DNA of 64,000 bases from NCBI RefSeq assembly GCF_036053395.1, contig NZ_CP107942.1, positions 1,082,501-1,146,500 on the forward strand. The letters are read 5' to 3'. Numbering within the stretch: the stretch's first letter is position 1; each line of letters opens with the position of its first letter. Source of the DNA: Actinoplanes sp. NBC_00393 (GTDB lineage Bacteria > Actinomycetota > Actinomycetes > Mycobacteriales > Micromonosporaceae). This document shows positions 1-64,000 of this stretch, in pieces. The notes under the pieces were generated by a model, which was given only the letters and a program-made list of their open reading frames with translations, ran no database searches and had not been told where the DNA came from. The translations under genes and the position numbers were made by a program.

Positions 1-1060
1 TGCCGTGGCGGATCCGTCCGCCGCTCGCGCCGTCGTTCGTCATGATCAGGGACACCGTACCGTCCGCGGCCCGGTCGAGCTCGATCGTGCACTCGCGGGC
101 CTCGCTGTGCCGCAGCACGTTGGTGGTGGCCTCGCGGACCGCCCAGCCGAACGCGGTCTGGGTGCGCGGGCCGAGCCCGACGGCGTCGCCGATCACCCGG
201 CAGGTGATGCCGGCCGCGGCGAGCAGGGAGCGGGCGCCGGCCAGCTCCTCGTCGAGCTGGGCGGTCCGCAGCCCGGAGACCACGGCACGCAACTCGGCGA
301 GGGAGTCCTGGGCGATCCGGCGTACCTCCAGCATCTCCTCGACGGCCTCGGGCCGGCCGCGTTCGCCGAGCTTGGCGGCGAGCTCCGCCTTCAGGGCGAC
401 CACCGACAGGGCGCGCCCGGCGACGTCGTGCAGATCCCGGGCGAAGCGCAGCCGTTCCTCGGCCACCGCCAGATTGGCCTTGACGTGCTGCGCGTCGTCG
501 AGCTGCCACACCATGTCGAGCATCCACACTGTGGTGCGGCAGGTGAAGATCGCCACGGCCACGACGAGGAACAGGCCGAGCTGCGGGAAGAACTCGTGCC
601 AGTCCCGCAGGATCGCCGGGCCGGCGGCCAGCAGCCAGCCGATCAACGTCGCCGAAACCACCGTCGTCATCGACACGATCGGGGTGATCGCGGCCAGGAA
701 CGACGTCATGACGACGACCACCACGAAGGCGTAGTCGGCATCGTTGTCGGCGTACGCCGGCCAGCCGGAGGCGATGGTGAGCACGCTCAGCGCGACGACG
801 ACGATGATCAGCCGGGTGGGCCGGGGACGGCGGCCCAGGTGGTGGTCGATCGCGGCGCTCAGGAGCATCGCCCCCGCGATCGCCTGGGCGGTCGCGAGGC
901 CGGCGGAGACCAGCGCGAGCGCGCCGAGTTCCGTGTCGTGCGCGGCGAGTTCCCCGCCGAGCGCGCCACCGACCGCGAGCGGGACCGCCGCATAGAGCAC
1001 GTACATCGAGCTGCGCAGGTACCAGTCCACCCGGGCGGCCCGGCTCCGACTCGACAACAT
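1..1060 (-). CDS. Sensor histidine kinase, NarL/DesK type (3' end outside the window)
   Basis: Membrane histidine kinase that would phosphorylate a NarL-type response regulator, expected just beyond the left edge. From ATG at 1060 about 353 residues are visible. Roughly five hydrophobic segments fill residues 20-175. The HisKA_3 dimerisation motif FARDLHDVAGRALS follows, with His211 as the phospho-acceptor. The N-box REATTNVLRHSEA of the HATPase domain and the start of the next ATP box (NDG) are present before the sequence runs out. It lies 50 bp after the ABC permease gene on the same strand, so ATPase, permease and kinase look like one operon, as in many actinobacterial drug-efflux or lipid-stress modules. 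The signal sensed cannot be read from the sequence. Confidence 0.9.
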   Translation of the reverse strand, partial: MLSSRSRAARVDWYLRSSMYVLYAAVPLAVGGALGGELAAHDTELGALALVSAGLATAQAIAGAMLLSAAIDHHLGRRPRPTRLIIVVVALSVLTIASGWPAYADNDADYAFVVVVVMTSFLAAITPIVSMTTVVSATLIGWLLAAGPAILRDWHEFFPQLGLFLVVAVAIFTCRTTVWMLDMVWQLDDAQHVKANLAVAEERLRFARDLHDVAGRALSVVALKAELAAKLGERGRPEAVEEMLEVRRIAQDSLAELRAVVSGLRTAQLDEELAGARSLLAAAGITCRVIGDAVGLGPRTQTAFGWAVREATTNVLRHSEARECTIELDRAADGTVSLIMTNDGASGGRIRHG

Positions 1061-1110
1061 CGCTGAATGCCTCTCTGACGATTTCGCGCTCGATCATGCG
1101 AGGGTCGAGG

Positions 1111-1896
1111 CTAGCGCCGCGGCTCCCAGCGGAACCGCCGCCGGACCGCCAGCACACCGATGACGATCCATGCCACCAGGATCGCTGCCGGCACCAGCGC
1201 CTCGTTCAGCACCCCGGTGAAATCGGCCGGCGCGGCCTCACCCGTGGTGCCCAGCCAGCCCAGGCGCATCAGGTCGACGACCGGGGTGAGCGGGAGCGCC
1301 CGCAGCACCGCGACCACCACGGCCGGCGCGTCGTCCAGCGCCGAGTAGATCATCGAGCCGATCAGGCAGGCCAGCATCACCGGCAACGTCGTCACCTGCG
1401 CCGACTCCGTGGTCCGGGTGAACCCGGTGGACATCGCGGCGAGCAGCACGAACACGATCACGCCGCCGAGGGCGCCGGCCACCAACAGGAAGACATTGAC
1501 GGGTACGGGCAGCCCGAACAGGAACGCCCCGGCAACGACGAACACCACCATCTGGGCGAGCGCGACCACGACCATCGGGGTGGCGATGCCGGTCAGGATC
1601 TCGTTGTCGGACAGCTCGCCGGCCCGCAGCCGCTTCAGCACCAGCTCCTCGCGCCGCGACACATAGGTGGTGACCAGGTTGTAGTAGACCGCGGCGAGCA
1701 GCACGTACCCGAGCAGCGAGGTGACGGCCATCGCGGCCGCGGACACCCCGCTCTCGTCCACGCCGGCGCCGGACATCGCCGCGGCCAGGATCAGCGGGAT
1801 GGCGAGCGCGCTGAACAGGGCGCTGCGGTTACGGCCGAACAGCCGCAGCTCGGCGGTGCTGACCGAACGGAACCGGTTGAGGCGGATCGTGCTCAT
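1111..1896 (-). CDS. ABC-2 type transporter permease (DrrB-like)
   Basis: 261-residue integral membrane subunit of an ABC exporter. The N-terminus (MSTIRLNRFRSVSTAELRLF) is the cytosolic lead of ABC-2 permeases and is followed by about six hydrophobic helices; the protein ends in a basic tail (RRRFRWEPRR). ATG at 1896 overlaps the stop codon of the ATPase gene by 4 bp (ATGA), so translation is probably coupled. The open frame continues further upstream, but that part is antisense-like sequence inside the ATPase gene and is not counted. Substrate unknown; the DrrAB-type arrangement with a downstream kinase suggests export of an antibiotic or lipid. Confidence 0.88.
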   Translation of the reverse strand: MSTIRLNRFRSVSTAELRLFGRNRSALFSALAIPLILAAAMSGAGVDESGVSAAAMAVTSLLGYVLLAAVYYNLVTTYVSRREELVLKRLRAGELSDNEILTGIATPMVVVALAQMVVFVVAGAFLFGLPVPVNVFLLVAGALGGVIVFVLLAAMSTGFTRTTESAQVTTLPVMLACLIGSMIYSALDDAPAVVVAVLRALPLTPVVDLMRLGWLGTTGEAAPADFTGVLNEALVPAAILVAWIVIGVLAVRRRFRWEPRR

Positions 1897-2849
1897 GCCC
1901 GTACTCCCAAGGGGTTGTCGTGATCGGCGACCGCGAGGAACGCTTCCTCGAGCGAGGCCGGCCTGGCCTCCAGGCCGGCCAGCTCGATCTCGTGCCGGCG
2001 TGCCCAGGTCAGCAGCTCGGTGAGGGTGTCCTGCAGGGCGTCGGTGCGGATGGTCAGCGGGCGGCCCGGCTCGGCCGCGTCCTCCTGCGGGCGGGCGCCG
2101 GGCAGCTGCGGCAACGCGTCCGGGCTCAGGTCGAACGGCAGCCGGAAGCTGATCCGCGCCGGATGGCCGGCGACGATCTCGGTGGGCGTGCCGGCTGCCA
2201 CCACGACGCCCTCGTGCATGATCGCCAGCCGGTCGGCGAGCTCCTGCGCCTCCTGCAGGTAGTGCGTGGTGAGCAGCACGGTCACGCCGTCGGCGAGCAG
2301 GTTGCGGATCATCCGCCAGGCGTTGCGGCGGCTCTCCGGGTCCAGGCCGGTGGTCGGCTCGTCCAGCAACAGCACCGCGGGCCGGCCGAGCACGGCCAGC
2401 GCGAGGTCGAGACGGCGGCGTTCGCCACCGGAGAGCTGCCTCACGCGTACGCCCGCGCGGTTGCTCAGATCGACCAGCTCGAGGGCCTCGGCGGCCGGGC
2501 GCGGGTTGCTGAGCGTGCCGGCCCACATGGCCGCCGTCTCCGCGACCGTCAGGTCGGGCGGGAAACCGCCCTCCTGCAGCATGATGCCCAGCCGGGGCCG
2601 AACCGCCGGCCGCTCCCGGTGCGGGTCGTGGCCGAGCACCCGGACCTCGCCGGCGTGCGGCCGGCTGAACCCGGCGACGAGTTCCATCGTGGAGGTCTTC
2701 CCGGCGCCGTTCGTGCCGAGCAGGGCGAAAAGCTCACCGCGCCGCACGTCGAAGGAGACGCCGCGCACCGCCTCGAACCCATCGGCCCCACCGTAGCGGC
2801 GCCGCACCTCGCTGACCTCCACGGCCGCTGATGTCGCTGTCGATGTCAT
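1893..2849 (-). CDS. ABC transporter ATP-binding protein (DrrA/CcmA-like)
   Basis: 318-residue ATPase that would drive the downstream ABC-2 permease. Visible motifs: Walker A GTNGAGKTS, Q-loop region MLQEGGFPPD, signature LSGGERRRLDLALA, Walker B VLLLDEPTTG and switch His in LLTTH. The C-terminal 80 residues form the DrrA-type extension. I chose ATG at 2849 (MTSTATSAAVEVSEV) because the ABC fold starts right after it; the 29 residues upstream are Cys/His/Arg-rich and not typical. A 35 bp inverted repeat lies just upstream (2902-2936) and may be the response-regulator site. Confidence 0.9.
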   Translation of the reverse strand: MTSTATSAAVEVSEVRRRYGGADGFEAVRGVSFDVRRGELFALLGTNGAGKTSTMELVAGFSRPHAGEVRVLGHDPHRERPAVRPRLGIMLQEGGFPPDLTVAETAAMWAGTLSNPRPAAEALELVDLSNRAGVRVRQLSGGERRRLDLALAVLGRPAVLLLDEPTTGLDPESRRNAWRMIRNLLADGVTVLLTTHYLQEAQELADRLAIMHEGVVVAAGTPTEIVAGHPARISFRLPFDLSPDALPQLPGARPQEDAAEPGRPLTIRTDALQDTLTELLTWARRHEIELAGLEARPASLEEAFLAVADHDNPLGVRA

Positions 2850-2901
2850 GCATTGAGCATGTTCGACGCAACGCCCACCCGGCAGTGCCGTCACACACCG
2901 G

Positions 2902-2936
2902 TTGTCATGCGTGATCGCACGGCCCGGCCATGACAA
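2902..2936. promoter_or_regulatory. Inverted repeat TTGTCATG / CATGACAA upstream of the ABC-kinase operon
   Basis: Two perfect 8 bp arms, TTGTCATG at 2902-2909 and CATGACAA at 2929-2936, are separated by 19 bp and lie 53-87 bp upstream of the ATPase start. The spacing of about two helical turns fits a dimeric NarL-type regulator, which is the expected partner of the kinase in this operon. The assignment is an inference from position and symmetry. Confidence 0.45.
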
Positions 2937-2939
2937 ATG

Positions 2940-3542
2940 TCAGCTGCCGCCGGAGGTGCCGCTGACGGTGGTGCCTACGACGCCGGTCTTGATGGTCCCG
3001 TTGGGGATCGGGCCGGCCGCGGGAAGTTTGAAGGCGCGGCGGCCGTCCGCGTCGGAGGCGGGGAAGTAGTCGCCGCCGTCCAGGTAGTCGCCGGGAGTGA
3101 GGGTCCGCGGGTAGGTGGGGGAGTGCCAGAGATAGTAGTAGCCCCAGCCGTCGTCTTCGGCGCAGTTGTACTCCTCGACGATCTCGCCTTCCTCGTCGGC
3201 GCAGTAGAAGACCTCTTCGGCGACCGGCGGCACAGTCGCCGGTTTCGCCCGGTTGGCCGGCGCGGAAGAGGCCGGCGCGGAAGAGGCCGGCGCGGAGGGG
3301 GCCGGTGCGGTCGAGGCCGGCGCGGTTGTGCTGGGCACGATCATCGGCTCGGCCACGGCGGGCTCGTAGTTGTAGTCCGGCGACTCCCACTCCTGCGCGG
3401 GGTCGGCGGTGTCGCAGGCGGCGGCACCGCCCGCGGCCAGGGCGAGGAAGGCGGCGGTCAGGACGACGCTGCGGGAACTGACGCGACGGCTTCTCACCCG
3501 CGGCGCCCGATGATCGGCTTCACGGGCGGCAGCGTAATTCAT
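2940..3542 (-). CDS. Putative lipoprotein or secreted protein with a Pro/Ala/Ser linker
   Basis: 200 residues of unknown function. The N-terminus is basic, followed by a hydrophobic stretch (VVLTAAFLALAAGGAAAC) that ends at a Cys, which could be a lipobox. A GTG inside (VSSRSVV) is a plausible alternative start that would give a more normal signal peptide. Residues 70-100 are a Pro/Ala/Ser linker with repeats of PASSA. The C-terminal half is acidic and rich in Tyr and Trp (EDDGWGYYYLW), with two Cys in the stretch FYCADEEGEIVEEYNCAE. It starts 10 bp after the mannosyltransferase gene on the same strand and may be co-transcribed. I do not recognise the family. Confidence 0.7.
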   Translation of the reverse strand: MNYAAAREADHRAPRVRSRRVSSRSVVLTAAFLALAAGGAAACDTADPAQEWESPDYNYEPAVAEPMIVPSTTAPASTAPAPSAPASSAPASSAPANRAKPATVPPVAEEVFYCADEEGEIVEEYNCAEDDGWGYYYLWHSPTYPRTLTPGDYLDGGDYFPASDADGRRAFKLPAAGPIPNGTIKTGVVGTTVSGTSGGS

Positions 3543-3552
3543 CGATGCCAGG

Positions 3553-4857
3553 TCAGATGGCCTGGCCGGAGATGAACGGGAGCCAACCCCCGTACCAGCC
3601 GGAGAGCAGGGCCAGGCCGCCCAGGACGACGATCAGCTCGCTGTTCTTCGCGCGGGCCAGCACGATCGCCGGGACCAGCAGGACCGGGAACGCGGGCAGC
3701 AGGTGGCGGCCCATCATCGACATGTGGGCGTGCGAGCCGGTCGCCAGGATCAGCGTCACCAGGGCGTAGACGGTCAGCGGCCACGGGCCGCGGCGGGCCA
3801 GCAGTAGGAGCAGGATGATGAACAGGCCCAGGATCAGGACGGACAGGATCCGGATCGGCTTGGTGGCGTTGTCGTCACCCGTACCCATCATGATGTCCTT
3901 GATGACCTCCCAGGTGGACTCGCCGTAGTCCCACCAGGCGCCGAACGTGTTGCTGTGGGTCTCGAAGTATTTCGAGACGCCGCCGAGCCTGCTGGAGGCA
4001 TACGCGATGTAGCCGAGCAGGCCGGCCGGCGCGAGCAGCATCGCGGCATACGGCCGCCAGCCGCCGCGGCGGCGGCCGGCGGCGATCAAAGCGGCCAGGC
4101 CGACGGTGCCGATCAGGGCGGCGGCGGTGGGCCGGCTGAGTCCGCTCAGTCCGGCGAGCAGACCGGCCAGCACCCAGCGTTCTTTCAGTACGGCGTACAG
4201 CGCCCAGGCCGCCAGCGCGGTGAACAGCGACTCGGAGAATGCGCCGTTCTGTGTCATGGCGGCCGGGGCGAGCGCCCAGACCGCGGCGAACATGACCCCG
4301 ACCCGGTGGCTGTGCACGTGGCGGCCGATCGCGTACAGGGCCCAGGCGGCGGCGACCGCGGAGATGAAGGAGACGATCAGGCACGCCGTGACGCCGGAGA
4401 AGCCGAGGTACGTCAGCGGCCGGGCCAGCCACGGGTAGAGCGGGAAGAACATCAGGCGCAGCTGGTACGGCACACCGTCGGCGTCGACCGCGCCGAGCGG
4501 ACCGCCGAGGCCCTGCTCGGCGATCTTCGAATACCACTTGGCGTCCCAGGAGACCAGCGCGTCCATGGCCGAGGTGAAGCTGCGCCACTGGTTGTTGATG
4601 GTGCCGTCCGGATAGACGTTCTTGCCCGGCGCCCGGACGTGCGCGTGCGCCGCCAGCACGGCCATGACCTGCAGGCTGATCGTGCGCAGCAGCAGGTACA
4701 GGCCGATTGCCGGGGCCGCCTGGCGGGCCGCGACACGGAGCCGGGAGAACCGTCCGTCGTGCTGGTCCGGGGTCTCCGGCGCCGCTTCGTTCGTGGGTGT
4801 GAGGGCGACGCGGGACAACGGAATCCCCTTTTGCAGAACAGGTGCTGGCTGCGGCAC
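3553..4857 (-). CDS. PIG-V-like integral membrane mannosyltransferase
   Basis: About 434 residues with around ten membrane helices, resembling the PIG-V / GPI mannosyltransferase 2 family that uses polyprenyl-phosphate mannose. The family hallmark SWDAKWYSKIAEQGL sits in the first extracytoplasmic loop, followed by FFPLYPWLARPL and NGAFSESLFTALAAWALY. In actinobacteria such enzymes glycosylate proteins or envelope lipids; the acceptor is unknown. The listed start is GTG at 4857, but a better-spaced ribosome site (AAAAGGGGA) lies upstream of TTG at 4818, so the true protein may be 13 residues shorter. The gene begins 1 bp after the chemoreceptor stop codon, so the two are probably coupled. Confidence 0.8.
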   Translation of the reverse strand: MPQPAPVLQKGIPLSRVALTPTNEAAPETPDQHDGRFSRLRVAARQAAPAIGLYLLLRTISLQVMAVLAAHAHVRAPGKNVYPDGTINNQWRSFTSAMDALVSWDAKWYSKIAEQGLGGPLGAVDADGVPYQLRLMFFPLYPWLARPLTYLGFSGVTACLIVSFISAVAAAWALYAIGRHVHSHRVGVMFAAVWALAPAAMTQNGAFSESLFTALAAWALYAVLKERWVLAGLLAGLSGLSRPTAAALIGTVGLAALIAAGRRRGGWRPYAAMLLAPAGLLGYIAYASSRLGGVSKYFETHSNTFGAWWDYGESTWEVIKDIMMGTGDDNATKPIRILSVLILGLFIILLLLLARRGPWPLTVYALVTLILATGSHAHMSMMGRHLLPAFPVLLVPAIVLARAKNSELIVVLGGLALLSGWYGGWLPFISGQAI

Positions 4858-4858
4858 G

Positions 4859-6586
4859 CTACCGCATCGCGCCCGCCCCGCGCGCGGTCGTCGCCGCCAG
4901 GTCGCCGAGTCGTTCGATGGCCGCGGACACCTCGTCGTCGAGCGCGGTCAGCGTGCCGGCCTGTTCGGCGGTCATCGTCTGGGCGTGCGCGGTCGTCGCA
5001 TCGATGTCGTTGATCGCCGCGGTCATCGCCGCCATGATCGCCACGACCGCCTCGATGTGCTCGTTGAGTTCGCCCAGGGTGGCGGTGATCGTCTCGGTGG
5101 ACTCGGCGGTGGTCGAGGCGAGGGTCTTCACCTCGTCGGCGACCACGGCGAAGCCGACTCCGGCGGCGCCGGCCCGGGCCGCCTCGATGGTGGCGTTGAG
5201 GGCGAGCAGGTTGGTCTGCTTGGCGAGCCCGCCGATGAACCGGGCCACCTCGTCGACCTTGCGCAGGCTGGTGTGGAGTGTGCCGACCGCCTCACCGGCC
5301 GCGGAGTTGCTGGAGAGCAGGCGGCCGGCTGCTGCGCGTACGTCCTCGACCTGCTTCTCGATGCGTGCTGCCGCCGCGCCGACCGTGCCGGCCCGCTCGG
5401 AGACCCCGCCCAGTTGGTCGCTCACCATGCTGGACGTGCTGCTGACCAGCTCCTGTGCGGCCGTCTGGGCGGCCTGCTGGGCCGCGCTCTGTTCCTCGTG
5501 CGCCCGCCGCAGCTCCTCCTGGCGCTGCTCCTGTTCGGTGCGCAGCAGTTCCTCGTTCCGGCTGATCTTGTCGAGCATCGAGTCGACGGCCTTGCCGAGG
5601 GCCGCGATGTCGTCCGTGCCGGTGGCGTTGATCCGCAGGGTGTGGTCACCGGACGCGATGATCTGCTCGGTGGTGTGCCGCAGCGGCCGGACCCGGTTGC
5701 GCAGCGCCCGCCGGGTGGACCAGCGCATCAGCAGGACCAGCAGGATCGTGGCGGCCGCCATCAGGGCGAACAGGCGCTGCGCGGTGCTGGTCGCGGCCTG
5801 GTACATCGGGCGCGGCTGGACCGCCTCCAGGGTGAGCGTCGAGCCGTCGACCGTTTCGATGCCGGCGTCCACCGCGATCCGGTCGTCGCCGAGCACCGCG
5901 GTGTGCACGTCGACGGTGCCGACCAGGCTGGTCAGGGCGGGCTGGGCGCTCGCGCCGGGACGGATCGCGCCGACCGAGGTGATGCTCAGACCGAGGTCGG
6001 CGCCGAGTCCGCCGAGCCGCTCGGCGGAGAGTTGCTTGAGCAGGACCAGGCCGCCGGACGGCTCGCCCTCGCCGCTGCTGGGGAACGCGCCGAGCCCGCA
6101 GAACAGGTATCCGCCGCCGGCCGAGAGCACGCCGCAGACCGCCGTGCCGGCCGGCGCGCCCGCGTCGAACAGGCGCTTGAGCAGGGCCGGATCGGCCAGC
6201 TCGGCGGGCGGCGCGGTGAACTCGTCGGCGCCGGTGGTCAGGCCGCCGACGCGCAGCGTCCCGTCCGGGCCGACACCGAGGATGCCGTCCAGGTCGTTCG
6301 CCTCGTGCTGGGTCGCCGGTGGGAAGTCCTCGGCGAAGGCCTCCCGGTCGCTGCGGGCCACGTCGAGGTGGGTGTCGTCCCAGATGCTGTTTGTCACGCC
6401 GAACGCGGTCAGCAGGCGGGCCTGCCCGTCCAGCCCGATCCGGATCCGGTCGGCGTCCTGCGCCACCTGCCGGGCTTCCAGGTCGTCGAACGCGCCGGTG
6501 GCCACCTGCCGCAGCAGCAGGAACCCGAGAGCGCAGGCGACGAGGGCACCGATGATCGGCCAGATTCGCCGTATTGCCAGTCGCAT
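4859..6586 (-). CDS. Methyl-accepting chemotaxis protein with CHASE4-like sensor
   Basis: 575-residue transmembrane receptor. A TM helix at residues 9-27 precedes a periplasmic region of about 250 residues; the stretch [20 protein letters not shown] is typical of CHASE4 sensors. A second TM helix (about 290-308) leads to a HAMP domain and a signalling coiled coil. The conserved hairpin tip is intact: [13 protein letters not shown] and [18 protein letters not shown]. No CheW-binding pentapeptide tail is seen, and no che genes lie in the window. ATG at 6586 opens a normal signal anchor; upstream in-frame sequence is antisense to the next gene. Ligand unknown. It diverges from the MEDS gene pair. 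Confidence 0.9.
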
Positions 6587-6667
6587 ATGGGTGAGATCGG
6601 CGGTGCCGGCATGTGTCTGAGTTCTACCGGTGTGGCGTGGCTGACAGCGCGGCGTAATACTTGCCCC

Positions 6668-7537
6668 GTGGCAACTACCGCGGTCCTCGACCGCCTCCGG
6701 CTGGGCGACCACGCCTGCGTGCTGGTCGACGACGATGCCGGTCGGCTGGACAGCCTGGCCGCCTACATCGGCGCCGGGCTGCGCGAGGACGACCGCATCC
6801 TCTACTTCGGCCCGGCGCCCGGCGAGCTGACCACCGGTCTCGCCGCGCGGGGCCTGGACGTGCGGCCTGCCCTCGACCGCGGGCAGTTGCGGATGGCGAC
6901 GCCCGAGGAGTCGTACCTGTCCGGCGGCTCCTTCGACCCGGAGGCGACGATGGCCGGCTGGCGGGCCGAGTCCGCGCAGGCCCGGGCCGACGGCTTCCGG
7001 GGGCTGCGGGCGATCGGCGACATGTCCTGGGCGGCCCGGCCGGTGCCCGGCGCCGAGCGGCTGCCCTGGTACGAGGCGCACGTGAACCGGGTCTTCGCCG
7101 ACGGCGACGCGATGGCGATCTGCCTGTACGACCGGCGGGTGTTCACCGAGACCGCCCTGCAGCGGATCTGCTGGTCGCACCCCGCCACCGTGGACCGCGA
7201 CACCGCTCCGTCGGCCGAACCGGCCCTGCGGGCGGTCCGGACCATCGACCCGCCGGGCCTGCGCCTGACCGGCGACGCCGACCTGTCGAACCGGCACGCG
7301 CTGCAGGCCGTCCTGGAGAACCTCTTCGAGGACACCCCGGATCCCGGCGGGCCGCTCACCGTGGACCTGTCCGGGTTGCGGTTCGCCGACTCCGCCGCGA
7401 TGCGGATCCTGCTGCGCATCGCGGTGGCCGAGTCGCACCGGCTGCGGGTGGTCGGCTGCTCCGCGACGATGCAGCGGCTGCTGGCCTTCAACGGCGCCGG
7501 GGCGGTGGCCGGGCTGACCGTGGAGCCGACAGCATGA
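6668..7537 (+). CDS. MEDS domain protein with C-terminal STAS domain
   Basis: 289 residues. The first 170 match the MEDS (methanogen/methylotroph DcmR sensory) fold: [20 protein letters not shown], then YLGPA-like turn YFGPAPGEL and WSHPATVD at the end of the domain. The C-terminal 90 residues are a STAS domain of the anti-sigma antagonist class ([20 protein letters not shown]); the Ser in FADSAAMR is at the usual phosphorylation position. Start GTG at 6668; a -10-like TAATAC (6655-6660) lies 7 bp upstream, so the message may be leaderless. Its stop overlaps the next start by 4 bp. Together the pair looks like a partner-switching signal unit. Confidence 0.85.
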
Positions 7538-8457
7538 GCTCAGCAGTCTTCGACCACCCCGGCCTGCTGTACCACGATCTCGGTGAGTACCTGCGCGGCA
7601 CGACCTCGTTCGTCCGCGCCGCGGTCGCCGCCGGTGACGCCGTGCTGGTGGCGGTGCCCGGCGCCAACCTCGGGCCGTTGCGCGACAGCCTGGCCGACCT
7701 GGCCGCCGAGGTCTCCTTCGCCGACATGACCGTGGCCGGCCGGAATCCGGGCCGGATCATCCCCGGCGTGCTGCTGAAGTTCGCCGCGGCGCACGCCGGC
7801 CGCCGGGTGTCGATCATCGGCGAGCCGATCTGGCCGGGCCGTTCCGAGGTCGAGTACCCGGCCTGCGCCGCCCACGAGGCGCTGATCAACTCGGTGTTCG
7901 CCGGGCGGGACGCGGCGATCCTCTGCCCGTACGACGCCGCGCGCCTGGACCGGACCAGGCTGCACGACGCCTGGCGCACCCACCCGGTGATGATCGCCGG
8001 CGGCGGCCGCCGGCCCAGCCCCTGGTACGCCGACCCGCTCACCACCGCCGCCCGGTTCAACCGCCCGCTGCCCGAGGTGCCGCAGCGCGCCGCCGCCGTG
8101 TCCTTCGCCGAGGTGCGCGACCTGGCCCGGATCCGCCGGTTCGTCACCGAGCGCGCCGCCCGGGCCGGTCTGCCCGCCGAGCGGACCGACGATCTGGTGG
8201 CCGCGGTCAACGAGCTGGTGGAGAACACCATCCTGCACACCGCGGCCGGAGGCGTGGTCTCGTTCTGGGTCGAGGACGCCGTGGTCTGCCAGGTCGACGA
8301 TCACGGTCACCTGTCCGACGTGCTGGCCGGGCGAGTGCCGCCGGACACACATACCGAGGGCGGTCGCGGGCTGCTGCTCGCCAATCTGCTCTGTGACCTG
8401 GTACGCATCCACACCCGCCCGGGCGGCACCAGCATCCGCCTGCAGATGGGACGCTGA
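7534..8457 (+). CDS. MEDS domain protein with anti-sigma-type HATPase domain (RsbW-like)
   Basis: 307 residues. Residues 1-170 form a second MEDS domain ([40 protein letters not shown]). Residues 190-307 are a HATPase_c_2 domain of the RsbW/SpoIIAB type, with N-box [20 protein letters not shown], a DDHG box and the glycine-rich [17 protein letters not shown]. As a kinase-like anti-sigma factor it would be expected to bind a sigma factor and phosphorylate a STAS partner, for which the overlapping upstream gene is the obvious candidate. ATG at 7534 overlaps the upstream stop (ATGA). Confidence 0.87.
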
Positions 8458-8480
8458 GACCCCGAGCTATCCTGTGGCAG

Positions 8481-9806
8481 GTGAATTCTTCTCGGGGACG
8501 CGACGCTCCGGACAGCGTCGAGGTGCCCGCCACCCGGCGGCTCGTGGTGGCCGCCATCGTGATTCTCAGCGTCAGCTTCCTGCTCACCCTGACCTCCGCG
8601 GTCTGGGAGTGGGAGGACGTCGTCGTGACCGGCGAGTCCGTCGAGGCCGACGAGTGGCTCGCGGTGGCCGCGGCGTGCTGGCTGCCGCTGCTGGCGATCG
8701 TGCTGGTCCGGCTGATCGGGCTGTACCGGCGGTTGCGGCGGACCGCCGAGGCCGCGGTGGACGCGTTCCGCAACACCGTGGACAGCGTGCCCGGCTGGGT
8801 GTGGCAGACCGATGAGAATCTGCGGGTGACCTATTCCAGCGCGGCCGTCGAGGAGCTGCTGGGTTATGCGCCGGCCGCGATGGTGGGGCGGGATCTGGCG
8901 GAGCTGTTCGCGCCCGAGCCGGTGCGTTACGAGCACTTCGACGGCACCGCGCGGTACCTGCGCAGCAGTGTGACTCCGGTCCGGGATCAGCGGGGGCGAG
9001 TCACGGCGTACCACGGTTTCAGCACCGACGTCACCGCCGAGCGGGAGTGCCGGGAGCGGCGCGAGGCCGGCCGGGCCCGGATCGAGGCGGCCCTCAGCGA
9101 CCCGGACGGGTTGCGCATCGTGTTCCAGCCGATCGTGGACGTCGGCACCGGGCAGCTGGTCGGGGTGGAGGCGCTGTCCCGGTTCACCGCGGAGCCGTAC
9201 CGGGCGCCGGACGTGTGGTTCGACGAGGCCTGGGAGCTGGGTCTGGGGCCGGCGCTCGAGTTGCACGCCCTCGCTGCCGCCTGCCGCGCGCTGCCCGAGC
9301 TGCCGGACGGCGCCTACCTGTCGCTGAACGTGGCGCCGGCCACCATGCTCGACGACCGGTTCGCCGCGTTGCTCGACAGCCTGGGCCCGGACGCGGCGCG
9401 GGTGGTCGTCGAGGTCACCGAGCACGCCGTGGTCGACGACTACGCGGCGCTGGCCGAGGTGGTCCGGCAGATCCGGCCGGCCGGCTGCCGGCTCGCGGTC
9501 GACGACGCCGGCGCGGGGTACGCGTCGATGCAGCACATCCTGCGGCTGAGCCCGGACATCATCAAGCTGGACCGCGGCATCGTGGATCACGCCGACACCG
9601 ACCCGGCTCGCCGGGCGCTGCTCACCGCGATGGCCACCTTCGCCGCGTCGCTCGGCATGACCGTGGTGGCCGAGGGCGTGGAACGGGCCGAAGAAGTGGC
9701 AGCCCTGACCGAGGCGGGTGTCCGCCTCGCTCAGGGCTACCACTTCGCGCGTCCCGACGAGGACCCCCGGGCCTGGGCGCCCGAGCTGGCGGCCGCGCCG
9801 CACTGA
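8481..9806 (+). CDS. PAS-EAL cyclic-di-GMP phosphodiesterase
   Basis: 441 residues: two TM helices (about 20-42 and 60-80), a PAS domain (about 95-190; VPGWVWQTDENLRVTYSS), and an EAL domain. Residues needed for catalysis are all visible: GVEALSRF, LSLNVAP, VVEVTEHA, LAVDDAGAGYAS, IKLDRGIV, VVAEGVE and LAQGYHFARP. It should hydrolyse c-di-GMP to pGpG in response to a PAS signal. No GGDEF domain is present. GTG start at 8481, 23 bp after the MEDS pair, so it may be the output or a target of that pair. The gene ends 4 bp before the converging ABC permease gene. Confidence 0.9.
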   Translation: MNSSRGRDAPDSVEVPATRRLVVAAIVILSVSFLLTLTSAVWEWEDVVVTGESVEADEWLAVAAACWLPLLAIVLVRLIGLYRRLRRTAEAAVDAFRNTVDSVPGWVWQTDENLRVTYSSAAVEELLGYAPAAMVGRDLAELFAPEPVRYEHFDGTARYLRSSVTPVRDQRGRVTAYHGFSTDVTAERECRERREAGRARIEAALSDPDGLRIVFQPIVDVGTGQLVGVEALSRFTAEPYRAPDVWFDEAWELGLGPALELHALAAACRALPELPDGAYLSLNVAPATMLDDRFAALLDSLGPDAARVVVEVTEHAVVDDYAALAEVVRQIRPAGCRLAVDDAGAGYASMQHILRLSPDIIKLDRGIVDHADTDPARRALLTAMATFAASLGMTVVAEGVERAEEVAALTEAGVRLAQGYHFARPDEDPRAWAPELAAAPH

Positions 9807-9810
9807 CGCC

Positions 9811-11130
9811 TCAGGCCCGCAGCGCCGCGGTCGCCGGGCCGCGCACGGTCCGGCGGGCGGTCCCGACCATGGCCGCCGTGGTCAGGATCGCGGCCGCCGT
9901 CACGATCAGGGCGTACGCGCCGGGCGTCAGATCCGGCCAGAGGCTGCCGGCCCGCGCCGAACCGAACGGCAGGACGGTGAACAGCGCGGCCACTGTGCCG
10001 CCGAGCACCCCGGTCACGGTGACCAGCACGACCTCGAGGGACACCATCGCGGTGAGCTGCCCCCGGGTGGCGCCGGCCAGCCGGTGCTGAGCGAACTCGC
10101 GCCGCCGCCCCGCAGTCGCCGCGATCAGCATGTTGACCAGCATGACCGCCACGAACAGGGTGATCATGCCGACCACCACGTAGTTCAGCGTCTTGATGTC
10201 CTGCGCGTAGTCGGGCACGACCTGGCCGGCGGACGCGTCGTCCTCGATGCGCTGCATGTAGACGGTTCCGGTCGCGATCCCGGCGAACAGCAGCACCGGC
10301 ATCACCGCCCCGGCCAGCTGCCGGATCCGTGAGTGCACGCCGAGGACGGCCAGTTCGCCGGCCACGCCGCCGAGCATGCGTACCGGTGGGCCCAGCACCG
10401 CGGTGACCAGCCGCAGCAGCTCGGGCGCCAGCAGCGCCAGCCCGATCGACGCCCAGATGCCGGCCTGGCCGGCGGTCTGCATGGCGTCCACGCCCTTGCC
10501 GTCCATCAACGTCGCGGTCAGGGTCGCGCAGTTCGCGCCGACCAGCAGGAAGAACCCGGCGGCGATGCGGCGCAGGCGCGGCCGGGCCGGTTTGGCGCCG
10601 GCCGGGGCCGCGGTACGCCGGGCCGTCGCGATCCCGGCGGCGATCGACCCGAGCAGCGTGACGCCGAAGCCCATGGCCAGCGCCACCGGGCCGAAGACGG
10701 CGTCGACCTGCTCCGCGACCTGGCCGGTGTTCTGCAGCAACTCGACCAGCGCGCCGCCGAGCAAGGCCCCGGCCGGCACCGCGACCGCCGACGCGACGAC
10801 GGCGACCACCGCGGCCTCTCCGACGATCATGCGGCGCAGCTGCGGCCCGGTCGCGCCGACGCGGCGCAGCAGGGCGATCTGTTCGGCGCGCCGGCGGACC
10901 GCCAGGCTCAGCGTCGAGGTGACCGCGAACGCCACGATGATCAGGCACCAGCCGCCGGCCACGCCCGCGGTGGTGGTCAGGGATTCGCTGCTGGCCGCAT
11001 CGGCGTCCGCGGCGGTGTCGATCAGCGACGCGAACGCCATCAGCAGCGTCGCGCCCAGGAACGCGGACAGGAAGGTGGCGATGAAACCGCCGGGACGGTG
11101 GCGCAGGTTGCGCAGCGCGACGGCGATCAT
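9811..11130 (-). CDS. FtsX/MacB-family ABC transporter permease
   Basis: 439 residues with two FtsX-type units. A first TM helix after MIAVALRNLRHRPGGF is followed by a short extracytoplasmic loop and helices at about 60-80, 110-130 and 150-170; a second unit occupies residues 330-430 (VVGMITLFVAVMLVNMLIAA; ARRTVRG). This type of permease exports peptides, lipids or antibiotics rather than small sugars. ATG at 11130 overlaps the ATPase stop by 4 bp. The operon is divergent from a GntR-TetR regulator that probably controls it. Confidence 0.88.
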   Translation of the reverse strand: MIAVALRNLRHRPGGFIATFLSAFLGATLLMAFASLIDTAADADAASSESLTTTAGVAGGWCLIIVAFAVTSTLSLAVRRRAEQIALLRRVGATGPQLRRMIVGEAAVVAVVASAVAVPAGALLGGALVELLQNTGQVAEQVDAVFGPVALAMGFGVTLLGSIAAGIATARRTAAPAGAKPARPRLRRIAAGFFLLVGANCATLTATLMDGKGVDAMQTAGQAGIWASIGLALLAPELLRLVTAVLGPPVRMLGGVAGELAVLGVHSRIRQLAGAVMPVLLFAGIATGTVYMQRIEDDASAGQVVPDYAQDIKTLNYVVVGMITLFVAVMLVNMLIAATAGRRREFAQHRLAGATRGQLTAMVSLEVVLVTVTGVLGGTVAALFTVLPFGSARAGSLWPDLTPGAYALIVTAAAILTTAAMVGTARRTVRGPATAALRA

Positions 11131-11876
11131 GCGACCGCTCCGGACGGGCGGGTGGCGACCAGGTCACCGAGGTGGGCGAGGCGTTCGGCCACGGCGTCCG
11201 CGGTGGGCGCGCTGAGCGCGCCGGCCAGGCGGCCGTCGGCGAGGAAGAGCACGGAGTCCGCGTACGCCGCCGCGACCGGATCATGCGTGACCATGACCAC
11301 GGTACGCCCGTGCTCGTGCACCGCCGCCCGCAGCAGGTGCAGCACCTCCCGGGCGCTGCGCAGGTCCAGCGCGCCGGTCGGCTCGTCGGCGAAGACCACT
11401 GCCGGCTCGGTGACCAGCGCACGGGCCACCGCGACCCGCTGCCGCTGCCCGCCGGAGAGCCGCTCCGGGTGCTCGTGCAGCCGGTCGCCCAGACCCAGGC
11501 CGGTGAGCACCTCCCGGGCCCGTCGGCGGTCCGCCCGGCGCCCGGCCAGCCGCTGGGGGAGCAGCACGTTCTGCTCGACGGTGAGGGAGGGGAGCAGGTT
11601 GTAGTCCTGGAAGACGAAGCCGACCCGGTCGCGCCGGAACTTCGTCATCGCGGTGTCGGTGGTGGCGGTCAGCTCGGTGCCGCCGATGAACACCCGCCCG
11701 CCGGTGGGGCGGTCCAGCCCGGCGGCGCAGTGCAGCAGGGTGCTCTTGCCGGATCCGGAGGGTCCCATCACCGCGGTGAAGCTGCCCGCGGCGAAGGAGG
11801 CGGTGACGCCATCCAGGGCGGTCACTCCGCCGTCGTAGGTCTTGTACAGCGTTTCCAATCGCACGGCCTCATTCAT
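11127..11876 (-). CDS. MacB/LolD-type ABC transporter ATPase
   Basis: 249 residues. Motifs: Walker A GPSGSGKSTLLH, Q-loop FVFQDYNLLPSLTVEQNV, signature LSGGQRQRVAVARAL, Walker B VVFADEPTGALD and H-loop MVTHD. This is the classic LolD/MacB class that pairs with FtsX-type permeases, as found directly downstream. I chose ATG at 11876 (MNEAVRLETLYKTYDGG) instead of an earlier in-frame start, because the domain begins there and the upstream stretch overlaps the operator region. Confidence 0.9.
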   Translation of the reverse strand: MNEAVRLETLYKTYDGGVTALDGVTASFAAGSFTAVMGPSGSGKSTLLHCAAGLDRPTGGRVFIGGTELTATTDTAMTKFRRDRVGFVFQDYNLLPSLTVEQNVLLPQRLAGRRADRRRAREVLTGLGLGDRLHEHPERLSGGQRQRVAVARALVTEPAVVFADEPTGALDLRSAREVLHLLRAAVHEHGRTVVMVTHDPVAAAYADSVLFLADGRLAGALSAPTADAVAERLAHLGDLVATRPSGAVA

Positions 11877-11891
11877 GAGTACACCGTACGA

Positions 11892-11964
11892 GCGCACTAC
11901 ACTTGGTGTCGGTAGGGCTAGCACCCCCATTGGTCGTAGTGCACTAGGCTCAGCGCACTAGTGC
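11892..11964. promoter_or_regulatory. Operator cluster between the ABC operon and the GntR-TetR gene
   Basis: Two perfect 10 bp palindromes lie close together: TAGTGCACTA (11937-11946) and GCACTAGTGC (11955-11964), centres 18 bp apart. The 8-mer GCGCACTA occurs at 11892-11899 and again at 11953-11960. All are built from AGTGC/GCACT half-sites. The cluster ends 15 bp before the regulator start and the outer copy lies 16 bp upstream of the ATPase start, so one protein could repress both divergent promoters. The GntR half of the regulator is the likely ligand; this is inferred. Confidence 0.6.
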
Positions 11965-11979
11965 AGCCAGGAGGTCGTC

Positions 11980-12900
11980 ATGGAGCAGCCGGCACACCGG
12001 CGGATCGCTGCGGAGATCGCCGACCGGATCGTCTCCGGCGAGCTGGCGCCGGGCGACCGGATCCCGTCGACCCGGCAGATCGTGGCGGACCACGGCGTCG
12101 CCATGGCCACCGCGTCGAAGGTCATCGCCGCTCTGCGGGAGCAGGGCCTGGTCCAGGCCGTTCCCGGCTCCGGCACGGTGGTCAGCCACGGCGCCGGCTC
12201 GGCCCCGGCCACGCCGGACCGGGAACGGGTGGTGCTGGCAGCCGTGCAGATCGCCGACGCCGAGGGACTGCCCGGCCTCTCCATGCGCCGGCTCGCCGGG
12301 TCACTGGGCATTCCGACGATGTCGCTCTACCGGCACGTGGCGGACAAGGAGGAACTGGTCCTGCTGATGATGGACCGGGTCATGGCCGAACACCCGCCAC
12401 CGCTGCTGGTGCCCGCGGTGCACGGCTGGCGGGCCTGCCTGGAGGGGCTCGCCCGGTTGCAGTGGTCGATGTACCGGCGGCACACCTGGCTCGCCGAGGC
12501 CATCTCGTTCACCCGGCCGATGCTGGCCCCGCACGCGATGGCGCACACCGAATACATGATGTGGGCCCTCGACGGGCACGGGCTCGACCCGAGCACCCAG
12601 TTCACGGCTGCGGTGATGGTCGCGAACTACGTACGCGGCACGGCGGTCAACCTGGAGGGCGAGGCCCAGGCCGAGCAGGAGTCGGGGCTGAGCGAGGCCG
12701 AGTGGCTGGAGAGTCAGCAGGCCCGGCTCGCGGCCGTGCTGGCCTCCGGCGAGCTGCCGATGATCGCCCGCTTCATCGCCTCCGGCGACCACTCGTTCGA
12801 CCTGGACACGCTGCTGGAGTTCGGCCTGCAGCGCCTCCTGGACGGGCTGGAGCCGCTGCTCAGGCAGCCGGGGCGGACAGGCGCGTCACCAGTCCGGTGA
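11980..12900 (+). CDS. GntR-TetR hybrid transcriptional regulator
   Basis: 306 residues with two DNA-binding modules. Residues 1-70 are a GntR winged helix (ADRIVSGELAPGDRIPSTRQ; VPGSGTVVS). Residues 85-130 form a TetR helix-turn-helix (SMRRLAGSLGIPTMSLYRHV), followed by a TetR_C ligand domain to the end. Proteins of this architecture repress neighbouring exporters or monooxygenases and release on drug binding. Ribosome site GGAGG is 5-6 bp before ATG. The last 41 bp overlap the 3' end of the converging GGDEF-EAL gene. Target is most likely the divergent MacB-like exporter. Confidence 0.88.
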   Translation: MEQPAHRRIAAEIADRIVSGELAPGDRIPSTRQIVADHGVAMATASKVIAALREQGLVQAVPGSGTVVSHGAGSAPATPDRERVVLAAVQIADAEGLPGLSMRRLAGSLGIPTMSLYRHVADKEELVLLMMDRVMAEHPPPLLVPAVHGWRACLEGLARLQWSMYRRHTWLAEAISFTRPMLAPHAMAHTEYMMWALDGHGLDPSTQFTAAVMVANYVRGTAVNLEGEAQAEQESGLSEAEWLESQQARLAAVLASGELPMIARFIASGDHSFDLDTLLEFGLQRLLDGLEPLLRQPGRTGASPVR

Positions 12901-15112
12901 TGTCGTCGGCGGGCATCGGCCGGGCGAAGTGGAAGCCCTGCGCCCACCGGTAGCCGAGCCGTTCCAGCCGTTCGGCCTGCTCCGGCGTCTCCACACCCTC
13001 CGCCACGATCTCCAGCCCGGCGGCGCCGGCCAGCGCGAAGACGGCGGCCGGCATGTTCAGGCCGGGACGTCCGGCGTCGTCCTGGACGAACGAGCGGTCG
13101 AGTTTCAGCTGGTCGACGGCGAGCTCGTGGAGCAGGGTCAGGGTCGACTGGCCGGTGCCGAAGTCGTCGAGCGAGATGCGTACGCCGATCCCGCGCAGTT
13201 CCGCGAGCCGCCCGGCCGCCTCACCCAGCGCGACCGCCGTGCTCTCGGTGATCTCCAGGGTCAGCCGGTGCGCCGGCACTCCCGTGGCGGCCAGGATCTG
13301 CACCACCCGGTCCACGAACCCGGCGTCGGACAGCTGCCGGGCCGACACGTTCACGTTCATCATCGCCGGCGCGAGCGGGCCGAGCTCAGCGGTCCAGGCC
13401 GCGAGCTGCGCACAAGCGGTCCGCAGCACCCAGTCACCGAGCGGCACGATCAACCCGGTCCGCTCGGCCACCGGGATGAACTCGGCCGGCGGGATCACCC
13501 CGCGGTCCGGGTGCTGCCAGCGGACCAGCGCCTCCACGCCGTCCAGCCGGCTGCCGTCGAGCGCGACGATCGGCTGGTAGGCCAGGCGCAGCTGCCCGCC
13601 GGTGATGGCCTGGCGCAGCTGGGCGCCGAGCGCGGCGGTGTCGGCGACCGCCCCGGCCATGCCGCTGGTGTAGCTCTGCACGTCGCTGCCGCCGCCGTGC
13701 TTGGCGGCGTACATCGCGATGTCCGCCCGGCGCAGCAGCTCCCCGGCGTCGTCGCCGGCACCGCTGGTGGCCAGGCCGATGCTGGCCCGGACCAGCAGAT
13801 CGTGCCCGTCGGCGATGACCGGCTCGGCCAGCGCGGCGATCATCCGCTGCGCCGACAGCTCTGCTTCCGCGGCGTCCAGGCCGGCGAGCAGCACGACGAA
13901 CTCATCGCCGCCGAGCCGGGCCACCGTGTCCCCGGCCCGTACGCACCCGCTGAGCCGCTCGGCCACCGTGGTCAGCAGGACGTCCCCGGCGCCGTGACCC
14001 AGGGTGTCGTTCACCGTCTTGAAGTCGTCGAGGTCGATCAGGGCGACGCTGACCCGGCCGGGCAGGGCCGCGGCGAGCCGGTCGTTGAACAGCGCGCGGT
14101 TCGGCAGGCCGGTGAGCGGGTCGTGCGTCGAGCTGTGGTCCAGCCGGGCCACCAGTTCGGTGTTCTCCCGGAACGCGGTGATCTGCCGCCACACCACCAG
14201 CCCGGTCAGCGCGACCGCGGCGACGACCACGATCCGCTGGTCCTCGTGCGGCCACGCGACCGCCAGCAGCAGGGCGTCCACCGCGGCCACCGCCAGGTAC
14301 GGGAAGACGCTGAACGACCGGCCGGCGCTCTGCCGGGAGGGGGCCCGGACTCCGCTGCGCCGCTGTGCCTCGGCCGCCGCCGTCGCGCAGATCATGACGA
14401 GCGGGATCGAGATCTGGGTGAGGCTCAGATGCGGCTGGTCGACGATGAACTGCTGGAGGAAGCCGCTCAGCACGCCGCCGAACATGCCGGCCGCGAACAG
14501 GTGCAGCGCGCGCGGCGCCAGGTAGGCCTGCCCGGCCAGCGCGACCTTGACGATCGCGAAGACGGTGACCAACTCCAGCACCAGGGTGAAACTGGCGGCG
14601 ATCACCGAGGCGGCCTGGTAACCGGTGGCCTCGAGCATCGGCCGGGTCTGGAACTGCCACATGAAGACCGCCGCGGCCAGCAGCACGGTGCCCGCGTCGA
14701 GACCGATCCGGAGCAGTTCGCCCCGCCCGGAAACCCCCAGCGGAAGCCGGAACAGACCCCACAGCAGGGTGAGCACGGCGGCGCTGAAGACGGCGACGGT
14801 CGGTGCCGACATGTTCTGGGCCGCGGCGCCGGTGCCGAGGACGTCCCACGCGTTGAGGGCCGAACCGAGCCCGGCGAGGGCGGCGACCGTGGCCAGGTGC
14901 CGCCAGAACCTGCGGGTCGGCAGGGGGAACGACGGCGTACACGAGATGCGCAGCGCCACGACCACCGGAACGATCGTGGACAGCGGCCCGGCCAGCCACA
15001 ACAGGAACAGCGGTCCCCGCAGTGCGGTCAGGTTGAGCGCGAAGACGAGCACCGCGAACAGGCCGAGACCGGTGGAGACCACCAGTGCGCTGCGGGAACT
15101 CTGCTTCGTCAT
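12860..15112 (-). CDS. GGDEF-EAL protein with multi-helix membrane sensor
   Basis: 750 residues. About nine membrane helices (residues 10-320, MASE-like) precede a GGDEF domain and an EAL domain. The cyclase site is intact (ARLGGDEFVV; LIDLDDFKTVNDTLGHGAGD), with an RAGD inhibitory site five residues before it. The phosphodiesterase site is also complete: GVEALVRWQHP, MMNVNVSARQ, TLEITES, ISLDDFGTGQS, QLKLDRSFV, VAEGVET and AQGFHFARP. Both activities are therefore possible; which dominates cannot be told. ATG at 15112 chosen because the first helix follows at once. The 3' end overlaps the GntR-TetR gene by 41 bp tail to tail. Confidence 0.9.
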   Translation of the reverse strand: MTKQSSRSALVVSTGLGLFAVLVFALNLTALRGPLFLLWLAGPLSTIVPVVVALRISCTPSFPLPTRRFWRHLATVAALAGLGSALNAWDVLGTGAAAQNMSAPTVAVFSAAVLTLLWGLFRLPLGVSGRGELLRIGLDAGTVLLAAAVFMWQFQTRPMLEATGYQAASVIAASFTLVLELVTVFAIVKVALAGQAYLAPRALHLFAAGMFGGVLSGFLQQFIVDQPHLSLTQISIPLVMICATAAAEAQRRSGVRAPSRQSAGRSFSVFPYLAVAAVDALLLAVAWPHEDQRIVVVAAVALTGLVVWRQITAFRENTELVARLDHSSTHDPLTGLPNRALFNDRLAAALPGRVSVALIDLDDFKTVNDTLGHGAGDVLLTTVAERLSGCVRAGDTVARLGGDEFVVLLAGLDAAEAELSAQRMIAALAEPVIADGHDLLVRASIGLATSGAGDDAGELLRRADIAMYAAKHGGGSDVQSYTSGMAGAVADTAALGAQLRQAITGGQLRLAYQPIVALDGSRLDGVEALVRWQHPDRGVIPPAEFIPVAERTGLIVPLGDWVLRTACAQLAAWTAELGPLAPAMMNVNVSARQLSDAGFVDRVVQILAATGVPAHRLTLEITESTAVALGEAAGRLAELRGIGVRISLDDFGTGQSTLTLLHELAVDQLKLDRSFVQDDAGRPGLNMPAAVFALAGAAGLEIVAEGVETPEQAERLERLGYRWAQGFHFARPMPADDITGLVTRLSAPAA

Positions 15113-15228
15113 CAGAGTCTCGATCGGCGTGCCGGCGAATGATCTGAGGTTCTCCCAGGGGTGAACCCCGACCACGGCCAGGGCGTTCCCGGATGTCCAC
15201 ACCCGACGGTAAGCGGTTGGCTCGACCT

Positions 15229-16329
15229 ATGAGAAAAACTCTGATGATTACGGCAACCGTGCTGGCGGTGCTGGTCGCGCCGGCCGCGGCGGTCGCCGCA
15301 CCGCGCGGCGGATACCAGCAGGGGCTGGACCGGGTGGCGGCGGCCGGCGCGGTCAGCGTGCTGGCGGAGATCCGCGGCGAACACGGCACCTGGCGCGGCA
15401 CGAGCGGTGTCGCGGCGCTCGGCAGTACCCGGCCGGTCCCGGTCGACGGCCGGTTCCGGGCCGGCAGCATCACCAAGACCTTCCTGGCCACCGTCGTGCT
15501 GCAACTCGCCGCCGAGGGCCGGCTGCGCGTCGACGATCCGATCGAGAAGTGGCTGCCCGGCACGGTTCCCGGCGGCGACCGGATCAGCCTGCGGCAGCTG
15601 CTCAACCACACCAGCGGGGTGCCCGACGTGCTGCCCGTGCTGGCCAAGCCGCCGTCCCCGGAGTTCTTCGCCAACCGGTGGCGGACCTGGACCGCCACCG
15701 AACAGATCCGTCTGGCGCTGACCCAGCCGTTCACCGGGCCCCGGTACTCGAACACCGGCTACCTGCTGCTCGGCCAGGTGGTCGAGAAGGTGACCGGCCG
15801 CTCGCCCGGCGCCGAGATCGAGCGCCGGATCATCCGGCCGCTGCGCCTGCGCGGCACCTCGATGCCGGGGACCTCGCCGTGGATCCCCGGACCGCATCCG
15901 CGCGGCTATGTGCCGGGTCCGCAGGGTCTCGTCGACTTCACCGAGATGAACCCGTCACTGTTCGGCGCGGCCGGCGAACTCATCTCCACGACGAGCGACC
16001 TCCGCCGGTTCTTCGACGCGCTGCTCGGCGGGCGCCTGATGCCCGCTTTGCTCCCCGCTTCGCTCCCCGCTTCGCTCCCCGCTTTGCTTCCAGCTTCGCT
16101 TCCCGCTTCGCTGCTCACCGAGATGCGGCAGGGGCTCGGTCTGGCCACCCGTGTCACCACCTGCGGCATCGAGGTCTACGGCCACGACGGCGACGCCCTG
16201 ACCTACCAGTCCTGGTCATACGGGACCGCGGACCGGCGCCGCCAGGTGACGGTGGCGCTCACGCCGAACTTCACCGCCGACCCGGACGACGCCGTCGATG
16301 CCTTCCTAGACGAGGTGTTCTGCCGCTAG
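15229..16329 (+). CDS. Secreted serine hydrolase (beta-lactamase / D-Ala-D-Ala carboxypeptidase family)
   Basis: 366 residues from ATG at 15229 (MRKTLMITATVLAVLVAPAA), which starts a clear signal peptide ending near AAPRGG; a GTG 36 bp upstream is possible. The class C active site is present: SITK nucleophile motif in RAGSITKTFLAT, YSNTGY as the YxN motif, and HDG in IEVYGHDGDAL as the third box. LLNHTSGVPD is another family hallmark. Likely acts on peptidoglycan stem peptides or an ester outside the membrane. Unusual: residues 272-295 are an inserted Pro-Ala-Leu/Ser repeat (see the 12 bp array at 16042-16113). Confidence 0.88.
   Translation: MRKTLMITATVLAVLVAPAAAVAAPRGGYQQGLDRVAAAGAVSVLAEIRGEHGTWRGTSGVAALGSTRPVPVDGRFRAGSITKTFLATVVLQLAAEGRLRVDDPIEKWLPGTVPGGDRISLRQLLNHTSGVPDVLPVLAKPPSPEFFANRWRTWTATEQIRLALTQPFTGPRYSNTGYLLLGQVVEKVTGRSPGAEIERRIIRPLRLRGTSMPGTSPWIPGPHPRGYVPGPQGLVDFTEMNPSLFGAAGELISTTSDLRRFFDALLGGRLMPALLPASLPASLPALLPASLPASLLTEMRQGLGLATRVTTCGIEVYGHDGDALTYQSWSYGTADRRRQVTVALTPNFTADPDDAVDAFLDEVFCR
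16042..16113 (+). repeat. Six tandem 12 bp units inside the serine hydrolase gene
   Basis: Six head-to-tail units close to CCCGCTTCGCTC, reading as PALL or PASL in the protein, in the order PALL PASL PASL PALL PASL PASL. The insertion sits between GGRLM and LTEMRQGLGL, a surface loop near the active-site domain boundary in this family. The unit length keeps the frame. Confidence 0.9.
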
Positions 16330-16333
16330 CCCG

Positions 16334-17264
16334 TTACAGGCCCGCGGCCCGCACTCCCGCATGCAACTCGGCCGCCCGGTCGATCAGCTCCCGCACATCA
16401 CGCACCGCCGCCGGAAGCGTCACGTAGACGTGGTCGACACCCACCTCGGCCAGCGCCGCCACGTCTTCCACCAGCTGCGCGACGCTTCCGGTGTACGGCG
16501 TCCGCGGCTGCTCACTCGACTCGGTCAGATCGCCGGTGCCGATCTGCACCGTGCAGCCGATCTCCTGCGGGTCACGCCCGGCCTCCTCGGCCAGCTCACG
16601 GATCCGGCCGAGCATCGCACCCACCCCGGCCGGCGGAACCGCGGTCGGCAGCCACCCGTCGGCCCGCCGCGCCACCCGTCGCAGCGCCTTCTCCGTACTC
16701 CCGGCCAACAGCACCGGAATCCGCCGGGCCGGCTTCGGCCCGATGTCCGCGGCCGCCACCTGATACCGCCGGGTCTTGAAACTGACCGGGTTCGGCCCCC
16801 ACGTCTCAGCCGCGATGTCCAGGAACTCGTCCAGCGCCCGCCCCCGCTCACTGAGCGGCACCGGCGTGCCGGCCCCGAACTCATCCGGCGACCAGCCCGA
16901 CCCCAGCCCGGCGATCACCCGGCCCCACTCGCCGAGTCCAGCGTCGCAAGCTGCCGCGCCAGCCGCAACGGCAGGTGCAGCGGCACCACCAGCACCCCCG
17001 TGCCCAGCTCGATCCGCTCGGTCACCGCCGCCGCCATCGACAGCGTGACCAGCGCGTCGGTGACCCCGCGGTACACGTCCGGCCAGGGCAGGCCGGGCAC
17101 GCCATACAGACCGTGCGCCCCACTCTGATCCTCGGGCACAAGCACCCGCTCGAACGCCCCAGACTGTCGAACCCGATCTCCTCCAGGGCCCGCGCCGCGG
17201 TCACCACATCCTTGCCGGGCGTGTAGTGCTGGAACTGCGGAAGGCTCACGCCGAGTTTCACCAT
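16334..17264 (-). pseudogene. LLM-class F420-dependent oxidoreductase, broken by two frameshifts
   Basis: Three reading frames together give one luciferase-like monooxygenase of about 310 residues, the normal family length. Frame 1 (from ATG 17264) reads MVKLGVSLPQFQHYTPGKD and stops making sense after EEIGFDSL near 17164. Frame 2 continues with AFERVLVPEDQSGAHGLYG to LATLDSASG near 16920. Frame 3 then gives RVIAGLGSGWSPDEFGAG to the TAA at 16334. Each junction is repaired by one added base in a G-rich run (CTG-TGG-GCG and AGT-GGG-GGC), restoring the family motifs LWAFERVLVPED and SGGRVIAGLG. Either a recent pseudogene or two base-calling errors. Confidence 0.82.
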
Positions 17265-17332
17265 GCGCGTCACACTTCCACGAACGACAGACCTTTAGGG
17301 GTACGCATGACGAACGGCTCTCGCTTTCCCCA

Positions 17333-17375
17333 GGGGCCTGGGCACGCCCCCAGGCCCCAGCGCCCCCGCCGGGCT
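17333..17375. repeat. Hairpin with a copy of the 50 kb repeat element
   Basis: A perfect 10 bp hairpin, GGGGCCTGGG (17333-17342) and CCCAGGCCCC (17349-17358) with a 6 bp loop, is followed by AGCGCCCCCGCCGGGCTTAA. The segment from CCCCAGGCCCCAGCGCCC onward closely matches the repeat unit near 50168-50200, about 33 kb away. It lies in the 586 bp without intact genes between the LLM pseudogene and the UvrA-like gene. Confidence 0.6.
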
Positions 17376-17437
17376 TAAGCACGGGGTCGCTCTCACCCCT
17401 CCCGCTCACGCGCGTCCCAGACACCTCACTTTCGCGA

Positions 17438-17833
17438 GCCGCCGGTCAGGCAGGTTTCCCGGCCCCGAAACGTGCCTGCCGGGCGGCTCGCGAGCACGAG
17501 CCGCCGGTCAGGCGTGTTTTCGGGCCCCCGAAACGTGCCTGCCGGGCGGCTCGCGAGCACCAGCCGCCGGTCAGGCGTGTTTCTGGGCCCCGAAACGTGC
17601 CTGCCGGGCGGCTCGCGAGCACCAGCCGCCGGTGAGGCGTGTTTCCAGGCCTTCGAAGGGCGCGTGTCGGGCGGCTGGCGATCACCGGCCGCCGGTCAGG
17701 CGTGTTTCCGGGCCTTTGTGAGGCGTCTGCTGGGCGGCTCGCGATCGCGGGCCGCCCGACAGGGAGGTTTCAGGGCGTTTGTGAGGCGTCTGCTGGGCGG
17801 CTCGTGGGGCGGGCCGCCGGTCAGGCGTGTTTC
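17438..17833. repeat. Seven tandem palindromic units, period 62-63 bp
   Basis: Units begin with GCCGCCGGTCAGGC at 17438, 17500, 17563, 17625, 17688, 17751 and 17813 (later copies are diverged). Each of the first units folds almost completely on itself: AGCCGCCGGTCAGGC pairs with GCCTGCCGGGCGGCT, and inner GTTTC pairs with GAAAC around a GGGCCC core. The array fills the space downstream of the UvrA-like gene, whose stop is at 17851. There are no unique spacers, so it is not a CRISPR array. Possible roles are termination, mRNA protection or a protein binding platform. Confidence 0.9.
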
Positions 17834-17850
17834 GCCGTCGGGGGGCGGGA

Positions 17851-20154
17851 TTATGTGCGCAGGGCTCGGCCGGTGGGGGTGTCGGGGATGTCGGCGACGG
17901 GGCCTGCGTACAGGATCTGGCCGCCGTGACGGCCGGGGCCGGGGCCGAGGTCGATCAGCCAGTCGGCGTGGCGGATGACCTGCAGGTGGTGTTCGATGAC
18001 TACGACTGTGTGGCCGGCGGCCAGCAGGTGATCGAGGGCGGTCAGCAGGATGTCGACGTCGTGCAGGTGCAGGCCGGTGGTGGGTTCGTCCAAAACGTAC
18101 AGGGCTGGGCCGTCTGCCTCCCGCAGCTCCCTGGCGATCTTGACGCGTTGGGCCTCGCCGCCGGAGAGGGTGTTCATTCGCTGGCCGAGGCGTAGGTAGC
18201 CGAGGCCGATGGCGTCGAGATGTTCCAGCGCGCGGGCGATGGCGGGGTCGGGGAGCCGGTGGACGGCCTCGGTGATGGTGATCTCGTCGACGTCGGCGAT
18301 GGACAGGCCGTCGACCCGGTGGCTCAGCAACTCCGGGGTGAACCGGCGGCCCTCGCACACCTCGCAGATCGTCTCCTGGTCGGCCAGGAACGCCAGGTCG
18401 GTGCGGATCACGCCGCGGCCGGCGCAGGCCGGGCAGGCGCCGGCTGAGTTCGGGCTGAACAGGGCGGCCGGCATGCCGGTGTGGCGGGCGAACAGTTTGC
18501 GGACCGCGGCGGCGATACCGGTGTAGGTGATCGGCGTGGACCGGCTGTTCGTGCTGACCGGGCGCTGGTCGATCAGCACGGCGTCGTGTTGGGCGACGAG
18601 TTCGGCGGCCAGGCTGGACTTGCCGGAGCCGGCCACCCCGGTGAGCACGGTCAGCACCCCGGCCGGCAGATCGACACTCAGGTTCCGCAGGTTATTGCGG
18701 GTGGCACCGGTGACCGACAAGGCCGCGCTGGTGGGTGGCGAGGTTGCGCTGGTGGATGGCGAGGTCGCGCTGGTGGGTGGCGAGGTTGCGCTGGTGGGTG
18801 GCGAGGTTGCGCTGGGGGCTGCCGGGGAAGCGGGGGAGAGGCGGTGGCCGTTTGGGGAGGGCTGCTGGGTGAGGGCGACGCCGGTGGGTGTGCCGGCGCG
18901 GCGGAGCTCGGGGAACGTGCCCTGGAAGATCAGGGTGCCGCCGTGCTCGCCGGCGCCGGGGCCGATCTCGATGATCTGGTCGGCGGCGGCCATGACGGCC
19001 GGGTCGTGTTCGACGACGAGGACGGTGTTGCCGGCGTCGCGTAGGCGGGCGAGCAGCGTGGTCATCGCCGAGACGTCGGCCGGGTGCAGGCCGGCGGTCG
19101 GCTCGTCGAACACGTACAGCATTTCGATCAGGCTGCTGCCCAGATGCTTGACTGTCTTGACTCGCTGCGACTCGCCGCCGGACAACGTGGCGGTGCCCCG
19201 GCCGAGGTGCAGATAGCCGAGGCCGATCGTGACCATCGCCGTCAGGCGCTCGTGCAGGGCGGCGACCACCGGCTGCGCGCTCGGCTCGCGGATCGTGGCG
19301 ACCAGGTCGGCCAGTTCGGTGATCTCCATGCGGGCCAGCTCGCCGATGGTGTGGCCGGACACGGTGGCGCTGCGGGCGGCCGGGTTCAGCCGGTCGCCGT
19401 GGCAGTCCGGGCACTCCTGCGACCGGGTGAACTGGGCCAGCACTGACCGTTTGCGATCGGACAGGTCGTCGGCGGTGCGCAGGTAGATCCGTTCGAAACG
19501 GTCGACGATCCCCTCGTACGCTTCGCCGCTGAAAAGCAGGGCCGAGCGCTGCTCCGGCGTCCAGTCGCGCAGCGGGGTGTCCTCGTCGAAGGTGCCCAGG
19601 TCGGCGACGAGGGAGTACCAGTAGCCGCCGTCGCCGAAGCCGGGCAGCCGGATCGCGCCGTCGCGCAGCGACCGGTCCAGGTCGAGGACCCGGTCCAGGT
19701 CGGTGACGACGCGCTCGCCGAGCCCGGAGCAGGCCGGGCACATGCCGGCCGGGTCGTTGAACGAGAACCGGTTGGATTCGCCGACGTGCGGGGTGCTGAG
19801 CCGGGAGAAGAGCAGCCGAAGGTACGTCCACGCGTCCGTGACCGTACCGATGGTCGACCGCGCGTTGCCGCCGAGCCGCCGCTGATCGATCACCACGACC
19901 GGGGACAGACCGTCGATCCGGGTCACGTCCGGTTTCGGCCACTTCGGCAGCCGGTTGCGGGTGAACGGCGGGAACGTCTCGGTGAGCTGCCGGCTCGCCT
20001 CGGCCGCGATGGTGTCGAACACCAGCGACGACTTGCCGGACCCGGACACTCCGGCGAACACGACGAGTTGCCCGCGTGGCACGTCCAGGTCGAGCGCTTT
20101 CAGGTTGTTGGTGCGGGCCTGCCGGATGCGGATCATGCGCTGTTGGTCAGCCAT
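17851..20154 (-). CDS. Short UvrA-like excinuclease ATPase (UvrA2/DrrC class)
   Basis: 767 residues, far shorter than canonical UvrA (about 950) and apparently lacking the UvrB-binding region, as in the UvrA2/DrrC class linked to DNA-intercalating drug resistance. Two ABC halves are visible: Walker A GVSGSGKSSLVFD with LSGGESQRVK, and GVAGSGKSSLAAE with LSGGEAQRVK, each with a DEPT motif (FDEPTAGLHP, LDEPTTGLHL). Zinc-type motifs CPACSGLG, CPDCHGDRL, CPACAGRG and CEVCEGRRF are present. The linker between halves contains a heptapeptide repeat (see 18725-18808). Divergent from a WYL regulator with 62 bp between starts. Confidence 0.9.
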   Translation of the reverse strand: MADQQRMIRIRQARTNNLKALDLDVPRGQLVVFAGVSGSGKSSLVFDTIAAEASRQLTETFPPFTRNRLPKWPKPDVTRIDGLSPVVVIDQRRLGGNARSTIGTVTDAWTYLRLLFSRLSTPHVGESNRFSFNDPAGMCPACSGLGERVVTDLDRVLDLDRSLRDGAIRLPGFGDGGYWYSLVADLGTFDEDTPLRDWTPEQRSALLFSGEAYEGIVDRFERIYLRTADDLSDRKRSVLAQFTRSQECPDCHGDRLNPAARSATVSGHTIGELARMEITELADLVATIREPSAQPVVAALHERLTAMVTIGLGYLHLGRGTATLSGGESQRVKTVKHLGSSLIEMLYVFDEPTAGLHPADVSAMTTLLARLRDAGNTVLVVEHDPAVMAAADQIIEIGPGAGEHGGTLIFQGTFPELRRAGTPTGVALTQQPSPNGHRLSPASPAAPSATSPPTSATSPPTSATSPSTSATSPPTSAALSVTGATRNNLRNLSVDLPAGVLTVLTGVAGSGKSSLAAELVAQHDAVLIDQRPVSTNSRSTPITYTGIAAAVRKLFARHTGMPAALFSPNSAGACPACAGRGVIRTDLAFLADQETICEVCEGRRFTPELLSHRVDGLSIADVDEITITEAVHRLPDPAIARALEHLDAIGLGYLRLGQRMNTLSGGEAQRVKIARELREADGPALYVLDEPTTGLHLHDVDILLTALDHLLAAGHTVVVIEHHLQVIRHADWLIDLGPGPGRHGGQILYAGPVADIPDTPTGRALRT
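18725..18808. repeat. Four 21 bp units in the UvrA-like linker
   Basis: Four tandem copies of a 21 bp unit (plus strand GCGCTGGTGGGTGGCGAGG plus two bases), with a partial fifth. On the coding strand they give the heptapeptide SPPTSAT with one S variant, in the linker between the two ABC halves, where length is probably tolerated. Confidence 0.88.
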
Positions 20155-20216
20155 GGGCCCGACGCTACGAGCAGATGTGGCCGGAATCTGGCCGCGATTA
20201 CCGGCAGACTGCGGTG

Positions 20217-21200
20217 ATGGCCGATGTCACGCAACGGATCCTCGCTCTGCTGGCCGAGTTGCAGGCCGGCCGGGCGTTCAGCGGTGACGAGCTCGCCGGC
20301 CGGCTGGACACCAGCCCGCGCACGCTGCGCCGCGATGTCGAGCGGCTGCGTGGCTACGGCTATCCGGTGGAGACGCAACCCGGGCCGGGCGGCTACTACC
20401 GGCTGTCGCGGGGCGCGGTCATGCCGCCGCTGCTGCTCGACGACGACGAGGCGGTGGCGGCCATGCTGGGGCTGGCCACCCTGGCCGGCGCCGGCAGCGG
20501 CGGCGTCGACGAGGCGGCGGATCGGGCGTACGCCAAACTTGATCAATTCCTGCCGAAGCGCCTGCGGCATCGGGTGGCCGCCCTGCGCGACGCCCTGGAG
20601 ACCGGCGGAACGCCGGCGCCGAGCCCGGACGCCGCCACCATGAGTCTGCTCGCGGAGGCGATCGCCGGCCGGCGGCTGGTGAGCTTCACCTACGCCGACG
20701 CGACCGGGGCCGGCACACAGCGCCGGGTCGAGCCGTACCGGCAGATCCAGTTCCGGCTGCGCTGGTACCTGCTGGCCTTCGACCCGGGCCGCGACGACTG
20801 GCGGGTGTTCCGCATCGACCGGATCACCGGCCCGCGCGACACCCTCCAGCGGTACGAGCCACGCCCGCTGCCCGCCCGCACCGGCCTCGACTACCTGCGG
20901 CAGGGCCTGGCCCGGGACAGCCACCGGGTGGAGCTGACAGTGCACGCCCCGATGCCCGCGGTGGCCGACGCGCTGCGGCACCACGAGGCCGACCTGACCC
21001 CGATGGCGGCCGGCCGCACCCACGCCGTGGTCGTGGTCGACGCGTGGCAGTGGCTGCTGCCCGGGCTGGCTTTCCTGGACGCCGAGGTCACCGTCCACGG
21101 GCCGGCCGAGGTGCGATCCGCCTGGCGGCGCTTCGCGAACAACCATTGCCAATCATCGATGCCATGCGAGGATGGGAGCGCTCCCAAGACTGGAAGGTGA
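20217..21200 (+). CDS. WYL-domain transcriptional regulator (YafY/DeoR-like HTH)
   Basis: 327 residues. An N-terminal HTH_11 domain (LDTSPRTLRRDVERLRGYGY, then PGPGGYYRLS) is followed by a WYL domain (RRLVSFTYADATG; VEPYRQIQFRLRWYLLAFDP; WRVFRIDRI) and a C-terminal WCX extension. WYL proteins sense nucleotides or single-stranded DNA in several bacteria. ATG at 20217 chosen; it faces the UvrA-like gene, which may be its target in a DNA damage response (inferred). Its stop lies 2 bp before the start of the Cip1-like gene, and the CebR-type box falls inside its last codons. Confidence 0.88.
   Translation: MADVTQRILALLAELQAGRAFSGDELAGRLDTSPRTLRRDVERLRGYGYPVETQPGPGGYYRLSRGAVMPPLLLDDDEAVAAMLGLATLAGAGSGGVDEAADRAYAKLDQFLPKRLRHRVAALRDALETGGTPAPSPDAATMSLLAEAIAGRRLVSFTYADATGAGTQRRVEPYRQIQFRLRWYLLAFDPGRDDWRVFRIDRITGPRDTLQRYEPRPLPARTGLDYLRQGLARDSHRVELTVHAPMPAVADALRHHEADLTPMAAGRTHAVVVVDAWQWLLPGLAFLDAEVTVHGPAEVRSAWRRFANNHCQSSMPCEDGSAPKTGR
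21173..21186. promoter_or_regulatory. Perfect CebR-type LacI-family operator
   Basis: TGGGAGCGCTCCCA is a perfect 14 bp palindrome and is identical to the CebR box that controls cello-oligosaccharide use in Streptomyces. It ends 16 bp before the start of the secreted Cip1-like gene, and inside the 3' end of the WYL gene. No LacI-family regulator is encoded in the window, so the regulator would act from elsewhere. Confidence 0.7.
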
Positions 21201-21202
21201 CC

Positions 21203-22159
21203 ATGCGCTCGATCTTTGCCACGCTCGCCGCTGTCCTGATGCTCAGCGCCACCGCCGCCGGCAGCGTCCCGGCCCATGCCGCGAAGGCCACCGCCGGCAG
21301 CGTCCCGGCCCATGCTGCGAAGGCCACCGCCGGCAGCGTCCCGGCCCATGCTGCGAAGGCCACCGCCGGCAGCGTCCCGGCCCATGCCGCGAAGGCCACC
21401 GCCGGCAGCGTCCCCGCCGGCGATGCGAAGGCCGCCGCCGACCGGGGCCCTGCCGGCGCCGCGGCAACCGCCCACCGCGGCTCCTGCACCCGCGGCCTGC
21501 TCTTCTGCGAGGACTTCGAACGCCTGCCGACCGGCGGCCCCAGCACCCTGAACTGGGGCGTCGACACACGCAACGGCACGCTCACCGTGGAACGCGCCCG
21601 CCACGGCAAGGTGCTGCACGTCCGTACGGTCGACAACGGCCGGGCCTTCCTGCGCGTCGACGACTTCGCCGCGCCCGGCAACCGCTTCTACGGCCGGATG
21701 CGGCTGCGCGTCGACGCCTTCCCGACCGCTCCGGACTGGGCGCACTTCACGCTCGTCGAGGCGACCGGCAGCGGCAGTTCGGAGGTCGTCCGGCCGATCG
21801 GCGGCCAGTACGCCCCGACCGTGCCCGGCATCTTCTGGGGTGTCGGCGCCGACGGCGGCCCGACCGGCGACTGGACGAACTGGCGTGAGTCCGCCCCGGT
21901 CGTCGAGGACACCTGGCAGTGCTTCGAGTGGGCCCTCGACCCCGCGGACAACCGCGTCACGGTCTGGATCGACGGGAAAGCCAACCCGGAACTCACCGCC
22001 TCCACCGACGAACACGGCGGCAACGACGTGCCGTTCGTCCTGCCCACGGTGAACACCGTGAAGATCGGCTGGCAGCTGTACCAGGGTGGCACCACGCCGC
22101 GCGAGTTCAACCTCTGGATCGACGACATCGCCCTCGGCGCCGACCGGCTCGGCTGCTGA
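21203..22159 (+). CDS. Secreted Cip1-like protein (jelly-roll fold, plant cell-wall related)
   Basis: 318 residues. A signal peptide (MRSIFATLAAVLMLSATAAG) leads into five 12-residue repeats, then a mature domain from about residue 90 (CTRGLLFCEDFERLPTG). Segments such as FYGRMRLRVDAFP, DWAHFTLVEATG, WGVGADGGPTGDWTNW, KIGWQLYQ and FNLWIDDIALGADRLGC recall the Cip1 family first known from cellulolytic fungi and found in actinobacteria. The Cys near both ends could form a disulphide. Activity is uncertain (lyase-like or carbohydrate binding). The perfect CebR-type operator just upstream supports a role in cellulose or xylan use. Followed by a strong terminator. Confidence 0.65.
   Translation: MRSIFATLAAVLMLSATAAGSVPAHAAKATAGSVPAHAAKATAGSVPAHAAKATAGSVPAHAAKATAGSVPAGDAKAAADRGPAGAAATAHRGSCTRGLLFCEDFERLPTGGPSTLNWGVDTRNGTLTVERARHGKVLHVRTVDNGRAFLRVDDFAAPGNRFYGRMRLRVDAFPTAPDWAHFTLVEATGSGSSEVVRPIGGQYAPTVPGIFWGVGADGGPTGDWTNWRESAPVVEDTWQCFEWALDPADNRVTVWIDGKANPELTASTDEHGGNDVPFVLPTVNTVKIGWQLYQGGTTPREFNLWIDDIALGADRLGC
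21251..21430 (+). repeat. Five 36 bp repeats spanning the signal peptidase region
   Basis: Residues 17-76 of the Cip1-like protein are five copies of a 12-residue unit, ATAGSVPAHAAK, the last one diverged (SVPAGDAKAAA). Each copy contains a potential signal peptidase I site (AHA before AKA), so the cleavage site itself has been amplified. DNA copies are nearly identical, pointing to recent expansion. Confidence 0.92.
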
Positions 22160-22181
22160 CCTTCTGCGAGACCTCCTGTAA

Positions 22182-22202
22182 CGGCCGCCCACCGGGCGGC
22201 CG
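22182..22202 (+). terminator. Intrinsic terminator after the Cip1-like gene
   Basis: A perfect 9 bp stem, CGGCCGCCC and GGGCGGCCG, with a 3 bp loop (ACC), is followed by TTTCCGTT. It starts 23 bp after the stop codon. Confidence 0.8.
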
Positions 22203-22554
22203 TTTCCGTTGCAGTTAGATCACGCCACCGGTCGCAAGCGCTCACTCAGCGCCACGCCGCGACTGCCGGTGCCGGCCGATGTGAACGAAATCGAACATCG
22301 GCGTTCAGCGTTGCGGAACCGGACCCGACCTCCTGCTGCTCCAATGTGAGCGTTCCCATCGAAGGCTTCGAAGAGGCTGCGCCAACAGGCCCTTGTGCAG
22401 CGGTAATCCGAGCCAGCCGATGGTTGGGCAGTGATGATTTTCGAAAACCCCGCGGCCTTGACAAGCAAAGTTTACCGATGCCTGAATGTGTTCGAACATG
22501 CGTGAAGACGTGACTAACCAAGTGTCTTGCTGTTCGTTCCTGAGGAGCCAGTTG
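22203..22554 (+). promoter_or_regulatory. Upstream region of the sugar ABC operon with candidate operator and promoter
   Basis: No gene is seen here. TGTGAGCGTTCCCA (22345-22358) resembles a LacI-family operator, with 5 of 7 positions symmetric around a central CG. TTGACA at 22458-22463 is a consensus -35 box, but no convincing -10 box follows at standard spacing. The palindrome TGTTCGAACA lies at 22489-22498. Ribosome site GAGGAG precedes the ATG at 22555. Confidence 0.45.
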
Positions 22555-23637
22555 ATGAAGACCATTCCCGGCCGCCGGACAGTTCTCGCCCTCGTTCTCG
22601 TGCTCACCCTCACCGGCGCGGGTGCCTGCGCGAAGTCCGAGGACAGCGGCGACACCACGACCGGAGCCGGCGCCGCCCCGGAGGCCACGCAGGTGGTGCA
22701 GTCCGCGGCGCCCGGCGCGGCGAGCTGCACGATCGACCAGTACGGCGGCACGAAGATCGATCTGAAGACGGCGAAGGTCGGGTTCTCCCAGTCCGAGAAG
22801 GAGGCGAACCCGTTCCGGATCGCCGAGACCCAGTCCATCAAGGACGAGGCCGCCAAGCTCGGCATCACGAACCTGACGACGGCGAATGCGAACTCGCAGT
22901 TCAACAAGCAGATCAGCGACGTCGAGCAGATGATCGACTCGGGCGCCCAGCTGCTGATCATCGCGCCGCTCAACTCCGACGGCTGGGACTCGGTGTTCGC
23001 CAAGGCGTCGGCGAAGAAGGTTCCGATCATCACGATCGACCGGAAGATCAACGCGACGGCCTGCAAGGACTACCTGTCCTTCATCGGCTCGGACTTCGCC
23101 GAGCAGGGCAAGCGGGCGGCCGACGAGATGGCCAAGGCGCTGGGCAACAAGGGTGAGGTGGCGATCCTGCTCGGGTCGCCGGGCAACAACGTGACGACGC
23201 TGCGGACCAGCGGGTTCAAGGAGCAGATCGCGAAGGTCGCCCCGGACATCAAGGTGACGTTCGAGCAGACCGGCAACTTCTCCCGCGAGGAGGGGCAGAA
23301 GGTCACCGAGCAGTTGCTGCAGTCCAAGCCGAACATCAACGGCATCTACGGCGAGAACGACGAGATGGCGCTGGGCGCGGTGACGGCGCTCAAGGGCGCG
23401 GGCAAGAAGGCCGGCGACGTCAAGATCGTGTCGATCGACGGGACCAAGGGTGCGGTGCAGGGCATCGTGGACGGCTGGATCTCCGCGGTGATCGAGTCCA
23501 ACCCGCGGTTCGGGCCGCTCGCCTTCTCGACCGCGACGGACTTCTTCGCAGGTCAGCCGGTGGGCCAGGACATCATCATCGAGGACCGGGCCTACGACGA
23601 GAGCAACGCGAAGAGCGACATCGGCAGCGCGTACTGA
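22555..23637 (+). CDS. ytfQ: Sugar ABC transporter substrate-binding lipoprotein (YtfQ-like)
   Basis: 360 residues, periplasmic-binding-protein fold of the ribose/galactofuranose class (Peripla_BP_4). A signal peptide ends at a lipobox (LTGAGAC) in LALVLVLTLTGAGACAKS, so it should be membrane-anchored. Typical YtfQ-like segments are KVGFSQSEKEANPFR, AQLLIIAPLNSDGWDSV, KKVPIITIDRKIN, GSDFAEQGKRAADEM and GIYGENDEMALGAV. The gene order SBP-ATPase-permease-permease equals ytfQRT-yjfF, which imports galactofuranose in E. coli; the exact pentose or hexose here is not certain. ATG at 22555 is backed by GAGGAG. Confidence 0.88.
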   Translation: MKTIPGRRTVLALVLVLTLTGAGACAKSEDSGDTTTGAGAAPEATQVVQSAAPGAASCTIDQYGGTKIDLKTAKVGFSQSEKEANPFRIAETQSIKDEAAKLGITNLTTANANSQFNKQISDVEQMIDSGAQLLIIAPLNSDGWDSVFAKASAKKVPIITIDRKINATACKDYLSFIGSDFAEQGKRAADEMAKALGNKGEVAILLGSPGNNVTTLRTSGFKEQIAKVAPDIKVTFEQTGNFSREEGQKVTEQLLQSKPNINGIYGENDEMALGAVTALKGAGKKAGDVKIVSIDGTKGAVQGIVDGWISAVIESNPRFGPLAFSTATDFFAGQPVGQDIIIEDRAYDESNAKSDIGSAY

Positions 23638-23643
23638 ACCACC

Positions 23644-23674
23644 GCCGGCGCCCGGGCACGGTCCGGGCGCCGGC
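23644..23674 (+). terminator. Intercistronic hairpin between the binding protein and ATPase genes
   Basis: Perfect 12 bp arms, GCCGGCGCCCGG (23644-23655) and CCGGGCGCCGGC (23663-23674), with a 7 bp loop and ACCTTTC after it. Sited 6 bp after the binding-protein stop. Such hairpins often act as leaky terminators or 3' stabilisers that raise binding-protein output over the membrane components. Confidence 0.8.
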
Positions 23675-23695
23675 ACCTTTCTCGAGAGGCAAGGC

Positions 23696-25228
23696 ATGAC
23701 GCTGCTGGAAGTGGCCGGCGTATCGAAGACGTTCCCCGGTGTCCGCGCGCTCGACGAGGTGTCCTTCACCCTGCAGCCCGGTGAGGTGCACGCGCTGGTC
23801 GGGGAGAACGGCGCGGGCAAGTCCACCCTGATCAAGATCCTCACCGGCGTGTACCAGCCGGACCACGGGGAGGTGCGCTACCAGGGCGTACCGGTCCGGT
23901 TCGGCACGCCGATGGACGCCCAGCGGTCCGGGATCTCGACGATCTACCAGGAGGTCAACCTCGTCCCGCTGATGAGCGTGGCGCAGAACCTCTTCCTCGG
24001 CCGCGAACCCCGCAACCGCCTCGGGCTGATCGACCGCGGCCGGATGGAACGCGAGGCCCGGGAGATCCTGGCCGGCTATTCCGTGACCGCCGACGTGCGC
24101 CGCAGGCTCGGCACCCTGCCGCTCGGCGCGCAGCAGATGGTCGCCCTGGCCCGGGCCGTCATGATCGACGCCAAGGTCGTGATCATGGACGAGCCGACCT
24201 CGTCGCTGGAGCCGCGCGAGGTGGAGACGCTCTTCGGCGTGATCCGTGACCTGCACGAACGCGGCATCGGCATCGTCTACGTCTCGCACCGGATGGACGA
24301 GCTCTACCGCATCTGCGACGCGGTCACTATTCTGCGCGACGGCAAGCTGGTGCACACCGGCAGGCTGGCCGACCTGGAACGCATCCGGCTGGTCTCGCTC
24401 ATGCTGGGCCGCGACATGGCCGAGGTACGCCGGGAGGGTTTCACCGTCTTCGGCGGCGGGCACGACGCCGACACCGCCTCGCCGCCGGTGCTGCGTGCCG
24501 CGGGCCTGACCAGCCGGCACAAACTGCGCGACATCAGCTTCGAGGTCCGCCCGGGCGAGGTGGTGGGGCTCGGTGGGCTGCTCGGCGCGGGTCGCAGCGA
24601 GACCATCAAAGCGATCGCCGGCGCCTACCCGATCGACAGCGGCACGGTCGAGGTGGACGGCAAACCGGTGCCGGCGAAGACCGTCAAGGCGGTCCAGGCC
24701 GGCATCGCGGTCCAGCCCGAGGACCGCAAGGCCGAAGGAATCATTCCGGGCCTATCCGTACGCGAGAACATCGCCCTCGCCGTGCTGCCCCGGATGTCCC
24801 GGCTCGGTCTCGTCTCCGACGCCAAGATCGACCAGGTCGTCGAGACGTACATGAAACGGCTGCGGATCAAGGCGTCCGGTCCCGACCAGCTGGTCGGCGA
24901 CCTCTCCGGCGGCAACCAGCAGAAGGTCCTGCTCGCCCGCCTGCTCGCCACCAACCCGAAGATCCTGCTGCTGGACGAACCGACCCGCGGCATCGACGTC
25001 GGCGCCAAGGCCGAGGTGCAGAACCTGATCGACGAGCTGGCCGGTGAGGGCCTCGGCGTCGTGCTGGTCTCCTCCGACGCCGAGGAACTGGTCGAAGGCT
25101 CCGACCGGGTCGTCGTGCTCCGCGACGGCGCGGTGGCCGGCGTCCTCACCGGAACCGGCGTGACCACCGAGGACCTGCTCGCCACGATCGCGGCCGCAGG
25201 AGAGGCCGCGGGGGAGGAAGAGGTATGA
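23696..25228 (+). CDS. ytfR: Sugar ABC transporter ATPase with two ABC domains (YtfR/RbsA-like)
   Basis: 510 residues with two ABC cassettes, the usual RbsA/MglA layout. First half: GENGAGKSTLIKILTGVY, IYQEVNLVPLMSVAQNLFLG, LPLGAQQMVALARAV, VVIMDEPTSSLEPREV, VSHRMDEL. Second half has the degenerate Walker A GLLGAGRSETIK of this family and an intact LSGGNQQKVLLARLL with LLLDEPTRGIDVGAK. It energises uptake through the two permeases encoded next. The stop overlaps the first permease start by 4 bp. Confidence 0.92.
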   Translation: MTLLEVAGVSKTFPGVRALDEVSFTLQPGEVHALVGENGAGKSTLIKILTGVYQPDHGEVRYQGVPVRFGTPMDAQRSGISTIYQEVNLVPLMSVAQNLFLGREPRNRLGLIDRGRMEREAREILAGYSVTADVRRRLGTLPLGAQQMVALARAVMIDAKVVIMDEPTSSLEPREVETLFGVIRDLHERGIGIVYVSHRMDELYRICDAVTILRDGKLVHTGRLADLERIRLVSLMLGRDMAEVRREGFTVFGGGHDADTASPPVLRAAGLTSRHKLRDISFEVRPGEVVGLGGLLGAGRSETIKAIAGAYPIDSGTVEVDGKPVPAKTVKAVQAGIAVQPEDRKAEGIIPGLSVRENIALAVLPRMSRLGLVSDAKIDQVVETYMKRLRIKASGPDQLVGDLSGGNQQKVLLARLLATNPKILLLDEPTRGIDVGAKAEVQNLIDELAGEGLGVVLVSSDAEELVEGSDRVVVLRDGAVAGVLTGTGVTTEDLLATIAAAGEAAGEEEV

Positions 25229-26181
25229 GCACCCTGACGGCGCCCGCTGTCCGGGCACGAATCCCGAACTGGCTACCGCGATACGGCGTCTACGTCGCGA
25301 TCGTCCTGCTGGTCGCCTACAACATCGTGTTCACCCCGTACTTCCTGACCGGCAGCAACCTGCGGATCCAGCTGATCCAGGTGGCCCCGGTCATCATCGT
25401 CGCGCTCGGCATGGCCCTGGTGATCGGCACCGAGGGCATCGACCTGTCGGTCGGCTCGGTGATGGCCCTGGCCGCGGCGCTGATCCCGCTCTACCTCGGG
25501 TACGGCGTGCTCGCCGCAATCCTCGTCTCGCTGCTGGCCGGCCTCACCGTCGGCCTGATCAACGGCACCCTGGTGGCGAAGGTCGGGCTGCAACCCATCG
25601 TCGCCACCCTCGCCCTGTTCGTCGGCGGCCGCGGTCTGGCCGTGGTGATCTCCGGCGGCCAGCTCAAGGACGTCCGGAACGAAGACCTGATCTGGCTGGG
25701 CTCCGGCGACCTGTTCGGCATCCCGGTGCTGGTCTGGATCGCGGCGCTGCTCGTGCTGGTGGTGGCGTTCGTGATCCGGCGGACCGTCTTCGGCCGTCGC
25801 CTGCTGGCCGTCGGCGGCAACCGGCCGGCCGCCGAGCTCGCCGGGCTTCCGGTCCAGCGGGTGCTGATCACCACGTACGTGCTGTGTGCGGTGCTCGCCT
25901 CGATCGCCGGGCTGCTCTCGGTGGCCCGGATCCAGTCCAGCGACGCCTCGTCGGTCGGCCTGCTGATCGAGCTGTCCGCGATCACCGCGGTGGTGGTCGG
26001 CGGCACCCCGCTCACCGGCGGCCGGGTCCGGGTGCTCGGCACGGTCGCCGGCGCCCTGCTCATGCAACTGGTGGTGGCCACGATGATCAAACACAACCTG
26101 CCGCCGTCGACCGCCGAGATGGTGCAGGCGGTCATCATCCTCGTCGCCGTCTACGTGGCCCGAGAAAGGAAGTCCCGGTGA
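25225..26181 (+). CDS. ytfT: Sugar ABC transporter permease (YtfT-like)
   Basis: 318 residues, about 9-10 helices, BPD_transp_2 family (RbsC-like). The family signature GTEGIDLSVGSVMALAAAL is at residues 69-87 and GTPLTGGRVRVLGTVAGALL in the C-terminal third. Start ATG at 25225 overlaps the ATPase stop; its own stop overlaps the next start. Confidence 0.92.
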   Translation: MSTLTAPAVRARIPNWLPRYGVYVAIVLLVAYNIVFTPYFLTGSNLRIQLIQVAPVIIVALGMALVIGTEGIDLSVGSVMALAAALIPLYLGYGVLAAILVSLLAGLTVGLINGTLVAKVGLQPIVATLALFVGGRGLAVVISGGQLKDVRNEDLIWLGSGDLFGIPVLVWIAALLVLVVAFVIRRTVFGRRLLAVGGNRPAAELAGLPVQRVLITTYVLCAVLASIAGLLSVARIQSSDASSVGLLIELSAITAVVVGGTPLTGGRVRVLGTVAGALLMQLVVATMIKHNLPPSTAEMVQAVIILVAVYVARERKSR

Positions 26182-27185
26182 CGATGGGAACCGCTGAGAA
26201 AGCCGCGGCGATCGCGGATCCACGCGTGGCCGAGCGCACCGACCGGATCGTCGGCGCGGTCCAGCGGCAGGGCGCGGTCGCGGTGCTCGCCGTCGTGGTG
26301 CTGATCGCGCTCGTCGCGTTTCCGAACTTCCGCAGCCTGGACAACGCGGCGACCATCCTGGTCGCGGCGGCGCCGCCGATGCTGATCGCGCTCGGCATGA
26401 CCTTCGTGATCATCACGGGCGGGATCGACCTGTCGGTCGGGTCGCTCTACGTGCTCGGCGGGGTTCTCGCGGCGTGGGCGTCCGAGTACGGGTTCTTCGC
26501 CGCGTTCGGCGTACCCCTCCTGGTCTGTGGGTTGATCGGTCTGCTCAACGGTGTCCTGATCGCCTGGACCCGGATGGCGCCGTTCATCGTGACCCTGGCC
26601 GCGCTGCTCGGCGCGCGCGGCCTGATGCGTGCGGTCAGTGACGAAGGGTCCACCACCTACCTGGTGCAGAACGATGCTTTCCGGCGTTTCGGCACCGGCT
26701 CGTTCCTCGGCATCGGCTACCAGGTGTGGCTGGTCGCCGTCGTGGTGCTGCTCGGGATGCTGCTGCTGGCCCGGACCCGGTTCGGCAACAGCGTCTACGC
26801 GGTCGGCGGCAGTGAGGACGCGTCCGCGCTGATGGGGGTGCCGGTACGCCGTACCAAAGTCGCCGTCTATCTGATGTCCGGCCTGCTGGCCGGCCTGGCC
26901 GGAGCGATCAACGCGGCCAAGCTCGGCTCGGGGGTGACCGTGCTCGGCGCGGGCATGGAGCTGGATGCCATCGCCGCGGTGGTGATCGGCGGAACGCTGC
27001 TTACCGGCGGCGCCGGCACGATCGCCGGAACGGTCGCGGGCGTGCTGCTGCTCGGCGTGATCCAGAACCTGATCAACCAGGTCGGCAACGTCAACAGCAA
27101 CTGGCAGCAGGTGATCAGCGGGGCGTTCCTGGCGCTGGTCGTGGTGGCACAGACCTATCTGGTCCGCCTGCGCCGCGACGCGTGA
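26178..27185 (+). CDS. yjfF: Sugar ABC transporter permease (YjfF-like)
   Basis: 335 residues, second BPD_transp_2 permease of the operon. Signature ITGGIDLSVGSLYVLGGVL and GGTLLTGGAGTIAGTVAGVL are intact. GTG at 26178 gives a 4 bp overlap with the previous stop and a ribosome site (AAAGGAAG) at good spacing; an ATG 6 bp later is a possible alternative. Last gene of the operon: the next gene starts 29 bp downstream and is functionally unrelated, but no clear terminator is seen between them. Confidence 0.92.
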   Translation: MTMGTAEKAAAIADPRVAERTDRIVGAVQRQGAVAVLAVVVLIALVAFPNFRSLDNAATILVAAAPPMLIALGMTFVIITGGIDLSVGSLYVLGGVLAAWASEYGFFAAFGVPLLVCGLIGLLNGVLIAWTRMAPFIVTLAALLGARGLMRAVSDEGSTTYLVQNDAFRRFGTGSFLGIGYQVWLVAVVVLLGMLLLARTRFGNSVYAVGGSEDASALMGVPVRRTKVAVYLMSGLLAGLAGAINAAKLGSGVTVLGAGMELDAIAAVVIGGTLLTGGAGTIAGTVAGVLLLGVIQNLINQVGNVNSNWQQVISGAFLALVVVAQTYLVRLRRDA

Positions 27186-27213
27186 AGCGCTCCGCTGCGG
27201 GTAGCCACCGTGC

Positions 27214-29004
27214 ATGAGCGAACGGACTGTGTCGGATGTGGTAGCGGAACGCCTCGCCGCTTGGGGCGTGGAACGCGTCTTCGGGTACTCCGGCGACGGG
27301 ATCGACGGGGTGCTCGGTGCGCTGCGCCGGGCCGGGAAACCCACGTTCGTGCAAGCCAGGCACGAGGAGGCGGCGGCCTTCATGGCTGTCGGGCACGCCA
27401 AGTACACGGGTGGCGTCGGCGTCTGCATGGCCACCCAGGGGCCCGGCGCGGTGCACCTGCTCAACGGCCTCTACGACGCCAAACTCGACTCCAAGCCGGT
27501 GGTGGCGATCGTCGGGCAGCAGCTGTCGACGGTGCTCGGCAGCTCGTACCAGCAGGAGATCGACCTGGTGCGGCTCTTCGGGGACGTGTGCGCCCAGTTC
27601 GTGCAGGCGGCGCACACCGCGGAGCAGGTGCCGATGCTGCTCGACCGGGCGTTCCGGACCGCGCTGGCGACCCGCAGCCCGACCTGCGTGATCCTGCCGC
27701 ACGATGTGCAGTCGGAGCCGGCGCCCGATCCCGGCGCGCACGAGCACGGTGTGCTGGCGACCAGCCCGGGGCTGCGCCCCGCGCGGCTGGTGCCCCGCCA
27801 GCAGGATCTTCAGGAGGCCGCTGAGCTGCTCGGTTCCGGTGAGCGGGTGGCGATCATGGTGGGCCAGGGGGCGTACGGGGCACAGCAGGAGATCGTCGAG
27901 CTGGCGAACCGGCTCGGGGCGGGGGTGACCGCCTCGCTGCTCGGCAAGCCGGTGCTCGACGAGAACCTGCCGTTCCACACCGGCGTGATGGGACACCTGG
28001 GCACCACGGCCAGCGCCGAGCTGATGCGGCACTGCGACACGCTGCTGCTGATCGGCACGAACGACCCGTGGACCGAGTTCTACCCGGCGCCGGGACAGGC
28101 CCGGGCGGTGCAGATCGACGTGGACGGGCGACGTCTGGGCGTCCGGTATCCGGTCGAGGTCCCGCTGCTCGGCGACGCCGCGGAAACCGTTCGTGAGCTG
28201 CTCTCCCTGGTGCCGGCGCGGCCCCGCGGCGCGTGGGCCGCCCGGGTCGAGGAGTGGGTGCAGCGCTGGCGGCTGATCAGCGCGGCCCGGGCCGCCGCGG
28301 ACGCCGAACCGGTGAACCCGCAGCTGGTGGTCCGCTCGCTCACCGACCGGCTGCCGGAGGACGCGCAGGTGGCGGTCGACGTCGGGTCGGTCGTCTACTG
28401 GTACGCCCGGCACCTGCGGCTGCCGCGCGGCGTTCCGGCGCACCTGTCCAGCACTCTGGCGTCGATGGGGTGCGGGATTCCGTACGGGCTCGCGGCCAAA
28501 CTGGCGGCCCCGCAGCGCCCGGTGGTGGTCCTGGCGGGTGACGGCGCGATGCAGATGGCCGGGCTGGCCGAACTGGTCACGGTGGCCGCCCGCTGGCGGG
28601 ACTGGGCGGATCCGCGCTTCGTGATCTGCGTGCTGAACAACCGGGACCTGGCCGAGGTGAGCTGGGAACAGCGCGAGTCCGAGAGCGAGCCGCGGTTCGC
28701 CACCTCGCAGGACCTGCCGGACGTCCCCTACGCCGCGTACGCCGAGCTGCTCGGACTGCGCGGCGTGCGGATCACCGACCCCGGCGAACTGGCCGGGGCC
28801 TGGGACACCGCGCTGACCGCCGACCGGCCCGTGCTGATCGAGGCCGTCGTCGACCCGGCGATCCCGCTGCTCCCGCCCGGCCAGCCGTACGAGAAGGTCA
28901 AGGCCATGTACGACGGGCTCGCGGCGGAGAAGGGCCCGATGGCCCGCCGGGCCGAGGCCCACCTGCGCCGCGAGCGCGCCGACGAGGGATTTGTGGCTGG
29001 TTAA
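27214..29004 (+). CDS. Thiamine-pyrophosphate enzyme, pyruvate oxidase / acetolactate synthase-like
   Basis: 596 residues with the three-domain layout of the POX/ALS family. The N-terminal pyrimidine-binding domain has the catalytic Glu in QARHEEAAAFMA (Glu51), the central domain is Rossmann-like (RVAIMVGQGAYGA), and the C-terminal domain carries the ThDP/Mg motif GDGAMQM with a downstream NN (CVLNNRDLAEVSWE). It fits the group annotated as pyruvate dehydrogenase (quinone) or 'thiamine pyrophosphate-requiring enzyme'; lacking the PoxB membrane tail, a soluble role is likely. The stop codon overlaps the converging MFS gene stop (TTAA). Confidence 0.85.
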   Translation: MSERTVSDVVAERLAAWGVERVFGYSGDGIDGVLGALRRAGKPTFVQARHEEAAAFMAVGHAKYTGGVGVCMATQGPGAVHLLNGLYDAKLDSKPVVAIVGQQLSTVLGSSYQQEIDLVRLFGDVCAQFVQAAHTAEQVPMLLDRAFRTALATRSPTCVILPHDVQSEPAPDPGAHEHGVLATSPGLRPARLVPRQQDLQEAAELLGSGERVAIMVGQGAYGAQQEIVELANRLGAGVTASLLGKPVLDENLPFHTGVMGHLGTTASAELMRHCDTLLLIGTNDPWTEFYPAPGQARAVQIDVDGRRLGVRYPVEVPLLGDAAETVRELLSLVPARPRGAWAARVEEWVQRWRLISAARAAADAEPVNPQLVVRSLTDRLPEDAQVAVDVGSVVYWYARHLRLPRGVPAHLSSTLASMGCGIPYGLAAKLAAPQRPVVVLAGDGAMQMAGLAELVTVAARWRDWADPRFVICVLNNRDLAEVSWEQRESESEPRFATSQDLPDVPYAAYAELLGLRGVRITDPGELAGAWDTALTADRPVLIEAVVDPAIPLLPPGQPYEKVKAMYDGLAAEKGPMARRAEAHLRRERADEGFVAG

Positions 29005-30170
29005 CCGGGCTGTTCGGAGGGCTCGGGAACAGCCGTGTCAACCAGCCGCATGGTGGGGGCGCTGGCGGCTACGAAGATGGCCAGGACGACCGGGATCCAC
29101 AGGGCGGTGGGCAGGCCGACGACGGTGGCGGCGGCGCCGATCAGGATCGGGCCCAGCAGGAAGCCGAGGTAGCCGATGCTCACCACCAGCGACAGCGCGC
29201 GGCCGGAGCGGGCCGGGTCGAGGTTGCCGGCGGCGGAGAAGACTTGCGGGGCGATGCAGGACAGGCCGAGGCCGAGCAGGCCGAAACCGGCGACGCCGGC
29301 GAACGGGTGATCCAGGAGCAGCGCGGTGCCCAGGCCCAGGGCGGCGAGGGCGCCGCTCAGGCGGACCAGGAGCACCGGGCCGAGGGCGGTGGTCACCCGG
29401 TCGCCGACGAGCCGGCCGAGCGTCATCATGATCGCGAAGGCGGCGTAGCCGTACGCTGCGAAGCTTGTCGTGGTCCCCAGGTTGTCGCGCAGGTAGACCG
29501 CGCTCCAGTCGGCGGCCGCGCCCTCCCCGACCAGGGTGCAGAGCACGAGGATCCCGAAGAAGAACAGCAGCGGCGTCCTTTTCGATGCCGGCTCTGCGGT
29601 GACGGATTCGATGACCGGTGTGCCCGGCATGATCCAGCGGGCGGCCAGCCCGGCGAGGACCGCCACGCTCGCGCCGACGGCCAGGAACGTCAGGTCGGCG
29701 CCGGCTCCGGCTCGGGCGAACAGGCTGCCGGTCAGCGCCCCGAGGAAGCCGCCGATGCTGTAGATCGCGTGGAACGACGAGATGATCGGGCTGCCCCAGG
29801 CGCGCTGCACCTCGATGGCGTTGGCGTTCATCGCGATGTTGAGCGTGCCGTGCACCGCGCCGAACGCGAACAGCGCGATCGAGAGCGCGACCAGCGTGCC
29901 GCTGAAGCCGGGCGCGATCAGCAGCAGGCCCTCCAGGATCGAGGCCGGGATCAGCACGCGCGAACTGCCGAACCGGTCGGTCAGCCGGCCCAGCACCAGC
30001 ATGCCGAGGATGCAGCCGGCCGCGAACGCCAGCAGCGCGAACGTCAGCCGTCCGTCACTGAGCCCGAGATTCTCCTTGATCGTCGGGATGCGCGCGGTCC
30101 ACACCCCGAGCGCAGTGCCGAACAGCAGGAACACCAGCGAGGTGGCGATCCGGGCGCGACGGATTTGCAT
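29001..30170 (-). CDS. MFS transporter (YbjJ/fucose-permease-like)
   Basis: 389 residues, 12 predicted helices. N-terminal RRARIATSLVFLLFGTALGV, loop motif GRLTDRFGSSRVLI between helices 2 and 3, and repeat motif GRLVGDRVTTALGP in the second half are typical of the major facilitator fold. Similar proteins (YbjJ-like) are of unknown substrate. It converges on the TPP enzyme gene with overlapping stops. Confidence 0.85.
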   Translation of the reverse strand: MQIRRARIATSLVFLLFGTALGVWTARIPTIKENLGLSDGRLTFALLAFAAGCILGMLVLGRLTDRFGSSRVLIPASILEGLLLIAPGFSGTLVALSIALFAFGAVHGTLNIAMNANAIEVQRAWGSPIISSFHAIYSIGGFLGALTGSLFARAGAGADLTFLAVGASVAVLAGLAARWIMPGTPVIESVTAEPASKRTPLLFFFGILVLCTLVGEGAAADWSAVYLRDNLGTTTSFAAYGYAAFAIMMTLGRLVGDRVTTALGPVLLVRLSGALAALGLGTALLLDHPFAGVAGFGLLGLGLSCIAPQVFSAAGNLDPARSGRALSLVVSIGYLGFLLGPILIGAAATVVGLPTALWIPVVLAIFVAASAPTMRLVDTAVPEPSEQPG

Positions 30171-30329
30171 GCGTCACGCTAACGCTTCCGTGCCGCGCGG
30201 CAACGCAGGGCCAGCCACCAGCGTGCTTTCAGGCGGCCGGTGGCCGAGGCCCGGATCAACGCCCCGAGGGTGCCGGCGGCTGCCAGACAGGAGACGACGC
30301 CGAGCGTACGATCACCGGCCGGCCCGAGG

Positions 30330-30983
30330 CTACCGGTAGAACGGTGGGATCTCGTCGTGGTCGGTGGGGACCACGTCCAGGCGCGGGTCGGCGATCAGCC
30401 GTGCGATCAGCTCGGGCGTGCCGGCGATGCCGGCCCAGTGCGGGTCGACGTCCGACGTGAAGCACCAGGCGCGGTCGGCCGGCCAGGCGAAGGCCGGGGT
30501 CTCGTCGTGCAGGCGCACCTGGCCCGGCCACCCGTCGGCCTGCGACCAGGTGCCCACCTCAGCGAGCGGGCCCCGGAACAGCCAATACGCGCGGGCCGGC
30601 AGCTCCACCTTCGGGCCGCCGTCCGGGTGCTCGAACGGCGGCGCCAGGCCGGGTACGGCCTCCGGCGACCAGTCCGCCGGAACGGCCTCCTCCGGCGGGT
30701 TGTCCCACTGGCCGAAGCCGTCCCAGACGCAGAAGTGGCAGTCGTCCGGCGTGGTGGTGTGCTCGGCGAGGATCTCGTAGAGCCGGGGGAGTTGTTCCTC
30801 ACGCCATTCCTCGAACACGGCGTCGTTCTCGCTCATGCCGGGGGGGACCGGGTCGGGCAGGAACCGCAGTCGCGCGTACGCCGGGAAACCCGCCGGGCCG
30901 AGCGTCACCAGGTCGGACCAGTCCAGCTCGCTCTCGGCGATCCAGGACGCCGCCGCCAGGTCGGTGCAGAAGACGAGGGTCAC
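30330..30983 (-). CDS. Conserved hypothetical protein
   Basis: 217 residues, soluble, acidic, rich in Trp and Pro, no signal peptide. Repeated patterns such as CHFCVWDGFGQW, RAYWLFRGPL and HLDP-like DVDPHWAGI suggest a compact alpha/beta protein of a family seen in actinomycetes without known function. GTG start at 30983. I do not assign a function. Between it and the MFS gene lies a 160 bp stretch with an open but start-less frame (see rejected items). Confidence 0.7.
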   Translation of the reverse strand: MTLVFCTDLAAASWIAESELDWSDLVTLGPAGFPAYARLRFLPDPVPPGMSENDAVFEEWREEQLPRLYEILAEHTTTPDDCHFCVWDGFGQWDNPPEEAVPADWSPEAVPGLAPPFEHPDGGPKVELPARAYWLFRGPLAEVGTWSQADGWPGQVRLHDETPAFAWPADRAWCFTSDVDPHWAGIAGTPELIARLIADPRLDVVPTDHDEIPPFYR

Positions 30984-31150
30984 GGTGGTGGTTGTACCGC
31001 ACGTCCCGGCCGCACTGAGCAGCGGAGGCGATCAGCAGGCCCCGGGCCTGCATGTTAGTTTTCGTGCGTGTCCGAAGGCAGTGATATCCGGCCGGGTACG
31101 ACCCGGCCCTGTGCTCGACGTTCCGCCCGCGACGCCCGCGGTGACCGGAC

Positions 31151-32506
31151 ATGCTGATCGCCGTCGGGGTGCTGGCGATCGTGCTGCTCACGGTGGCCAC
31201 CGGTTATTTCGTCGCGCAGGAGTTCGCGTACGTCGCGGTCGACCGCGAACAGCTCAAGGCGCTCGCCGACGAGGGTGACCCCGCGGCCGAACGGGCGCTG
31301 AAGGTGACCCAGCGGCTGTCGTTCGTCCTGTCCGGCGCCCAGGTCGGCATCACCGTGACCGCCCTGCTCGCCGGGTACGTGGCCGAGCCGTACCTGGGCC
31401 AGGGCACCGCCGACCTGCTCGGCGCGACCGGCGTGTCCGAGGGTGTCAGCACGTCCATCTCGATGGTGTTCGCGCTGCTGTTCGCCACCATCGTGCAGAT
31501 GGTCTTCGGCGAGCTGGCCCCGAAGAACCTGGCCATCGCCAAACCGGAGACGCTGGCCCGGGCCCTGTCCCGCTCGACCCTGATCTACCTGGCCGTGGCC
31601 GGGCCGCTGATCCGGGTCTTCGACGCCACCGCCACCCGGCTGCTGCGCGCCATCGGTATCGAGCCGGTCGAGGAGCTGCCGCAGGGCGCCACCACCGAGG
31701 ACCTGGACCGGATCATCGCCGCCGCGAGCACGCACGGTGTCCTGGACGAGCGGGCTGCCCGGCTGCTCGACCACGGCCTGGACTTCCGGATCCGCAACGC
31801 CGCCGAAGCGATGCGCCCGCGGGTGGACGTCACCACGATCCGGGCCGGTGACCCGGCATCCCGGGTGGTCGAGCTGCTGGACACCGGCCACTCCCGGTTC
31901 CCGGTGATCGGCGACGACGTCGACGACGTGGTCGGGGTGGTCACGATCGCTGACGTGGTCACCCTCGAGCCCGCGGCCCGCGCTACGACCCCGGTACGCG
32001 AACTGTGTGCCGCCGCGGTCGCGCTGCCCGAGTCGGCCCGCCTGCCGGAGGTGCTGGACCGGCTCAAGGAGGCGCACCGGCAGATGGCGATCGTCGTCGA
32101 CGAGTACGGCGGCTTCGCCGGCATCATCACCCTCGAGGACGTGGCCGAGGAACTGGTCGGTGAGATCCGCGACGAGGACGACCTGCCGGAACCGGTGATC
32201 GAACGGACCGGCGACGGCACCTGGACGATCCCGGGACGGGCCCGGGTCGACGAGATCGCCGAGGCGACCGGGGTGCAGCTGCCCGACGACGACGCGTACG
32301 ACACCGTGTCCGGGCTGATCCTGGAACGGCTCGGCCGGCTGCCGGACGCCCGCGAGGAGGTCGAGGTGGAGCTGCCGCCGCTGGTCGACGAGGACGGCGA
32401 GCTCCAGCCGCAGGGGGTGGCCCGGCTGACCGTGCTCGCGGTCCACCGGCACGTCCCGGAGAAGGTGGCACTCACCGTGATCGAGGACGGGCAGGTTCCG
32501 GCATGA
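31151..32506 (+). CDS. CNNM/CorC-family membrane protein with CBS domains and CorC_HlyC domain
   Basis: 451 residues: DUF21 (CNNM) domain with about four helices (residues 1-190; SGAQVGITVTALLAGYVAEP, VFGELAPKNLAIAKPE), a CBS pair (about 215-340; DTGHSRFPVIGDDVDDVVGV and MAIVVDEYGGFAGIITLEDV), and a C-terminal transporter-associated domain. Members handle Mg2+ or Co2+ efflux or sensing. Its stop overlaps the next start by 4 bp, so two paralogues are coupled and may form a hetero-oligomer. Confidence 0.9.
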   Translation: MLIAVGVLAIVLLTVATGYFVAQEFAYVAVDREQLKALADEGDPAAERALKVTQRLSFVLSGAQVGITVTALLAGYVAEPYLGQGTADLLGATGVSEGVSTSISMVFALLFATIVQMVFGELAPKNLAIAKPETLARALSRSTLIYLAVAGPLIRVFDATATRLLRAIGIEPVEELPQGATTEDLDRIIAAASTHGVLDERAARLLDHGLDFRIRNAAEAMRPRVDVTTIRAGDPASRVVELLDTGHSRFPVIGDDVDDVVGVVTIADVVTLEPAARATTPVRELCAAAVALPESARLPEVLDRLKEAHRQMAIVVDEYGGFAGIITLEDVAEELVGEIRDEDDLPEPVIERTGDGTWTIPGRARVDEIAEATGVQLPDDDAYDTVSGLILERLGRLPDAREEVEVELPPLVDEDGELQPQGVARLTVLAVHRHVPEKVALTVIEDGQVPA

Positions 32507-33582
32507 GCACGACCTGGGCGCTGCTCGTCTCCGTACTGTTGCTGGTCTTCAATGGTTTCTTCGTGGCCGCCGAATTCGCGCTGGTCGCCGCGAAGCGGCA
32601 CCGGCTGGAGCAGGCCGCGGCGGACGGCTCGCGTGGCGCCCGCGTCGCGCTGGCCGGGACCCGCAGCCTGTCGATGATGCTGGCCGGTGCGCAGCTCGGC
32701 ATCACGCTGTGCACGCTGGGGCTGGGCGCGCTGGCCAAACCGGCGGTGGCGCACCTGCTCGAACCGGTGTTCACGTCGGTCGGGCTGCCCGAGGGCGCCG
32801 CCTACGTGGTGGCGTTCATCCTGGCCGTGGCGCTGGTCGGCTTCCTGCACGTGGTCGTCGGCGAGATGGCGCCCAAGTCGTGGGCGATCAGCCACCCGGA
32901 GACCTCGGCCCAGCTGCTCGCCATCCCGTTCGTCGGCTTCACCACCGTGCTGCGCCCGGTCCTGTCCGCGCTGAACGGGCTGGCCAACGCGTGCCTGCGC
33001 CTGGTCAAGGTGACCCCGCAGGACGAGCTGGCCCAGGTGCACAACCCGGAGCAGCTGCGCATGCTGCTGGAGACCTCCAAGGAACACGGCACCATCGCCG
33101 ACGCGGAACACGAGCTGCTCACCGCGATGCTCGCGGTGCAGTCGACCACGGTGCGGGAGGTGATGGTCCCGATCGACCGGATCGTCGCGGTGTCCGCCGG
33201 CGACGACGCCCGTACGGTCGAACTGCGCAGCATCGAGACCGGCCGGTCCCGGCTGGCGGTCGCCGACGCCGCGGGTGAGCTGGTCGGGGTCGTGCACGTC
33301 CGGGACGTCGCCAAGGCCACCAGCAACGGGGAGGCGGCCACCGCCGGCAGCCTGATGACCGCGCCGCTGCCGCTGCCGGCCGGCACCAGCGTCCTGGACG
33401 CGATCGCGGCGATGCGGCAGCGCCGCAGCCATCTCGCGCTGGTCTCCGAGGCGGGTGCGGTGATCGGGCTGGTCACCCTGGAGGACCTGCTCGAACAGGT
33501 GATGGGCCAGTTCGACGACGAGACCGACCCGGTGATCGACGCGGCCCGGCGGGCGGGCCGCACCGCAGGCACCGCCCGATAG
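32503..33582 (+). CDS. CNNM-family membrane protein with CBS domains (short paralogue)
   Basis: 359 residues, paralogous to the upstream gene: FVAAEFALVAAKRHRLEQAA, AGAQLGITLCTLGLGALAKP, VVGEMAPKSWAISHPE and a CBS pair (about 205-335; SHLALVSEAGAVIGLVTLED). It lacks the C-terminal CorC_HlyC domain found in the first copy and ends shortly after the second CBS motif. Start ATG at 32503. Confidence 0.9.
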   Translation: MSTTWALLVSVLLLVFNGFFVAAEFALVAAKRHRLEQAAADGSRGARVALAGTRSLSMMLAGAQLGITLCTLGLGALAKPAVAHLLEPVFTSVGLPEGAAYVVAFILAVALVGFLHVVVGEMAPKSWAISHPETSAQLLAIPFVGFTTVLRPVLSALNGLANACLRLVKVTPQDELAQVHNPEQLRMLLETSKEHGTIADAEHELLTAMLAVQSTTVREVMVPIDRIVAVSAGDDARTVELRSIETGRSRLAVADAAGELVGVVHVRDVAKATSNGEAATAGSLMTAPLPLPAGTSVLDAIAAMRQRRSHLALVSEAGAVIGLVTLEDLLEQVMGQFDDETDPVIDAARRAGRTAGTAR

Positions 33583-33619
33583 CTCTCAAGACGGGGGCGC
33601 GGCGGGCGATAGTGCGGAC

Positions 33620-35086
33620 GTGCGCCCGCCAGGTACGTCCGGACTGCGCCCCGCCGGGGTGACAGCCGGCTTCGCGCTGCTCGCAGTGGTGTTCGCCGTC
33701 GGCCACCTGACCGGGTCGGTGCTGGTACGGCTGAGCCTGCTGCTCGCCGCGGGACTCGTCGCGGCGGTGGCCGTCGCGGTGGGCGTACGCATCAATGGGG
33801 TGACTGATCGGCGTCCCTGGACGCTGGTGATGATCGCGCTGCTGGCGCTGAGCGCTGTCAACGGCGCCTGGCTGGCCACCGCCGTGCTGCCGATGCCCTG
33901 GCCGGAGCCGCCGCCCTGGATGGTCGCGCCGCCGCAGATCGCCGGGTACGCCCTGATGCTCGCCGCCAGCCTGATGATCGTGCTGAAGCACGCTCCCCGC
34001 GACGGCAGCGGCACCATCGACGCGGCCGTCGCCGGCATCGCGGTGGCCGCGCCGATCTGGGCGTTCGCGTTCCGGCCGCGCCTGCTGCACGAACACGCCG
34101 GCATCGGCCAGCAGCTCATCGTGCTCACCCAGATCCTGGTGCTGTTCGGCATCTGCGGCGCGCTGCTGCGGGTGGCCCGGACCTGCGGGACCGGCCGTAC
34201 GAGCCTCGGCTATCTGTTCGCCGCATTGGGCTGCACCGTGGTCGGGATCGCGGCGGTCAACGTGATGCCGTCGGCCTCTGAGCACCAGGCGTCGTTCCCG
34301 GCGCTCTGCTTCGCCCTCGGCTATCTGTGCCTCGGCGCGGCCGGCATCCATCCCAGCGTGCTCGGGCTGATGGAACCGAGTGTCCCGCCGTCGTCCGGAG
34401 GCCAGCGCCTGCAACTGGAACTGTTCGGCGCGGCCATGCTGGTGGTGCCGGTGATCGGTGGCATCGGGCAGTTGATGGGCGCGCCGCCGGACGGGCTGCT
34501 GCTGACCATCGCGCCGATGCTGACCATTCCGCTCGTGCTGGTCCGGATCGGGCGGCTCAACGCGCAGCGGGCCCGTGACCAGCACGCCCTCGCTCACCAG
34601 GCGGCGCATGACGAGCTGACCGGGCTGGTCAACCGGCGGCGGCTGTTCGCGGTGATGGAGAAGGCGATCGCCCGGCATGCGAAGGGGACGGCCGGTGATC
34701 TGGCGCTGATCTACTGCGATCTGAACGATTTCAAGCCGGTCAACGATCGGCATGGGCATGAGGCCGGCGATGATCTGCTGCGGGCTACGGCGGCCCGGAT
34801 CAGCGCTGTGGTGCGCAGCAAGGATGTGGTCGCGCGAATCGGCGGCGACGAGTTCCTGATCTTCTGTCCTGATACGGACAAGGCTGCGGCGTACGAACTG
34901 AGCGACCGGATCGCCGACGCGGTCGCGGAACCTTTGCCCTGGCAGGGGGTCTCGCTGCGCGTTACGGCGGCGGTGGGTACTACGCTCTGGACCGAGCGTC
35001 GGCTGGTTGCTCCGGATGTGCTGCTGGCGCATGCTGACGAGCGGATGTATGCGAACAAGCGGGCCCGGAAGCACTTCGCGGCCTGA
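33620..35086 (+). CDS. Membrane-bound GGDEF diguanylate cyclase
   Basis: 488 residues. About nine to ten helices occupy residues 12-315; a coiled stretch (QRARDQHALAHQAAHDELTGL) leads to the GGDEF domain. The active site is complete: LIYCDLNDFKPVNDRHGHEA and VARIGGDEFLIF. An inhibitory RSKD site precedes it by five residues, so product feedback is expected. The membrane part looks like those of other Actinoplanes-type cyclases. GTG start at 33620, with no obvious ribosome site. Confidence 0.88.
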   Translation: MRPPGTSGLRPAGVTAGFALLAVVFAVGHLTGSVLVRLSLLLAAGLVAAVAVAVGVRINGVTDRRPWTLVMIALLALSAVNGAWLATAVLPMPWPEPPPWMVAPPQIAGYALMLAASLMIVLKHAPRDGSGTIDAAVAGIAVAAPIWAFAFRPRLLHEHAGIGQQLIVLTQILVLFGICGALLRVARTCGTGRTSLGYLFAALGCTVVGIAAVNVMPSASEHQASFPALCFALGYLCLGAAGIHPSVLGLMEPSVPPSSGGQRLQLELFGAAMLVVPVIGGIGQLMGAPPDGLLLTIAPMLTIPLVLVRIGRLNAQRARDQHALAHQAAHDELTGLVNRRRLFAVMEKAIARHAKGTAGDLALIYCDLNDFKPVNDRHGHEAGDDLLRATAARISAVVRSKDVVARIGGDEFLIFCPDTDKAAAYELSDRIADAVAEPLPWQGVSLRVTAAVGTTLWTERRLVAPDVLLAHADERMYANKRARKHFAA

Positions 35087-35191
35087 CCGCTTCACCTTCC
35101 GCCTTCGGCCTCTCGCCTTCCGCCTCGGCTGGTTTCCGTCTTCCGTCGCGGTCCGCTGAACCTTTCTGCCTCCCGCCGCGACTGCCATGGT

Positions 35192-35719
35192 GTGGAAGTG
35201 GATCAGGTGGCCCTGCTCGTGATTCGGGCCCAACTCGGCGACCGGCGAGCGCTGACCCGGCTGGTGGAGCACTGGCACGAACGGCTCTGGCGGTATGTGC
35301 ACCGCATGGTCGGCCCCGCAGCTGACGACGTCACGCAGCAGGCCTGGGTCGCCGCCCTGGCCGGGCTGCCCCGGCTCCGGCAACCGGAACGGTTCGCGGC
35401 GTGGCTGTTCGTCATCGCCCGGCGTGCGGTCATGGACCATCTGCGGTTGCGCTACGCCGCACCCGAACCCCTCGACACGGAACCACCCGACGAGCGGGAC
35501 GACCTCGACGCGATGCTCGACCGCACCCGCATCGACGCCGGCCTGGCCCTGCTGCCACCCCTCGAACGGGAAGTCCTCGAACTCTTCCACCTCCAGGATC
35601 TGACGTTGCTCGACTGCGCGGAGATCCTCGGCGTGCCACCCGGCACCGTGAAGTCCCGGCTGTTCCGGGCCCGCCGAATGCTGCGCGACCGCCTCACCGA
35701 GAAGGGTTCCCCGTCATGA
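35192..35719 (+). CDS. ECF RNA polymerase sigma factor
   Basis: 175 residues. Sigma-70 region 2 (ALTRLVEHWHERLWRYVHRM, then VTQQAWVAALAGLPRLRQP) and region 4 (VLELFHLQDLTLLDCAEILG, VPPGTVKSRLFRARRMLRD) are clear. GTG at 35192 or GTG at 35198 could start it. The next gene overlaps its stop by 4 bp and encodes a membrane protein, the normal place for an anti-sigma factor. Confidence 0.88.
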   Translation: MEVDQVALLVIRAQLGDRRALTRLVEHWHERLWRYVHRMVGPAADDVTQQAWVAALAGLPRLRQPERFAAWLFVIARRAVMDHLRLRYAAPEPLDTEPPDERDDLDAMLDRTRIDAGLALLPPLEREVLELFHLQDLTLLDCAEILGVPPGTVKSRLFRARRMLRDRLTEKGSPS

Positions 35720-36174
35720 CCGACCGCCCCGGATACCCCGCCGACGCCGTACTGCGCACCATGTCGCTACGCCGCCGAGTCGTCCTTTTCACCGCCGGCC
35801 TGGCCGCCACAGCCGGAACCGTGCTCCTGCTGCAACTCTGGCTCACTGAACCCGGCCCGCTGCCGGCCCGCACACACGCCGCCTTCGCCGCGCTGACCTT
35901 GATCAACATGACCTGGGCCGGGTACGCAGCCTGGGCGCTGACCCGAATGCCGTTGTTCGCCCGGGATCGGGTGATCGGCGGCTGGCTCGCGACCGTCTTC
36001 AGCGCTCTCACCGCAGTGGTCGCCCTCATCGTCGCCGCGATGCGCCCAAGCGCGCCGGCCTTCACCGTCGCGGCGGCCGCCCTGGTCTGCGTGGCCCTCG
36101 CGATCCTGACGCTCCGCCGCGCCCGGGCCCGGCGGTCCGAGCTGTTGGCGCTGGAGGCAGCCATCAGCCAGTAA
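35716..36174 (+). CDS. Small four-helix membrane protein coupled to an ECF sigma factor
   Basis: 152 residues with about four hydrophobic segments (FTAGLAATAGTVLLLQLWL; AAFAALTLINMTWAGYAAWA; TVFSALTAVVALIVAAM; VAAAALVCVALAILTL). No zinc anti-sigma motif is visible. ATG at 35716 overlaps the sigma gene stop. Position suggests it regulates the sigma factor; this is not shown by its sequence. Confidence 0.75.
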   Translation: MTDRPGYPADAVLRTMSLRRRVVLFTAGLAATAGTVLLLQLWLTEPGPLPARTHAAFAALTLINMTWAGYAAWALTRMPLFARDRVIGGWLATVFSALTAVVALIVAAMRPSAPAFTVAAAALVCVALAILTLRRARARRSELLALEAAISQ

Positions 36175-36624
36175 TCCCAGCCCGGCGCCAGCGGATCCCC
36201 TCGCGGCTCCGGCTCCATTCCTTATTACGACGTTCACGTCTTTTGTCCTTCCTCTAGTTCGGCTTGCCGGGCGCAGCCTTGGATCCGGTCTGCGTCGGTT
36301 CGCGGCTTGCTGGTGTTGCCTTGGATCCGGTCTGCGTCGGCTGGCGGCTTGCTGGTGTTGCCTTGGATCCGGTCTGCGTCGGCTGGCGGCTTGCTGGTGT
36401 TGCCTTGGATCCGGTCTGCGTCGGCTGGCGGATTGCCGGCGCGGCCTTTGTTGACGTCTGCTTGCCGACTCCCGGGCTTGCCGCAGCGAAGATCTTGGCG
36501 GCCAATAACGTTTTCCTTCCCGTCGGTGATGGGCGGCAAAGAGGTCGGAGGCTGCTTCAATTCTGGCATGATCAATACGAATTAGGGGATGCGTTCGGCG
36601 TGGCCGATGAGGGATAATATCTGT
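36175..36624. other. Gene-free stretch of lower GC with a tandem array
   Basis: I see no convincing gene in this 450 bp. It holds the 42 bp array (36279-36446) and then a locally AT-richer segment (about 36490-36620) unlike its surroundings. Both strands have open frames through the array, because 42 is a multiple of three, but their composition is not that of a real gene here. Confidence 0.6.
36279..36446. repeat. Four tandem 42 bp units
   Basis: Copies start with TTGGATCCGGTCTGCGTCGG at 36279, 36321, 36363 and 36405; the first and last differ by a few bases from the two nearly identical middle ones. The unit contains GGATCC and ends TTGCTGGTGTTGCC. Located 105 bp after the membrane protein stop codon. 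Confidence 0.93.
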
Positions 36625-37440
36625 ATGGGTCAGATGCAGTTCTTCACCGCGGCGAAATTGGCCGAAATGCGCGACCGGACCGCCTCGCGCAACTATTCAG
36701 CGGCCGGTGAAGAATTCCGTCGCGAGCATGAGCGCCATCGTGCGTGGGGGCTGCGCCGCCGCCACGCCGATCGCTTGCGGCGGGCGCGCGGGGCGAGCCG
36801 TGGCCCGCGGACAACGCCTCTGTGCAGCGAGGGCGCCATGGCTTCGTCGCCCAGGCCCGCTCGTGAGGGCGCCGGCGGTGCTGTACCCGGCGGTGCTGTA
36901 CCCGGCGGTGCTGTACCCGGCGGTGCTGAACTGGCTGGTGCCGGTATTGGCGATGCGGGATTCGCTGGTAGCAGAGCCGGCGAGGGCGGCCGATGCGGCA
37001 CAGATCCTGGCGACCCCGATCGGTTGGGTGTCGAGCATCCTGGTGACGATCGGTCCTGCGCGGAGCCTGGTGGCGGCGGCGGTCGGTCCGGTGCGGAGCC
37101 TGGTGGCAGTGGTTGGTCCCGCGCGGAACCTGGTGGCAGTGGTCGGTCCGGTGCGGAGTCCGGTGGCGGTGATCGATCGGGTGCCGAGCATCGTGGTGGC
37201 GACTGTTCTGACGCGGAGCGTGGTCGCGGTGATCGGACGGGCGGGCACCCTGGTGGCAGTCGGTTCGGTGGGCCCTCGCCGTGGGCGCGCCGGAAGCCTC
37301 GCAACCTTGCTCCGGCGAGGGTCGATCCGAGAGCGCAGGAAATCGGCGGCAGGTCTCGAAGAGCGAGCCGATTCGCGCGGAATCGGAGCCCGCCGGAAAG
37401 GGGGAGGCGGGCAAGGGCCGGCAGGCAGCGGTTGGATTGA
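36625..37440 (+). CDS. Putative protein with conserved N-terminus and Gly-rich repeat tail
   Basis: About 271 residues from ATG at 36625. The first 60 residues (MGQMQFFTAAKLAEMRDRTA, then RREHERHRAWGLRRRHADRL) look like a genuine charged helical domain with normal codon use. After that come three to four AVPGG units (from 15 bp repeats near 36885-36930) and a long stretch of Gly/Ser/Glu/Arg repeats such as GAEPGGSGRS. A competing frame through the same DNA is also open, so the tail could be an out-of-frame run. TAATAT at 36615-36620, 5 bp before the ATG, might be a -10 box of a leaderless message. Function unknown. Confidence 0.45.
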   Translation: MGQMQFFTAAKLAEMRDRTASRNYSAAGEEFRREHERHRAWGLRRRHADRLRRARGASRGPRTTPLCSEGAMASSPRPAREGAGGAVPGGAVPGGAVPGGAELAGAGIGDAGFAGSRAGEGGRCGTDPGDPDRLGVEHPGDDRSCAEPGGGGGRSGAEPGGSGWSRAEPGGSGRSGAESGGGDRSGAEHRGGDCSDAERGRGDRTGGHPGGSRFGGPSPWARRKPRNLAPARVDPRAQEIGGRSRRASRFARNRSPPERGRRARAGRQRLD

Positions 37441-37612
37441 TCCGGTCTCGGGCCTCCTTCGATTATAGTCGCGCGATGCAGCAATTCCTTCGAACTTAAT
37501 GATGATTTCTTATTGCCGTCTTCGTGACATCTGGCGAAGCGGGTGTCGGCCCACCGAAATGGCGGAAATGCTTTCCGGCGCCGGCAAATTCTATACGACG
37601 GGGTGCGGCCGA

Positions 37613-38338
37613 TCAGGGAGAGCTTCGCAGGGTGAACGGGTCGGCGTGGACTACGCCACCCACTGGGATGGGGAGGTGGTATTCGCGGCCGTCAGGGGTC
37701 TGGACCGCCGGGCGCAGCTCCCAGGCTGCGGTCGGGCTGGCCAGGTCCAAGCGGGTCAAGGGGCCCGCAGCGGCCAGGCGGGAGCCGGTTCGGAAGTCGA
37801 AGCCGGTCAGGGTGCTGCCCGGTGGGAGCATCACGACCGCTAACACCAGGCCGGATGGGGTGGTGAGGGCGGTGAAGAAGCCGGTTTCCGGGCGCATGCT
37901 CACGCAGACGAAGTCGCCCTCGTAGCAGCTGGTGCCGTAGGCGATGTAGTTGCTCAGTTCGCGGAACGGGCCCCCGTTGCTGAGCCACACCGAGGCTGCG
38001 CGGCTTCCGGTGGCGGCGTCGACCTGGCCGGGCTGTTCGCGTAGCAGGACCACGTCGTAGCCGGCCAGCGACTCGGCGAACAGGACGTCGGCGAGGCGGG
38101 GGACCTGGGCGGTGAAGCGGGAGAGCAGGGGGGAGGCGGTGGGTGCGGGCTCGTCGGGTACCGAACGTACCGAAAGGAAGAATGTGAGGGCGGTGACCGC
38201 GGCAACCACCGCGGCGGTGGCGCGGTGGCGGGAGCGTCGGCGGCGGCCGCGGGATGTGGCGCGGGCGGTGAAGCCGGGCGGGAGGTCGCCGGGGCCGGCT
38301 GCCCGGTCGAGCAGGGTGGTGAGCTCGTCTTCGGTCAT
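37613..38338 (-). CDS. Membrane-anchored partner protein of the SigE-family sigma factor
   Basis: 241 residues. A cytosolic N-terminus (MTEDELTTLLDRAAGPGDLP) and a basic patch (RGRRRRSRHR) precede one TM helix (ATAAVVAAVTALTFFLSV), then a 180-residue extracytoplasmic domain with two Cys (YGTSCYEGDFVCVSM). ATG at 38338 overlaps the sigma stop by 4 bp. This is the usual arrangement for the sensor or anti-sigma partner of SigE-family factors in actinobacteria. No named domain recognised. Confidence 0.8.
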   Translation of the reverse strand: MTEDELTTLLDRAAGPGDLPPGFTARATSRGRRRRSRHRATAAVVAAVTALTFFLSVRSVPDEPAPTASPLLSRFTAQVPRLADVLFAESLAGYDVVLLREQPGQVDAATGSRAASVWLSNGGPFRELSNYIAYGTSCYEGDFVCVSMRPETGFFTALTTPSGLVLAVVMLPPGSTLTGFDFRTGSRLAAAGPLTRLDLASPTAAWELRPAVQTPDGREYHLPIPVGGVVHADPFTLRSSP

Positions 38339-38841
38339 CGGACACGCTCCGGGGACTGGTCGGACAGCAGGTCGCGGAGGCGGGCGAGACCGCGGGAGGC
38401 CTGGCTTTTCACCGAGCCGGGGGAGACGCCGAGTTCGTCGGCGGTCTCCTGTTCGCTCAGGCCGAGCCAGTAGCGCAGCACGACGACGGCGCGCATGCGG
38501 GCCGGGAGCTGCCGGAGCGCGGCGAGGACCAGATGCCGGTCGTGGACGCCGCTGAGCTCGTCGGCGGCTTCCACGTCGGGCACGACCGCGGCGCGGCGGG
38601 CCGACCACGGGGAACGCCACCAGCTGGTCTGCAAGTTGACCATGATGCGGCGCGCGTAGGCCTCCGGGCGGTCGGCGCCGATCCGCGACCAGCGGACGTA
38701 GATCCGGGCCAAGGCTTCCTGGACCAGGTCTTCGGCCTGCGCGCGGTCGCCGCAGAGCAGCACGCCGAACCGCATCAGCCGCGGTCCGCTCGCCACCGCG
38801 AACGCCGTGAATTCGTTCTCGTTCAATCCCGCCTCCCTCAC
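38335..38841 (-). CDS. SigE-family ECF RNA polymerase sigma factor
   Basis: 168 residues. Region 2: GDRAQAEDLVQEALARIYVR; region 4: LPARMRAVVVLRYWLGLSEQ, then ETADELGVSPGSVKSQASRG, the typical SigE-family pattern. The long form starts at GTG 38841, but a GGGAGG ribosome site inside it precedes a TTG at 38826 by 5 bp, so the TTG start is likely better. The 44 bp array ends only a few bp upstream, so the array occupies its promoter region. Confidence 0.88.
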   Translation of the reverse strand: MREAGLNENEFTAFAVASGPRLMRFGVLLCGDRAQAEDLVQEALARIYVRWSRIGADRPEAYARRIMVNLQTSWWRSPWSARRAAVVPDVEAADELSGVHDRHLVLAALRQLPARMRAVVVLRYWLGLSEQETADELGVSPGSVKSQASRGLARLRDLLSDQSPERVR

Positions 38842-38847
38842 CTGAAC

Positions 38848-39022
38848 GCGGTAGAGGGTCCCAAGGTTGAGAGAAGTATCAACGCCTGCCCGCGGTAGAG
38901 GGTCCCAAGGCTGAGAGAAGTATCAACGCTGCCCGCGGTAGAGGGCCCCAAGGTTGAGAGAAGTGTCAACGCCTGCACGCGGTAGAGGGTCCCAAGGTTG
39001 AGAGAAGTGTCAACGCCTGCAC
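38848..39022. repeat. Four tandem 43-44 bp units upstream of the SigE-family gene
   Basis: Copies start with GCGGTAGAGGGTCCCAAGG at 38848, 38892, 38935 and 38979 (one variant with GGGCCCC). Each unit contains a short hairpin, GTTGA and TCAAC around an 8 bp loop. The array fills the gap between the small gene at 39172 and the sigma start, and also codes for the last 20 or so residues of that small gene. Confidence 0.92.
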
Positions 39023-39172
39023 GCCGGCCACGTCGGTGTGCCGGGCGATCTCGGCGCCGTGCCGGTAGATGGTCACGCCGCCGGACCACAGGCAGTAGCG
39101 CACGTCGCGGTACCGGGTGATCCGGTCGTCGTGATGCCGAATGACCAGCTCGTCGGCGGGGTTGTCGGCCAT
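38966..39172 (-). CDS. Small hypothetical protein, C-terminus formed by repeat DNA
   Basis: 68 residues. Residues 1-50 (MADNPADELVIRHHDDRITR; LWSGGVTIYRHGAEIARHTD) look like a real small protein with a beta-rich pattern. The remainder (QALTLLSTLGPSTACRR) is read from the 44 bp array, so the original end was probably replaced or extended by repeat growth. Its ATG shares one base with the stop of the propeller gene (TGATG), which suggests translational coupling. Confidence 0.6.
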   Translation of the reverse strand: MADNPADELVIRHHDDRITRYRDVRYCLWSGGVTIYRHGAEIARHTDVAGVQALTLLSTLGPSTACRR

Positions 39173-40386
39173 CAGCGGTTGCGCCCGGCGGCGAACTCGC
39201 CGTGGAAGCGGGCCAGCCCGTCAGAAGCGGAGAACACCTTCGCCACCTTGTCGGTGCCGGTGTCGATCCGGATCAGGTGGTCGCTGGTGAAGCTGGAGAC
39301 GAACACCGACTCCTCGTCGGCGGTGGCGGTCGTGGTGTGCGCGTCGCGGAAGTCGGCGGGCAGTTCGACGTCCGGGCGGAACCGCTTGATGAAGTGCGGT
39401 TTGCCGGGGTCGTCGAGGTCCCAGACGGAGAGGAAGCCGTCGCCGGGGCGGCACGGGCTGCCGGTCCAGGAGTCCTCCTCGGCCACGTACAGCTTGCTGT
39501 TGGCGATCGCGACGTCGGACGGGCAGCGGAACATCCCGGCGCCCTCGACCAGGCTCGTCGGTGCGACGACGAGGGTGGCGGTGTTCTCGACGGTGTCGAT
39601 CAGCCAGATGCTGGGGCCGACGATCCGGGCGCCGGGCAGGGTGCGCGAGGTCGGTCCGGATTGCATGGCGCCGACGTACGCGTACCGATCATCAAGCCAC
39701 GTCGCGGCGTGCGCGAAAGACCCGTACCGCTCAGCCGTGCCCAGCTCGACGGCCTGGGTGACCCGGACCTGGCCGGTGTGCCGGTCCGGCCGGAACACCC
39801 GGACCTCGCGCAGGTCGTAGTCGTAGCCGACGCCGAGCCCGAGCGTCCCGGACGGGTTGAAGTCGATGCCGTGCGTCTGCCGGGTCAGCCTCCGGTCCGC
39901 GTAGACCCGGGTCGGCGTCAGGGTGCCGTCGTCGCCGATCCGGAATCCGCGCACCCGGTCGTCGGTGCAGTGCGTGACGTACGTGAACGGCGCCTGCGGC
40001 AGGAAGGTGGGCCCGTTGGTCTGGGTGTGGAACGGCCGCGACCAGGCCGGGATCGGCTGGCGCGGATCCACCTGGGCCAGGTGTGGCATGTCGGACGGGG
40101 TTCCGGCGGGGTCGAGCGGCAGGATCTGCAGCAGCCGCAGATCGGCGGTCCCCGCGTCCCAGTCGACCGAGCGCAGGCGCAGCGCCACGATCGAGGCCCG
40201 GTACGGCGGAACGGCATCTGTCGCAAGGTAGACGGTGCGCTCGTCTGCGGTGATCCAGGCGTGCCGGGGCGCGGCGGGCTCCCAGCCGCTGATGCCCGCC
40301 AGCGGCACCCGGACCAGCCGGTCGCTGTGGCCGTGCACCAGGACGAGCTCCTTCGACGCCATGTTGACGCCGGTCAAGATGCGCAT
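39172..40386 (-). CDS. Beta-propeller protein (YncE/lactonase-like)
   Basis: 404 residues from ATG at 40386 (MRILTGVNMASKELVLVHGH); a second ATG 24 bp in is also possible. Repeating blade motifs include RHAWITADERTVYLATDAV, DRVRGFRIGDDGTLTPTRVY, HGIDFNPSGTLGLGVGYDYD, CPSDVAIANSKLYVAEED and GDGFLSVWDLDDPG. No signal peptide is seen, so it is probably cytosolic. Substrate or partner unknown. The 170 bp upstream separates it from a divergent sigma gene. Confidence 0.75.
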   Translation of the reverse strand: MRILTGVNMASKELVLVHGHSDRLVRVPLAGISGWEPAAPRHAWITADERTVYLATDAVPPYRASIVALRLRSVDWDAGTADLRLLQILPLDPAGTPSDMPHLAQVDPRQPIPAWSRPFHTQTNGPTFLPQAPFTYVTHCTDDRVRGFRIGDDGTLTPTRVYADRRLTRQTHGIDFNPSGTLGLGVGYDYDLREVRVFRPDRHTGQVRVTQAVELGTAERYGSFAHAATWLDDRYAYVGAMQSGPTSRTLPGARIVGPSIWLIDTVENTATLVVAPTSLVEGAGMFRCPSDVAIANSKLYVAEEDSWTGSPCRPGDGFLSVWDLDDPGKPHFIKRFRPDVELPADFRDAHTTTATADEESVFVSSFTSDHLIRIDTGTDKVAKVFSASDGLARFHGEFAAGRNR

Positions 40387-40556
40387 CTTCGGTTGACCCT
40401 TCCTCGGGTTCGAACACATGACAGAGCCCCGCAACGGTCGCGGTGATACGTCGGCTCCCCGACAGCTCTGCACCGGAATCCGGCACGGTCGCCGAGTATC
40501 AATAACCCTGTGGAGGCATCCGCAGATCGACGGCCCTCGTCGTGAGGAGGTCCAGC

Positions 40557-41153
40557 ATGGTGGACACGTCCACAGTGACCGCGCTGGTGGCCGCGGCCGG
40601 AGAGGGGGACGCGGGCGCATGGAAGGCCCTCGTCGAGAGATATGCGCCGCTCGTCGGCTCGGTGATCGTGAGACACCGGCTGTACGGGGCGGACGCCGAG
40701 GACGTGGCGCAGACCGTGTGGCTGCGTCTCGTCGAGCACCTGCGGGATCTGCGCGAGCCGCGGGCACTGCCGATGTGGCTGATCACGATCTCGCGCAACG
40801 AGTGCGTGCGTGTCCTGAAGGCGGGCAAGCGGCTGCGGCCGGTCGACCCGACCCTCGACGGGGAGACCCTGCACGTCGGGGAGGCGGCCGAGCCGGATCA
40901 GGCGCTGCTCGACGGCGAGCGCCATCAGCGGTTGCTGGCCGCGTTCGCCGAGTTGTCCGACCGGCACCGGGAGTTGTTGCTGTTGCTGACCGCCGACCCG
41001 CCGATCCCGTACACGGAGATCAGTCGGCGGCTCGGCGTACCGGTGGGCAGCATCGGGCCGACCCGCGCCCGTGCGTTGCGCCGCCTGCGGGAGTGCCTGG
41101 AACACGCGAACGGCGAGAGGAGTGGCCGCGGTGGTATCGCGACCCTGGGATGA
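40557..41153 (+). CDS. Sigma-70 family RNA polymerase sigma factor of the CHAT cluster
   Basis: 198 residues. Region 2: WKALVERYAPLVGSVIVRHR, then GADAEDVAQTVWLRLVEHL; region 4: AAFAELSDRHRELLLLLTAD, PYTEISRRLGVPVGSIGPTR. GAGGAGG precedes ATG at 40557 by 6-7 bp. The last 23 bp overlap the next gene. It is the first gene of a group with a small protein, a CHAT protease and a subtilase. Confidence 0.9.
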   Translation: MVDTSTVTALVAAAGEGDAGAWKALVERYAPLVGSVIVRHRLYGADAEDVAQTVWLRLVEHLRDLREPRALPMWLITISRNECVRVLKAGKRLRPVDPTLDGETLHVGEAAEPDQALLDGERHQRLLAAFAELSDRHRELLLLLTADPPIPYTEISRRLGVPVGSIGPTRARALRRLRECLEHANGERSGRGGIATLG

Positions 41154-41583
41154 CGACGAACTACTGTTGCGCGACCTCGCCTCGGCGCTGCGCGGAGCGG
41201 CAGCGGGACAGGAGCGCATCGCGACGCTCGGTGAGGGCGCCTTCGCCTGGTACGGGGTGGACGAGGAACTCGAGTTCGCCACGCTGATCCACGACTCACT
41301 GCTCGACGAGGAGCTGACCGTCCGCGGCGAGCTGCACCGTACCGTCATGTTCGCCTGCTCGTCGGTGACCGTGCAGGTGGAGCGCAACGCCGGCCTGGTG
41401 GTGGGCCAGGTCGTCCCGGCTCAGGAGGGCGAGATCGGGGTGCTGCTGGCCGGCGGCGACGCGACCTGGCTGCAGACCGACGAGCTGGGCTGCTTCTCGA
41501 TGCCGGCGGTGCCACCGGAGGCGTTCCGGTTGCGCTGGCGATCCCCGACAGCCGATGTGGTCACCGACTGGATCCGGCTCTGA
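41131..41583 (+). CDS. Small partner protein of the sigma factor in the CHAT cluster
   Basis: 150 residues. GTG at 41131 is preceded by GAGAGG at 10 bp; a GTG at 41122 is possible. The N-terminal half is alpha-helical and acidic (SRPWDDDELLLRDLASALRG; YGVDEELEFATLIHDSLLD), the second half beta-rich (VTVQVERNAGLVVGQVVPAQ; EAFRLRWRSPTADVVTDWIR), as in a carboxypeptidase-regulatory/Ig-like fold. It overlaps the sigma gene by 23 bp and, tail to tail, the CHAT gene by 23 bp. It may hold the sigma factor inactive until cleaved or displaced (inference). Confidence 0.75.
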   Translation: MVSRPWDDDELLLRDLASALRGAAAGQERIATLGEGAFAWYGVDEELEFATLIHDSLLDEELTVRGELHRTVMFACSSVTVQVERNAGLVVGQVVPAQEGEIGVLLAGGDATWLQTDELGCFSMPAVPPEAFRLRWRSPTADVVTDWIRL

Positions 41584-44182
41584 GGCCGGCCCCGAGACAC
41601 ACGAAGCCGGCTGCGGCGGCCAGCTGCAGCCCACCTTCGGTGCGGCTGCGCTGCTGAGCCGCCGCGAGCGCCTCGGCCGGTGAGTTCCCGGAGCGCAACC
41701 GCGAGTGGTACGCGTGCATCAGCGGCGCCGTCTCACCGTCCGGAACCGGCACCACCGGCGCCACGAGCGTCTCGGTGCCCTGGCTGAGCAGCGCCGACGT
41801 GAGCCCGAGGACCTCCTCGCCGACGACGTGCGAGCGGCCGGTGTCGCAGGCGGCGAGGACCACGTGCCGCGGCGCCTCGCTGAGCATCTCCAGGTCGTAG
41901 ACGGTGAACGGCCCGTCGGCCAGCCGCAGCGACGAGAACTGCGGGTTGTCCGAGCGCGGTTGCCCGTGCGCGGCGACGTGCGCCATGGTGGCGCCGCGCA
42001 TCGCCGCGGTGACGTGCGCGGCGTCGGCGGCGCCGTTGGTGAGCAGCAGCGGCGCGTCGTAGAGGGCGGCCACCGCGTCCGCCTCGGTACGCGCCCCGGG
42101 CAGCCCCGGCCCGGCGACGACCACCACGGCGCCGGCCGGGTCGACGGCCGGCCGGCGCGCCGACTGGTACCAGAGCGTCGCCGACGGTGTGACCGTGACC
42201 GGCCGGCCGGCGCACGACGGCAGGATCGACCAGGGCAGCGACTGCAGCGCCCCGGTCGGCACGACGACGAGCGGCCGGTCGCCGACGACGGCGCCGAGCG
42301 GGCGGAGCAGCAGTTCGTCGAAGACCCGCCCGGCGCGTTCCAGGACCAGGCGGGCGGCCGCGGCGTTCGCCGGGACGGTCCGGGCGTCGGCGAGGCGGTG
42401 CAGCGCGAACGGCAGGTGGGTCAGGTTGTGCAGCACCGCGGTCAGTGGGCCGAGGGTGTGCAGCCGGGCGTGGCCGTCCACCACGGTGACGGCGTGCAGC
42501 ACGTCGTCCAGCAGCACGTACTCGACCAGCGCGGCGTCGCCGAGGTGGGCGGCGAGCTGGGCGATCGAGGGCGGTCCGGTCGGGGCGCCGCCGGAGCCGG
42601 TGAACGTACGCCACCGGTCGCGGATCTGCCGTTCCAGGGTGATCTGGCGGTGCAGCAGGGCGGTCGTCGGCTGCCCGCTACCACGGCGTTCCTCCAACTC
42701 GGTCACCGTGGCGCGCAGGTCGGCGAGGTGCCCGGCCAACTCCGGATCGGCGGGCGGGCGCAGCGGATGCAGCAGCGTGGCGATCGCGCGACCGCGTTCC
42801 GACCAGGAGTAGACGCCGTGCGGGTCACCGTCCTCCAGGGCGATCCGCACGCCGAGCCGGGCCAGCGCGCCGCGATGCGCGGACATGTGCGCCCGCAACT
42901 CGGTCGCGCCGAGGGTCGCCTGGTGCTCCTCGACGATCCGCAGACCGGCTGCCAGGGCCCGGCGCGCGCCGTACCGATTGCCGTCCGCCCGGCGCAGCAT
43001 CGCCTCGGCCAGCCACGCCCGCGCCCGCGAATCGGCCGGACCGGCCGTGCGGGCCCGGCCCGCCAGCGCGAGATCTTTGCGCGCCTGCGCCAGCCGGCCA
43101 CGATCAAGAGACAACCGCCCAGCGAGTACGCGCGCCGCGAGCGCCTGCACTGTCCAGCCGGCCTGCGACAACGCCTCGGCGGACCGGCGCACCTGTGCGG
43201 GGGTGACCCGGTCGGGATGTTGCCGGGCGAGCGCCTGCAGCCGGGCGTCGCGGGCCAGCGCGACCCAGTTGCGCCGGCCGAGCCGGGCGAACTCGCGGGC
43301 CGCCTGCGCCGCCGCCGACTCGGCGATCTCCAGGTCGCCCTGCACCAGCGCGACCGTGGAGAGCAGCAGCCGTGCTTCGGGCAGGTGCATTCTTTTCTGT
43401 TTCCGGTACGCGTTGACGGCCGCCTCGGCGGTGGCGCGGGCCTCGTCGACCAGGCGGACCGACAGCAGCAGTGACGCGCGGTCTACCAGCAGGGAGCCGA
43501 CCTCCATGCCCTGCCGGTGATAGTGCTGCTCGGCGCGGTCGAAATGCTCGAGCGCGGCGGGCACCTCACCCCGGTAGGCCTTGACACAACCGAGGTTCTG
43601 CTCCGCGTACGCCCGAGGCAGTTCCAAACCGTGCTCCGCGCACAGCCGCAGCGCCGCCACCAGGTCCTGCTCGGCCGCGGCGAAGCTGCGCCGGGCCAGA
43701 TGCAGCAACCCGCGGTTGCTCAGCGCCCGGGTCTCCCACTGTGCGTCCCCGGCGCGCCGCAACGCCGGCAAGGCCGGCCGCAGGCTCTCCAAGGCCTCGT
43801 CGTGGCGGCCCATCTCCAGCAGGATCGCCGACCGCTGGACCAGCGCGCGAGCGGCCGAGACGCCGTCCAGCTCGCGGCGGGCGGCCTCGATCTCGCGGAT
43901 CGCCCGGGCCGGCAGGCCGCGCAGCGCCAGCGCCGACGCGAGACTCATCCGCGCCTCACCGATCAGCTGCGCGGAACCGGCCCGGCGGGCGGCGGCCACC
44001 GAGCGGCGCAACTGGCGCACCGCCTCGTCGAGATCACGCAACTGCATGGCCGCCACACCCAGCGCCCGCAGGGAAACGCTCTCACCGGCCCGGTCACCGG
44101 CCCGCCGCGCCGCGCTCTCGGCACGGACCGCCAGCACACGGGCCCGGGCCGGGTCGATCGTGGCCAGGCGCAGAGCCTCCAC
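41561..44182 (-). CDS. TPR-CHAT caspase-like protease
   Basis: 873 residues. Residues 1-450 are tetratricopeptide-like helical repeats (LRALGVAAMQLRDLDEAVRQ; LSNRGLLHLARRSFAAAEQD; RAYAEQNLGCVKAYRGEVPA). A helical linker leads to the CHAT domain (about 560-873), a clan CD cysteine protease. The dyad is intact: His739 in ATMAHVAAHGQPRSDNPQFS and Cys779 in HVVLAACDTGRSHVVGEE. GTG at 44182 is the start given; the strong AGGAGG site upstream is 20 bp away, which is unusual. No signal peptide, so it acts in the cytosol. Divergent from the subtilase gene. Confidence 0.9.
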   Translation of the reverse strand: MEALRLATIDPARARVLAVRAESAARRAGDRAGESVSLRALGVAAMQLRDLDEAVRQLRRSVAAARRAGSAQLIGEARMSLASALALRGLPARAIREIEAARRELDGVSAARALVQRSAILLEMGRHDEALESLRPALPALRRAGDAQWETRALSNRGLLHLARRSFAAAEQDLVAALRLCAEHGLELPRAYAEQNLGCVKAYRGEVPAALEHFDRAEQHYHRQGMEVGSLLVDRASLLLSVRLVDEARATAEAAVNAYRKQKRMHLPEARLLLSTVALVQGDLEIAESAAAQAAREFARLGRRNWVALARDARLQALARQHPDRVTPAQVRRSAEALSQAGWTVQALAARVLAGRLSLDRGRLAQARKDLALAGRARTAGPADSRARAWLAEAMLRRADGNRYGARRALAAGLRIVEEHQATLGATELRAHMSAHRGALARLGVRIALEDGDPHGVYSWSERGRAIATLLHPLRPPADPELAGHLADLRATVTELEERRGSGQPTTALLHRQITLERQIRDRWRTFTGSGGAPTGPPSIAQLAAHLGDAALVEYVLLDDVLHAVTVVDGHARLHTLGPLTAVLHNLTHLPFALHRLADARTVPANAAAARLVLERAGRVFDELLLRPLGAVVGDRPLVVVPTGALQSLPWSILPSCAGRPVTVTPSATLWYQSARRPAVDPAGAVVVVAGPGLPGARTEADAVAALYDAPLLLTNGAADAAHVTAAMRGATMAHVAAHGQPRSDNPQFSSLRLADGPFTVYDLEMLSEAPRHVVLAACDTGRSHVVGEEVLGLTSALLSQGTETLVAPVVPVPDGETAPLMHAYHSRLRSGNSPAEALAAAQQRSRTEGGLQLAAAAGFVCLGAGLRAGSSR

Positions 44183-44266
44183 GGGGCTTGCCTCGATGCC
44201 CGCCTCCTAGGTGAGGGGGCAATCATAGATCGGCTTCGGGGTGTCGCAGAGCGGACTCTACGCTGG

Positions 44267-44286
44267 CGATGTCGATCGATGTCGAT
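44267..44286. promoter_or_regulatory. Tandem CGATGTCGAT repeat between the CHAT and subtilase genes
   Basis: Two head-to-tail copies of CGATGTCGAT (44267-44276, 44277-44286) lie in the 136 bp between the divergent starts. One helical turn between copies suits a regulator binding site. Which promoter it serves is not clear. Confidence 0.4.
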
Positions 44287-44318
44287 AGCGTGAGGGGCGG
44301 CCCGACGGAGGTGCGCTC

Positions 44319-45605
44319 ATGAAGACGGAAGAGCCGGTCGACCTGGTGGTGGCCCTGCCGCACGAGAAACTGATCCTCGGTGTGCTGCAGGAAGCCGGCG
44401 CCGGGCGGATGGTCGAGATGGCGGATCGCAACGCTGACCTGGGCCTGGCCCGGATCACGCTGCGCGACCCACGCTCGGTCGCCGAGCACGTCGCGGACTG
44501 GTACAGCCAGGTTCGCCCCGGGGCGGAACCGGCCGCCACGTCCACACCGGCCCTCGATCGTGTGCTGATCGACCTGCGGGCCGGGTTCGCGACGCTCAAC
44601 GGCGGGTGGACGCCGACCATGGGTAAGAACCGTGCGGTCGGCCGGGTGCCCGGGATGCGCAACCCGCGGGCCGGCGTCAGCGGAGCGGGCGAGGTCTCGC
44701 ACGGTGGCGGCGGTGCACCCCGCAAGGTGGACGAGCCGGGGTGGGCGAAGGCGCGGGCCACCACGCCCGGGCGGGGCGCGCGGGTCGGCATCGTCGACAC
44801 CGCTCTGCGCCGCCACGACTACCTAGCGGGCGCGTGGATCGGGGAGCAGGAGAACGGGCTGCCGTACGCGGGTGGGCTGCCGGCCGAAGCCGGACATGCG
44901 ACCTTCATCGCCGGCCTGGTTCTGCGGCAGGCGCCCGGCGCGACGCTGTCGGTGACCGCCCTGCTTGATGACTCCGGTGTCGCCGACTCGTGGGAGGCGG
45001 CGGTTCGCATCGTGCAGCTCGGCCGTGAAGGGCTGGACGTGCTGAACCTGTCGTTCGTCAGCTACACCGACGACGGGATGCCGCCGCTGGTGCTGTCGAC
45101 GGCGATCGACCGGCTCGACCCGGACATCGTCGTGGTCGCGGCGGCCGGCAACCACGGGTTCCTCGATGACGGGCAGGAACGCAAGGTGGCGTGGCCGGCG
45201 GCGCTCAACGATGTGGTCGCGGTGGGGGCGTCCAGTGCTCGCGGTGATGGGGAGCCGGCTTCGTTCACACCGGTCGGGGCCTGGATCGATGCGCTGGCGC
45301 CGGGGGAGGACGTGGAGAGCACCTATCTGGACGGCACCGTGCGGGTGTGGGACGAGCCGGACGGGGCGCGGCGTGAGCGCGGCTTCAACGGCTTCGCCCG
45401 GTGGAGCGGCACGTCCTTCGCGGCGGCGGCGATCAGCGGGGCTATCGCGGCGCGGACTGTGCCGGGGCGGGCTTCGGCCTGGCAGGCCTATGAATGGATC
45501 GTGCGGCAGGCGGAGGAGGCGGCCGGGGAGAACCGGCGGGCGGAGGAACCGTTGCTGATCGAGCCGGACACTCTGGGCTGGCCGTCCTGGGTCCGGCGGC
45601 GCTGA
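44319..45605 (+). CDS. Intracellular S8 subtilisin-like serine protease of the CHAT cluster
   Basis: 428 residues without a signal peptide or membrane anchor. The N-terminal 150 residues are a family-specific region (MKTEEPVDLVVALPHEKLIL; DRVLIDLRAGFATLNGGWTP). The peptidase domain follows with an intact triad: Asp160 in ARVGIVDTALRRHD, His193 in AEAGHATFIAGL, Ser366 in ARWSGTSFAAAAISG, and oxyanion Asn278 in AAAGNHG. Start ATG at 44319 with GGAGG upstream. Such cytosolic subtilases next to CHAT proteins recur in actinobacteria. The stop codon lies within the first unit of the 20 bp array. Confidence 0.9.
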   Translation: MKTEEPVDLVVALPHEKLILGVLQEAGAGRMVEMADRNADLGLARITLRDPRSVAEHVADWYSQVRPGAEPAATSTPALDRVLIDLRAGFATLNGGWTPTMGKNRAVGRVPGMRNPRAGVSGAGEVSHGGGGAPRKVDEPGWAKARATTPGRGARVGIVDTALRRHDYLAGAWIGEQENGLPYAGGLPAEAGHATFIAGLVLRQAPGATLSVTALLDDSGVADSWEAAVRIVQLGREGLDVLNLSFVSYTDDGMPPLVLSTAIDRLDPDIVVVAAAGNHGFLDDGQERKVAWPAALNDVVAVGASSARGDGEPASFTPVGAWIDALAPGEDVESTYLDGTVRVWDEPDGARRERGFNGFARWSGTSFAAAAISGAIAARTVPGRASAWQAYEWIVRQAEEAAGENRRAEEPLLIEPDTLGWPSWVRRR

Positions 45606-45780
45606 CTCTCCTTCAACCCGGCGCCCTCTCCTTGAGCCCGGCGCCCTCTCCTTCGGTCCGGCGCTCTCCCCTTGGGCCCGGCGCTCTCCCCTTGGGCCCG
45701 CCGCACTCTCCTTGGGCCCGCCGCACTCTCCTTCAACCCGCCGCACTCTCCCTCAACCCGCCGCTGTCTCCTTCGGCCCG
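45601..45780. repeat. Nine tandem 20 bp units
   Basis: Nine consecutive 20 bp units in exact register, consensus near GCGCNCTCTCCTTGGGCCCG, with variation mainly at bases 1-6 and 15-18. The first unit includes the stop codon of the subtilase gene and the last ends 21 bp before the TetR stop. It fills the gap between two converging genes. Confidence 0.93.
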
Positions 45781-45800
45781 GCGCCCTGGCGGCGTGATGA

Positions 45801-46418
45801 TCAGGTGGGGGTGGACCAGCGCCAGTTGATCTCGGGGATGGTCGGCGGTGGTTCGGGCAGTGGGCCGCCGGCGCGCAGGCCGTCCAGCAGCACGGCCAGG
45901 TAGCGGCGGCGCAGCTGCGCGGTGCGCGCCTGATCGGGGATCCGCACGGCGGCGCACATCTCCAGCATCATCGTGATGTCGGCCGGGACCGCCTCGGCAC
46001 GCATCTGGGGGCGGACCCGCTCGAACAGGGCGACCGCCAGCTCATTGGCGCGGACGGCGTCGGCTCTCATCTCCTCGGTCGGCGTGAACGTGCCGGCCAG
46101 ATGCACGGTGAGCGAATGCACGTCCGCCTCGACGACGCCGACCATGAACGTCTCGAAGGCGGCCCAGTCGTCCGGCTCTGCGCCGGCCCGCTCGGCCTGC
46201 TCGATGAAGGTGCGCAGACCCTCGTGGCACAGGGTGCGCAGCAGCTCGTCCTTGCCGGCATACCGCCGGTAGAGAGCGCTGATCCCGACATCGGCCCGCT
46301 CGGCGACGGCCGAGATCGGGGCGCGCTTGTCCTCCAGGAAGACGTCGCGCGCGGCGGCCAGGATCGTCACGTTGTTGCGGGCCGCCTGCCGGGCCCGGCC
46401 AGCCGTGGTGCCAGTCAT
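45801..46418 (-). CDS. TetR-family regulator of the divergent epoxide-hydrolase-like gene
   Basis: 205 residues from ATG at 46418 (MTGTTAGRARQAARNNVTIL). The helix-turn-helix is ISAVAERADVGISALYRRYA, followed by KDELLRTLCHEGL and an all-helical ligand domain. Upstream in-frame codons up to 46469 would lie inside the operators, so the shorter start is preferred. Two inverted repeats lie between this gene and the divergent gene, consistent with self-control and control of that gene. Confidence 0.88.
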   Translation of the reverse strand: MTGTTAGRARQAARNNVTILAAARDVFLEDKRAPISAVAERADVGISALYRRYAGKDELLRTLCHEGLRTFIEQAERAGAEPDDWAAFETFMVGVVEADVHSLTVHLAGTFTPTEEMRADAVRANELAVALFERVRPQMRAEAVPADITMMLEMCAAVRIPDQARTAQLRRRYLAVLLDGLRAGGPLPEPPPTIPEINWRWSTPT

Positions 46419-46434
46419 GAACACCACCCTACAC

Positions 46435-46461
46435 CGGAACGGAATGAAGTATTCCGTTCCG
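46435..46461. promoter_or_regulatory. TetR operator 1
   Basis: Perfect 11 bp arms, CGGAACGGAAT and ATTCCGTTCCG, around a 5 bp centre (GAAGT). It starts 17 bp upstream of the TetR ATG. Confidence 0.75.
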
Positions 46462-46484
46462 TCTCGCACGGTGCTACGCTTGAA

Positions 46485-46506
46485 CGGAACGAAGCATTCC
46501 GTTCCG
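46485..46506. promoter_or_regulatory. TetR operator 2
   Basis: A second copy of the same site, CGGAACGAAGC followed by ATTCCGTTCCG, with one base missing in the left arm. It ends 21 bp before the epoxide-hydrolase-like ATG. Centres of the two sites are about 48 bp apart. Confidence 0.7.
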
Positions 46507-46527
46507 TTAGGTATCTAGGAGCTGGCA

Positions 46528-47643
46528 ATGACCGAGATCCGCCCCTTCCGCATCGAGATCTCCCAGGCCGACCTCGACGACCTCCGCGACCGGCTGAGCC
46601 GCACCCGCTGGACCCCGGAGATCCCGGGCCAGGGCTGGCAGCGCGGCGTCCCGGTGGACTACCTGCGCGGCCTGGCCGACTACTGGGCGAACGGGTTCGA
46701 CTGGCGCGCTGTCGAGGCGCGGCTCAACGAGTTGCCGCAGTTCCTCACCGAGGTCGACGGGCAGACGCTGCACTTCGCGCACGTCCGTTCCACCAACCCC
46801 GACGCGGTTCCGCTGCTGATCTCCCACGACTGGCCCGGTTCGTTCGTCCTCTACCTGCCGGTCGTCGAGGCGCTGCGGGAGGATTTCCACCTCGTGCTGA
46901 TCAGCACCCCGGGGGTCGGCTACTCCGGTCCGCTGACCGGGCCGGGCTGGGCCGCGCCCAAGATCGCTGCCACTTTTCACGAGGTCATGGCGCGGTTGGG
47001 GTATGAGCGGTATGGCGTACAGGGCACCGGTGGTGGCGCCGCGACCGTCGTGGAGATGGGCCGTCAGGCCCCTGACAAGGTGATCGGTGTGCACGTCAAC
47101 GGGCACATCACGTTCCCGTCCGACGACCCGGCCGACTTCGCCGACCTCACCGAGGCCGAGCAGGACCGGCTGCGCCGGCTGCAGGAGTTCCGCGACGACA
47201 AGATGGGCTTCAACGTCATCCAGTCCACCCGGCCGCAGACCCTCGCTTTCGGCCTGCACGACTCACCGGTCGGCCAGCTCGCCTGGATCGTGGAGAAGTA
47301 CAAGGAGTGGACCGACCCGTCCGCCGAGCTCCCCGAGGACGCGGTCGGCCGGGATCTGCTGCTCGCCAACGTCAGTCTGTACTGGTTCACCGGCACGGCC
47401 GGCTCCTCCGCCAACCTGTACTGGGAGATGACCCACGACCCGAACGCGTGGACGCCGAAGCCGAAATCGCAGGTCCCGCTCGGCGTCGCCCTCGGCGTCA
47501 CCGACGTCACCGTGCGCCGCTTCGCCGAGCGCGAGGCCCCGGTGACCCACTGGACCGAGCTGCCGGCCGGCGGCAACTTCCTCTCCGCCGAGGAGCCCAA
47601 ACTCTTCGCCGACGACGTCCGCGCCTTCTTCCAGGCCATCTGA
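46528..47643 (+). CDS. Epoxide hydrolase homologue lacking nucleophile and catalytic His
   Basis: 371 residues: EHN N-terminal domain (RPFRIEISQADLDDLRDRLS; RTRWTPEIPGQGWQRGVPV) then an alpha/beta hydrolase fold, the microsomal-type epoxide hydrolase layout. Family residues are changed at key places: the GGDWG nucleophile elbow reads GTGGG (YGVQGTGGGAATVV), HGWPG reads HDWPG, and the GGHF catalytic His reads GGNF. The rest is conserved (YWFTGTAGSSANLYWE; DSPVGQLAWIVEKYKEW). It therefore cannot hydrolyse epoxides by the known route and may bind a ligand or do other chemistry. ATG 46528 has AGGAGC upstream; controlled by the divergent TetR. Confidence 0.88.
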   Translation: MTEIRPFRIEISQADLDDLRDRLSRTRWTPEIPGQGWQRGVPVDYLRGLADYWANGFDWRAVEARLNELPQFLTEVDGQTLHFAHVRSTNPDAVPLLISHDWPGSFVLYLPVVEALREDFHLVLISTPGVGYSGPLTGPGWAAPKIAATFHEVMARLGYERYGVQGTGGGAATVVEMGRQAPDKVIGVHVNGHITFPSDDPADFADLTEAEQDRLRRLQEFRDDKMGFNVIQSTRPQTLAFGLHDSPVGQLAWIVEKYKEWTDPSAELPEDAVGRDLLLANVSLYWFTGTAGSSANLYWEMTHDPNAWTPKPKSQVPLGVALGVTDVTVRRFAEREAPVTHWTELPAGGNFLSAEEPKLFADDVRAFFQAI

Positions 47644-47675
47644 AGCAGCGCACCACCGGATCAAGGCCGGGCCGA

Positions 47676-47868
47676 CTCATCGGCGTCGGCCTTCCTCCGT
47701 TTGCCGGTCCGGCCTGCTCGGCGGGATGGGACTTCCTCGGTCGGCGGTCCGGCCTGCTCGCCGGAACCGGCTTTCCTCCGCCGGCCGATCTCGTCGGCGT
47801 CGGCTTTTCCTCCATCGGCGGCCGGCTGCTCGGCGGCACCGGTCTTCCTTCGCCGGCAGGCCCTGCCT
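47676..47868. repeat. Degenerate tandem repeat, period about 36-40 bp
   Basis: About five diverged units with alternating CTCATCGGCGTCGGCCTTCC and TGCTCGGCGGNACCGGNCTTCC-like cores. It occupies most of the 310 bp without a gene between the epoxide-hydrolase-like gene and the next membrane protein gene. An open frame reads through it on both strands, as expected for units near a multiple of three, but no gene is supported. Confidence 0.65.
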
Positions 47869-47953
47869 TCTCGTCGGTGAGTCCCTCGCTCGGGGGAGAG
47901 CGAACCCCCGCCGGCGGGAGCCGTCCGCGCCCGGGCGCCGCGACGATCGGGGT

Positions 47954-48889
47954 ATGGCTGTTTCGGTATTGATCTCCCGTGAAGCCGGCCGGGGTCTGAC
48001 GTACGTCGCGCTCGGCTGGGCCGTGGCGTACGGGGGCGTACGTCTGGCCTGGACGGTCGGCGACGCACCGGACTTCGCGCCGTTCGGATCGGACCTGCTC
48101 GGCTTTCCCGGCTGGGGTTCCGTCGTGCTGTGCGCGCTGGCCGGCGTCCTCGCCATCGCCATGGACCGAGCGGCCACGTGGCGACCAGCGCTCGCCGGCT
48201 CGGCCTGGGCCGTCGCCGGTGCGCTGGTCGCGGCGGCCGGAATCCTGCTGCCCGAACTCGTGGGCTTCCTGCTCTTCGTGGTCGGTCCGTACTTCGACCC
48301 GGTCGCCTTCGCCAGCCGGATCGGGTGTGTCACCGGCGCCGTGCTGCTCGGGCTGGCCACCGCTCGCTACCAGCGGCGCACCCGCGGCGACTGCCCGTCC
48401 TGCTGCCGGACCGGGCAGCCGGGACGGACACAGACTCATCCTGCGTGGTGGGCATGGGGTGCCGCGTACGCCGCTGTTGCCGGCCTGGCCATCCGGTTCG
48501 CGGCGCAGGCCGTGGTGGGCTTCGACGGGCTCACCCAGAGCCCGTCGATCATCGGCCTGGAGGTCGGAATGCTGCTGGCCGGGGTGCTGTTGCCGCTTGC
48601 GCTGGTGCACCGGTGGGGCCGGATCTGGCCCGGCTGGGTGCCGCTGCTCGCCGGCCGTACCATCCCGCGCCTGCTGTTGCTGATCCCCGGCTTCGGCCTC
48701 GGCGCGGGCATCGTGGCCTACTTCGGCATGGGAATGGTCCAGCAGGCGAGCGGTTCGGTCAGTGACTACCCGGCGGCTTTTCTCTGGGTGGCGATGTCGG
48801 CCTATTGCGTCCTCGGAGCCGGCCTGCTCGCCGCCGCAACCGACTACCACCTGCGCACCCGCCCGCCGTGCGAAGGCTGCGCCCGTTGA
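47954..48889 (+). CDS. Multi-helix membrane protein of unknown function
   Basis: 311 residues from ATG at 47954 (MAVSVLISREAGRGLTYVAL), with about eight helices. A short cytosolic loop holds Cys residues (RGDCPSCCRTG), and the tail ends in CEGCAR, which could bind metal together. Codons upstream of this ATG read through repeat DNA and are not counted. I do not recognise the family. A palindrome of the dispersed family begins 6 bp after its stop. Confidence 0.78.
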   Translation: MAVSVLISREAGRGLTYVALGWAVAYGGVRLAWTVGDAPDFAPFGSDLLGFPGWGSVVLCALAGVLAIAMDRAATWRPALAGSAWAVAGALVAAAGILLPELVGFLLFVVGPYFDPVAFASRIGCVTGAVLLGLATARYQRRTRGDCPSCCRTGQPGRTQTHPAWWAWGAAYAAVAGLAIRFAAQAVVGFDGLTQSPSIIGLEVGMLLAGVLLPLALVHRWGRIWPGWVPLLAGRTIPRLLLLIPGFGLGAGIVAYFGMGMVQQASGSVSDYPAAFLWVAMSAYCVLGAGLLAAATDYHLRTRPPCEGCAR

Positions 48890-48894
48890 ACCCC

Positions 48895-48947
48895 GGCTGG
48901 CCCTGAGGGTCGTTCCCAAGCCGTAGAAACAGCCCTGAGAGCCAGCC
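48895..48947. repeat. Dispersed palindromic repeat, single copy
   Basis: A 53 bp near-palindrome: left arm GGCTGGCCCTGAGGGTCGTT pairs with right arm AACAGCCCTGAGAGCCAGCC. It begins 6 bp after the membrane protein stop. Same family as the copies at 50547-50823 and 60227-60406. In this place it could act as a terminator. Confidence 0.82.
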
Positions 48948-49009
48948 GAGTCCAAAGCCGAACAATGCGCCGGCTCAGCCGAGGCGGCGCAGCAGAGCAA
49001 CGGGCCGGC

Positions 49010-50068
49010 TCAGCGGAGGCGGCGGCGCCGAAGCATGACGAGCGCGAGCACCCCAGCCGCACCAGCAAGAGCGACACCCGCCACCAGCGCGCCCACCGGA
49101 AGTCCCGGGCTACCGGATGCCGCAACCGGTTCGACCGCCTGCTGTTCAGGCGCGGAGGCCGAAGGCAGCGACGGCGTCGACGACGAGGGCGCGGCAGCCG
49201 ACGGCGACCCCGCCGGAACCGGCGTCACACCAGCCAACGGATACCGCAACAACTGCGCATCCCTACCTTCCGAAACCGTCAGCAATGCCGTCCCATCCCG
49301 GCTGTAGGCGATAGCTTCCCCCTGCGGCTCATCCGGCAGAGCAATCTCCCGAGGTTTCCCTTCGGTGATAGCCCGCACCACATCCCCACCGCTCACATCG
49401 AACTCGAACGCATCCGCATAGGTCCGCAACACCACGCGACCACCATCCGGACTGGTAGCCCCGCCGGTAATCACCACCCGCCCCGGCAGCCCGAACGGAT
49501 TGCTGGTCGCCGTCAACGGAACCGCGACATCCCCGACCTTGCGCAGCGGCGTAGTCTTCCCCGCCTTGAGCGCCACCGCCGGAACATAAACCCCAGCCGT
49601 CATCGGATCCTTGGTGACCACCACCGGCGTACCGTCCCCCGAAACCAGCAACGCCTCCGCATCATGCGGCCCGTCCGGATAAGCCATCCGGTAGATCTTC
49701 GGCGCCCGGCCCCCTGGCGCCAGCCGCCACAACGCGATCGTCTCCCGGTTGCGCCCGTTGTCGCCGATGTCGCCCACCCACAGCGTGCCGTCCGGCCCAC
49801 GCGCCAGATCCTCGGTGTCGCGCGGCCGCGACGGATAACCCACAGTGCGGCTGACCCCACACCGCCGGTTCAGGAAGAAGATCCGCCGCCCATCCGGATC
49901 ATCCGCGCCATCGTTGACCACCACATAGCCGCTGCCGTCGGTCACGAGCCCGGAAATCTCCACCAGCCGGTCATCCTCGATCCGGCACACCGGCTCCGGC
50001 GCGCCGGCCGCAGCCGGCACCGACCCGGCCGCAAGCAAAATCGCGGCCAGCGCCGCCCCCACCGGCAT
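49010..50068 (-). CDS. Surface-anchored secreted beta-propeller-like protein
   Basis: 352 residues. Signal peptide (MPVGAALAAILLAAGSVPAA), then a propeller-type domain with repeats such as SGYVVVNDGADDPDGRRIFF, DGTLWVGDIGDNGRNRETIA and DAEALLVSGDGTPVVVTKD. A Pro/Ser linker (residues 275-305) leads to one TM helix (GALVAGVALAGAAGVLALVM) and a basic tail (LRRRRLR), a sorting-independent anchor. ATG at 50068. The domain resembles esterase-like phytase propellers; function is uncertain. Confidence 0.75.
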   Translation of the reverse strand: MPVGAALAAILLAAGSVPAAAGAPEPVCRIEDDRLVEISGLVTDGSGYVVVNDGADDPDGRRIFFLNRRCGVSRTVGYPSRPRDTEDLARGPDGTLWVGDIGDNGRNRETIALWRLAPGGRAPKIYRMAYPDGPHDAEALLVSGDGTPVVVTKDPMTAGVYVPAVALKAGKTTPLRKVGDVAVPLTATSNPFGLPGRVVITGGATSPDGGRVVLRTYADAFEFDVSGGDVVRAITEGKPREIALPDEPQGEAIAYSRDGTALLTVSEGRDAQLLRYPLAGVTPVPAGSPSAAAPSSSTPSLPSASAPEQQAVEPVAASGSPGLPVGALVAGVALAGAAGVLALVMLRRRRLR

Positions 50069-50188
50069 GCCAGCACACTAACCCTTCAGTGCGACATTCC
50101 CGGTACGAGCATCCCCGTCCCCAACCCCACCTACCCCGTCCCGCCGCACGAAGCCAGCCGGCAGCCACCCCAGGCCCCAGCGCCCGCG

Positions 50189-50540
50189 CCGGGCTGATGC
50201 GCCGGTCCCGCTGCCACCAAGCGCCCCCTCCCTGCCCGGGAAGCAGCCGTGAGCGCCAGCCCGCGGCCTCCCCAAGCCCACCGCCCGCGCCGGGCTGATG
50301 CGCCGGCCCAGCTGCCGCGGAACGCCGCTTCGCAGCGCGGGAGGCAGCCGTGAGCGCCAGCCCGCGGCCCTCCCCAGGCCCCACCGCCCGTGCCGGGCTG
50401 ATGCACCGGTCCAGCTGCCGCGAAACGCCGCTTCGCAGCACGGGAGGCAGGCGTGAGCGGCAGCCCGCAAGTCTCAAGCCCCAGCCCGCGCCCGGGCTGA
50501 TGCGCCGGTCCAGCTGACGCCGAGCGCCGCTTCGCAGCGC
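50189..50540. repeat. Four tandem units of about 101 bp
   Basis: Copies start with CCGGGCTGATGCGCCGG at 50189, 50290, 50393 and 50492 (one variant with GCACCGG). Each contains CAGCCGTGAGCGCCAGCC-like sequence, shared with the hairpin family next to it. Part of an 847 bp stretch (50069-50915) with no gene that I can support, upstream of the propeller gene and downstream of the allophanate hydrolase gene. Confidence 0.85.
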
Positions 50541-50546
50541 GGGAGA

Positions 50547-50823
50547 CAGCCGTGAGCGCCAGCCGGACCGTGGTAGCTGGTTCTGAGGGCTGTTTCGCTG
50601 GGCTGGAGGCAGCCGTGAGCGCCAGCCAGCCGGATTGTGGTGGCTGGTTCTGAGGGCTGTTTCGCTGGGCTGGAGGCAGCCGTGAGCGCCAGCCGGATTG
50701 TAGTGGCTGGGTCTGAGGGCTGTTTCGCTGGGCTGGAGGCAGCCGTGAGCGCCAGCCGGATTGTGGTGGCTGGCGCTGAGGGCTGTTTCGGCGGGTCGGA
50801 AACAGCCCTCAGACCCAGCTGGA
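50547..50823. repeat. Dispersed palindromic repeats, five tandem copies
   Basis: CAGCC anchors recur at 50547, 50610, 50677, 50740 and 50803 (period 63-67 bp). Between anchors, a left arm such as GGCTGGTTCTGAGGGCTGTT faces a right arm such as AGGCAGCCGTGAGCGCCAGC over a 9 bp loop. The last copy is the best: GCTGGCGCTGAGGGCTGTTT and AAACAGCCCTCAGACCCAGC. The array lies 90 bp from the 3' end of the allophanate hydrolase gene. Confidence 0.9.
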
Positions 50824-50915
50824 TTTCTGGGCGCAGCCCTGCGAGGGGCATGTCGGTGGCCGCGGGGAACGACACGGCTCAGCCTGCGCGGCGATAGGGT
50901 GCCGCCCGGGCCGGA

Positions 50916-52609
50916 TCAGGCGGTCAGCCAGGACCGCCAGCCGCCGTAGCCGGTGATGTCGGTGCCGGTGGCGTCGGCGGCGCAGCCGAAGCCGGTCACC
51001 CAGCGGCCGTCGTCGAGTTCGACCGGGCCCAGGTTCATCGGGGCGGGCAGCGCGGCCAGGAACGAGCCCAGTGCCGCGACCGGGAGCAGCCACAACTCGC
51101 CTTCGATGGGGGAACCGCCGGCGCCGGTGCGGACCAGGCCGGGTTTCGGTGGTGTCGTGGTCAGCGCGCGTAGCGCGTACGCCGCTGCGGTTTTGACTGG
51201 GCCGGCCCACCGCGCACCGCGCGTGACCAGCTCGTGCTCGAGTGGCTGGCCGCGCAGATGCGCGCCCACGACCAGAAGCGGCACCGCGGTCGCGCCGGCA
51301 TGTGCGGGCCAGGGCAGCTCCGGCCGGGGCAGCGCGGGCGCGGCCTCCGCAGTGGCGATCCGGGGGACCGCAGCTTCCGCAGTGGCAATCCGGGGGAGCG
51401 CGGCATCTACAGCGGCGACCGGGTCGGGGGCCAGGTGCACCCGCCGGGCCAGGTCGAGGGCGACCGCGTCGTGGAACGGCCGGGCCAGCACGGTGACGCC
51501 GAACTGCGCGCCGTCGACCGAGCCCGAAGGCACCGCGACCGCGCACAGGTCGAAGAGGTTGCAGAAATTGGTGTACGTGCCGACCCGCGAGTTGACCGCG
51601 ATCGGTGCGGCCGCAACCTCGGCGATCGTCGGATGGCAGGGCGCCGTCGGCACGAGCAACGCGTCGAACCCTTCCAACAGCCCCAGCGCCTCGGCCTTCA
51701 GCGAAGCCAACCGCTGCAGGTCACGCACCATGTCGGTCGCGCGCACCGCACCGGCCGCAGCAATGATCGCGCCCACCGTCGGGTCGACCAGGTCGCGGTG
51801 GGCATCCACGAAGTCGCCCACCGCCGCGTGCCGTTCCGCCACCAGCGCGCCCTCGTAGAGCAGCTTCGCGGCGGCCAGGAACGCGTCGAACGGGACGGGT
51901 GAGACCGTGCAGCCGTCGGCCCGGAGCCGGTCGGCGGCGGCAGCGAAGGCGGCAGCCCAGCCCGGCGCCATGGCCGGCAGCGAGGCCGGAACGGCGACCC
52001 GAGCCGCGTAGGGCGCGGCGAGCGGCGCATCGGCCGGCCACGCGCGGGTGCCCGGCCCGCCGGCCATCGCCGCCATCGCCGTGTCCGCGGTGTCCAGGTC
52101 GCGGGCGAAGATCGTGACCGCGTCCCAGGACCGGCAGGCCGGCACCACGCCGTCGGTGGAGACCGTGCCGAGCGTCGGTTTGATCCCGACGATCCCCTGG
52201 AAGGCGGCCGGCACCCGACCGGACCCGGCAGTGTCCGTGCCGATCGCGATGTCAGCGAGACCGAGCGCGACCGCCACCGCCGATCCCGAGCTGGAGCCGC
52301 CGGAGACGTAGTCGGGGCGGCGCGCGTCGCGCACCCCACCGTACGGGCTGCGCTGCCCGACCAGCCCGGTGGCGAACTGGTCCAGGTTGGTCACCCCGAC
52401 CACGGTGGCGCCTGCGGCTTTGAGCCGGGCCACGGCGACGGCGTCGGTTGCGGCAGGTTCCGTGGCGTACGCCGGACATCCGGCCGTGGTCGGGAACCCG
52501 GCCACGTCGACGTTGCCCTTGACCGCGAGCCGCAGCCCGGCCAGCGGCCCGGTGGCGGCGCCGAGCTCGGCCGCGACCTCCGCGGGGTCGCGCTTCGCGA
52601 TCCACACGC

Positions 52610-52613
<4 letters not shown>
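50916..52613 (-). CDS. atzF: Allophanate hydrolase (AtzF-like)
   Basis: 565 residues. Amidase-signature domain with a Lys-Ser-Ser triad: Lys in RLAVKGNVDVAG, Ser in SGGSSSGSAVAVAL and Ser in GTDTAGSGRVPAAF. The C-terminal 130 residues are the AtzF-type extension (GELWLLPVAALGSFLAALPA; ELDDGRWVTGFGC). It splits allophanate to ammonia and CO2, the last step of the operon. Between the two domains a 12-residue stretch is duplicated (LPRIATAEAAV, PRIATAEAAPA). ATG at 52613 overlaps the carboxylase stop by 4 bp. Confidence 0.92.
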
Positions 52614-56168
<3,555 letters not shown>

Positions 56169-56176
<8 letters not shown>

Positions 56177-56765
56177 CGGACACCACCATCTCGGCGCGGC
56201 TCGGGTCGAAACCGTTGCACGGGTTGTTGATCTGCGGGCAGTTGGAGACGACGACCAGGACGTCCTTCTCGGCGCGCAGGCTCAGCGACAGGCCGGGCGC
56301 GGAGATGCCGTCCACGATGCCGAGCGCGCCGTCCGGGTCGACCGGGACGTTCATGAACCAGTTGACGTTCGAGACGTGATCGCGTTTGCCCATGCCGTAG
56401 CGGGACAGCTCGCGCATGAAGTTCTCCACGCACGCGTGCTGGGCGTAGGTGTGATGCCCGTACCGCAGCGTGTTCGACTCCTTCGAGCAGGCGCCGCCGA
56501 GCGTGTCGTGCCGGCCCACCTGGTCCGCGATCACGGTGAGCAGCGGGTCGTACTCGTTGTCGCGCAGCACGCTGCCGGTGGTCAGGAAGATCGTCTCTTG
56601 CGCCTGCAGGGTGGCCTGCGCGCTGTAGGCACGGCTGGTGTCGGCCGCGTCGTAGGCGAGGAAGTCGACGGCCTGATTCCCGTCCAGGTCCACGATGGTC
56701 AAGGTCTGGCCGCGGGTGAGAATTCGCGACCAGGGCGCCCGCGGCCGTACCGTCTCTCTGCTCAT
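56169..56765 (-). CDS. UAAP2 (urea-carboxylase-associated / carboxyguanidine deiminase subunit)
   Basis: 198 residues, DUF1989 family. Visible features: LTIVDLDGNQAVDFLAYDAA, GRHDTLGGACSKESN, ENFMRELSRYGMGKRD, NVNWFMNVPVDPDG and SNCPQINNPCNGFDP, with conserved Cys and His that can bind metal. Homologues CgdA/CgdB form a carboxyguanidine deiminase. ATG at 56765 overlaps the UAAP1 stop by 4 bp. Confidence 0.9.
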
Positions 56766-57682
56766 GCCCGTCCCTTGCGGTAGTCGGCGGTGTTCTCGAA
56801 GGCACGCCGCCCTTCGGGCGTCGCATTCCAGAGGTCGTCGGTGGGCGCGGTCACCCGGTCGCGCCAGGCCGTGATCCGCAAAGAAGATGAGGTGTACGCG
56901 GGACGCGGGTCGAGCGGGTGCGCGGCGTTGGCGACCAGCACGATCACCGGCAGTTCGGTGCGGAGCGTGACCGTCGCACCGGGTCCCGCCGAGCCGAGCC
57001 ACTCCGGTCGCCCGTCGGCGTCGATCCGCACGCCCTGGAAGAAGGAGATCGACGGCGGCACATCGCGGCGGCCCAAACCGTGTTTGGAAGCGCCGAGGAT
57101 GAACAGTTCCCGGCCGGCGGGGGAGGGGCCCTCGGGGGAGCCGTCGCCGTACCGCTGCTCGTTGCGGGCCTGCGCCGACGTGCCGTACATGGTGTCGTGC
57201 CGGCCCGACGTGTCACCGGTGACCGTGGCCAGGACTCGGGCCTGGTCGCTGAGCAGCAGCTGCCCGGCGGCGGTGTAGACCTGCCACTGCACCTTGACGG
57301 TGTCGGCCACGTTGAGCCGTTCCCACGGCATGTCCGCGTGGTAGAGCAGCAGCGACGCGCAGGCGTCACCCTCCAGATCGGTCAGCTGGATCGCGGTGCC
57401 GGCCGCGAGCACCCGATGCGCGTAGCCGCCGGGGGCCACCTGCTCGGCCCAGACGACCTCGCCGGGCACGTCGGCCGCGGCAGCCGGCACCGTCGGCCGG
57501 TCCGGGAAGCCGCCGTTCGAGGCGGCCGCCTCCTGGGCGCGGGCATGCGCGCGGGCGCCGGCCGTGGTGGCCGTCGGCTGTGCGGCCGCTTCCTGAGTGC
57601 CGGCGCCGGTTGTCGGCGCGGCCGTCTCCTGGGTGCGGGCGCCGGCCGTGGTGGCTGTCGGCTGCGGCTGGTCGGGCGACAC
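56762..57682 (-). CDS. UAAP1 (urea-carboxylase-associated / carboxyguanidine deiminase subunit)
   Basis: 306 residues from GTG at 57682 (VSPDQPQPTATTAG), which has GAGG 8 bp upstream; other GTG codons lie 6 and 9 bp earlier. The first 60 residues are a low-complexity insert with a twice-repeated PTATTAGAR motif, not expected in this family. The DUF1989 core follows: TAIQLTDLEGDACASLLLYH, TSGRHDTMYGTSAQARNEQR, GASKHGLGRRDVPPSISFFQ. First gene of the operon; divergent from the TetR gene. Confidence 0.88.
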   Translation of the reverse strand: MSPDQPQPTATTAGARTQETAAPTTGAGTQEAAAQPTATTAGARAHARAQEAAASNGGFPDRPTVPAAAADVPGEVVWAEQVAPGGYAHRVLAAGTAIQLTDLEGDACASLLLYHADMPWERLNVADTVKVQWQVYTAAGQLLLSDQARVLATVTGDTSGRHDTMYGTSAQARNEQRYGDGSPEGPSPAGRELFILGASKHGLGRRDVPPSISFFQGVRIDADGRPEWLGSAGPGATVTLRTELPVIVLVANAAHPLDPRPAYTSSSLRITAWRDRVTAPTDDLWNATPEGRRAFENTADYRKGRA

Positions 57683-57695
57683 GAGCACCACCTCA

Positions 57696-57724
57696 ATTTC
57701 TGTCGATTGACCGAAAGTCAATCG
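57696..57724. promoter_or_regulatory. TetR operator upstream of the UAAP operon
   Basis: ATTTCTGTCG (57696-57705) is followed by a perfect 8 bp inverted repeat, CGATTGAC and GTCAATCG, with a 5 bp centre (57704-57724). The core ATTTCTGTCG also occurs, on the other strand, next to the symporter gene (58537-58552). It lies 14-42 bp before the UAAP1 start. Confidence 0.68.
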
Positions 57725-57818
57725 GCTATGGCTCTCGCGCGCGTTTCCGTTCCATGAACACGATGTAACCCGGGCCGCGGGTCCGGCCGGGCGGTCGCCG
57801 CTTGGTACGTTGCCTGCC

Positions 57819-58463
57819 ATGGCACGAGGACGGGGACGCCCGCGCGCATCGGGTGTGCCGGCCTCGGGGCTCAGCACCGAGCAGGAGATCCGGGCGGCAG
57901 CCGCACGGCTGTTCTGCACCGAGGGGTACGGGTCGACCAGCACCTACAAGATCGCCCAGGCGGCCCGGATCTCGCAGGCGACGATGTACCACTATTTCGC
58001 CGGCAAGCACGAAATCCTGCTCGCGCTGCTCCTGGACACGGTCCGGCCGTCGGTCGAGTTCGCCGCGGATTTGACGGCGAGCACCGAGCCTGCGGCCACC
58101 CGATTGTGGCGACTTTGCGCGTACGATGCCCGGCTCTTGCTCTCCGGCGAGGAGAACCTCGGCTCGCTCTACCTGCTGCCCGAACTCGGGGATGAGCGGT
58201 TCGCCCCGTTCCATGTGGAGCGGCAGCGGCTGTTCGAGACGTACCGCGATCTCGTCTCTGCTGCCGGCCACCTTGCCGGCGCCGACCTGGCGGCGGTGAC
58301 CCACCTGGTGTTCGGGCTGGTGGAGAGCGTGATCCTGCGCCGGCGTGCGGACGCCGACCTGGGTCCCGGAATGGAAGCGCGGATCGCTGACGCCGCGCTG
58401 CGCGTCGCTGGGCTCGACGAGGACGCGGTGGCTCGCGCTCGGGGCGCCGCACAGCCGTTGTGA
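57819..58463 (+). CDS. TetR-family regulator of the carboxylase operon and symporter
   Basis: 214 residues from ATG at 57819 (MARGRGRPRASGVPASGLST). HTH region: STYKIAQAARISQATMYHYF, then AGKHEILLALLLDTVRP. The C-terminal domain is all-helical. No ribosome site is evident. It is flanked by two matching operators (57696 and 58537), one for the divergent operon and one for the symporter downstream. Confidence 0.87.
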   Translation: MARGRGRPRASGVPASGLSTEQEIRAAAARLFCTEGYGSTSTYKIAQAARISQATMYHYFAGKHEILLALLLDTVRPSVEFAADLTASTEPAATRLWRLCAYDARLLLSGEENLGSLYLLPELGDERFAPFHVERQRLFETYRDLVSAAGHLAGADLAAVTHLVFGLVESVILRRRADADLGPGMEARIADAALRVAGLDEDAVARARGAAQPL

Positions 58464-58536
58464 CGGTCCATTAACAAAGTTGTCCCGGTCCGGGAAGCAA
58501 CGCCGTAACAAGGCGGCGGCTCAATGGTGATCAATA

Positions 58537-58552
58537 TCTGTCGACCGACAGA
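58537..58552. promoter_or_regulatory. TetR operator upstream of the symporter gene
   Basis: TCTGTCG (58537-58543) and CGACAGA (58546-58552) form a perfect palindrome with 2 bp between arms. On the minus strand it reads ATTTCTGTCGGTCGAC, matching ATTTCTGTCGATTGAC at 57696. It ends 21 bp before the symporter ATG. Confidence 0.7.
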
Positions 58553-58573
58553 AATAATCGCCCAGGAGCCCTC

Positions 58574-60061
58574 ATGATCATTACCGGAGTCGCGCTCACT
58601 GTCTTCATAGTCCTGGTCGTCGGCATCGGGGTGGCCCGGAAGATCGACGGCGACAGCGCCAACTACCTCGTCGCCGGACGCCAGCTCGGCGTCCCCCTCG
58701 TCGCCGTGGCACTGACCACCGCCGCGGTCGACAGCAACGCGACCGTCGGCAACACCGACCTGAGCTCCGCCTACGGGTTCTGGGCGGGCGCCTCCCTCGC
58801 GCTCGGCCTGGCGATCTGTCTGCTGCTGGCCGGCCTGTTCCTGGCCAAGCCGATGAACCGGATGGGCCTGTTCACGCTCGGCGACTTCTTCGCGCGGCGC
58901 TACAACCGGCGGGTCGAGGTCACCGCCTCCGTCCTGATGATCTTCGCGTTCACGATCCTGCTCGCCGGCAACCTGGTCGCCATGGGGTTCCTGGTCGAGT
59001 ACTTCACCGGCATGTCGTACACCATCGGTGTTGTCCTCGCGGTCCTGCTGGTCCTGGCCTACACGATCGGCGGTGGGTTGTTCTCCGACGCCTACACCGC
59101 GGTGATCCAGGCCGTCATCACCGGCGTCGCGACGATCGTGCTGTTCCTCTGGGTGGCCGGCGAATACGGCATCTCGGTCCCGGACGGCCTCGGCCCGTTC
59201 GACTTCGGCCAGCTCACCGACAGCAGCCAGGGCGCGCCGGTCAACTGGGCGACGCTGATCTCCCTCGGCATCGGAGACCTGGTCGCCATCGACTTCATGC
59301 AGCGGATCTTCGCCGCGCGTACCCCGCAGGTCGCCCAGCGCGCCTGCTTCATCGGCGCCGGCGCCACCGCGGTCGTCGGCGTGATCTGGTCCCTGGTAGC
59401 CCTCACCGGCGTCTCCGCCCTGGGCCTGTCCGCCGAGAACGCGCCGATCATCTACCAGCTGCTGGACGACCATGCGCCGATCCTGCTGGCCGTCCTCGTA
59501 CTCTCCGGCATCGTCGCCGCCTCCTTCTCCACCGCCTCCGGCGCCATCCTGGCCACCGCGGCCGTCGCCGTCCGCAACGTCTTCGGCGTACGCCGGGAAG
59601 TCGCCCCCGGCCACCACGACCCGCTGCTGCGCTGGACCCGCGTCGCCATGCTCCCGATCGTCGTCTTCGGCGTGTTCCTCGCGCTGCGCGTCAGCCAGAC
59701 CGGCATCCTGCTGACCCTGGCCTTCGACCTGATGCTGGCCTGCCTGATCGCGCCGTTCCTGCTGGGTCTGTTCTGGAGCCGCGCCACTTCCACGGCGGCC
59801 CTGGTCGGCGCGGGGGTCGGCCTGGTCGTCCGGCTGGTCCTGCTGGCCTTGACCCCGACCCTGTACGGCGTTCCCAACGACCTGTTCTACATCGAGAATT
59901 CGCTGGTCGGGGCGGGATTCGACGGCTGGGCCACGATGGTTGCTGCGGTGGCTGGGGTCGGTTCGTTCGTGGTCACGGCGTTGCTGACCACGTCCCACCA
60001 CACCGAGGAACACAACTTGCGCCACGCCGACCGCACAGCCGAAACCGTCCCCGCGGCCTGA
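58574..60061 (+). CDS. Sodium:solute symporter (SSS family), likely urea or guanidine uptake
   Basis: 495 residues with about 13 helices. SSS-family segments: DSANYLVAGRQLGVPLVAVA, ALTTAAVDSNATVGNTDLSS, YTIGGGLFSDAYTAVIQAVI, GDLVAIDFMQRIFAARTPQV and LVLSGIVAASFSTASGAILA. Ribosome site CAGGAG precedes ATG 58574. Shared operator with the carboxylase operon suggests it imports that pathway's substrate. Confidence 0.88.
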   Translation: MIITGVALTVFIVLVVGIGVARKIDGDSANYLVAGRQLGVPLVAVALTTAAVDSNATVGNTDLSSAYGFWAGASLALGLAICLLLAGLFLAKPMNRMGLFTLGDFFARRYNRRVEVTASVLMIFAFTILLAGNLVAMGFLVEYFTGMSYTIGVVLAVLLVLAYTIGGGLFSDAYTAVIQAVITGVATIVLFLWVAGEYGISVPDGLGPFDFGQLTDSSQGAPVNWATLISLGIGDLVAIDFMQRIFAARTPQVAQRACFIGAGATAVVGVIWSLVALTGVSALGLSAENAPIIYQLLDDHAPILLAVLVLSGIVAASFSTASGAILATAAVAVRNVFGVRREVAPGHHDPLLRWTRVAMLPIVVFGVFLALRVSQTGILLTLAFDLMLACLIAPFLLGLFWSRATSTAALVGAGVGLVVRLVLLALTPTLYGVPNDLFYIENSLVGAGFDGWATMVAAVAGVGSFVVTALLTTSHHTEEHNLRHADRTAETVPAA

Positions 60062-60226
60062 CCCCGGCACCCTTAGCGGCGACCATCCCCTCGCCGGCCG
60101 CCCTTACGTTCCCCGCGCCTCATCGCTGCGGCCGGTCACCCGCTCGCCCGATCCCTGCCACCGATCACCCTCCGCCTTCACTCGCTTCCGCCTTCACTCC
60201 AACTGCCGGTCACTCTGACCCAGCCC

Positions 60227-60406
60227 GGCTGACTGTCAGGGTCGTTTCCGCGGCCGGGATACAGCCGTGAGGGTCAGCTGATCTTTCTGGCTGGCTCTCA
60301 CGGTTGTTTCTTCGGGCCGGAAGCAGCCCTCGGCGCCAGCTGGGGTCTCGTGGCTGGCGCTCACGGCAGTTTCCGTAGCTCCGGTACAGCCGCCATGACG
60401 AGCTGG
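60227..60406. repeat. Dispersed palindromic repeats, three copies between converging genes
   Basis: Three near-palindromes at about 60227-60280, 60289-60341 and 60352-60406, spaced 62-63 bp. Example arms: GGCTGACTGTCAGGGTCGTT and ACAGCCGTGAGGGTCAGCT. The family matches those at 48895 and 50547-50823. Together they take up nearly half of the 397 bp (60062-60458) between the symporter and the dehydrogenase gene; nothing else is seen there. Confidence 0.88.
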
Positions 60407-60458
60407 ACCCTTGAGCGCGGCTTGCGGGTCGTTGTCGGTCCCGCACCGCAGCCGGCGG

Positions 60459-61310
60459 TCACTGGTGTCGGCCGCGCGATCGGGCCTCGAACGCTCGCAC
60501 CACCGCGGCCATGTCTTCGCCGCCGTGACCTGAAGCGGTTGCCTCCGCATACAACTGCCGGCACACCTCCAGCAGCGGCGACTCCACCCCGGCCCGCACG
60601 ATCAACTCGCTGTTGTAGAGCACGTCTCTGACCGCGGCCTGCACCTCGAAGTCTCCATCGCGCAACTTGCGGCCTTTCACCCGGGAGACCGGACTGGCCA
60701 TCGGCCCTGCATCCAGCGTGGCGAGCAGTGTTCCCCGGTCCAGGCCGTGCCGGTCAGCGAAGTGGAACGCCTCGGCCAAGCCGGTGACCATGCTGATCAG
60801 GAAGGTGTTCACGGCGAGCTTCATCAGCAGGGCACCGGGCACCGCGCCGCATCGGACGATCTCCCGGCACATCGGGTGCAGCAGCGGTTCCACCCGAGCG
60901 GCGTCCGGCTCTTCGCCGGCCAGCATGACGACCAGTTCGCCGGCCTCGGCAGGGCCGCGCGATCCGGACACGGGCGCCTCGACGTAGGACCCGCCGGCCA
61001 CCCGGACCCGCGCGGCGAGCCCGGCCGAGTACTCCGGCGCGGTAGTGCCCATATGCACCACAGTCCGCCCGGCGAGGTCGCACCGGCCGAGCACTTGATC
61101 GATGACGGTGTCGTTGGCCAGCATCACGATCACGACGTCAGCCTTGGCGAAGACTTCAGCCGGGTCGGCGGCAACGACCGCGCCCGCCTCGCGGAGCGGC
61201 CCGGCGCGTTCCGGCGTGCGGTTCCAGACGATCAGGTCGGTGCCGGCGCGGGCCAGGTTGAGCGCCATCGGCTGCCCCATCACGCCGAGGCCAAGAAATC
61301 CCGTGGTCAC
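60459..61310 (-). CDS. NAD(P)-dependent beta-hydroxyacid dehydrogenase
   Basis: 283 residues, 3-hydroxyisobutyrate dehydrogenase superfamily. N-terminal nucleotide-binding [20 protein letters not shown], substrate motif [20 protein letters not shown] and catalytic Lys in [13 protein letters not shown] are all intact. GTG start at 61310. The substrate (hydroxyisobutyrate, tartronate semialdehyde or an imine) cannot be told from sequence. Confidence 0.88.
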
Positions 61311-61466
61311 CGACCGGACGTTACGCAGCCACGGAGAAAGCAGCCGATGCCAATCCGGCCGGAATTGGTCTGCTGCTCACCCAATCCCGCTGCGGCGCGG
61401 GCCCATCGCCGCTGGCACGGGGCGGCCGCTTTGCCCGTCAGCCGCCGGCCGGCCGCGACTTGCGAC

Positions 61467-62738
61467 TCACGCGGCCCGCTGTTCCCGCGCGACCTGTTGC
61501 GGGGCGTGCTGCCCACCGGTGGCTGGTTCCTCGCGCAGCCCCCAAGGCGAGCCGTACTCCGTAAGCAGATCAAGGAAGGGCCGCGGCGGAAATGCCTCCG
61601 GACCGAGAACGCCCACCCCGGACCAAACCCCACCGGCAAGCAGCTCAAGCGCCACAACCGGGTTGATCGCGGTCTGCCACACCACGGCCTGACTTCCGTA
61701 GTCCGCCATCGACCACTCGTTGTCGACGACGTGATAGAGGTAGACCGCCTTCTCGACGCCGTCGCGCGTACCCCGTACCCATGTTCCTGCGCATGTTTTT
61801 CCTCGCATGCGTGCGCCCAGCGTTGCCGGATCCGGCAGGCTCGCCGCGACCACGTCGCGCGGTGAGACTGTCACCGGTCCGGCCTTGCCTGGCACGATGA
61901 CCGATTCTGTTCGGTCCAGGCCGAGCTGATGCAGGGTTTTGAGGGTGCCGATGAACTGCTCCCCGAGCCCGTACTTGAAGGTGACCCGTCGCGCCGAGAC
62001 CCAGCGCGGGATGAGCAGGACCTCTTCGTGTTCCACGTTCACGCACTCGACCGGCCCGATGCCTTCGGGGAAGTCGAACACCTCGGGCTCGCTGAACGGG
62101 GGAGTGGTGAACCAGCCGCGGTCCCGCTCGTAGATCACCGGCGGGTTGAGGCACTCCTCGATGGTGGTCCAGATGTTGAACGACGGCGCGAAGTCGTAGC
62201 CGTCGACGGTGAGGTTCGCCCCGTCCCGGATGCCGATTTCGTCGATCTCGTCGAACAGTTCGTCGGCGGCGTAGCGGGCGAAGATGTCGGAGAGTCCCGG
62301 CTCGACGCCGATGCCGACGAGCGCCAGCCGGCCCGCCTGCTCCCACTCCTGCGCTTGCTCGAACTGGGCGTCGCCGAGTTTGACGCCGACCTGCTCGTAC
62401 GGCCGGTCGGGGTGCGGCCGGGACAGTGACATGGCCATGTCCAGGTAGGTGACCCCGGCGGTCTTCGCGGCGTCGAACAGCGGCATCACGAACCGCGGGT
62501 CGGTCGCGTTCAGCAGCGCGTCGCAGGCGTGCTCCCGGAGCAGCGCCGCGACCGCCGCGGTGTCCGAGGCGTCCACCTGCTCGGCGCGGAACCGGCTGTC
62601 ACCGGTTGCCGCGACCGCCGCCTGTGCCCGGGCCAGGTCGTAGTCGGCCACCACCATCTCGTCGAAGAACGGCCGCCGCGCCGCGATCCTGGTGATCGCC
62701 GTGCCGACACCGCCCGCTCCCACCAGCAGTACTCGCAT
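61467..62738 (-). CDS. Saccharopine dehydrogenase-family protein
   Basis: 423 residues from ATG at 62738 (MRVLLVGAGGVGTAITRIAA), with GGAG upstream. The Rossmann motif is complete; other family segments are DALLNATDPRFVMPLFDAAK, VGIGVEPGLSDIFARYAADE and MRGKTCAGTWVRGTRDG. These resemble the L-lysine-type or carboxynorspermidine-like branch, with substrate unknown. Divergent from a TetR gene. Confidence 0.88.
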   Translation of the reverse strand: MRVLLVGAGGVGTAITRIAARRPFFDEMVVADYDLARAQAAVAATGDSRFRAEQVDASDTAAVAALLREHACDALLNATDPRFVMPLFDAAKTAGVTYLDMAMSLSRPHPDRPYEQVGVKLGDAQFEQAQEWEQAGRLALVGIGVEPGLSDIFARYAADELFDEIDEIGIRDGANLTVDGYDFAPSFNIWTTIEECLNPPVIYERDRGWFTTPPFSEPEVFDFPEGIGPVECVNVEHEEVLLIPRWVSARRVTFKYGLGEQFIGTLKTLHQLGLDRTESVIVPGKAGPVTVSPRDVVAASLPDPATLGARMRGKTCAGTWVRGTRDGVEKAVYLYHVVDNEWSMADYGSQAVVWQTAINPVVALELLAGGVWSGVGVLGPEAFPPRPFLDLLTEYGSPWGLREEPATGGQHAPQQVAREQRAA

Positions 62739-62826
62739 GGCGTGGAACTCCTCTCGTCGTCCTCGCCTAGATGAAACGCGGACCGGTGTCGTAAGGTCAA
62801 CGGCGTTGGCATAAGGAGGAGCACCG

Positions 62827-63528
62827 ATGCCCAAGGCCGTCGTCCCCGAGGAGAAGCGGCGCCGTCGCCGTCCCACCCGCAGCGGCACGGTCCTGTCCGA
62901 GCAGCTGATCGTCGAGGCGGCCCTGCGCCTGCTGCGCGAACACGGCAGCACCGGTCTCACCGCCCGGCGGCTCGGCCTGGCGCTGGACTGCGACCCGAGC
63001 ACGCTGTACCGCTACTTCCGCGGCATGGACGAGATCATCCTGGCGATCGGCGACGCTCTGATCGGCCAAGCCCTGCGCGGGTGGACCCCGAGCGGCGAGT
63101 GGCGGGCCGACCTGCGCGCGCTCGGCCTGCGCATCCATGACGCGTACGTGGCGCACCCGCAAGCCGCCGTCCTCACCACCAGCCGGGTCACCGGCCGGGC
63201 CAACGAGCTGGCCGCCGACGAGGTGGTCCTGACCGTGCTGAATTCCGCCGGCCTCCCACCCGCCGACACCGTCCGCGTCTATCACGCCTTCATCGACCAG
63301 ACGCTCGCCTTCGCCGCTCTCGACGCGGCGTCGGTCGCCCTGCCGAACGCCGCTCTGCGGGCCGAGGAGGTGGTGTGGCAGTCCACCTACGCCCGGTTGC
63401 CCGCCAGCAGCCACCCGCACATCGCCCGGGTGGCACCTTTGCTCGCCGCCGAGATGGTGACCAGCGCCTACCCCGCCGCCCTCGACCTTCTGCTGAACGG
63501 CATAGCCCACAGCTCATCCCGCCAGTAA
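62827..63528 (+). CDS. TetR-family regulator
   Basis: 233 residues. A basic N-terminus (EEKRRRRRPTRSGTVLSEQL) precedes the HTH (LTARRLGLALDCDPSTLYRY), then a helical ligand domain with TetR_C-type features. AAGGAGGA precedes ATG 62827. It probably controls the divergent saccharopine dehydrogenase-like gene. The last 15 bp overlap the converging SGNH gene. Confidence 0.87.
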   Translation: MPKAVVPEEKRRRRRPTRSGTVLSEQLIVEAALRLLREHGSTGLTARRLGLALDCDPSTLYRYFRGMDEIILAIGDALIGQALRGWTPSGEWRADLRALGLRIHDAYVAHPQAAVLTTSRVTGRANELAADEVVLTVLNSAGLPPADTVRVYHAFIDQTLAFAALDAASVALPNAALRAEEVVWQSTYARLPASSHPHIARVAPLLAAEMVTSAYPAALDLLLNGIAHSSSRQ

Positions 63529-64000
63529 CCACGTAGCCACCAGGTCGGTGACCTGCGCGGCACCCCGGTCGCTCAGATGGATGTGGTCCACCAACAGGGT
63601 CCGCCCACCCGCCTCCGCGACCTCGTCCCAGCTGCGCCGGAACGTGTAGTGCTGCACCGCCGCCCAGAACGCCACCCCGAACGAGAACGCGAAGGGCTCG
63701 GTCTGGCCGGCAAGCAGTGCAGTCATGCGCTCATGCACCGGCAGATAACCCGCGTCGGTCTGCTCCGCCACCTCGCGTACGGCCGCGTTGTACCCCTCCA
63801 GCCGCCGGTTGATCTCAGTGCCCGGATCCTCGCCGAGCGGCGGCAGCGAAGCCAGCGCGATCCGGGCATCGCTCCCGGCGCGGATCCGCTCGACGATCGC
63901 GACCAGGTTCGCCCGGTACTCCGGGACCGGCACCTCGCCCCGCACATCGTTCGTCCCGACCAGCACGGCCACCGCCTCGGGCCGGCAGGCCACCACATCG
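63514..64000 (-). CDS. SGNH-family hydrolase or esterase (5' end outside the window)
   Basis: C-terminal 160 or so residues. Block III VGTNDV (the conserved Asn) and block V DHIHLSDRG (Asp and His of the triad) are present; the catalytic Ser lies beyond the right edge. The frame stays open to base 64000, so the start is not seen. Likely a GDSL-type esterase or lipase. Confidence 0.85.
   Translation of the reverse strand, partial: DVVACRPEAVAVLVGTNDVRGEVPVPEYRANLVAIVERIRAGSDARIALASLPPLGEDPGTEINRRLEGYNAAVREVAEQTDAGYLPVHERMTALLAGQTEPFAFSFGVAFWAAVQHYTFRRSWDEVAEAGGRTLLVDHIHLSDRGAAQVTDLVATWLLAG

Follow-up and report, generated by a model that had tools for sequence, protein, structure and literature searches.

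Palindromic units and the genes around them

The window, that is the whole 64,000-nucleotide stretch of Actinoplanes sp. NBC_00393 DNA analysed here, contains dispersed palindromes next to several genes, whose coordinates, taken from our own gene caller and not from an annotation, are collected with those of the units in Table 1. The nine near-palindromes of the original prediction are all present: each is 53 nt long, and their spacings are 63, 67, 63 and 63 bp in the first array (the first of these being the step from 50512 to 50575) and 62 and 63 bp in the second. One of them, however, the unit at 60352, is decayed and does not form a simple hairpin fold. The unit is composed of 22-nt arms around a 9-nt loop, and its flanks stretch the palindrome to about 59 nt. 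With a position-weight matrix built from the family, the nine units score 27.6–61.8 bits; it also picks up the unit at 28995–29047 as well as degenerate units at 50209, 50310 and 50413. The group at 50209–50820 sits between two minus-strand genes, with 95 nt separating it from the stop codon of the upstream one. Covariance-model searches of positions 48500–61000 returned no match to a known Rfam RNA at E-values up to 1.

Table 1. Repeat units of the window and the genes that flank them
Feature	Position	Strand	Context
Second palindrome array (family 2), arms AGCCGCCGGTCAGGC...	17436–17830		Period 62–63; downstream of 17851–20136(-)
Gene adjoining the family-2 array	17851–20136	-	Array on its downstream side
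Thiamine-diphosphate (TPP) enzyme gene	27214–29004	+	Last residues encoded by palindrome 28995–29047
Tenth unit	28995–29047		Overlaps stop codons of two convergent genes; encodes final residues of the + gene
MFS transporter gene	29001–30170	-	Extends into palindrome 28995–29047
Gene upstream of unit 48895	47954–48889	+	No Pfam match at E 0.001
Single 53-nt palindrome unit	48895–48947		5 nt past stop of 47954–48889(+), convergent with 49010–50068(-)
Gene convergent with 47954–48889	49010–50068	-	Weak phytase-like match, under cut-off
Four units in 99–103-nt tandem repeat	50209–50564		Starts 50209, 50310, 50413, 50512; first three degenerate
Four units	50575–50820		Starts 50575, 50642, 50705, 50768; spacings 67, 63, 63
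Allophanate hydrolase-like gene	50916–52613	-	3' side towards 50209–50820 group
Sodium:solute symporter gene	58574–60061	+	Upstream of 60227 array
Three units between convergent genes	60227–60404		Starts 60227, 60289, 60352; spacings 62, 63; last decayed
3-hydroxyisobutyrate dehydrogenase-like gene	60459–61280	-	Convergent with 58574–60061

Copy number, placement and folding in the host genome

Across the whole genome the arm pattern has 330 matches with at most three mismatches, against two for the pattern read backwards. Finer counts refer to a 1.2-Mb sample of 60 of the 67 planned 20-kb regions (seven were dropped), which were picked for carrying units and contain 239 of the 330 matches; these regions also supplied the background gene spacing. 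The sample holds 263 units in 88 clusters, and the matrix at 20 bits finds zero matches in the 60 loci read backwards. Neighbouring units are 62 or 63 bp apart in 151 of 175 close pairs; the longest arrays reach 12 units, and 28 of the 88 clusters are single units. The same period is found with other arms, since 16 of the 51 arrays with a 62/63-bp period lack any family-1 unit. Counts of family 2 rest on pattern matches and on a tandem-repeat search, since a matrix seeded on its array ended up in family 1. Spacers that follow one another in an array share on average 80% identity (95 pairs). Over 49 arrays the flanks resemble the array's own spacer to a degree that none of 1000 permutations reached, and this holds on both sides; the neighbours in some doublets are only 58–70% identical. 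Solo arms are scarce (46 of 532 arm matches). The outer flanks favour CCC at one end and GG at the opposite end, and those of single units show little conservation past about 6 nt.

The clusters are distributed non-randomly with respect to genes, in line with the predicted location at 3' ends and between converging genes: 50 are convergent, 32 tandem and 3 divergent, as opposed to 22, 42 and 21 expected from intergenic bases. The random placement that had been named as the outcome contradicting the prediction was not seen when units were mapped to gene ends in the sampled regions. Moreover, 26 of 82 clusters lie within 12 nt of a stop codon (14.0 ± 2.5 expected), and in some clusters the stop codon is inside. 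Such placement, together with the depletion at divergent promoters, favours the view that the units are selected 3'-end devices, namely bidirectional terminators or protectors of 3' mRNA ends that shield convergent genes from each other and have spread through their usefulness. So does the stability of the hairpins: folding z-scores range from -2.8 to -12.2 for ten strands, eight of them from six window units, two of which were folded on both strands, and two from the related genome G010. Nonetheless, units are missing from 130 of the 176 convergent junctions sampled, and the median gap of these 130 is 15 nt; moreover, arrays of up to 12 units surpass what termination would be expected to need. 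Judged as intrinsic terminators, with a GC-rich stem followed by a U run, the units lack the second element, there being no U tract in the downstream sequences read; U-tailed hairpins are equally rare at convergent junctions with units (2 of 46) and without them (4 of 130).

The predicted paired changes in the arms hold clearly for G010, where compensatory pairs speak for the 3'-end devices, but only weakly for the present genome, where pairing at most arm positions is no better than expected for independent arms and at some it is worse. A lack of covariation between the arms, a further outcome named as contradicting the prediction, was accordingly not observed. TC at arm positions 16–17 on both sides occurs in none of 243 distinct units against 9.2 expected. 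This combination would pair perfectly, yet it never occurs.

Distribution, turnover and the question of mobility

The family occurs in many species and is thus not restricted to one strain, another of the outcomes that would have spoken against the prediction. In an asd tree built from 30 genomes, the 19 genomes that bear units form a group that includes a single non-bearer, requiring 2 label changes as against 9.1 for shuffled labels, with none of 500 shuffles as low. A pattern scan of named genomes, from which records close to the genome of the window were possibly left out, matched only Actinoplanes lutulentus, A. cyaneus and one Pannonibacter, the last of which we take to be a chance match. 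In three of 20 short stretches from eight bearing genomes (L227, L231 and L239) a unit is absent by our matrices despite a match to the model. Array periods are 62 or 63 in G060, G234, G265 and G021, and 67 in G014; a period of 73 is also found in G060, and periods of 92 and 104–110 in G010.

These periods bear on the notion that the units are binding-site arrays for a DNA-binding protein such as a nucleoid organiser or a regulator. As 63 bp corresponds to six helical turns, bound dimers would share one face of the helix, and the symmetric conserved bases of the arms, the fixed 62/63-bp period across arm families and the rule at arm positions 16–17, which pairing does not explain, are all compatible with this. 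However, the 67, 92 and 104–110 bp of other species are partly not whole turns, single units are common and sites turn over, making such arrays distinctly improbable. Helical phasing as a general rule is rejected because of the G010 and G014 periods.

Individual sites are mostly unshared between species, as judged from sequence comparisons at two loci. At the TPP enzyme a unit is present at only one of the 22 loci examined, that of the present genome, where the protein ends in GFVAG* as against G(F/Y)xD.. in 19 of 21 others; the palindrome supplies the end of an otherwise conserved enzyme. In the TPP neighbourhood of seven genomes only the TPP gene itself matched at above 55% identity, with gene order not kept and no empty site, so that rearrangement could also have altered this gene end. 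On the 3' side of asd, units are found in four of 19 bearing genomes at differing distances (G032 and G220 carry units), and the neighbourhood displays turnover without a clean empty site. That most sites are unshared between relatives tells further against the 3'-end devices, which we regard as unlikely. Of the original suggestion of a selected structure, the placement, the pairing and the spread across species are retained; the specific roles put forward for it, as terminator, mRNA protector or protein-binding site, are less probable given the site turnover, the many unit-free junctions and the rare U-tailed hairpins.

The search for a mobilising enzyme covered the Y1 transposase family (PF01797) in 40 genomes. 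The present genome has just two partial matches, five of the 12 bearing genomes among the 40 have none, and no unit was found in any of eight fetched Y1 loci (1.8–3.4 kb each, from other genomes). Co-occurrence is weak, at 7 of 12 bearing versus 5 of 28 other genomes (Fisher p 0.02, uncorrected for relatedness; G060 entered as bearing, G061 and G063 as non-bearing without a result of their own). A RAYT/IS200-type partner was therefore rejected, the weak co-occurrence being unaccompanied by linkage to units.

The signs of mobility, namely site turnover and the changed gene end, would also suit miniature inverted-repeat transposable elements (MITEs) descended from a cut-and-paste insertion sequence whose ends are 22 bp long, as would one copy in G010 around which a larger inverted repeat is centred, its arms measuring 73 nt or more. 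Yet target duplications around the 28 single units show no excess over permutation at lengths 4–6 and 9, and at lengths 7 and 8 they occur at one unit each, a count equalled or exceeded in 17 and 21 of 300 permutations, respectively. Moreover, only three solo inverted-arm pairs lie 0.5–4 kb apart in the 1.2 Mb, and the flanks of single units in this genome are barely conserved past about 6 nt. We consider a MITE origin very improbable.

Interpretation and comparison with known systems

Taken together, the units are probably REP/BIME-like interspersed palindromic repeats that move, then amplify in a 62/63-bp step and are tolerated or used as 3'-end hairpins; such a REP-like mobile repeat accounts for the data better than a selected terminator, protector or protein site. 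First, the whole 53–59-nt palindrome would be copied or moved to new sites, mainly gene 3' ends, by a putative enzyme, as suggested by the site turnover and the altered gene end. A settled palindrome would then be duplicated locally with 9–10 nt of flank, so that arrays grow by a fixed 62/63-bp step; the pattern is evident in the arrays, and the mechanism is our proposal. Copies within a genome might subsequently be kept alike, so that arm sequences come to differ from species to species, the outer bases and the pairing being retained. Finally, the transcribed 3' hairpin may be tolerated, and in some cases it may serve as a barrier at the RNA end or as a bidirectional terminator, a use that would be consistent with the scarcity of units between divergent promoters. 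More tentatively, this could be a vertically inherited REP-like system of one Actinoplanes clade, driven by a putative length-measuring enzyme that duplicates the 53-nt palindrome plus 9–10 nt whatever the arm sequence, with two or more arm families, as well as mosaics of them, sharing the 62/63-bp step.

Several observations go against the REP-like reading: the Y1 search gave no mobilising enzyme and no empty site was obtained; the low identity between neighbours in some doublets is not expected from simple recent duplication; arm pairing is poor in this genome and the TC rule holds at arm positions 16–17; and no target duplication stands clearly above permutation at the 28 single units.

The palindromes offer a handle for finding the enzyme and fast-evolving typing markers, and they serve as a warning that annotated gene 3' ends can be repeat-derived. 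Our literature search turned up no described Actinoplanes family of such palindromes, in agreement with the original statement that no matching family was known. Like Rho-independent terminators the units form a hairpin past the stop codon, and they differ from these in the missing U tract, the dispersed family sequence, the arrays and the lineage restriction. The mycobacterial MIRU, which are directional and lie between co-oriented genes, are likewise actinobacterial short interspersed repeats with tandem arrays touching gene ends, whereas the Actinoplanes units are palindromic and mainly convergent.

REPINs persist in a lineage while their positions change. REPIN-RAYT systems comprise non-autonomous inverted-repeat units at high copy (PMC2817692). 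To that extent the Actinoplanes units resemble them, being high-copy, non-autonomous inverted repeats with lineage persistence and shifting positions; unlike them, they have no RAYT gene flanked by units among the loci searched, and their two arms did not show up as hairpins in their own right.

The best-known REP elements are those of Proteobacteria, and they are linked to RAYT enzymes. A large family in Actinomycetota that differs in its unit, has yielded no RAYT and keeps a fixed array step would suggest that REP-like repeats arose by another route. REPs of the GTAG and CGTC superfamilies are 20–40 bp imperfect palindromes with an unpaired GTAG/CGTC end tag; REPs and BIMEs are numerous per genome, intergenic and mostly convergent or downstream, often less than 20 bp from a stop; and REP ends can supply the stop codon, with family sequences that are often species-specific (PMC3733652). 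The Actinoplanes units fail to match RAYT-linked REPs in unit size, tag and RAYT. The unit is a 53–59-nt palindrome that lacks an unpaired terminal tag of GTAG or CGTC, and its arrays run head-to-tail in a 62/63-bp step in an actinomycetotal host. Like the REPs and BIMEs so described, however, the Actinoplanes units are high-copy, intergenic and biased to 3' ends and convergent junctions, their ends can provide a stop codon and the family sequence is often species-specific.

Palindromes at gene ends across the genome

The original prediction placed nine near-palindromes at gene 3' ends, and all nine were confirmed, each 53 nt long, its 22-nt arms enclosing a 9-nt loop. This palindrome (family 1) has further copies in the window, which also holds an array with different arms (family 2).

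Palindrome units and related features in the window
Feature	Position	Remarks
Unit	48895	
Units	50512, 50575, 50642, 50705, 50768	
Units	60227, 60289, 60352	
Tenth copy	28995-29047	
Three decayed copies	50209-50465	inside 99-103-nt repeat
99-103-nt repeat, four times	50176-50579	3' halves are palindrome units; longer-period array adjoining the 63-bp array
Family 2 array	17436-17830	arms differ from family 1, same 62-63 period

The family is spread through the genome: in the 11.43-Mb contig, of which the window is positions 1082501-1146500, the arm pattern has 330 matches with up to 3 mismatches, compared with 2 for its reversed version. A covariance model built from eight window copies matched all 150 scored candidates, the two strands of one unit being counted apart. 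Using a symmetric matrix with a cut-off of 20 bits, we detected 263 units in 60 of the 67 planned 20-kb regions around pattern matches; reading these loci backwards yielded none. The units fall into 88 clusters, of which 28 are single and 60 contain 2 to 12 units; among 175 neighbours less than 150 bp apart the spacing is 62 bp in 67 and 63 bp in 84.

We mapped the clusters against genes from our own caller (437 training ORFs, 87% coding), and this bore out the predicted 3' location. Convergent, tandem and divergent gaps hold 50, 32 and 3 clusters, respectively, versus 22, 42 and 21 expected from intergenic bases; one further cluster lies inside a called gene and two are too close to an edge. 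Between tandem genes the upstream stop is closer than the downstream start for 27 of the 32. A stop lies within 12 nt in 26 of the 82 clusters with a facing stop, versus 14.0 +- 2.5 when clusters are placed at random within their gaps (maximum 23 in 2000 draws), and in five clusters the palindrome arm itself supplies the stop codon (distance -6). In G010, another unit-bearing genome, 32 clusters are distributed as 19 convergent, 8 tandem (stop nearer in 5), 2 divergent, 1 inside a gene and 2 at an edge.

Array growth and arm pairing

Neighbouring units have a median identity of 89% versus 66% for random pairs, with doublets as low as 58%. Spacers inside arrays have a mean identity of 80%, and the outer flanks of 49 arrays match their own spacer above all 1000 permutations on both sides; hence, arrays grow at least in part via tandem duplication of the palindrome together with 9-10 nt. 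Searching for tandem repeats gave 144 arrays of period 30-150, with 51 at 62 or 63. Sixteen of these 51 lack a family 1 unit, nine of the 16 having arms that start with (A)GCCGCC, and a few of the 16 are perhaps coding. The second arm pattern has 253 genome matches versus 1 for its control, and a mosaic at 594174 combines both arm types. Three genomes without units, sampled over 400 kb, yielded 15 arrays in the same 30-150 range, and neither 62 nor 63 occurs among their periods.

Template-switching correction of imperfect palindromes could yield paired changes between arms without selection. Compensatory changes, originally proposed as a check, are strong in G010 and weak in the own genome, as judged by comparison with shuffled arms. 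In G010 (32 units), 94.7% of cells are standard pairs versus 89.2 +- 0.7 shuffled, with 48 double-changed cells versus 20.8 +- 4.0 (each 0/500). In the own genome, tested with the best unit scoring at least 40 per cluster (81 of 88 clusters), the values are 80.3% versus 79.2 +- 0.6 (14/500 as high), 103 versus 86.3 +- 6.6 double-changed cells (1/500) and a covariation score of 0.183 versus 0.167 (12/500), while neither pairs with a double change (13 versus 13.8) nor pair types (33 versus 33.6) are raised. Thus, arm pairing is clearly conserved in G010 and weakly in the own genome.

Among 243 distinct own-genome units the strongest pairing signal is at arm position 6 (79% paired versus 45% expected), followed by position 19. 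Elsewhere, pairing is mostly at the level expected of independent arms, and at some positions lower. Positions 16-17 are CT or TC in most own-genome arms. Although it would pair perfectly, TC on both arms occurs in none of the 243 units versus 9.2 expected, and it is absent from all 200 random samples taking a single unit from each cluster (3.0 expected). This argues against a pure pairing rule, with a strength that is uncertain since related copies are not independent. As a separate observation, G at position 11 on both arms, likewise perfectly pairing, is found in 4 of the 243 units versus 17 expected.

Species range and site turnover

The family is not confined to one strain. With stricter filters, by which weak matches are lost, 12 of 60 genomes match (11 from the genus, plus one order-level genome that has just one weak match), as do 25 of 300 family genomes (23 from the genus and two from other genera with 1-2 matches), the own genome being included in both. 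A pattern scan of named genomes matched Actinoplanes lutulentus and A. cyaneus. No unit was detected in the 400 kb from the three non-bearing genomes. In a midpoint-rooted asd tree of 30 genomes, a single group holds the 19 bearers plus one non-bearer, G023, and the labels require 2 changes versus 9.1 when shuffled (0/500 as low); here G061 was included without a unit test, and G281 and G247 were scored unit-free from absence among the listed matches of the 300-genome search.

The arms differ by species, with pairing and the outer GGCTG retained: the arm core is GGGTG in G010, and mostly also in G014, and GGTGG in G060. The period is 62 or 63 in G060, G234, G265 and G021, with others of 67 (G014), 73 (G060), and 92 and 104-110 (G010). 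At L094:9880-10185, a stretch from G010, a larger inverted repeat is centred on the palindrome. The arms of this larger repeat measure at least 73 nt and are 90% complementary, and its end motif, TGTCGTGCGGG, recurs beside other G010 copies.

Individual sites turn over between species. The thiamine-diphosphate enzyme gene at 27214-29004(+) has a C-terminal end, GFVAG*, that is partly palindrome-coded. The 22 loci examined, out of 30 fetched, comprise this gene and 21 orthologues (79-89% identity). Within the ~360 nt scanned past the aligned end, units are lacking in all 21 orthologues, including six from bearing genomes (G015, G007, G019, G028, G029 and G234). The orthologues end in G(F/Y)xD.. 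in 19 of 21, with DP in 12 of these 19, and gene order around the locus is not conserved.

The 3' side of asd was compared in 30 loci of ~4 kb each. Six units follow asd in the own genome, beginning with one that overlaps the stop. A single unit is present at 39 nt in G234 and at 60 in G032 (215 bases of this locus are masked), and G220 carries three from 872 onwards; the loci of the other 15 bearing genomes and of the 11 other genomes hold none. The convergent asd junction seems to draw repeats in more than one species. In L200, a stretch from G007, this junction is occupied by another tandem repeat, of ~45 nt.

Termination, mobilisation and known repeats

U-tailed hairpins are found at 2 of 46 convergent junctions with units, 4 of 130 without units and 2 of 46 in the three non-bearing genomes, and the median junction length is 470 nt with units versus 15 nt without. 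Accordingly, the units are possible terminators, as originally suggested, but are generally not needed for termination. As for mobilisation, the partner search, which covered Y1 transposases, revealed no linkage to units, and no outstanding target duplication flanks the 28 single units.

The listed titles of open-licence papers include no Actinoplanes or Micromonosporaceae palindrome family. The portions consulted of PMC7413915 describe regulator sites in an Actinoplanes that differ from the present repeat, and those of PMC12306157 include three Actinomycetota without the word Actinoplanes. For RAYTs, the Y1 transposases linked to repetitive extragenic palindromes (REPs), no homologues were found outside the gammaproteobacterial line according to the part consulted of PMC2817692, and the main text of PMC3733652 on REPs has no word starting with 'actino'. 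As described in the sections consulted of the latter, REPs share with the Actinoplanes units both gene-end placement and stop-codon use, while differing in being tagged and 20-40 bp long.
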